The notes under the pieces: model-generated
Told to the model about the DNA's origin: nothing
The model's input: only the letters and a program-made list of their open reading frames with translations
Databases searched by the model: none
Made by a program: the position numbers and the translations under genes
Shown: positions 1 through 32,025 of the stretch, piece after piece
Layout of the letters: every line of letters starts with the position of its first letter
Numbering within the stretch: position 1 is the stretch's first letter
Assembly: GCA_016783065.1 (NCBI GenBank)
Contig: JADHXI010000019.1
Span: 1 to 32,025 of the forward strand
DNA from: Desulfobacteraceae bacterium
GTDB taxonomy: Bacteria; Desulfobacterota; DSM-4660; Desulfatiglandales; Desulfatiglandaceae
Reading direction: 5' to 3'
Length of the DNA: 32,025 bases

Positions 1-677
1 AATCCCACCCCAAATGTCTCGCCAAATCCCTTCAGGATGGCATCTTTGACCAGTTTCATCGGGGGAACCTCCCCCAGTTCCCATTTCAGGCAGGTCATCC
101 GCTCTTTGAGGGAATAGATTTCTTTGTCTTTCAGCTTTTCCGTCGGGACCCGAAGCGCACGGAGCATTGTCTGGATATCCAGGTCTATCAACAAGGTACC
201 CTGAAACAGGAAGGCCTCGTGAACCTCGGTGCCGCCTGTCCCGGAGATTTTTCGCCCCTTTACCTCGATATCATTTACCGGTCTGAAAGACGCTTCTATG
301 CCAAGGGACCGGAGGCCGGCGATGGCGGCGTCACACAATGTGCGATAGAGCCCCAGGATATCCCGTGAGGCAACATCTTTTCCCGCAATGAGTTCCCAGC
401 CCAGGGTATCCTCTCCAAAATAGATCGTCCCCCCTCCGGTTATACGGCGATTGATATGGATCCGCTTCCGGGCGCAATAGTCCTCCCGAATCTCCTGCTC
501 TACGCTTTGATGGAAACCCACGAGACAACAGTGGGGCTGAAACTGCAGGAAACGAAAGGTGTTGGAGACAACCCCCTTTGCGCGTGCCTCGAGGATCGTC
601 TCATCCAGACACATGTTTTCCGCGGCAGTTCTCTTACCCGTATCCAGCAAGCGCCAGTTCTGCACACCGTTACGCAT
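1..677 (-). CDS. Lipoate-protein ligase A family protein (3' end truncated by window edge)
   Basis: My reverse-strand translation from ATG at 677-675 (MRNGVQNWRLLDTGKRTAAENMCLDETILEARAKG...) stays open to the left edge. Contains RRITGGGTIYF and NDIEVKGRKISGTGG, the LplA-family RRxxGGG and catalytic-Lys motifs. Start overlaps the radical SAM stop (TAATG). Absent from the ORF track because no stop lies in the window. Confidence 0.85.
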   Translation of the reverse strand, partial: MRNGVQNWRLLDTGKRTAAENMCLDETILEARAKGVVSNTFRFLQFQPHCCLVGFHQSVEQEIREDYCARKRIHINRRITGGGTIYFGEDTLGWELIAGKDVASRDILGLYRTLCDAAIAGLRSLGIEASFRPVNDIEVKGRKISGTGGTEVHEAFLFQGTLLIDLDIQTMLRALRVPTEKLKDKEIYSLKERMTCLKWELGEVPPMKLVKDAILKGFGETFGVG

Positions 678-1714
678 TATGAAATGGCTATCCCAATCTG
701 ATTCTCGATTATTTTTGTGTCTTCCGGACCTGGCGGGAATGGATAATTCCGGAGGAGGCCATTCATGGCCTGGGCGGGGGTCTCATTGGCATAGGGTCGG
801 TTGCAGCCGGAACAACCGGTGGTCATAAAGACTGTGCCTTTTTGTATAATGCTCTGTATCCTGTCACCGGGCAACCCAAAAGCCACCAATCTGCCGGCTT
901 CAAAACGCATCCTTTCAAACCGCGCCTCTTCCTTGTCTATAAGATACCTGGCCAGCTGAACCCTTCGATATTGATCCATGGGAGGCTGTGACCGATTTTC
1001 CATTGCCGAGCCCTTTTCCGGGAAAAAAGAAAACAGATGCACCCGTGCTCCCATATCGTAACACTCCTGGATAAAACCGATAGCCTCTTCCTCGGTCTCG
1101 CCCAGCCCGATGATCAGATGCACCCCTACCCCTTTACGCCCATTTCCAAAAACCGCAACGGCCTCTCTGACCCCGCTTATATAGCGAGCCCATTTATGGG
1201 GGCCCTTGACTCCCCGACCACGCAGTTTTTCAAAGAGCTCCGGTGTTGCTGCATCAACGGCAACCGTTGTATTCTCCGCCCCTGCGGCCTTAATCATTTC
1301 CAGATCGCTTTGTTTGAATAAACTGGGGGTGATCAGGGTAGAAACCTTAAGCCCTGTGCCCGCCTTGACCGCCTCCACCATCTTCACAAGGTCTTTTGGG
1401 GCGCCGGGTGCGTTGAGGGCGGAAATGCACACTCGCTGAATAAAGGAATCGTTTTCAGCGGCCTTTCTGGTTGCTATAATAACTTCCTCAAGGGGATAGG
1501 ATGGCCACTCCACTCGAATGAGATTCTTGCAATCAGGGCCGCCTGATACCCCGGCGGCCTGGCCGCAATACTGGCAGTTGGCCCGGCAACCATCATCATA
1601 CTCCATAAGGAGGTTGATACACCCAAGCCGGGCGTTTCTATAAAATTTCCCGGGTTTTAGTCCGAGGGTCATTGCCGCTGCAATGCTCAATCTTGCTGTT
1701 TCAGGTGAAGCCAT
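677..1714 (-). CDS. Radical SAM protein, LipS-like (lipoyl-synthase-type of the sHdr-associated lipoate pathway)
   Basis: CRANCQYC (CxxxCxxC) radical SAM cluster motif, C-terminal TTGCSGC; located between a GcvH-like gene and a lipoate ligase. Start chosen at ATG 1714 (MASPETARLS), just after the upstream gene. Confidence 0.75.
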   Translation of the reverse strand: MASPETARLSIAAAMTLGLKPGKFYRNARLGCINLLMEYDDGCRANCQYCGQAAGVSGGPDCKNLIRVEWPSYPLEEVIIATRKAAENDSFIQRVCISALNAPGAPKDLVKMVEAVKAGTGLKVSTLITPSLFKQSDLEMIKAAGAENTTVAVDAATPELFEKLRGRGVKGPHKWARYISGVREAVAVFGNGRKGVGVHLIIGLGETEEEAIGFIQECYDMGARVHLFSFFPEKGSAMENRSQPPMDQYRRVQLARYLIDKEEARFERMRFEAGRLVAFGLPGDRIQSIIQKGTVFMTTGCSGCNRPYANETPAQAMNGLLRNYPFPPGPEDTKIIENQIGIAIS

Positions 1715-1715
1715 G

Positions 1716-2123
1716 TTATTGCTCTTCGCAGGTTTTGATATAATCAAGATACTCCACAGGAGACATGAGCCCGTGTGATCCGGTTCCACTTTGTATCCCA
1801 ACCCTGACAAACCACCCCTGTGTAAATGGGGCCTTGTTGACCAGCTCAGGATTCTTGATTACTTCATTATTTACCGCCATTACCTGCCCATCTATGGGTG
1901 AATATAACCTGTCCACCCACTTGCTGGTCTCAATGGTACCAAAATCCTGATCCACCTCCATGGCGGCTCCCTTCGGCGGCAGTTCCACATAATTCACATC
2001 GCCGGCACTTTTTTGGATGTAATCGGTCCATCCAAGGGTACAAAGTCCATCTCTTATCTTTACCCACAAATGTTTGCGCGTATAATTCAAGTCCTCGGGA
2101 ATATTCACGTCTTCAAATTGCAT
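1716..2123 (-). CDS. GcvH-like lipoyl carrier protein (LbpA-type), copy 2
   Basis: MQFEDVNIPEDLNYTRKHLWVKI...DFGTIETSKWVDRLYSPIDGQV: GcvH/biotinyl-lipoyl fold with a candidate lipoylation Lys in ETSK. Confidence 0.82.
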   Translation of the reverse strand: MQFEDVNIPEDLNYTRKHLWVKIRDGLCTLGWTDYIQKSAGDVNYVELPPKGAAMEVDQDFGTIETSKWVDRLYSPIDGQVMAVNNEVIKNPELVNKAPFTQGWFVRVGIQSGTGSHGLMSPVEYLDYIKTCEEQ

Positions 2124-2200
2124 CAATTGTAATTTCTCCCCTATCCACATCAGTTGCTCAGATCATGATTGGCTAAAGAAAATCCGCCATGATCCCGTTC

Positions 2201-2374
2201 CTACCACCAGCATACGACCTTATCGTTTTCAAACACCAACTTCACCAGTTCGTCGTAATCCACGTTTCCCTGATACATTTCAAATTCTTTGACTTCATTG
2301 CCCTCAGATGAGGGTTGTATGAGCCCTTTTATGATCTCATCGGGCTCTGACTTGAGCACGTGTAAAATCTTCAT
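2201..2374 (-). CDS. Small DsrH/TusB-like sulfur relay protein
   Basis: MKILHVLKSEPDEIIKGLIQ...VDYDELVKLVFENDKVVCWW; C-terminal pattern resembles the DsrH-like protein at 4137-4397 (GYDKLVDLVFENKV). Confidence 0.55.
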   Translation of the reverse strand: MKILHVLKSEPDEIIKGLIQPSSEGNEVKEFEMYQGNVDYDELVKLVFENDKVVCWW

Positions 2375-2385
2375 ATTGACCTCCA

Positions 2386-2691
2386 TCAAAACGGAACAAT
2401 CACATCATATTCACATAGTTTCTTTGCCATATCATCCAAGGATACATACTCGAAAAAGCCCCATTTGTCCACATTCGCTTGGGTATCTGTAAAATGCTGG
2501 CATTCCAGCTCGTCCTTGAGAAACTCAAGGTTTTCTTTGTAACCTTCAACCCTGTCTTCAGGCATGTTTACCTCTCCGATGACAAACAAGTCCGCCTCTA
2601 CCATCTCAAGACCCAGGCCCAGGCCGGACCGTAGTCCTTCCCACTGATTTTCCGCGTCTCGGATTACTATTGCCACTTTGTTTGGTTCCAT
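2386..2691 (-). CDS. DsrE-family-like small protein
   Basis: MEPNKVAIVIRDAENQWEGLRSGLGLGLEMVEADLFVIGEV...; size, fold-like pattern and context in a dsrE/tus-like cluster. Confidence 0.5.
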   Translation of the reverse strand: MEPNKVAIVIRDAENQWEGLRSGLGLGLEMVEADLFVIGEVNMPEDRVEGYKENLEFLKDELECQHFTDTQANVDKWGFFEYVSLDDMAKKLCEYDVIVPF

Positions 2692-2704
2692 CTTCCTCCT
2701 CCCT

Positions 2705-3028
2705 CTACAGGACCAAGTAACGGTCACATTTTCCAATAAGTGAAACGTGTCTGGACTGGGTGGCCAAACCCTTTTCACCCATCCCTGCCGGGATGGGCTT
2801 GCCTTTCAGTCCCAACTCTTCCCACCGCACATTGCAGAGTGTCATCTCTTCGGGACCCAAATCCGCAAGCTCCTGGTATTTTGGGTCCTGTGACATCAAT
2901 ACCCCGTCGTGAGTAAGGAAAATGACAAGTTCCTTTCCTGCCTTCTTTGCGGCCTTAACAACCCCGATGACATGATCAAGGTGCTTGTTGGTAGCGACAA
3001 AGATGCCCAGTTTTTCCTTTTCTGCCAT
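2705..3028 (-). CDS. DsrE-family (peroxiredoxin-like) protein
   Basis: MAEKEKLGIFVATNKHLDHVIGVVKAAKKAGKELVIFLTHDGVLM...TLCNVRWEELGL...; DsrE/DsrF-like Rossmannoid pattern with Cys residues. Confidence 0.6.
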   Translation of the reverse strand: MAEKEKLGIFVATNKHLDHVIGVVKAAKKAGKELVIFLTHDGVLMSQDPKYQELADLGPEEMTLCNVRWEELGLKGKPIPAGMGEKGLATQSRHVSLIGKCDRYLVL

Positions 3029-3045
3029 AAAAAATATCCCCCTTT

Positions 3046-4107
3046 TCAGTTCTTTTCTCCCATGATCGCCCGTACCATATCATCCGGCGTGATCACCGCA
3101 GATTGCAGGTCGTTTGATGCATAGAAGGATTTAATGGTTCTTAGCAATGAACCGGCTTCAACCGGTTGTCCCATAAGATGATCTTCCAGGCCTTTGAGAT
3201 CGATTTGTGAGTGAAATGCGAACTCACAGGATATGACGATGTCATCGATGGTATCATTTTTCAATCGAAGGAGGACCCTTATTGGACCTCCGGCTGATCT
3301 GTACTTTGATTCCATTACCCTTACATCGGTTGTTATCTTGATCCAGCCGTTTATCTTTCCACCTTCTTCATGGAGCCACCCAGGGTCGGTGAACCGGCCG
3401 TCCAGCTCCGCCACCATCCGGCGCTCATCAGGCGTTAAGCTCCCCCTAAGTAAAGGGACCTCCAGCATCCTCTCAAATTCACTGATCAAAAGACCTTTCA
3501 CCGCTTCCCGCTCAGGAATATAGCCCAGTTCGGCTCGCAGTGAAGTCACATAGTTCTCCATGGCTTCGCAGACCTTGTTTCTAAAGGCTTCAGATGAGAC
3601 ACGAAGCACCCGGGACATCTCTCCATGATCAAAATCAAACATGATATTCCCCACCACGACCGATGCATCACCTATTCTTCCGGCCCCGGTACCACATATT
3701 TTTTTGTCGCCAATCTGGATGTCATTGGCTGGGCGATATCGGGCATCCAACCCCATTTTGCGATAGGTATTGACTGCGGGCTGCAAGAACAGCTTATAGA
3801 GATTATCGACCTTCATGGGGACACTGCCACTGGGAAATATACATTGAAAAAACAGCTGTTCTTTATCCAGATAGACTGTGCCTCCTCCCACCTCCCTCCT
3901 CAGAAACGGAATTCGTTTTTGAGTACAGTATTCAGTGTCTATCTCCTTTTCCAGAACTTGATGATAACCAATGCAAACGTAAGGCTCTCTGGGATTCAGG
4001 ATGATAATGGTCCCCTGCGAGGCCTCAGTGGTGCAATGGGCCACAGCATGGTAAATGGTCTGTGACTGCAGATAAGACACATAACCCAGATCAAGCAATC
4101 TGACCAT
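3046..4107 (-). CDS. Lipoate-protein ligase A family protein (full length)
   Basis: RREVGGGTVYLDKEQLFFQ and NDIQIGDKKICGTGAGR motifs of LplA/BPL_LplA_LipB. An upstream start at 4140 would overlap the preceding stop. Confidence 0.85.
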   Translation of the reverse strand: MVRLLDLGYVSYLQSQTIYHAVAHCTTEASQGTIIILNPREPYVCIGYHQVLEKEIDTEYCTQKRIPFLRREVGGGTVYLDKEQLFFQCIFPSGSVPMKVDNLYKLFLQPAVNTYRKMGLDARYRPANDIQIGDKKICGTGAGRIGDASVVVGNIMFDFDHGEMSRVLRVSSEAFRNKVCEAMENYVTSLRAELGYIPEREAVKGLLISEFERMLEVPLLRGSLTPDERRMVAELDGRFTDPGWLHEEGGKINGWIKITTDVRVMESKYRSAGGPIRVLLRLKNDTIDDIVISCEFAFHSQIDLKGLEDHLMGQPVEAGSLLRTIKSFYASNDLQSAVITPDDMVRAIMGEKN

Positions 4108-4136
4108 CACCCCACCAGTCGATAGCCCTGAACATG

Positions 4137-4397
4137 TCAAACAAAATTCGCTACTTTGTTTTCAAAAACGAGGTCAACAAGCTTGTCATAACCGATAATG
4201 TCTGCCGTGTCCTTTAAGCGGTCCTCCATCCCACGCCTCTTAACGTCTTCGTCAATGGCGTATATTTTTTTGTCCTTAACCGCTTCGGTATCAAGGTAGA
4301 CACCGTCCTTGATCAAAACCACGATGGCATCGGGATCCATCTGGGCATATTGCAGTCCCATGGGTCCTATTATTTTGTCTCCGCATAGATAGAGCAT
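4137..4397 (-). CDS. DsrH/TusB-like protein
   Basis: MLYLCGDKIIGPMGLQYAQMDPDAIVVLIKDGVYLD...; third position of a DsrE-F-H-like gene order. Confidence 0.6.
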   Translation of the reverse strand: MLYLCGDKIIGPMGLQYAQMDPDAIVVLIKDGVYLDTEAVKDKKIYAIDEDVKRRGMEDRLKDTADIIGYDKLVDLVFENKVANFV

Positions 4398-4408
4398 GTG
4401 ATTACCTC

Positions 4409-4759
4409 CTAAAAATCCATACTGAAATCATTCTCTTGAAACAGCTCAAAGGCCCTTTCTTTTGAGATCACGGTGATATCGTCGGCCAACTCGGCTTCCG
4501 TTATCCCCCTCTCGTCCAGATCTTCTTTGACAGCGCAAAGCTCTGTCCCCATTCCCTTGTAGGATTCAAAATAGGCAAGGGCATCCGTCCTGTCCACATC
4601 CTTCAGACAATAAAAAACGCCATCCGATTGGAACAGAACCGTAGGGATATTCTCATCGATCCCGGCACTTACTCCAACTGCCGCCCGCAGGCCCTCTGTG
4701 TAGAACACGGTCCCAAAAGGCGCTCTGCAAATATTTATCAAGACTTTTTTCTCCGCCAT
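4409..4759 (-). CDS. DsrF/TusC-like protein
   Basis: MAEKKVLINICRAPFGTVFYTEGLRAAVGVSAGIDENIPTVLFQSDGVF...; middle position of a DsrEFH-like set. Confidence 0.65.
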   Translation of the reverse strand: MAEKKVLINICRAPFGTVFYTEGLRAAVGVSAGIDENIPTVLFQSDGVFYCLKDVDRTDALAYFESYKGMGTELCAVKEDLDERGITEAELADDITVISKERAFELFQENDFSMDF

Positions 4760-4800
4760 TCAACATCCCTCCTTAAATCAGTTGAGTCTCTGAGACCCAC

Positions 4801-5154
4801 CTAGAGTGTAATAAACGTATCTGCATCACTGACCATGTCCGCAAGATCGGGTAATCCGCCAACGCGAACTCCGTCAATAAACTCCTTTCCTCCTTCCAGA
4901 CCTCTGGCGTTTACACAGATGCCACAGGCTATAATTTTGGCTCCCTTCTCCACCAGTTTTTTCATTCTCTCTACGGGAAGGGGCACATCCTCTGGAAATT
5001 TTTGATGTTTGATTGCGTTGTAGACCGAATCAATATACCAGAAGCCCTCAACCTCATGTCCCTTATCCAGGGCGGCCTCTGCCAGACGCGCAAAGATCTC
5101 ATAATTCTCCGTCTGCCAGGGACCTTCTGTTAACATAATAGCCATTCTCGCCAT
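4801..5154 (-). CDS. DsrE/TusD-like sulfur relay protein
   Basis: MARMAIMLTEGPWQTENYEIFARLAEAALDKGHEVEGFWYIDSV...KIIACGICVNARG: DsrE-type Cys motif (ACGICVNARG). Confidence 0.75.
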   Translation of the reverse strand: MARMAIMLTEGPWQTENYEIFARLAEAALDKGHEVEGFWYIDSVYNAIKHQKFPEDVPLPVERMKKLVEKGAKIIACGICVNARGLEGGKEFIDGVRVGGLPDLADMVSDADTFITL

Positions 5155-5199
5155 AACCCATTACCTCCGTTTCCAATTTTTGCTTCAGGAGCCCCAATT

Positions 5200-5646
5200 T
5201 TACTCGAATACCCCCTTGGCTTCATATTCTGCATATTCCGCCTCGAGCCACTTCTGAATATCCTCCCCCTCACTGAGCAGATCCTTGAGATCTTCCTCCA
5301 GATTGGATGCCTCAATAAACAGAAAAAATCCCTCGCCAAAGGGGTCAGTGTTTACCAATGTGGGGTCGTCGATTACCTTCTGATTGATCTCTGCAATATC
5401 ACCCCCGACAGGAGCCCTCAGGGGTCCGATATATTTGCCTGCCTCAATGGATCCAAAAGGCTTCGATTTCTTCACCTTTGCCCCTGCCGGCTTCAATTTT
5501 ACGTATTGGGTGTTGCCTCCGGTAGCCTGCACCCCAAAGGCATCCAGACCAACCTGAACCCGGTTGCCCTCTACTCTTGCCCATATGTGTTCTTTGGGGT
5601 CATAGTAGAGATCATCCGGCAAACTTATCCCTTTAAATTCTGCCAT
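5200..5646 (-). CDS. GcvH-like lipoyl carrier protein (LbpA-type), copy 1
   Basis: MAEFKGISLPDDLYYDPKEHIWARVEGNRVQVGLDAFG...FGSIEAGKYIGPLRAPVGG; candidate lipoylated Lys in EAGK. Confidence 0.85.
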   Translation of the reverse strand: MAEFKGISLPDDLYYDPKEHIWARVEGNRVQVGLDAFGVQATGGNTQYVKLKPAGAKVKKSKPFGSIEAGKYIGPLRAPVGGDIAEINQKVIDDPTLVNTDPFGEGFFLFIEASNLEEDLKDLLSEGEDIQKWLEAEYAEYEAKGVFE

Positions 5647-5667
5647 AGCTATTCACCCTCCCCGTCG

Positions 5668-5916
5668 CTAATCGGCCTTTTCAATAACAAATCGCCACTT
5701 GCCAGCATCCATCTCCGAGACCTGGAACGGATATTTCTTCTTTGTCAAAAAATTCGGGATGGACTCCTCCGCAGCGGGTTGATAGTCCACGATTACCTCC
5801 AAGACCTGTCCTTTCCCCAAAGGTTTCAGGGCATCCCTGGCCCCCATAACCGTATAAGGGCACGTCTTGCCACTCAGATCCGCAGTAGCATCGGGTTTGA
5901 CATCTTCTAGGCTCAT
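5668..5916 (-). CDS. TusA-like sulfurtransferase/carrier protein
   Basis: ADLSGKTCPYTVMGARDALKPLGKGQVLEVIVDYQPAAEESIPNF; TusA/YeeD-family N-terminal CPxx motif and small size. Confidence 0.75.
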   Translation of the reverse strand: MSLEDVKPDATADLSGKTCPYTVMGARDALKPLGKGQVLEVIVDYQPAAEESIPNFLTKKKYPFQVSEMDAGKWRFVIEKAD

Positions 5917-6026
5917 CTTCCAACACCTCCTTTAAAAAAAGAATTTTGAGTTAATGTTGTTTGACTAAATCTCCTTTGCGACGTGACGCGCTATTTTCAC
6001 CTCCTTTCTCAAACAAATGCCAGGCG

Positions 6027-8153
6027 CTAGCCTGAGGATATGGATCGCCCCACCAGTTGTATGAGATCCAGGACCTCTACCTTTGCATCAATATTTCTCA
6101 CGGCGGTGGTTAGTGTACGGACGCACTGCTGACAGGCGGTAGCGCAGATTTCTGCTCCCAGATCGCGGATCTGCCCTGCCCTTTTTGCGGCAACTTTTGC
6201 TGTCAACCCGTCGTCGTACATCTCAACGTCTCCGCCGCCCCCGCAGCAGAGCGATTTTTTCCCGTTTTCAGAGAGTTCCAAGAATTTCAATCCAAGTATG
6301 CTTTGAATGACCCTGCGCGGGGCCTCATACACCCCCGAGGCACGACCCAGATCACATGGGTCGTGGTAGGTAACGGTTCCGGTCAGGTCTTTTTTTAATT
6401 CAATTCGACCCGTGTCTATCAACTCCGCCAAGAACTGAGCCGCATGTACAAGCCTCACATCTTTTATATCTGCGGCGTAATCATGGGACCAGGTGTGAAA
6501 ACAGGAAGGGCATGAAAACACCACGGTCCTGGCCCCAATTTCCCGTATGGCATGAATGTTATGTTCCTTGAGTTCCTCCGCCCCTTCGAAAATGCCGGCT
6601 GAGAGAAGCGGGAACCCGCAGCACCATTCCTTCTCTCCCAGGATGGTAAAATCCACACCGGCCGTGGTTAGAATCCTACAAAACTCTTCCGGGATCTTTT
6701 GGACTGCCGGAGAAAAAGAGGAAACACATCCGATAAAGTAAACTGTTTCTGCCGTTTGTCTCTGGAACTCGTCATCCGGGGGGTCATCCATAAATTCCAC
6801 CCACATGGCCCGTTCTTCATTGTCATAGTCCAAGGGATTGTGCTCGTTGCCCACGGCCTCTTGAACTATCTGAAGGATAGGTGGGTGTAGACCTTTCCCG
6901 GCGAGATGCTCTCTCATTCGTTTCCACAGATCCCTGAGACCAATGCTTACGGGGCAAACTTCTTTACATCTCCCGCAAAGGGTGCAACGGTAGACGCCTT
7001 TCCAAATCCCCACAAGCTGGGAATCACTGAGTTCCCTTTTGGCCACAAGGGATTTTAGCGATTCGATCCGTTCAGACGGAAGGATGTTTTCATTATCAAT
7101 GGTCTCCATGGATACCGCAATGGAGCACCACAGGCTGCATGTCTTACACCGAGTACAGCTATCCAGTTCAATGATCTCTTTGGTGGCACTATTGGCCGGG
7201 TCAAATCTTTCTTTGTCTGCGACCGCGTTGGTAAGGATACTCAATGGGCTGGCGAAGATATGAAACATCTTACTAAAGGGCAGATAAGCCAGGCCAACAA
7301 AGCATGCCAGGAAATGAATATACCAGCGGAGCTTCGGAAAGCCGGCCCGATCCAACCCGATGGCAATCGGTTTGATGGCCTCGGCCACCCCGTAGCTTAT
7401 AAAGGCCCATTGGGGTCGGGAATGGCAGGCAGCACAACTCATTTCATGGAGTTCCTTTCCCTGGGCCAGACGCTCTTTATCGAACAGCCCCTTTCGGTTG
7501 GGTGCAACGACCCCAAACTTCTCAATCCAGTAACTCTCTAAGGACCTCAGCTCCTGTTCATCGTCTGAATCCGCATACTCCTCCACCATACGCTGATAGT
7601 CGTTGTAGGACACGATTTTTGTTGCTTCCAAAAAAATCCCGGAGAACAGGATCACGGCAAGCACCACCATAGCGTAGATATCCACGGTATTGGTGATGAG
7701 GTGCGGTACTTTCAAAACAAATCGCCTGTAGACCGCAATGCCCAGACCTACGATCACAACGGCGGCAAAGATATTTCTGAGAAATAAGAATGGGTTCAGG
7801 GTAGAAACGTAATCTGTAAAGAGGAGAGAACTTGTGAATTTTTCCAGGGCATGCATCAGCAGCAAAAGACTAAAGCCCCAGAATATACATATGTGCATGG
7901 CCCAGCGAAGCCGGCTCTCCCTGTATACGCTGACCTGAAAAAGTACATCCGTAAAAAAGGCCTCCAGAAGGGTCAAAATCCGGGCACTGAATACAGTCAG
8001 AAAAATTCCCTTTAACGCCGCAGAGGCTCTCTTCGCAGTTCCAGGCCTCCCTTCATCCCTGTCAAGGCTGTACCGGAACCAATTGGATATCCTGTAGCAC
8101 AAACCCAAAACAAAGATTATCAGCGCGATATACAGGCTTACTGTGAACAACAT
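6027..8153 (-). CDS. Membrane-bound heterodisulfide reductase-like (HdrD/HmeD-type) Fe-S protein with inserted c-type haem motif
   Basis: N-terminal NarI-like transmembrane region; CAACH (CXXCH) motif encoded at about 7422-7436; two 4Fe-4S motifs (CTRCKTCSLWC, CTLCGRCKEVCP); two CCG-type motifs (EKEWCCGFPLLSAG, KSLCCGGGGDVEM). Confidence 0.85.
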   Translation of the reverse strand: MLFTVSLYIALIIFVLGLCYRISNWFRYSLDRDEGRPGTAKRASAALKGIFLTVFSARILTLLEAFFTDVLFQVSVYRESRLRWAMHICIFWGFSLLLLMHALEKFTSSLLFTDYVSTLNPFLFLRNIFAAVVIVGLGIAVYRRFVLKVPHLITNTVDIYAMVVLAVILFSGIFLEATKIVSYNDYQRMVEEYADSDDEQELRSLESYWIEKFGVVAPNRKGLFDKERLAQGKELHEMSCAACHSRPQWAFISYGVAEAIKPIAIGLDRAGFPKLRWYIHFLACFVGLAYLPFSKMFHIFASPLSILTNAVADKERFDPANSATKEIIELDSCTRCKTCSLWCSIAVSMETIDNENILPSERIESLKSLVAKRELSDSQLVGIWKGVYRCTLCGRCKEVCPVSIGLRDLWKRMREHLAGKGLHPPILQIVQEAVGNEHNPLDYDNEERAMWVEFMDDPPDDEFQRQTAETVYFIGCVSSFSPAVQKIPEEFCRILTTAGVDFTILGEKEWCCGFPLLSAGIFEGAEELKEHNIHAIREIGARTVVFSCPSCFHTWSHDYAADIKDVRLVHAAQFLAELIDTGRIELKKDLTGTVTYHDPCDLGRASGVYEAPRRVIQSILGLKFLELSENGKKSLCCGGGGDVEMYDDGLTAKVAAKRAGQIRDLGAEICATACQQCVRTLTTAVRNIDAKVEVLDLIQLVGRSISSG

Positions 8154-8213
8154 AGTGCTTTCCGTTTACGGGAAGTGGATTACTGACAACTCAATGGGAT
8201 GATCACTCAATTT

Positions 8214-8588
8214 CTATACCATGGAGGAAAAGACATCACATGAACGGCACATCTTCATTTTTTCCTTCCAATTTTCGTGAATCACGCCTTCACAGATAGT
8301 ACCATTGACAAACCAGCACAGGTCCCCTGCCCGGAACTCCCACGCAGGACATTTTTTCTTTCGCTCGGGGGGGCATCTCTTTATAGTCCAGCACGACTTT
8401 CCCGACTCCTTGTCGCCTTTGATCCTTGCGATCAAAAAAAGAAGCTGCCGCTCCGCATGAACCGGGACGGATCGCCACCCCTGTTCGTAGCTGTGAATCG
8501 CCTTAACGGACGTTCCGAGCAACTGTGCCATCTGGGTCTGCGTCTTGTTCAGTTTCTTGCGAAAGGATATGAATTCTTTGCTGTCCAT
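8214..8588 (-). CDS. XRE-family HTH protein with C-terminal Cys-rich (two-CW-like) domain
   Basis: FRKKLNKTQTQMAQLLGTSVKAIHSYEQGWRSVP is a classic HTH_XRE; followed by CWTIKRCPPERKKKCPAWEFRAGDLCWFVNGTICEG...MCRSC. Confidence 0.75.
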   Translation of the reverse strand: MDSKEFISFRKKLNKTQTQMAQLLGTSVKAIHSYEQGWRSVPVHAERQLLFLIARIKGDKESGKSCWTIKRCPPERKKKCPAWEFRAGDLCWFVNGTICEGVIHENWKEKMKMCRSCDVFSSMV

Positions 8589-8914
8589 ATGGAACCTCGA
8601 AATCTGATGACTCCCTATTTTGATTTTCTTCGGATTTGACCTGAACGTGGCCTTTCATTCAGGCACCATCTAATTGGATGGAATTACTGCCACATTGTGA
8701 CACACCTGTCAACAGAAAAGACGCATGTCGCACAGATGATGGTTGAAGAAATTTCTCGTCTCTTCGCTCCGGTCCCTGTTCAAGCAAAGCGCAGGGGCTT
8801 CGGCCCAGATACGGAGACAAAGAGCAAGCTCAAGAGGATGGCTGCATGGGTGGCTATGATAGGGTGTGGCATTCCCGGTCAGGGATTCGGTCGCTTGGAG
8901 AGTGGTTTCCCGCG

Positions 8915-9862
8915 CTATGGGGCATCGGAAGACGGGTCCACATGGACGATTACCTCGCTGAGTTCCTCAAATTCCACCTCGAGGCACCTTTCGACATCTT
9001 TTGCAATCCCGTGCCCCTGGGTCACGGTCAGATTTCCGTCAATCACCACATGAAGGACCATTTGAAAAAGCCCACCGGACGTCCGAACCTTTAGATCATG
9101 GAGGTCAATGACTCCCTCAACGCCGGCGGCACAAAGTCTGATCTTTTCCAAAACCTCGGGTTTGGGGGCCGAGTCAGTAAACTCGCGAATGGAACCCCAG
9201 AGCACTTCGAGCCCCACTTTGGCGATAAGGAAGGAGACCGCGAGGGCCGCATAGGCATCCAAGATATGCCAGTTCGGCTTAATGAGGGCCCCCGCCACCC
9301 CCAGCAGCACCGCAACCGAGGACAGGGCGTCGGAGCGATGGTGCCAGGCATTGGCCACAAGTACCGTACTCTTGATGACCCGCCCCGTGTGAATTGTGTA
9401 GCGATAAAGGGCTTCCTTGATAACAATTGAGATCACCGCTGCGCCCAGCGCGAGACCGGTAGGGTGGTGCTCGCTATGGTGGTAGATATTAAGGGCGGCT
9501 TCCGTCCCCAAATAGAATGCTGCCCCGAGGAGCCCCATGCCAACGAGTGCGGAGGAAAGGGTTTCTAATCTCCCGTGACCAAATGGATGCCCCTCGTCAG
9601 GGGCTTTACGCCCTAACCTGAGACCCACCAGCACGACGACGTCGGTGAAAAGATCGGAGACAGAGTGGACCGCATCGGCTATGAGGGCCTGGCTGTGGCC
9701 CAAGACACCGGCAATAAATTTCAGGGCAATCAGAAGGATATTGGCTAAGGCACCGATCAGGGTGACCTTACGGCCGACTCGCTCCTGATCTCTCATCATC
9801 TGCTCTGAAACGCTCATGGGAAACCCGAATGACAGCTCTCGGGGTGCTTCAAGCCTTGCCAA
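8915..9862 (-). CDS. Cation diffusion facilitator (CDF) family transporter
   Basis: Metal-binding ADAVHSVSDLFTD and AWHHRSDALSS motifs, TM pattern, C-terminal ZT-dimer-like domain. Actual start may be about 9817. Confidence 0.88.
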   Translation of the reverse strand: MARLEAPRELSFGFPMSVSEQMMRDQERVGRKVTLIGALANILLIALKFIAGVLGHSQALIADAVHSVSDLFTDVVVLVGLRLGRKAPDEGHPFGHGRLETLSSALVGMGLLGAAFYLGTEAALNIYHHSEHHPTGLALGAAVISIVIKEALYRYTIHTGRVIKSTVLVANAWHHRSDALSSVAVLLGVAGALIKPNWHILDAYAALAVSFLIAKVGLEVLWGSIREFTDSAPKPEVLEKIRLCAAGVEGVIDLHDLKVRTSGGLFQMVLHVVIDGNLTVTQGHGIAKDVERCLEVEFEELSEVIVHVDPSSDAP

Positions 9863-10160
9863 AGAATTCCTGTAGCCCTTTGATTACCGTAACCTTTGAA
9901 TCCAGTGACATGTCATCGTCAAAGAGAAATTCCAACAGGAAAATCATCTTATAATCCACTGCTGATGTCTCATATTTCTGAAAAGAGCTGACCTTGACAT
10001 CCTTAAGTTTCTTGTAATCATCGCCTTCAAAGAGCTGGCTCTTTCCCAGAATAAGACTGATTGCCTCTTTGGCATCCTCGGCGTTTTCTAAGACAATTTC
10101 TATCCCATCCAGTTTCTTGACCGCCTTGACGATCTTTTCACTTTCAACCTTGACTTTCAT
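9849..10160 (-). CDS. Hypothetical protein
   Basis: 103-aa Lys/Glu-rich soluble ORF, MKVKVESEKIVKAVKKLDGIEIVLENAEDAKEAISLILGK...; 14-bp overlap with the CDF gene suggests translational coupling. Confidence 0.55.
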   Translation of the reverse strand: MKVKVESEKIVKAVKKLDGIEIVLENAEDAKEAISLILGKSQLFEGDDYKKLKDVKVSSFQKYETSAVDYKMIFLLEFLFDDDMSLDSKVTVIKGLQEFFGKA

Positions 10161-10260
10161 TCCGCTATCCGATCTGGGTCATTTTTTCATCTTGCTCTTG
10201 TAGAATTTGACAAGTCCCAGGACGTCTTTTGCCACAAAGCGTCCGATGAGGCCCGGACTG

Positions 10261-12606
10261 TTAAAGAGCCACACGTTCCGATCGTTCCAGAAGCGCGCTC
10301 GATTCCAGATCCACACTTACCCTCAGGCATTTGAGTCCATGGACGCCGGGGAGGTCCTCCAGTTCCAGGGACTCCACTTCGCCCGCCAGGTATCCCTCTG
10401 AACAAAGGAAGTCGATGTGGCGGCGCATCTCCGCCGCCTCTCCCGGATGGGAATAGACAATGGCGATCTTTCCCGGCTGTGTAAGCCGTTCACCCTGCCC
10501 TTTTACCACCGCCTTATCAATGCGGGACTTTATTATCTCGTGACGGGTGTCGTACGCCCCGTCCACGTCAAACCGTTTCTCATCGAATCTGAAGCGGATC
10601 GAAAGGGGGGCGTCCTGTACCAGAATGAGATGGGCCGTTTCAAGCGGCACCGCAATAGAAGATTTGAGCTGCTCTGTTTGCCAGGCCATCCCGCACGTTA
10701 CCCTGAGCTGCCAGAGACGCAGGTTCTTTAGATACAGATCGCTATAGCCCCCGTGTTCCATCAGGGATGCCCCCACATAGATCAGGTAGTCCACGCCGTC
10801 TGTCCGGTGCCTCTCAAAAAAATGGGGAAAAACAGCCTGGGCCTCCGCCTCCTCCTGATCCAGATAGGCCGCCAGATTGTTGCTCAAAAGGGAGATGCTT
10901 TCCTCAAATTCCTTTCGTCCTCGATAGACCGTACCCAAAACCGGATCAACAGCCGATTGATAGGCCTCTATGGCATGGGTTACCTTAGGGCCAAAACCCT
11001 CTAAATCGGGAAAGACCGGCTCTATTTCGTCGCGGAGAAATTTTACGGTAGAGACCTCATCCCCTGTCCCCAGCCCGGCCCGAATTTCTTGCAGCCGATC
11101 CCTGGTACGCCCGGCCAACTCCTTTAAGATAAGGAGAGGTTTCGCCTCTGAAGCCAATTGCACAACATTCAAGGAAAGGTTGAGGTGCTCCGTGAGGTCC
11201 TCTTGAATGGCACGGTTTCGCGCGGCCGTGGACCCCCGGACATCAGAAATTCCGTAGAGCGGATACACATCCTTGAACACGATAGGCGTCATCTCCGCGG
11301 ATTGCCCCGTCCGGATGTTTTCCAGGTGAGCGATCGCGGCCTTTCTGAATCGCCACTCCACGGCCGGATGAATGGCGGTGCACTTCTCCTTTATAACGCC
11401 TTGAACCCGGTTCTCCAGGTCATCCATCGCCCTCATGAGCGCCATGGCAAAAAGCGGCTGGACCTGACGCGTGATAAGTGCATCAAACGGATCCAGGTCC
11501 CCGGGTCCAGGAGACCCTAATGTCAAAGTGCCGATACAATTGTCCTGGAAAATGAGGGGGGCTATCAGAAGCGACCTGATTCCCATCTCTGAAAAGTCTC
11601 CTTCCGCCCCCCCGTCCGAATGCTCTTCAAGGAGGTCAGGAACCAGCACAACCTCCTTTGACTTTACCGCCCGTTCATGCGCGGTTCCCTCAAAGTCGAA
11701 GATGGATACATGCTGGGAGTCAGCAAAAATGCAGCTTCGCGTCATCTCGCATCCCGTATTGAGAAGGAGTATCTGATCCTCCTGAATGGCAGCCAAACTG
11801 GCTACAAGGTCTTTGCGCCGAAATAGGGTGCGAAGCCTCTGTTGAAGCCGCACAAAACCCCCTTGAGAGGCGATTGACTCTTTGTCGATGAGATCCCTTT
11901 CCAGGGCAGATAACACTTCAGATTCAGTCACGTCTATGGCCTGAATCACGGTAAAACCTTGCAGCTCAAAATCTTCCGGGGGCAGTATCTCCCGGATGAC
12001 GTCAGGTTCGGTCAGGTGTTTAAGGATCTCGACCCGATCCTTTTCCGTGAGTGTCTTTGGTCCCTCTATGGCCCTGACATCCACAAAACGAAAGTCCAGC
12101 TTCATATTGAAGTAGCGGTCCAAACCCGTTTCCGGATCCGGTACAATGCGGATTATGGGGTATTCAAGTCTTTTCTGAATTCCGTAAAATTTCTCAAGGA
12201 TAAAGAGGTATGCCCGAATGACCTTGCCCTTGTTAAAGCTCTCTTCGTCGAGGTTAACTCGACCCTTCAGCGAGCCGTCCGCCTCCACAAGAAAGCGCTC
12301 AAACCGGGGGGAAACCAGAAACGGTTTCATTGAGAAAGGAATCACAGCCCCTATGGTCTCGGTCTCCCACATGGCGGGTGAGAACACCAGGCCCATCAGC
12401 CGCTGTATCAAGTCTCGATGGCGCTCCAAAAGGGTCAGGTCCTCGATGGGACTGTTGAGTTCGGGGGCCCCTCTAAGCATCTCCTGAAGACCATCGATCT
12501 GGCAGGGAGCCCCATCTGAAGCCGATGCGATCTTGTTCAGGTAATCAATAAGCGGCTTGAGACTCAGTGTAAAACGGAAGGGGTACTCTCTTAAACTCTC
12601 CCCCAT
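10261..12606 (-). CDS. Large GAF-domain protein of unknown function
   Basis: Long 781-aa ORF; GAF-like segment (GIRSLLIAPLIFQDNCIGTLTLGSPGPGDL) and a conserved-looking VYPLYGISDVRGSTAARNRAIQEDL motif. Confidence 0.75.
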   Translation of the reverse strand: MGESLREYPFRFTLSLKPLIDYLNKIASASDGAPCQIDGLQEMLRGAPELNSPIEDLTLLERHRDLIQRLMGLVFSPAMWETETIGAVIPFSMKPFLVSPRFERFLVEADGSLKGRVNLDEESFNKGKVIRAYLFILEKFYGIQKRLEYPIIRIVPDPETGLDRYFNMKLDFRFVDVRAIEGPKTLTEKDRVEILKHLTEPDVIREILPPEDFELQGFTVIQAIDVTESEVLSALERDLIDKESIASQGGFVRLQQRLRTLFRRKDLVASLAAIQEDQILLLNTGCEMTRSCIFADSQHVSIFDFEGTAHERAVKSKEVVLVPDLLEEHSDGGAEGDFSEMGIRSLLIAPLIFQDNCIGTLTLGSPGPGDLDPFDALITRQVQPLFAMALMRAMDDLENRVQGVIKEKCTAIHPAVEWRFRKAAIAHLENIRTGQSAEMTPIVFKDVYPLYGISDVRGSTAARNRAIQEDLTEHLNLSLNVVQLASEAKPLLILKELAGRTRDRLQEIRAGLGTGDEVSTVKFLRDEIEPVFPDLEGFGPKVTHAIEAYQSAVDPVLGTVYRGRKEFEESISLLSNNLAAYLDQEEAEAQAVFPHFFERHRTDGVDYLIYVGASLMEHGGYSDLYLKNLRLWQLRVTCGMAWQTEQLKSSIAVPLETAHLILVQDAPLSIRFRFDEKRFDVDGAYDTRHEIIKSRIDKAVVKGQGERLTQPGKIAIVYSHPGEAAEMRRHIDFLCSEGYLAGEVESLELEDLPGVHGLKCLRVSVDLESSALLERSERVAL

Positions 12607-12789
12607 TTTCGACCTCCTTTTTTCCCCGGTACCCGGATAATTCTTTACAAGATCCTGCGCGCTGAGCGAAAAGTGCGTGACGGAAAAAAGGCTTTTCGTT
12701 CAGGACTGGAAAAGTTATTGATATTTTTAGCATGTTATGGCAGTTGGATCAAGACGAAACTTTCTCCCATAGGCATCAGGTAGCCCCAG

Positions 12790-13377
12790 ATGACACAATT
12801 ACGACTAACCGATGACCCCACCAGGGAATTCATAAATAAGAAGACCATCATCGTAGGTGAGATCAACACGGGTAAAACAGCTTGTTTGAACCGCATCCTG
12901 GAGAAATTATTGGCACAAGGCGAAACAGATGTTTCAATAATTGATATGGCCCCCGAAACCATAGGGGATATCGGTGGCAAGATGAGCTTGGGGAAGCTCA
13001 CTTTCATAAGATATTTGACGGCAAAGATAGTGGCTCCCAGGCTTACGGGAGGGTCTCAAGAGGAAGTTGAGGCACTGGCTAAAAAAAATGCCTTGTCGAT
13101 TGATCATATCTTACAACAGTACCTGGCGAGCCCAAGCAAAATTCTTTTTATAAACGACGTCTCTATCTACCTTCAGGCGGGAGACCTTGACAGCCTACTA
13201 TCACTTCTCAAATCCACATCCACCGTGGTCATGAATGGATATTTCGGTTATGGGCTTGGGGGAGGGAAACTGGGGGAGCGGGAGCGGCGGAAGATGAAGG
13301 CACTCCAGGAAAAATGTGACAGGGTGATTAATTTAAAAGCCGTTTCGTGCCCTTCAATTCATTCACAAACTGATTAA
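12790..13377 (+). CDS. P-loop NTPase of unknown function
   Basis: IIVGEINTGKTACLNRIL (Walker A, GxxxxGKT) and KILFINDVSIYLQ (candidate Walker B); 195 aa; 3' end overlaps the convergent b' gene by 50 bp. Confidence 0.7.
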   Translation: MTQLRLTDDPTREFINKKTIIVGEINTGKTACLNRILEKLLAQGETDVSIIDMAPETIGDIGGKMSLGKLTFIRYLTAKIVAPRLTGGSQEEVEALAKKNALSIDHILQQYLASPSKILFINDVSIYLQAGDLDSLLSLLKSTSTVVMNGYFGYGLGGGKLGERERRKMKALQEKCDRVINLKAVSCPSIHSQTD

Positions 13378-13933
13378 CCAAATTTTCATTTTCCTTTTCT
13401 GAAATCCCTTTCTTTAAATTATCCTGAACCATGGAAAAGGCGACGTCCACCATTTCATTGGCCAATGTCTTCCTCGCCAGATCCATCCGGTAACGGGAGT
13501 AGTTTTCTGCCTTCTCGATAATCTTTTGGGCAGCTAATTTCCCCTCTTCAATAATCTTTTCTCTCTCTCGTCTCCCCAGTTCAAGAATGCTTTCACGTAT
13601 TTTATCGATGCTGGCACCTATATTATCCAGTTTTTCCTGTTCCACGTCCGCAAGAGATTTGGCCTTATTAAATTGATTTCCTACCTCACTCAGTTCCTCC
13701 TGGACCTCTGTTTTGACGCCCAACAGGAAATCCATAAGCGGTTTTTTGCCATATTTTATAAAGAGGAAGACCAGGATTCCAAAATTTACCCACATCAGGA
13801 CAATGTTCCACACTTTTCTGCCGGCGCTGAGCGCCTCCGCAGCAAAGGCATCCGGACTATCCAGAAGGAAACAGATAACTGTCCCTAAAAACAACCCGCC
13901 TATCAGGCCACACCTGCTACATTTCAGATCCAA
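13328..13933 (-). CDS. atpF: F-type ATP synthase b-type subunit (b')
   Basis: N-terminal hydrophobic segment plus long charged helix (KPLMDFLLGVKTEVQEELSEVGNQFNKAK...) typical of Fo b/b'; last gene of the Fo cluster. Confidence 0.75.
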   Translation of the reverse strand: MDLKCSRCGLIGGLFLGTVICFLLDSPDAFAAEALSAGRKVWNIVLMWVNFGILVFLFIKYGKKPLMDFLLGVKTEVQEELSEVGNQFNKAKSLADVEQEKLDNIGASIDKIRESILELGRREREKIIEEGKLAAQKIIEKAENYSRYRMDLARKTLANEMVDVAFSMVQDNLKKGISEKENENLVNQFVNELKGTKRLLN

Positions 13934-14360
13934 CCTCGGGCCTCCTTCCGATCATCTTCTCCATTATCCTGTCAGCCAGTACCCCGGCTTCATCCCGCAG
14001 TAAAGGAGTGCTCTTTTCAATCTCCTTCTGGGCCTTTTTGTCAGCCTCCGTCTTTATGGATGCAGCCTGCCCTCGGAATTGCTCCAGCAATTTTCCCGTC
14101 TCCAACATCTCTTCCCGGTTCTGCTGGACCCTTTCCTTTGTGACATTTTTCCTGGCCTCATTTTCCTCTGATCGAAATTGATCCTTTAATTGGATAACTT
14201 CGTTTTTCATGTTGCCTATTTCGATCTTTGTCTTTTCCAAATGTTGTTTCCGTTCATCGATTATCTTCAGAACTGGCTGAAACAACAGCTTATTCAGGAT
14301 GAAAGCCAGGACAAGAAAATGTATGACTTGCAGGACCAAAGTCGCGTTGATACTTATCAT
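13917..14360 (-). CDS. atpF: F-type ATP synthase b subunit
   Basis: MISINATLVLQVIHFLVLAFILNKLLFQPVLKIIDERKQHLEKTKIEIG: canonical b-subunit N terminus. Internal start at 14360 preferred over ORF-track start 14456, which lies inside the c gene. Confidence 0.82.
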   Translation of the reverse strand: MISINATLVLQVIHFLVLAFILNKLLFQPVLKIIDERKQHLEKTKIEIGNMKNEVIQLKDQFRSEENEARKNVTKERVQQNREEMLETGKLLEQFRGQAASIKTEADKKAQKEIEKSTPLLRDEAGVLADRIMEKMIGRRPEVGSEM

Positions 14361-14379
14361 GTGAAAGCACCTGTTGGTT

Positions 14380-15638
<1,259 letters not shown>

Positions 15639-15640
15639 AA

Positions 15641-16315
15641 TTATTTGACCTGAACAGAGATGTAGACCAGTGTTAACATGGTGAACACAAAGGCCTGGAT
15701 AGTTCCTATAAAAAAATTAAAAAAAAGCATAAGAAAAGGTGGAAGAACCAGACTATAAATCAAATGGGAGACAACCAAAATAATTATAGCGCCACCCACC
15801 ATATTTCCGTACAAACGAAAAGAGATAGATACGACCTTAGACAATTCACCAATAACATTTAGAGGCGCCATAAAAAACATGGGTTCGCAATATTCCTTGG
15901 CGTACTTTTTGAATCCCTTGGCTTTAATGCCCGCATAGTGAGCAATGAAAAAACCCATTATTCCCAACCCAAGAGGGGTGTTAAGATCTTTTGTAGGCTC
16001 TTCTAACGTAGGAAAAGTCCCCAGCCAGTTGGACAACATAAGAAACATAAAGAGGGTGCAGATAATGGGGAAATACTTTTTGGCAAGTTCATCGTCCAAT
16101 GCGTCTTGAGTAAGGCCATGAAAAGTAGAAACAAACATCTCTCCTACGACTTGAAAGGGATTTGGCAGGAAATCTATCTTCCTTGTAGCCAAAAATGCAA
16201 AGATGATCAAAGCGGCCATGACAATCCACGTCATTAGGATTGTATACGTATTAAAAACCAGGTTAAATCCGAACAACTGTAGTGCAAGTTGAGGTATGTG
16301 AGTAATGTCTTCCAT
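15641..16315 (-). CDS. atpB: F-type ATP synthase a subunit
   Basis: GELSKVVSISFRLYGNMVGG (essential stator Arg region) and multiple TM segments. Confidence 0.93.
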   Translation of the reverse strand: MEDITHIPQLALQLFGFNLVFNTYTILMTWIVMAALIIFAFLATRKIDFLPNPFQVVGEMFVSTFHGLTQDALDDELAKKYFPIICTLFMFLMLSNWLGTFPTLEEPTKDLNTPLGLGIMGFFIAHYAGIKAKGFKKYAKEYCEPMFFMAPLNVIGELSKVVSISFRLYGNMVGGAIIILVVSHLIYSLVLPPFLMLFFNFFIGTIQAFVFTMLTLVYISVQVK

Positions 16316-16356
16316 TTTCTTCCTTATCCTGGGGTAGCTTAGTCGGCAACAAAAAG

Positions 16357-16752
16357 CTATCTTTCACCCAAAGTTGGTCTGACAATAATATGGTCAACAA
16401 ATGTCACTATCTGTACTGCAAAAATACCAACCACCACCGCAACAAAATTAAACGAAGCATATTTCAGCCCTACCACCAAAGGCACTGCCAAAATGAGATA
16501 TCTCAGCAGAATTGACATAAACCCCATTGCGTTAGCCTTTGCGCGTGACCGCCCTAATATCATATAAATAGCTTTCCCCATAAGAAAAAAGTTGATGCTG
16601 CTAAAACAGGCGCCCAACACAATTCCTTTAGCAATAGCCTTTTCATGGAAAAAGAGAAAAATAAAGGCCAGCCCAAGGGAACACGTCATGGCCCAGAAAC
16701 AGACCCTCCCCTGAAATCGACTAACTTCCTCTTTTTGATTTGCCGTCTCCAT
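16357..16752 (-). CDS. ATP synthase I-like/AtpR-like membrane protein
   Basis: 131-aa protein with about 4 predicted TMs, upstream of atpB and overlapping the preceding atpZ/I-like gene. Confidence 0.7.
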   Translation of the reverse strand: METANQKEEVSRFQGRVCFWAMTCSLGLAFIFLFFHEKAIAKGIVLGACFSSINFFLMGKAIYMILGRSRAKANAMGFMSILLRYLILAVPLVVGLKYASFNFVAVVVGIFAVQIVTFVDHIIVRPTLGER

Positions 16753-17026
16753 CCTTGCCGGTTATCTCCATTATCTGTCTGTAAACAGTATACCCCCCCC
16801 CCGCAATCCCCAACAAAATAAAGACAGTGATAAAAACCCCTTTTGTACCCAGCCATTTGTCAAGATAATAACCTATGGCAAAGCAGAAAAGGATCGAGCC
16901 TGCCATGGTCAACCCGAGTTGAGAGACGATGGCGATGTCATCCATCCATTTTCCGTGCCGTTTTAAATCAAAAAGCTTGCGCACTCGGATTCTGTTTTGG
17001 GGAAAGGGAGACCGGTTAGGAGGCAC
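16721..17026 (-). CDS. AtpZ/AtpI-like (F0F1 ATPase assembly) small membrane protein
   Basis: IVSQLGLTMAGSILFCFAIGYYLDKWLGTKGVFITVFILLGIAGGGYTVYRQI, typical AtpZ/AtpI/AtpQ-like sequence. ORF-track start is GTG; ATG at 16945 is a plausible alternative. Confidence 0.75.
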   Translation of the reverse strand: MPPNRSPFPQNRIRVRKLFDLKRHGKWMDDIAIVSQLGLTMAGSILFCFAIGYYLDKWLGTKGVFITVFILLGIAGGGYTVYRQIMEITGKDGDGKSKRGS

Positions 17027-17221
17027 TCAGGGGATATATTTATGATTTTCCAATTATTATATATAGAGCGGTTCACCTGTGACCGTTACTTTAGCTTCTT
17101 GAAATCTCAAAATTTCTATCCTGGGCAGCCTACTACGTCACTATCCTTATTCTGGCGTTACTTTATAGATCAATAGTCCTTATGTGTCAAGCCCAAAAAA
17201 CTCTACGGCCAGTTCGGGTGA

Positions 17222-17374
17222 AGACTCCAGATAACGCCGGCTTCCCAAAAGCTCATTTCCAAGATCAAGTGGGAACCTGGAACCCCCGAGGTGTTTGAAG
17301 AGGCAGATGCGGCACCGAGCTTCTACATACTCAAACGAGGCAAGATCCTGCTGGAGGTTGAACTTACCAAGATA
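17222..17374 (+). pseudogene. Remnant of a cyclic-nucleotide-binding (cNMP) domain gene
   Basis: Frame without start codon encodes ...KLISKIKWEPGTPEVFEEADAAPSFYILKRGKILLEVEL, matching the cNMP-domain consensus (xPGxxxFxEGDxAxSFYxxxxGxxxL) and running into the 3' end of the convergent dnaA gene. Confidence 0.45.
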
Positions 17375-18724
17375 TCAATTTTTCATTTCTTCCACTTTCT
17401 TGCTGAGAAAATTGACCTCATGCCTTACCCTCTTATCGGTCTCCATTTTGCGGGTTATCACCTCGGTGGCATAAAGGACAGAGGAGTGACTGCGATTGAT
17501 GGTCTCCCCGATCTTCTCAAGGGTCTCATCCGTATGGCAGCGGCATAGGTAGGCGTGGATGCTCCGTGGATGGGCGTAAATCTTTTTCCTGGATTTCGAC
17601 CTCAACATGTCGGAATCAATCTTGTAATACTTGCACACAAGCCTTTGAATCTGTTTTGATGTTATGGACCATTCACTTGAAACAAGGCTGGTTATAACAT
17701 CTTTTGCCATGGGAAGATCAATCTTGGTCTTGAGAAGTTCTGACTTGGCCTTGAGGCATTTGACAACACTCTCCAGTTGACGAATGTCCCTCTTGAGATG
17801 CCTTGCAAGGAGATGGCTGATCTCATCTGAGAGGAAAATGCCCTGGTCAGAGGCCTTTTTTGCTAAGATTCTGACCCGAGTGTCGTAGTCCGGATCGGCA
17901 ATGGTTGTAACCAGTCCCGATGTAAACCGAGACGAGAGTCCTTTGGAGATCCGGGGGATACTTCTTGGCAGAAGAGAACTGGTAAATACAATATTCTTGT
18001 TGCTGTTTGAGAGGGCATCCAGGGTATAACCCAGCTCGACCTGGGTCTTTTCCTTGCCGCTCAAGAAATGGATCTCTTCAAGGAGAAGGACATCACACAT
18101 TTTGCGATATTTGTTTTTGAACTCGTCTATTCGATTATTCCTCAGGAAAAAGACCATCTCATTGGTGAAGTCCTCTGCGGTTATATAATAGACCCGGCTG
18201 TCTGGCTTTTTCTCCAAGATGGCATGGCCCACTGCATGGGAGAGGTGACTCTTGCCCAAGCCGGTGTTGGAAAGTATTAACAGTGATTGATAGTTCCATG
18301 CGGTCCCGTGGGCCAAAGCCCTGGAGGCTGAATAGGCAAATTCATTACACGGCCCCACAATAAAACGATCAAAGGTAAAACCTGCGTTTAACTTAATCCT
18401 TCCGTTCCCTCCCTTTGGTGGTATATTCGGGAAAGTAAGCTGTTTGGAATCACGGATAAAATCAGGAGGAGAGGTCTTCCTCTTGACAGGCCTTACCTCC
18501 AAGACCACGGAACATTTCTCAGAAAGCGTATCGGTGAGTTTTTTCTCAATGATCCGCATATAATTCTCAGACACCCAATTTCGAGAAAACTTATTGGGGC
18601 ATCCAAGAAATATGGACGTATCCTTCCTGTCGATAAATGTGATGGGATGTATCCACAGGGAGAAGGTATTACCCGGCAATTCAGATCTGATCTGGTTCTT
18701 GATCTCCTCCCAAATGGCCTTCAT
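17375..18724 (-). CDS. dnaA: Chromosomal replication initiator DnaA homologue (divergent)
   Basis: MKAIWEEIKNQIRSELPGNTFSLWIHPI (domain I), FTFDRFIVGPCNEFAYSASRALAH, SNTGLGKSHLSHAVG (Walker A), VLLLEEIHFLSGKEKTQ (Walker B-like), domain IV IGETINRSHSSVLYA. Confidence 0.9.
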   Translation of the reverse strand: MKAIWEEIKNQIRSELPGNTFSLWIHPITFIDRKDTSIFLGCPNKFSRNWVSENYMRIIEKKLTDTLSEKCSVVLEVRPVKRKTSPPDFIRDSKQLTFPNIPPKGGNGRIKLNAGFTFDRFIVGPCNEFAYSASRALAHGTAWNYQSLLILSNTGLGKSHLSHAVGHAILEKKPDSRVYYITAEDFTNEMVFFLRNNRIDEFKNKYRKMCDVLLLEEIHFLSGKEKTQVELGYTLDALSNSNKNIVFTSSLLPRSIPRISKGLSSRFTSGLVTTIADPDYDTRVRILAKKASDQGIFLSDEISHLLARHLKRDIRQLESVVKCLKAKSELLKTKIDLPMAKDVITSLVSSEWSITSKQIQRLVCKYYKIDSDMLRSKSRKKIYAHPRSIHAYLCRCHTDETLEKIGETINRSHSSVLYATEVITRKMETDKRVRHEVNFLSKKVEEMKN

Positions 18725-19006
18725 TGGGGACTCCCTGTGAGTCAGGAAAGAAAGGTGAGTTGTGATCCGCTAAGGTTCCAACAAGATGGCTTGAAGATTG
18801 TGTAGACTTTCTACGTGAAAGGACGATGACCTGTCAAAAGGAATGACCGGAAGCCAACACTTAGCTTAAGGCATTTTTTTGACACACGATAACCCCCACT
18901 CTTCACAAAAAAAATCCCATATGGGTTTGTAACTCACCGAGAAAAAAGGTTAATTTTGGATGGATATTTTGGCCGCAATTTCAAAGAGTTATTGGCAATC
19001 ATATTT

Positions 19007-19028
19007 TTGTGAATAAATTTGTTCACAA
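19007..19028. promoter_or_regulatory. Inverted repeat TTGTGAA-n8-TTCACAA with DnaA-box-like arms
   Basis: TTGTGAATAAATTTGTTCACAA; TGTGAATAA (19008-19016) is the reverse complement of DnaA-box-type TTATTCACA, and TTGTTCACA (19019-19027) is a one-mismatch partner. Lies in the AT-rich region upstream of dnaA. Confidence 0.45.
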
Positions 19029-19371
19029 CTGCGATCTCCTGATTTCTTTGTTTTTTGCCGTTTTTTGAAGATTTTCATTTTTTTTGCTATATTTTTCCTC
19101 TCTTCCAACCGTCTCATTTTTGAAGGCAATTCAAGGCAAGGTTTTTGCATAGTTCATAACGTCTTGTTATTTTTCAAATTTTTTACGACCTATCCCGTCA
19201 ACTCCAGCCCCAGACATACACAAGAAAGAATTAGACTCATAATTTTTTTTTAATTTTTGGAAAAATAGACAAAAATTGACGACTAGGCCAGCTGGTTTGG
19301 GAGCTGTGGGCGTATTTGACTTCTCGTCCTGAAAAATTGTAAGGTCACGCATTCACATAAGGAGGTGTTCT

Positions 19372-20841
19372 ATGAAAATCAAAAACGGCGCTGAATATAT
19401 TGAAAGTCTGAGAAAGATAAAGCCGGTCATCTACTATAAAGGAGAAAGGATAGAAGACGTGACACGGCATCCTGCCACCGCCCCTCATGTCCGGGCGGCC
19501 GCCATGACTTATGCACTGGCAAGCGATGATGCGTATGGGGATGTCGCCACGGCCACTTCCCATCTGACGGGCAGGACAATCAGCCGGTTTACCCATGTCC
19601 ATCAAAATGTGGAGGACCTGATCAAAAAGGTCAAGCTGCTGCGAATTCTCGGTCAGAAGACCGGGACCTGTTTCCAGCGTTGTGTGGGATTTGACGGCAT
19701 AAACGCCGTATACTCTGTGGTATACGAGATCGATCAGAAATGCGGGACCGATTATTTTGAACGTTTCAAGCAATGGCTAATAACCATTCAGGATGAAAAT
19801 TTGATGGTGGTGGGTGCCATGACCGACCCGAAGGGGGACCGGTCAAAAGGCCCGGCTGACCAGCCGGACCCGGACCAATATGTCCGTATCGTAGAACGCC
19901 GTCCAGACGGGGTTGTCATTCGAGGCGCCAAACTCCACATGACCGGTGCGGTCAACTCCCACGAAATCCTGGTGATGCCCACGACTGCCATGGATGAGCG
20001 TTCAAAAGACTATGCAGTGGTCTGCGCCATTCCCGTTGATGCCCCCGGGATCACCATGATATTTGGTCGGCAGGCAAGTGATGATAGACGGGACAAATTG
20101 GAGCGGATCGATGTGGGCAAGCCTTCATTCGGCGCTGTGGGAGGTGAGGCCCTCATCGCCTTTGAAGACGTATTTGTTCCCAACGAACGGGTCTTTATGG
20201 ACGGAGAGACCGAATTCACCGGTTCTCTTGTGTACCGATTTGCCTCGCATCACCGAGCCAATTACGGGGCCTGCAAAACCGGTCTCATGGATGTGCTTAC
20301 CGGAGCCGTGAGCTACCTTGCCCAGATCCAGGGAACGGCCAAGGCCTCCCATGTTCGAGACAAGGTTACCGAGATGATTCACCTTTCCGAAACCCTTTAC
20401 TGCTCATCCATCGCCTGTTCCGCCGAGGGCTGGCCCACGCCATCGGGGGCCTATATGGTGGACACCATGCTGGCCAACGTCTGCAAACAGAATGTGACGC
20501 GATTCCACTTCGAGGTCGCCCGCCTGGCCCTGGACCTGGCCGGGGGCTTTATCGCCACATTACCCAGCCAGTATGACCTTGAAAGTGAGGAAGTGGGACA
20601 CCTGGTCAAAAAGTATTTCTCTGGAGTCAAAGATATTCCGACTGAGGAACGGATAAAGATAGCCCGTCTTATCGAGGCAATGACGGGAGGCACGGCCCTG
20701 GTGGAATCCATGCATGGGGCAGGGTCCCCCCAGGCCCAGAGAGTCATGATCTTTCGAGAGGGTGATCTGGGCAAGAAGATAAAGCTGGCCAAGGCCTTAC
20801 TGGGAATCCCTCAGAAGGAAAGGGCTCCTGAAAACGGCTAA
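19372..20841 (+). CDS. 4-hydroxybutyryl-CoA dehydratase / 4-hydroxyphenylacetate 3-hydroxylase family protein
   Basis: Full-length family match. GTCFQRCVGF (Cys-x3-Cys) and HHRANYGACKTG (His-x6-Cys) match the spacing of the AbfD 4Fe-4S ligands (C99, C103, H292, C299). Strong SD (aaggaggtg) before ATG. Confidence 0.85.
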   Translation: MKIKNGAEYIESLRKIKPVIYYKGERIEDVTRHPATAPHVRAAAMTYALASDDAYGDVATATSHLTGRTISRFTHVHQNVEDLIKKVKLLRILGQKTGTCFQRCVGFDGINAVYSVVYEIDQKCGTDYFERFKQWLITIQDENLMVVGAMTDPKGDRSKGPADQPDPDQYVRIVERRPDGVVIRGAKLHMTGAVNSHEILVMPTTAMDERSKDYAVVCAIPVDAPGITMIFGRQASDDRRDKLERIDVGKPSFGAVGGEALIAFEDVFVPNERVFMDGETEFTGSLVYRFASHHRANYGACKTGLMDVLTGAVSYLAQIQGTAKASHVRDKVTEMIHLSETLYCSSIACSAEGWPTPSGAYMVDTMLANVCKQNVTRFHFEVARLALDLAGGFIATLPSQYDLESEEVGHLVKKYFSGVKDIPTEERIKIARLIEAMTGGTALVESMHGAGSPQAQRVMIFREGDLGKKIKLAKALLGIPQKERAPENG

Positions 20842-21187
20842 AGCGGTCTCTAAGGCCTTCATTTTGCCCTTTTCAAAATATATTTTTCTGACAATTTTCC
20901 CTTGACAATACAGATATACTTCACTAAGAAATTTGTACCTATAACCACAAACAAATAACTTCAATGTTTTTATACAGTTACGCTATAGCTCCAAATACCA
21001 TACCCTTTCAAGCATTCGATCATGATTCAGTTGGTTTTTTTGCCCTCCTTGTCTGACCTGTAGTCAAGATGTTTTCTCTTCACCCAGGGGTGGAGAAAAT
21101 ATATACGCTAGACTTTTTGTCTTTTGTTAGTTAAGAATAAAGAAGTGCCATATGGGGTCTGTTTTCTTATTCGATCACGACCTTTTA

Positions 21188-21205
21188 TCTTATTAGGTAA
21201 TAAGA
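21188..21205. promoter_or_regulatory. Perfect inverted repeat, candidate operator
   Basis: TCTTATTA-GG-TAATAAGA, 8-bp perfect arms, about 100 bp upstream of the acyl-CoA synthetase start. Confidence 0.45.
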
Positions 21206-21304
21206 CCCCGCTCTCTATTCTCTCCAAGACAACAAGGATAGAGTCCCAAAGATCAATTGGTCCTCAGGACACCCAAAACCATTTATGAGGACGAGGTTTG
21301 AATC

Positions 21305-23230
21305 ATGATCGAAACCGCCAAGACCTTTCCACACATCCTCCTTTATAATGCGCAAAAATATGGTCACGATAAGGTAGCCATACGAGAGAAGGACTATGGG
21401 ATATGGCAGTCCTACTCGTGGCAGGACTATCTTGATCAGGCAAAGGACTTCGCCCTCGGCCTGGCCTCTCTCGGGTTCAAGAGAGGAGACAAAATGGCCA
21501 TTATCGGTGACAACAGACCCCAGCTATATTGGGGTATGGCCGCTGCCCAGTGCATGGGGGGAGTGCCTGTGCCGCTCTACCAGGATGCCATCGAAAAGGA
21601 ACTTCACTATATCCTGGATCATTCTGAGGCCCGATTTGCATTGGCCGAAGACCAGGAACAGTCGGATAAGCTGCTTGGTCTGAGAAAGGAGATCCCCAGG
21701 CTCGAATACATATTTTACGATGACCCAAAAGGGATGCGAAATTACACCGAGCCCTTTCTTTTGGCCTATGACCATGTTCAGGAGCTGGGCCGAAAATTCG
21801 GTGAAGAGAACCCCGAATTTTTTATGGACGAGATCAACAAGGGGCAACCGGATGACCTCGCCATCATCTGCTATACCTCCGGTACCACCGGTAATCCCAA
21901 AGGGGTTATGCTTTTGTACCGAGCAATTATAGACGCTGCCCAAGGCTTTATTGATTGGGATGGCGTTACCGAAAATGAAGAGGTGATGGCCTACCTTCCC
22001 ATGGCCTGGATCGGAGACCACGTCTTTTCTTACGGTGAGGCTATGGTCGCCGGATTTACGCCCAATTGCCCGGAAGACACTTCTACCGTGGTACACGACA
22101 TGAGAGAAATCGGGCCTACTTATATTTTCTGCCCGCCAAGAATCTGGGAGAATATGCTGACCCAGGTAATGATCAAGATGGAAGATGCGGCCTGGGTCAA
22201 GCGGAAGATGTTTCATTTCTTTTTGGATGTGGCAAATAGGGTGGAAAAACTGAGGATGGCCCATGAATCGATCCCAATCGGCCTAAGGTTCCTTTATCAA
22301 TTGGGCAGGTCTCTTGTTTATGCCCCTCTTTTGGATAACCTTGGCATGAAAAAAGTCCGCGCCGCCTATACTGCGGGGGAGGCGATCGGCCCGGAGATAT
22401 TTGAGTTTTTTCGGTCCTTGGGGATGAACTTGAAACAACTCTACGGCATGACCGAGAGTGCCGCCCTCATATCCCTTCAAAAAGATGGTGACATTGATTC
22501 TGAAACCGTGGGAACGCCTGCACCCGGGGTAGATATAAAGATCACCGAAATGGGCGAAGTCACATATAAAAGTCCGGGCAACTTTGTGGGATACTATAAA
22601 AACCCCGAGGCCACAGAGGAGACCCTTGAAGACGGTTATGTCCTTTCAGGCGATGCGGGATATATGACTGAGAAAGGACATCTCAAGATCATAGACCGGG
22701 CCAAGGATGTCAGCAGGTTGACCGACGGCACCCTTTTTGCGCCCAAGTACATCGAGAACAAGCTGAAATTCAGTCCCTATATCAAGGAGGCCGTGGCCCA
22801 TGGAAAGGATATGGACTATGTTTCTGCCTTTATTGATATCGATTACGGGGCCGTGGGGAACTGGGCCGAACGGAGACATATCCCCTATACAAGCTATACG
22901 GATCTTGCCCGAAAGCCCGAGGTCTATGATCTCATTTATGATGGGGTCATCCGTGTCAATAAGAGCCTGAGCCAGGATGAAAAACTTAGAGGAGCCCAGG
23001 TCAAGCGGTTTTTGTTGCTGCACAAGGAGCTTGATCCTGATGACGGCGAGATAACCCGAACAAGGAAGGTAAGAAGGGCGTTCGTTGCAGAAAAGTACGG
23101 CGCACTTATTGACGCGCTTTATACTGAAGCAAAAGACAGCATAGACGTTGACGCAACATTTACCTATGAAGATGGCAGGACGACTACAATGAAAGCCAGT
23201 CTCGGGATCCGCAACGCCGAGACTTTTTGA
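21305..23230 (+). CDS. AMP-dependent (long-chain-type) acyl-CoA synthetase
   Basis: IICYTSGTTGNPKGVMLLY AMP-binding motif, YGMTESAALIS, GDAGYMTEKGHLKIIDRAKD. Confidence 0.9.
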   Translation: MIETAKTFPHILLYNAQKYGHDKVAIREKDYGIWQSYSWQDYLDQAKDFALGLASLGFKRGDKMAIIGDNRPQLYWGMAAAQCMGGVPVPLYQDAIEKELHYILDHSEARFALAEDQEQSDKLLGLRKEIPRLEYIFYDDPKGMRNYTEPFLLAYDHVQELGRKFGEENPEFFMDEINKGQPDDLAIICYTSGTTGNPKGVMLLYRAIIDAAQGFIDWDGVTENEEVMAYLPMAWIGDHVFSYGEAMVAGFTPNCPEDTSTVVHDMREIGPTYIFCPPRIWENMLTQVMIKMEDAAWVKRKMFHFFLDVANRVEKLRMAHESIPIGLRFLYQLGRSLVYAPLLDNLGMKKVRAAYTAGEAIGPEIFEFFRSLGMNLKQLYGMTESAALISLQKDGDIDSETVGTPAPGVDIKITEMGEVTYKSPGNFVGYYKNPEATEETLEDGYVLSGDAGYMTEKGHLKIIDRAKDVSRLTDGTLFAPKYIENKLKFSPYIKEAVAHGKDMDYVSAFIDIDYGAVGNWAERRHIPYTSYTDLARKPEVYDLIYDGVIRVNKSLSQDEKLRGAQVKRFLLLHKELDPDDGEITRTRKVRRAFVAEKYGALIDALYTEAKDSIDVDATFTYEDGRTTTMKASLGIRNAETF

Positions 23231-23245
23231 TGGAGTTAATAGATT

Positions 23246-24031
23246 ATGAATCAAGAGACAGAGCCTTTACTCCGCGTAGAAGAGATAAGTATCACCTTTG
23301 GTGGCCTGAAGGCCCTGAACGGGGTCAGTCTGGAGGTTTATCCGGGAGAGGTCATGGCCATCATTGGGCCAAACGGCGCCGGCAAGACCACCATGCTGAA
23401 CGTCATCAACGGGGTCTATACCCCCGATGAGGGACGAATCTTCTTCGAGGGCAGGGAGAGGCCCCTCAAGATGAAACCTCACCATGTGGCTGCCATGGGG
23501 ATCTCCAGAACCTTTCAGAATCTGGCCCTCTTTAGGGGAATGACGACCCTGGGAAACATCCTTGTGGGCCGGAGCCAGAAGATGCATTCAAATTTCTTCT
23601 CCCAGGGTATCTACTGGGGATTGAGTGAGAAGGAAGAGGTTGAGCACCGAGAGGCGGTGGAGTGGATCATAGACTTCCTTGAGATCGAAAATATCCGCAA
23701 ACAGCCTGCTGGGATGTTGCCCTATGGTCTTCAAAAGAGGGTAGAGTTGGGACGCGCCTTGGCAGCGGAGCCCAAGCTCCTGCTCCTGGACGAGCCCATG
23801 GCCGGAATGAACCTGGAGGAAAAGGAGGATATTGCCCGCTTCGTCCTGGATGCAAATGAAGAATTGAACTACACCATCGCCCTGATCGAACATGATATGG
23901 GGGTGGTCATGGATATCTGCGACCGTATCGTGGTCCTAGATTTCGGCAACAAGATTGCCGAGGGTACTCCCGAGGAGATCAAGAAAAATCCAAAGGTAAT
24001 CCAGGCCTATCTTGGTACGGCGGGGGGTTAA
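23246..24031 (+). CDS. livG: Branched-chain amino acid-type ABC transporter ATP-binding protein
   Basis: Walker A GPNGAGKTTMLNVING, LLLLDEPMAGMN, LivG-type C terminus (GTPEEIKKNPKVIQAYLG). Confidence 0.9.
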   Translation: MNQETEPLLRVEEISITFGGLKALNGVSLEVYPGEVMAIIGPNGAGKTTMLNVINGVYTPDEGRIFFEGRERPLKMKPHHVAAMGISRTFQNLALFRGMTTLGNILVGRSQKMHSNFFSQGIYWGLSEKEEVEHREAVEWIIDFLEIENIRKQPAGMLPYGLQKRVELGRALAAEPKLLLLDEPMAGMNLEEKEDIARFVLDANEELNYTIALIEHDMGVVMDICDRIVVLDFGNKIAEGTPEEIKKNPKVIQAYLGTAGG

Positions 24032-24036
24032 GATTT

Positions 24037-24076
24037 GGAGTATTGGAGTATTGGAGTAATGGAGTATTGGAGAGAT
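24037..24076. repeat. Short 8-bp tandem repeat in the livG-livH gap
   Basis: ggagtatt ggagtatt ggagtaat ggagtatt ggagagat, five units with small drift. Confidence 0.85.
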
Positions 24077-24127
24077 GAGAGTAATCAATGGGTTCACAAC
24101 TTCCAAGCTGCGGTAAGGAGTTAACGT

Positions 24128-25006
24128 ATGACCTTTTTCTTTGAAGTATTGATCAGCGGGCTCTTGGTGGGTGTCATGTATTCCCTTGTGGCCATGGGGT
24201 TCGCCCTTATCTACAAGGCGTCGGGTGTCTTCAATTTTGCCCAGGGGGATATGAGCCTGCTGGCTGGGCTTGCCCTGGTGGGGTTCCTAACAGTGATGCC
24301 ACTTTGGCTTGCCCTTTTATGTACGTTTGCCGTCATGACGATCCTCGCATACGGTACCGTGTTTATTATCTTCCGGCCCCTGGTGGCCCGCCCGCCCCTT
24401 ATCCTCTTTATGGCGGCCATTGGTCTCTCGTTTCTGATACAGGGCATTGGACAGGCAATCTGGGGCACGGACGCCAAAGGGCTTAATATCGGAATCCCTG
24501 AGATTTCTTTTGAAATTAGTGGCATATACCTCAACACCTTTGACTTAACCTTTGGGGGTGTTGCGACGGCGCTGGTGGCCGGTCTTGTCTGGTTTTTTCA
24601 AAAAACTCGGACTGGGCGGGCCCTGCGTGCAGTCGCTGATGACCACGAGGCCGCCCTTTCCGTGGGGATCCCGCTCCTCAGGGCCTGGGCCGTGACCTGG
24701 GTCATCGCCGGGATCGTGGCCACGGTGGCGGGCGTGGCATGGGGATCGCGCCTGGGGGTCCAGTTCAGCTTGTCTCTTATTGCCTTAAAGGCCCTGCCTG
24801 TCCTTATCCTGGGCGGTATTGACAGCATCCTGGGCGCCATCCTGGCAGGCCTTTTGATTGGAGCCAGCGAGAACCTGGCAGAGGTCTTTATTGGCCCCTA
24901 TGTGGGCGGCGGAATTCAGACCTTTTTCCCATACTTGGTGGCATTAATTGTCCTCTGGTTCAAGCCCTACGGTATGTTCGGTAAAGAGATCATAGAAAGG
25001 GTTTAA
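24128..25006 (+). CDS. livH: Branched-chain amino acid-type ABC transporter permease
   Basis: LivH-type permease: VLISGLLVGVMYSLVAMGFALIYKASGVFNFAQGDM, GGIDSILGAILAGLLIG. Confidence 0.9.
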   Translation: MTFFFEVLISGLLVGVMYSLVAMGFALIYKASGVFNFAQGDMSLLAGLALVGFLTVMPLWLALLCTFAVMTILAYGTVFIIFRPLVARPPLILFMAAIGLSFLIQGIGQAIWGTDAKGLNIGIPEISFEISGIYLNTFDLTFGGVATALVAGLVWFFQKTRTGRALRAVADDHEAALSVGIPLLRAWAVTWVIAGIVATVAGVAWGSRLGVQFSLSLIALKALPVLILGGIDSILGAILAGLLIGASENLAEVFIGPYVGGGIQTFFPYLVALIVLWFKPYGMFGKEIIERV

Positions 25007-25009
25007 GGT

Positions 25010-26068
25010 ATGTTTTATCGAGAATGCGGCGTCTTGAAGGAGACCTATGCCAAAGACATGGCCATTTTCCCCATCCCTCTTGACAGGTGGGGCCTTGGTG
25101 TCATGCTGGTCCTGGCCTTTGTTGTCATCCCCTTCACAGCCAGCGATTACTGGCTCAGCAGCATCATGCTCCCCTTTTACTGCTTCTCCCTGGCGGCCCT
25201 CGGCCTCAACTTTTTGACAGGATACGCCGGCCAGGTCTCAATCGGTCATGCCGCCTTTATGGCTGTTGGGGCCTATTCCTCGCTGATCCTTTACGGTCGG
25301 TACGGGGTCCCTCTCCCTTTGAGCATATTCGGTGGCGGTATCTTTGCATCGGCCGCGGGGACCATCTTTGGCATCCCCTCCCTCAGGATCAAGGGGTTTT
25401 ATCTGGCGGTTTCCACCCTTGCGGCCCAGTTTATCATCGAATGGGTCCTTACCCACTGGCAATGGGTCAGCGGAGGTGTCTTTGGCACCATCGATGCCCC
25501 GGACATGTATATATTCGGGTGGATCATCGATACACCCGTAAAGAAATACTATCTGGTCCTGTGTGTCTTAACCTTGCTTACTGTGTTCGGAAAGAACCTG
25601 GTGAGGGGGCAGTTGGGTCGTAACTGGACGGCAATCCGGGACATGGACGTGGCCGCCGAGATCATTGGCGTATCCCTGTTTCGTAACAAATTGATTGCCT
25701 TTGCCGTGAGTTCCTTCTATGCGGGGGTTGCCGGTTCCCTGATAACCTTTACCTATTACTTGGCCGCAAATATTGAGGAGTTCAACCTGTTTCTCTCTTT
25801 TCACCTCCTGGGGATGATCATCATAGGCGGAATGGGGACGGTCCTGGGTTCATTCTTTGGGGCCGGCTTTATGACCCTGCTCCCCATCTTTATCAATCAG
25901 ACGCTATTGACCATCATGGAGAGGGTGCCCTCAGATATTCGTGCCAATAGTGAGGCGATCGTCTTTGGCGGGCTTATTGTATTCTTCCTCATTGTCGAGC
26001 CTTATGGCATGGCCAGGCTCTGGCAGACCATTAAGGAAAAGATGCGTCTGTGGCCATTTCCATATTAG
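25010..26068 (+). CDS. livM: Branched-chain amino acid-type ABC transporter permease
   Basis: LivM-type: LALGLNFLTGYAGQVSIGHAAFMAVGAYSS-like region, GGMGTVLGSFFGAGFMTLLP. Confidence 0.9.
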   Translation: MFYRECGVLKETYAKDMAIFPIPLDRWGLGVMLVLAFVVIPFTASDYWLSSIMLPFYCFSLAALGLNFLTGYAGQVSIGHAAFMAVGAYSSLILYGRYGVPLPLSIFGGGIFASAAGTIFGIPSLRIKGFYLAVSTLAAQFIIEWVLTHWQWVSGGVFGTIDAPDMYIFGWIIDTPVKKYYLVLCVLTLLTVFGKNLVRGQLGRNWTAIRDMDVAAEIIGVSLFRNKLIAFAVSSFYAGVAGSLITFTYYLAANIEEFNLFLSFHLLGMIIIGGMGTVLGSFFGAGFMTLLPIFINQTLLTIMERVPSDIRANSEAIVFGGLIVFFLIVEPYGMARLWQTIKEKMRLWPFPY

Positions 26069-26075
26069 ATAAGCG

Positions 26076-26110
26076 ATTAACTAATAACTAATAACCAATA
26101 ACGATTAACT
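26076..26110. repeat. Short 7-bp tandem repeat in the livM-livK gap
   Basis: attaact aataact aataacc aataacg attaact, five contiguous heptamers. Confidence 0.85.
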
Positions 26111-26159
26111 AATTCTTGGGGAGGTCTTGTTCAACCACAAACTTTTGAAAAAGGAGGAG

Positions 26160-27497
26160 ATGAACATGGGACGTAAATTGATTTTTGGTTTTTTTGCTAT
26201 TGTTCTTGCAGTGAGTTTTGTCTTTATTTCAGGGCAGGCAATGGCCGCCGAGAAAAAGAAGGCGGGACCCACCCAGTTTTTCGGCATCCTGATCTACCGG
26301 ACCGGGCCGTTTGCTGCCGGCGGGAGCGGGATCGGCAGCGGCTGGGAGGACTTTATGGAACTCAGAAACATGCAGGGTGGCGTCAACGGCATCAAATACA
26401 GCTGGGAGGAGTGCGAAACCGCCTATAACACCGCTCGCGGGGTTGAGTGTTATGAACGGTTAAAGGACAAAATGGTCCTTGTCCACCCCCTGAGCACAGG
26501 AATCACCTATGCCCTGATTCCCCGGGGCACCAAGGAACACAAGGTGGTAGTTTCCTCCGGGTATGGCAGGGCCGATGCCTCTGACGGATGCGTCTTCCCC
26601 TGGGTCTTTACCACACCCACCAATTACTGGTCCCAGAATTCGGCCAAGATCAAGTTTATCGGGAAGCAGATGGGGGGCATGGACAAACTCAAGGGGTTAA
26701 AGATCGCCAACCTCTATATCGATATCCCTTACGGACAGGAAACCAAGCCCATGCTGGACGCCCTTGGCAAGAAGTTCGGATTTACCGTAAGACACTTCCC
26801 CGTGCCCTGGCCCGGGATTGACCAGAAGGCCCAGTGGTTGGATATCGTCAGGAGATACAAGGCCGACTGGGTCATCAACCGGAACTGGGGCGTCTCCTGC
26901 ACCGTACCGCTAAAAGAGGCCGCCAGGCTCGGTTTTCCGGGCAACCGCATCTTGGGTGTCTGGTGGTGCGGGTCTGAAGAGGACGTGCTCCCGGCAGGGC
27001 CGGCAGCCAAGGGCTACTACACGGCCAACTGGCACGGGGTGGGGAGAAACTTTCCCCTGATCCAGGAGATCATTGACAAGGTCTATGGCAAAATGAAGGG
27101 GCATATCTCCTTCACCCGTGTGGGTACGGTATATTGGAATAGGGGGGTCTATACCGCTGTCATAAACGAAGAGGCCATGCGTACTGCTCACAAGAAGTTC
27201 GGGGTGAAAGTGCTGACAGGCGATGAGATGCGCTGGGGCATGGAAAACCTCAACATAACAGCAGAAAGGATCAAAGAGATCGGACTGGAAGGTTTCATGG
27301 CTCCCATCAAGACTTCCTGTGAAAACCACGAGGGAGGAAAGACGGTCCTGTTCCAGCAGTGGGACGGTAATAAGTGGGTGAAGGTGGACGAAATAGCACC
27401 TATGACGGACTTTGTTTGGAAGAGGATAAAGGCTTCAGCCGCAAAGTACGCCAAAGAAAAGGGGATCACTCCGAGAGATTGTTCAAAAGTGGATTGA
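26160..27497 (+). CDS. ABC transporter substrate-binding protein (LivK-like)
   Basis: Signal peptide MGRKLIFGFFAIVLAVSFVFISGQAMA followed by a periplasmic binding protein fold between liv genes; SD aaggaggag before ATG 26160. Confidence 0.85.
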   Translation: MNMGRKLIFGFFAIVLAVSFVFISGQAMAAEKKKAGPTQFFGILIYRTGPFAAGGSGIGSGWEDFMELRNMQGGVNGIKYSWEECETAYNTARGVECYERLKDKMVLVHPLSTGITYALIPRGTKEHKVVVSSGYGRADASDGCVFPWVFTTPTNYWSQNSAKIKFIGKQMGGMDKLKGLKIANLYIDIPYGQETKPMLDALGKKFGFTVRHFPVPWPGIDQKAQWLDIVRRYKADWVINRNWGVSCTVPLKEAARLGFPGNRILGVWWCGSEEDVLPAGPAAKGYYTANWHGVGRNFPLIQEIIDKVYGKMKGHISFTRVGTVYWNRGVYTAVINEEAMRTAHKKFGVKVLTGDEMRWGMENLNITAERIKEIGLEGFMAPIKTSCENHEGGKTVLFQQWDGNKWVKVDEIAPMTDFVWKRIKASAAKYAKEKGITPRDCSKVD

Positions 27498-27533
27498 TCC
27501 TTAAGAGATATCATGCGCAAAGGGGGGGCCTTT

Positions 27534-27550
27534 CAGTGGGTCCCCCACTG
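27534..27550 (+). terminator. Hairpin in the livK-livF gap, possible attenuator or mRNA-processing element
   Basis: CAGTGGG-TCC-CCCACTG, a perfect 7-bp GC-rich stem followed by CATTTT. Confidence 0.4.
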
Positions 27551-27606
27551 CATTTTAACCCTTGTCCGTGAAAAAACGCAGGACAAGAAGAAAGGTATGT
27601 GCGAGA

Positions 27607-28416
27607 ATGGAGCAGGCATCTTTACTTAAGGTCAACAACATCGAGGTCATATACGAACATGTTATCCTGGTCCTCAAGGGGGTCTCCCTTGAGGTACCTC
27701 ACGGGAGCATCGTATCTCTCCTCGGGGCCAATGGCGCCGGCAAGACCACTACCCTGAAGGCCATTTCGAACCTGGTCAAGGCGGAACGGGGTGAGGTGAC
27801 CAAAGGTACCGTTGAATTTGAAGGAAAACGCATTGACAAGATGTATGCTCCCCAGGTGGTCAAGTTGGGCGTCATCCAGATAATGGAAGGGAGACGCACC
27901 TTTGAACACCTCACCGTAGAGGATGATCTCCTCACTGGGGCATACACGCGAGGTCACGACTACAAGGGGATCAAAGAGGCACTGAAGATGGTCTATGACT
28001 ACTTTCCCCGGCTTGTGGATCGCCGAACCGCAAAGACCGGATACATCTCCGGCGGTGAGATGCAGATGTGTGCCATTGGTAGGGCACTCATGGCCAAACC
28101 CAAGCTGATGCTCTTGGATGAACCCTCCATGGGTCTTGCGCCACTATTAGTTGAGGAGATCTTCGAGATCATCGTCCGCCTCAACAAAGAGGAAAATGTT
28201 GCGATGCTCTTAGCAGAGCAGAATGCGGCCATGGCCCTTCAGTATGCCCACTATGGCTACATCATGGAAAATGGCCGGGTAGTCCTTGACGGTGATTCCG
28301 AGACCCTCAAGGACAATGCAGACGTAAGGGAATTTTATTTAGGGCTGACAGAGATCGGAAAGAAAAGCTACCGGGATGTAAAGCATTACAAGAGGAGAAA
28401 GAGGTGGCTGGCCTGA
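27607..28416 (+). CDS. livF: Branched-chain amino acid-type ABC transporter ATP-binding protein
   Basis: LLGANGAGKTTTLKAISNLV, MLLDEPSMGLAPLLVEEIF, MLLAEQNAAMAL. Confidence 0.9.
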   Translation: MEQASLLKVNNIEVIYEHVILVLKGVSLEVPHGSIVSLLGANGAGKTTTLKAISNLVKAERGEVTKGTVEFEGKRIDKMYAPQVVKLGVIQIMEGRRTFEHLTVEDDLLTGAYTRGHDYKGIKEALKMVYDYFPRLVDRRTAKTGYISGGEMQMCAIGRALMAKPKLMLLDEPSMGLAPLLVEEIFEIIVRLNKEENVAMLLAEQNAAMALQYAHYGYIMENGRVVLDGDSETLKDNADVREFYLGLTEIGKKSYRDVKHYKRRKRWLA

Positions 28417-28491
28417 TGTAGTCCAGTTTCAAGCACCTGAGCACGTCCTTAACTCCCACCGCATCCACCCCACCTTCGGACCAACGGAACG

Positions 28492-29430
28492 TTATATATC
28501 GATACGTTTCTTCATCACGCAGTCATTTAGCCCACCTAGGATCTCCATTTCATTGCACTTCCGTCCAACAAAAGAGAGTGCCGTGGGTTGAGGGGTATCC
28601 AATGGCGTCAGACGGTAACGACCGGCCGCAAAATCCAGGTGGGCAGAGCTATCGGTAAGTCTGACCCACCCCTTCAGGCGAAATAGGCTGGGAGGGAGAG
28701 AGTCAAGAAATTCAGTCAATTTTCCCCTGTCCATGGGATGGGCGTTCTCGTAGGAAAAGGTCTGAAAACCGGATAAATGATCATGATCTTGATGACCAGA
28801 TCCTGAGATGCGTGCCCACTCCTCTGTTTCTGATGCCTTTAGGAGCAAGGAAAGATCTACTTCGCAATATCGGGTAGACAGGATCACGGCACCCGGGTTC
28901 ATCCCTTTAATCAGCGCCCTGATCTCTCGAAGCCCCCCTTCACCCACAAGATCGATCTTGTTTAGTATAAGGATATCAGCCAGTTGGATTTGGTTGTCAT
29001 AAAAGGGACCCAGAAATTCCCTTGCCTTGAAGAACTCTGCATCCACTACCGTAACCAGATTCTTGATTCGGCTCAATTCGCACAGGGGAGGGTCAAGGAG
29101 GATATCCAGGATTTCCCCGGGCTGTGCAACACCGGTGGCCTCAACCACCAGAAAATCGGGGCTCACCCGATCATGGATTTCCTGAACCGCCTGGGAGAAA
29201 TCGGTCTTTATGGTGCAACATATACAGCCGCTGGTGATCTCGAGCAGGTCTACGTTCTGCCCTTTGAGCAATGTCCCGTCAATCCCCACCTTACCCACTT
29301 CATTTACGATGATGGCGATTTTTCCAAGGGTTTCTGTCTCGCTGGAGAGGAGATGTTTTATGAGAGTGGTCTTCCCTGCGCCCAGGAATCCCGACACCAG
29401 CAGCACGTCCATCCTCTGCGGTACGTGCAA
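28492..29430 (-). CDS. CobW/G3E-family GTPase (metallochaperone-like)
   Basis: GFLGAGKTTLIKHLL (Walker A), GCICCTIK (CxCC), ILNKIDLVGE (NKxD). Confidence 0.88.
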   Translation of the reverse strand: MHVPQRMDVLLVSGFLGAGKTTLIKHLLSSETETLGKIAIIVNEVGKVGIDGTLLKGQNVDLLEITSGCICCTIKTDFSQAVQEIHDRVSPDFLVVEATGVAQPGEILDILLDPPLCELSRIKNLVTVVDAEFFKAREFLGPFYDNQIQLADILILNKIDLVGEGGLREIRALIKGMNPGAVILSTRYCEVDLSLLLKASETEEWARISGSGHQDHDHLSGFQTFSYENAHPMDRGKLTEFLDSLPPSLFRLKGWVRLTDSSAHLDFAAGRYRLTPLDTPQPTALSFVGRKCNEMEILGGLNDCVMKKRIDI

Positions 29431-29492
29431 TTTGCCTCCTCCTTGTTAACCGTCTGATCCCACGCCTATCCCACGCTCAGCGCGGGCATTGA

Positions 29493-29636
29493 AACTTCTC
29501 AATAAGTCCGGGAAATCTAAAAGAATTTCTGGAGTGGGGTTCGGGTGTTTCTTGAAGGCCACGCTGCCACGACTGGTTTAGAGAGCGCCGGAGAGAAACA
29601 GCTGAACCCCACGGTGCCCGAACTTATTGAGTACTT
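29493..29636. repeat. Long imperfect inverted repeat (about 144 bp footprint)
   Basis: AACTTCTCAATAAGTCCGGG (29493-29512) pairs with CCCGAACTTATTGAGTACTT (29617-29636); GTGGGGTTCGGGTGTTTCT (29534-29552) pairs with AGAAACAGCTGAACCCCAC (29594-29612). Confidence 0.75.
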
Positions 29637-30298
29637 AGCCGGGATTCTCTTTCGATGTAGTGCCTGCACAACCGAATGGCCTTTGTGGGGTCCAGTGTCT
29701 GGGCATCGGCTCCCAATTCCTTTCTTGCCATTTCTGTGGTCACGCCGCCACCAATGATCACAAATGTCCTTTCCCTCAAACCATTCTTTTCCAAAAGTGA
29801 GATAGCCGCTTCTATCGACACAAAGGCGGGGGTTATGAGGGCGGATAGGGCCAGGATCGGTGCTCCCGTCCTCTGCACCTCCTCCACAAGTCTTTCCGGT
29901 GGTACATCCACACCCATGTCATGGATTCTGAAGCCCTGGGCCTTCATCATGGTCGCCACAATGTTTTTGCCCAGATCATGGATATCGCCCTTGGGGGTGC
30001 CAAAGACCACCACGCCCGCAGTATCCTCTTGTTCCTCCCTTGAAATGAGATGCGGTTCGAGCATTTTGCTGATGGCCTTAAAAACCTCCGCAGAATGGAT
30101 CAATTCACTCAGAAAGAATTCACCGGTCTCAAATTTGTTTCCTATTTCTTCCATTGCCTCCCGGCAAGTCCCGAGGATCAAAAGCGGATCCGCGTCTGAA
30201 TGAATCATTTTTTCCACGATATCGAGCGCTACCTGGCGCTTCATTTCAAGAAATGCCTGTTTCAATCTGTCTTCCATATTCCCCATCCTAACTCCCAA
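29624..30298 (-). CDS. Cobalamin-binding (corrinoid) protein of methyltransferase system
   Basis: GDIHDLGKNIVATMMKAQGFRIHDMGVDVP (DxHxxG B12-binding motif), SALITPAF, GGGVTTE. Confidence 0.9.
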   Translation of the reverse strand: MGVRMGNMEDRLKQAFLEMKRQVALDIVEKMIHSDADPLLILGTCREAMEEIGNKFETGEFFLSELIHSAEVFKAISKMLEPHLISREEQEDTAGVVVFGTPKGDIHDLGKNIVATMMKAQGFRIHDMGVDVPPERLVEEVQRTGAPILALSALITPAFVSIEAAISLLEKNGLRERTFVIIGGGVTTEMARKELGADAQTLDPTKAIRLCRHYIERESRLSTQ

Positions 30299-30322
30299 TG
30301 CAGGCCATCAGTCGCAACCAAA

Positions 30323-31468
30323 TCAATGCTTCCCCTTGTAGGTCTTTGCCACATCAATCATCATTTTCACGTTTTCAAACTTGGCATCCACCGGACACTC
30401 GCAACCTGTGGTGAGAAAGAACCCCCCTCCCCGGCCCACCTCGTCTATCAGCTTTTCGCAGTATTCACGCACCTGTTCTGGGGTACCCAGGGTCAGGAGC
30501 GAGGCCGGTACATCCCCGCTGATGCACATATGCCCACCAAGGATCTCCTTAGCCTTGAAGATATCGGTGGTCCCGTCCAGATCGCAAACACATTTGCCTT
30601 TGGGCAGTTGTTTCAGATAGGGGAGGTTTAGTCCCCAGTCCGTATCGAAATGGAACCAGGGGGTTAAACCTTCGGAAAGGAACGCGTCCACGTAACGCTG
30701 AAGGTAGGGCCATTCAAATTCCTCAAAAATTTCCGGCCGATAATAGAATCCAGAGCCCCGCTCAAGGACAATAAATACCAGGGGTATCTTGGTCACTGAT
30801 ATGACGTCCAGGGCGTTCTGGATGAGATCGTCGCACGAGGCATCCATTGCAGCCTTGACCTTTTCTGGAACCTCATAAAGGTCCATGGTAAACTGTGTCA
30901 ATGTCCGGGCCATTGAAAATGCCATTGTGGTGGAATCCACATAGGCCCCGAAGAGCGGAGAGATGTCTTGGCTGTGGTAGGCCTCCACCTCCTGAACGTA
31001 ATGATCCAGCAATCTGTTCTGTGACGCGGCGAGTTGTTCAATGGTACGGCCGCCGCTCATAATGGGGTATTGTTCATCCCAGAATGCATTCCAGCCCAGG
31101 GCGGCAAGTTTATCATAGTCATCCCTGCTAAAAAGCTCCTTTTCGTCGATCTGATTCAGCGCGTCTTCAGGAAGCTGTCTTCCGGGGATCAAGACCCGGA
31201 CCGGTGTCGAGCAAAACCTGCCCCCAATCATTGGCCAGAACAGGTTGGGTTTGTAGAGTTTGTCAAATCCGCCCAGATCATTAAAGGTATCCAGCATGGC
31301 CTTGAAACCCTTGTCCACATCACGCCACCCCTCCCCCTGGGTCATCCCCTGGGCTCGGACAGCAAAGGCGGTCATTAAAGGCATGACAGGCACCCGGTCC
31401 GGGGTCTCCAGGGCCACCACCGTCTCAAATCGTTCCTGTCGGGACATGGTCTCTTGAATCATTCTCAT
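30323..31468 (-). CDS. Uroporphyrinogen decarboxylase (UroD)-family protein, probable corrinoid methyltransferase
   Basis: URO-D fold sequence (TPWFHFDTDWGLNLPYLKQLPKG..., FFLTTGCECPVDAKFENVKMMIDVAKTY) beside a corrinoid protein gene. Confidence 0.85.
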   Translation of the reverse strand: MRMIQETMSRQERFETVVALETPDRVPVMPLMTAFAVRAQGMTQGEGWRDVDKGFKAMLDTFNDLGGFDKLYKPNLFWPMIGGRFCSTPVRVLIPGRQLPEDALNQIDEKELFSRDDYDKLAALGWNAFWDEQYPIMSGGRTIEQLAASQNRLLDHYVQEVEAYHSQDISPLFGAYVDSTTMAFSMARTLTQFTMDLYEVPEKVKAAMDASCDDLIQNALDVISVTKIPLVFIVLERGSGFYYRPEIFEEFEWPYLQRYVDAFLSEGLTPWFHFDTDWGLNLPYLKQLPKGKCVCDLDGTTDIFKAKEILGGHMCISGDVPASLLTLGTPEQVREYCEKLIDEVGRGGGFFLTTGCECPVDAKFENVKMMIDVAKTYKGKH

Positions 31469-31483
31469 CCTCCCGTCGAAACA

Positions 31484-32025
31484 CTATTCCTGATCAAACG
31501 CACCATGGCGACCGGCGCCTTTTGAAAAGCGAGCGGCACCTTCAAGGGTTTCCCCGCTCTGGATGGTGGTCAGGCCCAGACGAAACTCATTTCGCAGGGC
31601 CGCCTGGATAGAGAGTTCCCATTGCTCATACGCAGAACGGCGGTCGCTCAACATGCATTGTTGGGGAAACCGAGAGATCTCTGTAGCCAATATCTCGGCC
31701 TCGGCCAGCGATCTGCCGGGCTCTACCACACGGTTGGCAAGCCCCATGCGGAGCGCCTCTCCCGCCTCAACAGGCCGTCCGGTGAGAATCATATCCAGGG
31801 CGTGGGATTGACCGATCAATCGAGTGAGACGGATTGTACCCCCGTCGATCAACGGCACGCCCCAACGCCTGCAAAAAACCCCAAAGACCGCATCCTGTTC
31901 CACCACCCGCATGTCACACCAGAGGGCAATCTCGAGGCCACCTGCCACTGCATAGCCTGCCACCGCGGCAATCACCGGCTTATCCAGCCACATCCGGGTT
32001 GGCCCCATCGGGCCATCACCATCTT
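31484..32025 (-). CDS. Enoyl-CoA hydratase/isomerase (crotonase) family protein, 5' end cut by window edge
   Basis: DKPVIAAVAGYAVAGGLEIALWCDMRV..., GVPLIDGGTIRLTRLIG. Frame is open to the right edge (DGDGP before the annotated Met), so the ORF-track start is probably internal. Confidence 0.88.
   Translation of the reverse strand, partial: DGDGPMGPTRMWLDKPVIAAVAGYAVAGGLEIALWCDMRVVEQDAVFGVFCRRWGVPLIDGGTIRLTRLIGQSHALDMILTGRPVEAGEALRMGLANRVVEPGRSLAEAEILATEISRFPQQCMLSDRRSAYEQWELSIQAALRNEFRLGLTTIQSGETLEGAARFSKGAGRHGAFDQE

Follow-up and report, generated by a model that had tools for sequence, protein, structure and literature searches.

An operon joining lipoyl carriers, a membrane HdrD-like protein and sulfur-relay genes in uncultured Desulfobacterota

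Introduction

Lipoic acid has textbook roles in the 2-oxoacid dehydrogenases and in glycine cleavage, and in dissimilatory sulfur metabolism the role established for it is that in the sHdr pathway. Which of these, if any, is served by an operon that encodes lipoate-assembly enzymes and lipoyl carriers alongside sulfur-relay proteins? We address this for a locus of Desulfobacteraceae bacterium (GCA_016783065.1), where the window, that is, the whole stretch of DNA analysed, is the entire 32,025 nt contig JADHXI010000019.1 (C49 in our numbering). A previous sequence-only reading had matched the locus to the sHdr-linked lipoate pathway; the evidence summarised below points instead to a membrane HdrD-like protein as a putative partner of the lipoyl carriers.

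Gene content and layout of the operon

The operon occupies the minus strand from position 8588 to position 1, where it reaches the contig end, and comprises the following genes:

8214..8588, minus: HTH (XRE-type) regulator with a Cys-rich tail (PF01381, 4.5e-5), 60 bp before hdrD
6027..8153, minus: HdrD-like membrane protein, 708 aa (CCG, Fer4_8, weak NarI)
5668..5916, minus: TusA-like sulfur carrier (PF01206, 4e-16)
5200..5646, minus: GcvH1, lipoyl carrier, EAGK-Y, no Cys (PF01597, 6.6e-28)
4801..5154, minus: DsrE-like sulfurtransferase (PF02635, 9.8e-21; match to 2hy5 DsrE)
4409..4759, minus: DsrF/TusC-like protein (TIGR03010, 1.3e-7; 2hy5 DsrF, 1.2e-4)
4137..4397, minus: DsrH/TusB-like protein (PF04077, 2.9e-9)
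3046..4107, minus: lipoate-protein ligase 2, lpl2 (LplA-B_cat, 1.2e-38)
2705..3028, minus: small conserved protein, possibly DsrE-like (PF02635, E=0.014 only)
2386..2691, minus: small conserved protein, no family match (82% identical in G450)
2201..2374, minus: shortened DsrH paralogue, 57 aa (hhalign 4.5e-5 to the DsrH of this cluster)
1716..2123, minus: GcvH2, lipoyl carrier, ETSK-W (PF01597, 1e-32)
677..1714, minus: LipS2-type lipoyl synthase, radical SAM (NF053743, E=4e-73)
1..677, minus: lipoate-protein ligase 1, cut by the contig end (LplA-B_cat, 1.6e-46)

The genes are tightly spaced, with gaps of -1 to 110 bp, and their order recurs in three related genomes (G001, G002 and G450); dense packing and shared order together indicate that the arrangement is not due to chance. 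The regulator gene is probably the first of the operon, and the C-terminal end of the regulator is also found directly before hdrD in G001. The first enzyme gene is hdrD, which lies in the same place in all three relatives. The matches listed above bear out most of what the sequence-only reading had proposed: two LplA-type ligases, two GcvH-like carriers, a LipS-like radical SAM protein and DsrE/F/H-like and TusA-like proteins are all present, and 10 of its 12 proteins were correctly assigned, the exceptions being two small proteins discussed below.

The host belongs, as had been supposed, to the Desulfobacterota, its relatives being 'Desulfobacteraceae' MAGs. Its own genome (G000, 72% complete) gives matches to dsrA, dsrD and aprA, of which the last two point to an organism that apparently reduces sulfate. 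The GC content (0.495 versus 0.504) gives no sign of recent transfer.

Lipoate assembly

The best NCBIfam match of the radical SAM protein is LipS2, at 246 bits (cut-off 270) with the runner-up at 47 bits; the protein has a CX3CX2C motif and nine cysteines that are kept in three genomes. Because the window is an entire contig, what lies beyond its left end was read from the loci of relatives rather than from the genome itself. There the counterparts of ligase 1 are proteins of 513–517 aa with an LplAB-DUF116 architecture, followed by lipT and lipS1 (loci L008/L018 and L158). LipT in L018 and L158 is a GG-reductase-type FAD protein, and LipS1 in these loci scores 222 bits (cut-off 230). The earlier suggestion that LipS1 and the rest of the ligase would be found to the left thus holds in relatives, which supply LipT in addition. 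LipS2, ligase-DUF116, LipT and LipS1 are contiguous in the relatives and in many Desulfobacterota, and with this extension the cluster is predicted to encode a complete LipS1/LipS2 pathway, next to lipoyl carriers and sulfur-relay proteins as previously noted. A literature search found no description of LipS1 in Desulfobacterota; the only paper to surface (PMC11582611) mentions each word once.

The two ligases are only ~30% identical to each other. Outside its own cluster, ligase 2 has its best matches among ligases that adjoin HdrD–GcvH pairs (L113, L110, L145), and by this measure it is of the type that occurs in HdrD–GcvH operons. The own genome also has lipA, together with canonical gcvT/gcvH/gcvP genes, and the second lipoate pathway therefore appears to be dedicated.

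The lipoyl carriers are not glycine-cleavage proteins

Alignment to solved GcvH places the lipoyl-lysine site of GcvH2 at ETSK, and alignment to the family places that of GcvH1 at EAGK. The two proteins are ~32% identical and sit on different branches of the tree, which rules out a recent duplication, so that the carriers, like the ligases, are not the duplicates they had been taken for. Nor are two carriers a distinctive trait of this locus, as had also been claimed, since they are common in sHdr clusters (PMC6067878). GcvH1 has no cysteine at all, and a scan of genome contigs found it in two close relatives only. In GcvH2 the C-terminal Cys132 is conserved, whereas Cys28 is not (Tyr in G450).

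Could these simply be ordinary glycine-cleavage H proteins, or proteins that relay lipoyl groups from GcvH to E2? They give good matches to the Pfam GCV_H family, and in the tree GcvH2 falls weakly next to canonical GcvH, a placement that is uncertain. Both carriers, however, have long branches, and the residue after the lipoyl lysine is W or Y in 60 of 60 non-canonical carriers (W in GcvH2, Y in GcvH1) but Ala in all 11 canonical ones. Their neighbours are HdrD and LipS genes, and no gcvT or gcvP linkage exists near 1716–5646; a canonical gcvH-gcvPA-gcvPB set is found at C123 of the same genome, and canonical gcvT, gcvH and gcvP there and in 10 relatives. We accordingly reject a role in glycine cleavage, as the sequence-only reading had anticipated, and regard this whole explanation as very improbable.

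A membrane HdrD-like protein

The 708 aa protein combines a NarI-like cytochrome b part (NarI 3.2e-4, slightly below cut-off), a CAACH haem-c motif, two 4Fe–4S motifs (Fer4_8, 2.6e-9) and two CCG domains (1.6e-31, in two stretches). Apart from Cys19 its cysteines are kept in G001, and both CCG motifs are conserved. The architecture resembles that of DsrMK(JOP) and methanogen HdrDE, with the differences that here a single polypeptide, which also bears a haem-c motif, contains all the parts and that the gene is linked to that of a lipoyl carrier rather than to DsrC or CoM-S-S-CoB. In a related cluster (L025), the CCG proteins, as distinct from the window's own, score far below the equivalog cut-offs for DsrK, TmcB and HdrB. 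The statement that the window lacks Hdr is correct in so far as no sHdr cluster was recognised, but it overlooked this protein, which is encoded close to the operon's beginning.

The sulfur-relay genes

Like DsrEFH/TusBCD with TusA, the relay genes follow the order E-F-H, and DsrE and DsrF match 2hy5. Cys77 of DsrE aligns with the conserved cysteine of 2hy5 DsrE and, like Cys51 of DsrF, is invariant in five genomes. In the TusA-like protein Cys19 is invariant in an alignment of four genomes, with CPYT replacing CPxP. No conserved cysteine was found when DsrH was aligned across genomes, and this, with the CPYT motif, implies that the relay departs from a standard TusBCD; scores are also well below the TusC/TusD equivalog cut-offs, and neither dsrC nor mnmA is present in the cluster.

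The dsrEFH triad is possibly followed by a second, degenerate one. Of three further proteins that had been called DsrE/H-like, that at 2201..2374 stands as a DsrH paralogue (1 of 1000 shuffles in a shuffle test). The other two do not: for 2705..3028, with Cys65 and Cys101 conserved in three genomes, and 2386..2691, which occupies the DsrF position and has no conserved cysteine, hhalign, shuffle and Foldseek tests for a DsrE fold were all negative (AlphaFold pLDDT 47 and 55), and a DsrE-like identity is not demonstrable.

Distribution and the HdrD–GcvH–ligase module

Four genomes, from two genera, were found to have the operon in its version with TusA and DsrEFH. When 395 genomes were sampled evenly across the phylum, the own genome alone was returned, and a restriction to its genus was considered; the full-order set of 85 genomes then added G450, which has the whole cluster. 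The bacteria that carry the full operon are few; they come from seeps, are uncultured and apparently reduce sulfate. In the same full-order set, the dsrEFH triad of G458 is an orphan, with no lipoyl genes.

HdrD is far more widespread. Strong matches (at least 238 bits) occur in 43 of the 395 Desulfobacterota genomes, and in 22 of the best 30 loci gcvH adjoins the HdrD homologue, often with an lpl2-type ligase, from which we conclude that the three belong together as a module. Many such loci also have lpl-DUF116, lipT, lipS1 and lipS2. They differ from the window's operon in that cytochrome and HdrD are separate genes and in that TusA and DsrEFH are mostly absent; several (L025, L047, L085, L116) carry FAD-linked oxidases. 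The closest context of the operon is this widespread cytochrome–HdrD–GcvH–ligase module and not the sHdr system. A literature search found no paper on HdrD together with GcvH, and the module has apparently not been described before. Given the orphan triad of G458 and the usual lack of relay genes, the lipoyl–HdrD and sulfur-relay parts may be only loosely joined.

Proposed function

Gene content and order, conserved catalytic residues, separate canonical glycine-cleavage genes and the recurrent HdrD–GcvH pairing are directly established. Our preferred reading, to which we give a probability of about 0.5, is that of a combined redox and sulfur relay built on a lipoyl carrier: HdrD would couple quinone/cytochrome electrons to the carrier, which in turn would handle the sulfane sulfur that TusA and DsrE bring. 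By homology to the proven pathway, the two ligases would attach octanoyl or lipoyl groups to the GcvH-like carriers, and LipS2 and LipS1 would insert two sulfurs with electrons from LipT. The lipoyl dithiol/disulfide would then react at the CCG active site of HdrD, much as DsrC or the heterodisulfide does with DsrK/HdrD, with the NarI-like part linking the carrier to the quinone pool and haem c. TusA and DsrE would carry sulfane sulfur to or from the carrier via their conserved cysteines. Since the host has dsrABD, the reductive direction seems likelier, with quinol electrons forming dihydrolipoyl and sulfide being released from protein persulfides; an oxidative direction is the alternative.

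A divergent or reduced form of sHdr–LbpA sulfur oxidation is a rival explanation, with GcvH1 and GcvH2 as LbpA1 and LbpA2 and soluble HdrABC located elsewhere or replaced by HdrD. LipS1, LipT, an LplAB-type ligase and LipS2 with two carriers and TusA/DsrE-type genes are the known accompaniment of sHdr (PMC6067878, PMC10332631), and G450 has a pair of HdrB-like and HdrC-like genes just before gcvH2. Only 42% of bacteria with LipS1/S2 have sHdr (PMC10332631), so these genes are not confined to sulfur oxidisers, contrary to the earlier view of the pathway as mainly theirs. Both cysteines of LbpA, however, are strictly conserved, some archaea excepted (PMC6067878), whereas GcvH1 has neither and GcvH2 only the C-terminal one. 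(LbpA references were sought by LipS1 tblastn against plasmids, with no match.) No sHdrC1B1A-C2B2 genes occur in the operon of G000 or G002, where a membrane HdrD–cytochrome b protein stands in place of sHdrA/B/C, and within the 72% of G000 that is available the only HdrABC recognised is a generic one with a long HdrA (1143 aa) at C29, which also contains this genome's nearest relative of the HdrB-like protein of G450. The DUF116 domain of the relatives' ligase 1, the second ligase and the dsrD and aprA matches of a host with dsrABD are further differences, and we think this explanation unlikely.

Two functions might alternatively share the operon, the lipoyl–HdrD part transferring electrons for an organic substrate and DsrEFH/TusA supplying sulfur for lipoyl synthesis or tRNA thiolation only. 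The orphan triad, the many modules without DsrEFH, those with FAD-linked oxidases and the need of LipS1/S2 for a sulfur source all fit such a division. Against it, the window's operon has no FAD oxidase, dozens of LipS1/S2 clusters manage without DsrEFH, and the genes are interleaved (tusA-gcvH1-dsrEFH-lpl2-small genes-gcvH2) in an order conserved across the two genera; we hold it to be a minority possibility. Taken as a whole, the operon suggests a lipoyl-based sulfur or electron relay that stands apart from glycine metabolism and from the known sulfur-oxidation system.

More broadly, and with rather less than even confidence, we propose that Desulfobacterota hold undescribed HdrD–cytochrome b/c membrane complexes whose mobile disulfide substrate is a lipoylated GcvH-like protein in place of DsrC or a thiol coenzyme. 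In the version encoded by the window's operon, TusA/DsrE would deliver sulfane sulfur that is then reduced or oxidised on the lipoyl arm. HdrD–GcvH–lpl2 provides a concrete gene set, found also in cultured Desulfobacterota that have the module without its DsrEFH part. If the proposal is correct, apparently sulfate-reducing bacteria would have a second lipoyl-based respiratory system, in which the carrier works with the membrane HdrD complex and is served by a dedicated synthesis pathway.

Operon organisation

The window is contig C49 in full, from a source genome of 3.69 Mb that is 72% complete. Fourteen closely packed genes, with intergenic gaps of -1 to 110 bp, run from 8588 to the contig end, in this order:

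minus strand, HTH regulator with a Cys-rich tail
6027-8153, minus strand, HdrD-like membrane protein (708 aa): NarI-like cytochrome b region, CAACH haem motif, two 4Fe-4S motifs and two CCG domains
minus strand, TusA
5200-5646, minus strand, GcvH1
minus strand, DsrE, DsrF and DsrH
3046-4107, minus strand, ligase 2
2705-3028 and 2386-2691, minus strand, two small proteins
2201-2374, minus strand, short DsrH paralogue (57 aa)
1716-2123, minus strand, GcvH2
677-1714, minus strand, LipS2
1-677, minus strand, ligase 1 (N-terminal 225 aa)

The cluster is unusual, and the sequence-only reading of it as a lipoate-assembly and sulfur-relay cluster with duplicated ligases and carriers was largely correct. 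Its gene list overlooked the HdrD-like operon partner and is otherwise sound, except that it called three extra small proteins DsrE/H-like, an identity not demonstrable for two of them. The 2705-3028 product matches the DsrE family (Pfam) at E=0.014, the 2386-2691 product gave no match in a family search, and neither gained support as DsrE-like from comparing profiles, from shuffle tests or from structure models, which were of low confidence. The third is, by its sequence, a DsrH paralogue, and the E-F-H-like order of the three suggests a second, decayed triad.

The same gene order is found in the Desulfobacteraceae MAGs CSMAG_720 and CSMAG_5 and in the related genomes G001, G002 and G450. The last represents another genus of the family and carries the whole cluster, its hdrD interrupted by a contig end. 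DsrF was found in the host genome alone in an even sample of 395 Desulfobacterota genomes and, among 85 genomes of the order, in the host (G000), G001, G002, G450 and G458; G458, from another family of the order, has an orphan dsrEFH on a contig with no lipoyl genes.

Elsewhere in the window (14664-15638) lies an ATP synthase subunit c of four fused hairpins (four Pfam ATP-synt_C stretches). By eye, the Glu of the AES motif is kept in the first hairpin only, the others reading CQT, SQT and SQS.

Lipoate assembly

The continuation left of the contig end, where the sequence-only reading had proposed to look for LipS1 and the rest of the ligase, is seen in relatives. Beyond ligase 1 in G002 (locus L018) and G450 (L158) lie a geranylgeranyl-reductase-like FAD protein in the LipT position and then LipS1 (222 bits for NF053742, cut-off 230). 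Full-length ligase 1 in these genomes is an LplAB protein of 513-517 aa with a C-terminal DUF116 domain (PF01976, 3e-10 for the G002 copy) containing nine conserved cysteines. With LipS2 adjacent, the LipS1/LipS2 pathway is thus complete in these relatives, the proven lipoate pathway having the gene set lipS1-slpl(AB)-lipT-lipS2 (PMC10332631). Since the host also has lipA, a dedicated role can be presumed for this second route.

LipS1 occurs in 57 of the 395 Desulfobacterota genomes. Ligase-DUF116 fusions with many conserved cysteines (L008:7130-8683, L025:15497-17059 and other loci; L008 and L018 are two names for one contig, as are L009 and L096) regularly adjoin lipT/lipS1 in Desulfobacterota. 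The DUF116 part is possibly an Fe-S or sulfur-donor unit in lipoyl synthesis; a literature search found no paper linking DUF116 with lipoate.

The two carriers

In alignment, the ETSK of GcvH2 falls where GcvH proteins of solved structure have their lipoyl lysine, and the EAGK of GcvH1 aligns with this ETSK. The two share ~32% identity and fall on separate branches of a 71-sequence tree, GcvH1 among non-canonical carriers and GcvH2 weakly beside canonical GcvH, placements that are uncertain because both sit on long branches. The lipoyl lysine is followed by Ala in all 11 canonical GcvH, every one of which adjoins gcvP or gcvT, and by Trp or Tyr in all 60 others. The host's canonical gcvH lies on contig C123 beside gcvPA and gcvPB.

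LbpA of sHdr systems has two strictly conserved cysteines, some archaeal LbpA excepted (PMC6067878). In contrast, GcvH1 lacks any Cys and GcvH2 keeps the C-terminal one alone, Cys28 being Tyr in G450.

Further carrier loci were seen. Host contig C86 (L037:7792-12522) has a second lipoyl cluster encoding NUDIX, histidinol-dehydrogenase-like, GcvH (K-W type), LplA-like and LipS2-like proteins; most of the relatives compared also carry its gcvH-ligase-LipS2 part, in the majority of cases together with the hisD-like gene. On host contig C149 (L092:7716-9698), response-regulator-like genes adjoin two consecutive genes for proteins of ~310-330 aa whose C-terminal domain is GcvH-like, and relatives have similar long frames containing GcvH. 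At L091:5575-8226, an 883-aa GcvT-serine hydroxymethyltransferase domain fusion adjoins canonical gcvH/gcvP, with similar lengths in relatives.

A proposed sulfur relay

Gene content and operon are conserved, as are the catalytic residues: TusA Cys19, DsrE Cys77, both CCG motifs, the LipS2 cluster cysteines and the lipoyl lysines. The HdrD-like cysteines are conserved in G001 except Cys19. Both carriers would be lipoylated. The DsrK and HdrD families offer an analogy for the HdrD-like protein, which may act on the lipoyl disulfide, and TusA and DsrE would exchange sulfane sulfur with the lipoyl arm in a relay running in the reductive direction. This is not a standard TusBCD relay, since DsrH has no conserved Cys and TusA reads CPYT.

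Relation to sHdr and to HdrD-GcvH loci

An sHdr-like reading is kept alive by G450, in which HdrB-like (266 aa) and HdrC-like (137 aa) genes are inserted directly before gcvH2 (L158:8122-9289); neither the window nor G002 has such a pair at this place. HdrABC was recognised on host contig C29, with an HdrA of 1143 aa, in a genome so incomplete that genes may be missed. The host carries dsrA, dsrB, dsrD (Pfam DsrD, 9e-29) and a fragment of aprA, for which G002 gives a near full-length match with one internal stop; these matches point to sulfate reduction, not to sulfur oxidation of the sHdr type.

The nearest kin of the cluster is instead a cytochrome-HdrD-GcvH system. Searched with the C-terminal half of the HdrD-like protein, 43 of the 395 Desulfobacterota genomes gave matches of at least 238 bits, separated by a gap from the next (at most 225 bits). 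GcvH lies within 1.5 kb of HdrD at 22 of the 30 best loci, the window's included, many HdrD-GcvH loci also having separate cytochrome b/c genes and an lpl2-type ligase. At L052, L055, L059, L070, L075 and L081, a multihaem cytochrome c-cytochrome b-like membrane fusion (611-679 aa) adjoins gcvH, HdrD and a full LipS cluster.

The closest relatives of ligase 2 outside this cluster are the ligases of HdrD-GcvH loci, whilst lipT, lipS1 and lipS2 accompany the lpl1-DUF116 type in Desulfobacterota. Judged from this kinship, the operon looks like a widespread HdrD-GcvH-ligase module joined to a LipS module and a sulfur relay. A literature search found no paper naming HdrD and GcvH together, and the broader HdrD-GcvH module is arguably a more interesting finding than the cluster in the window.
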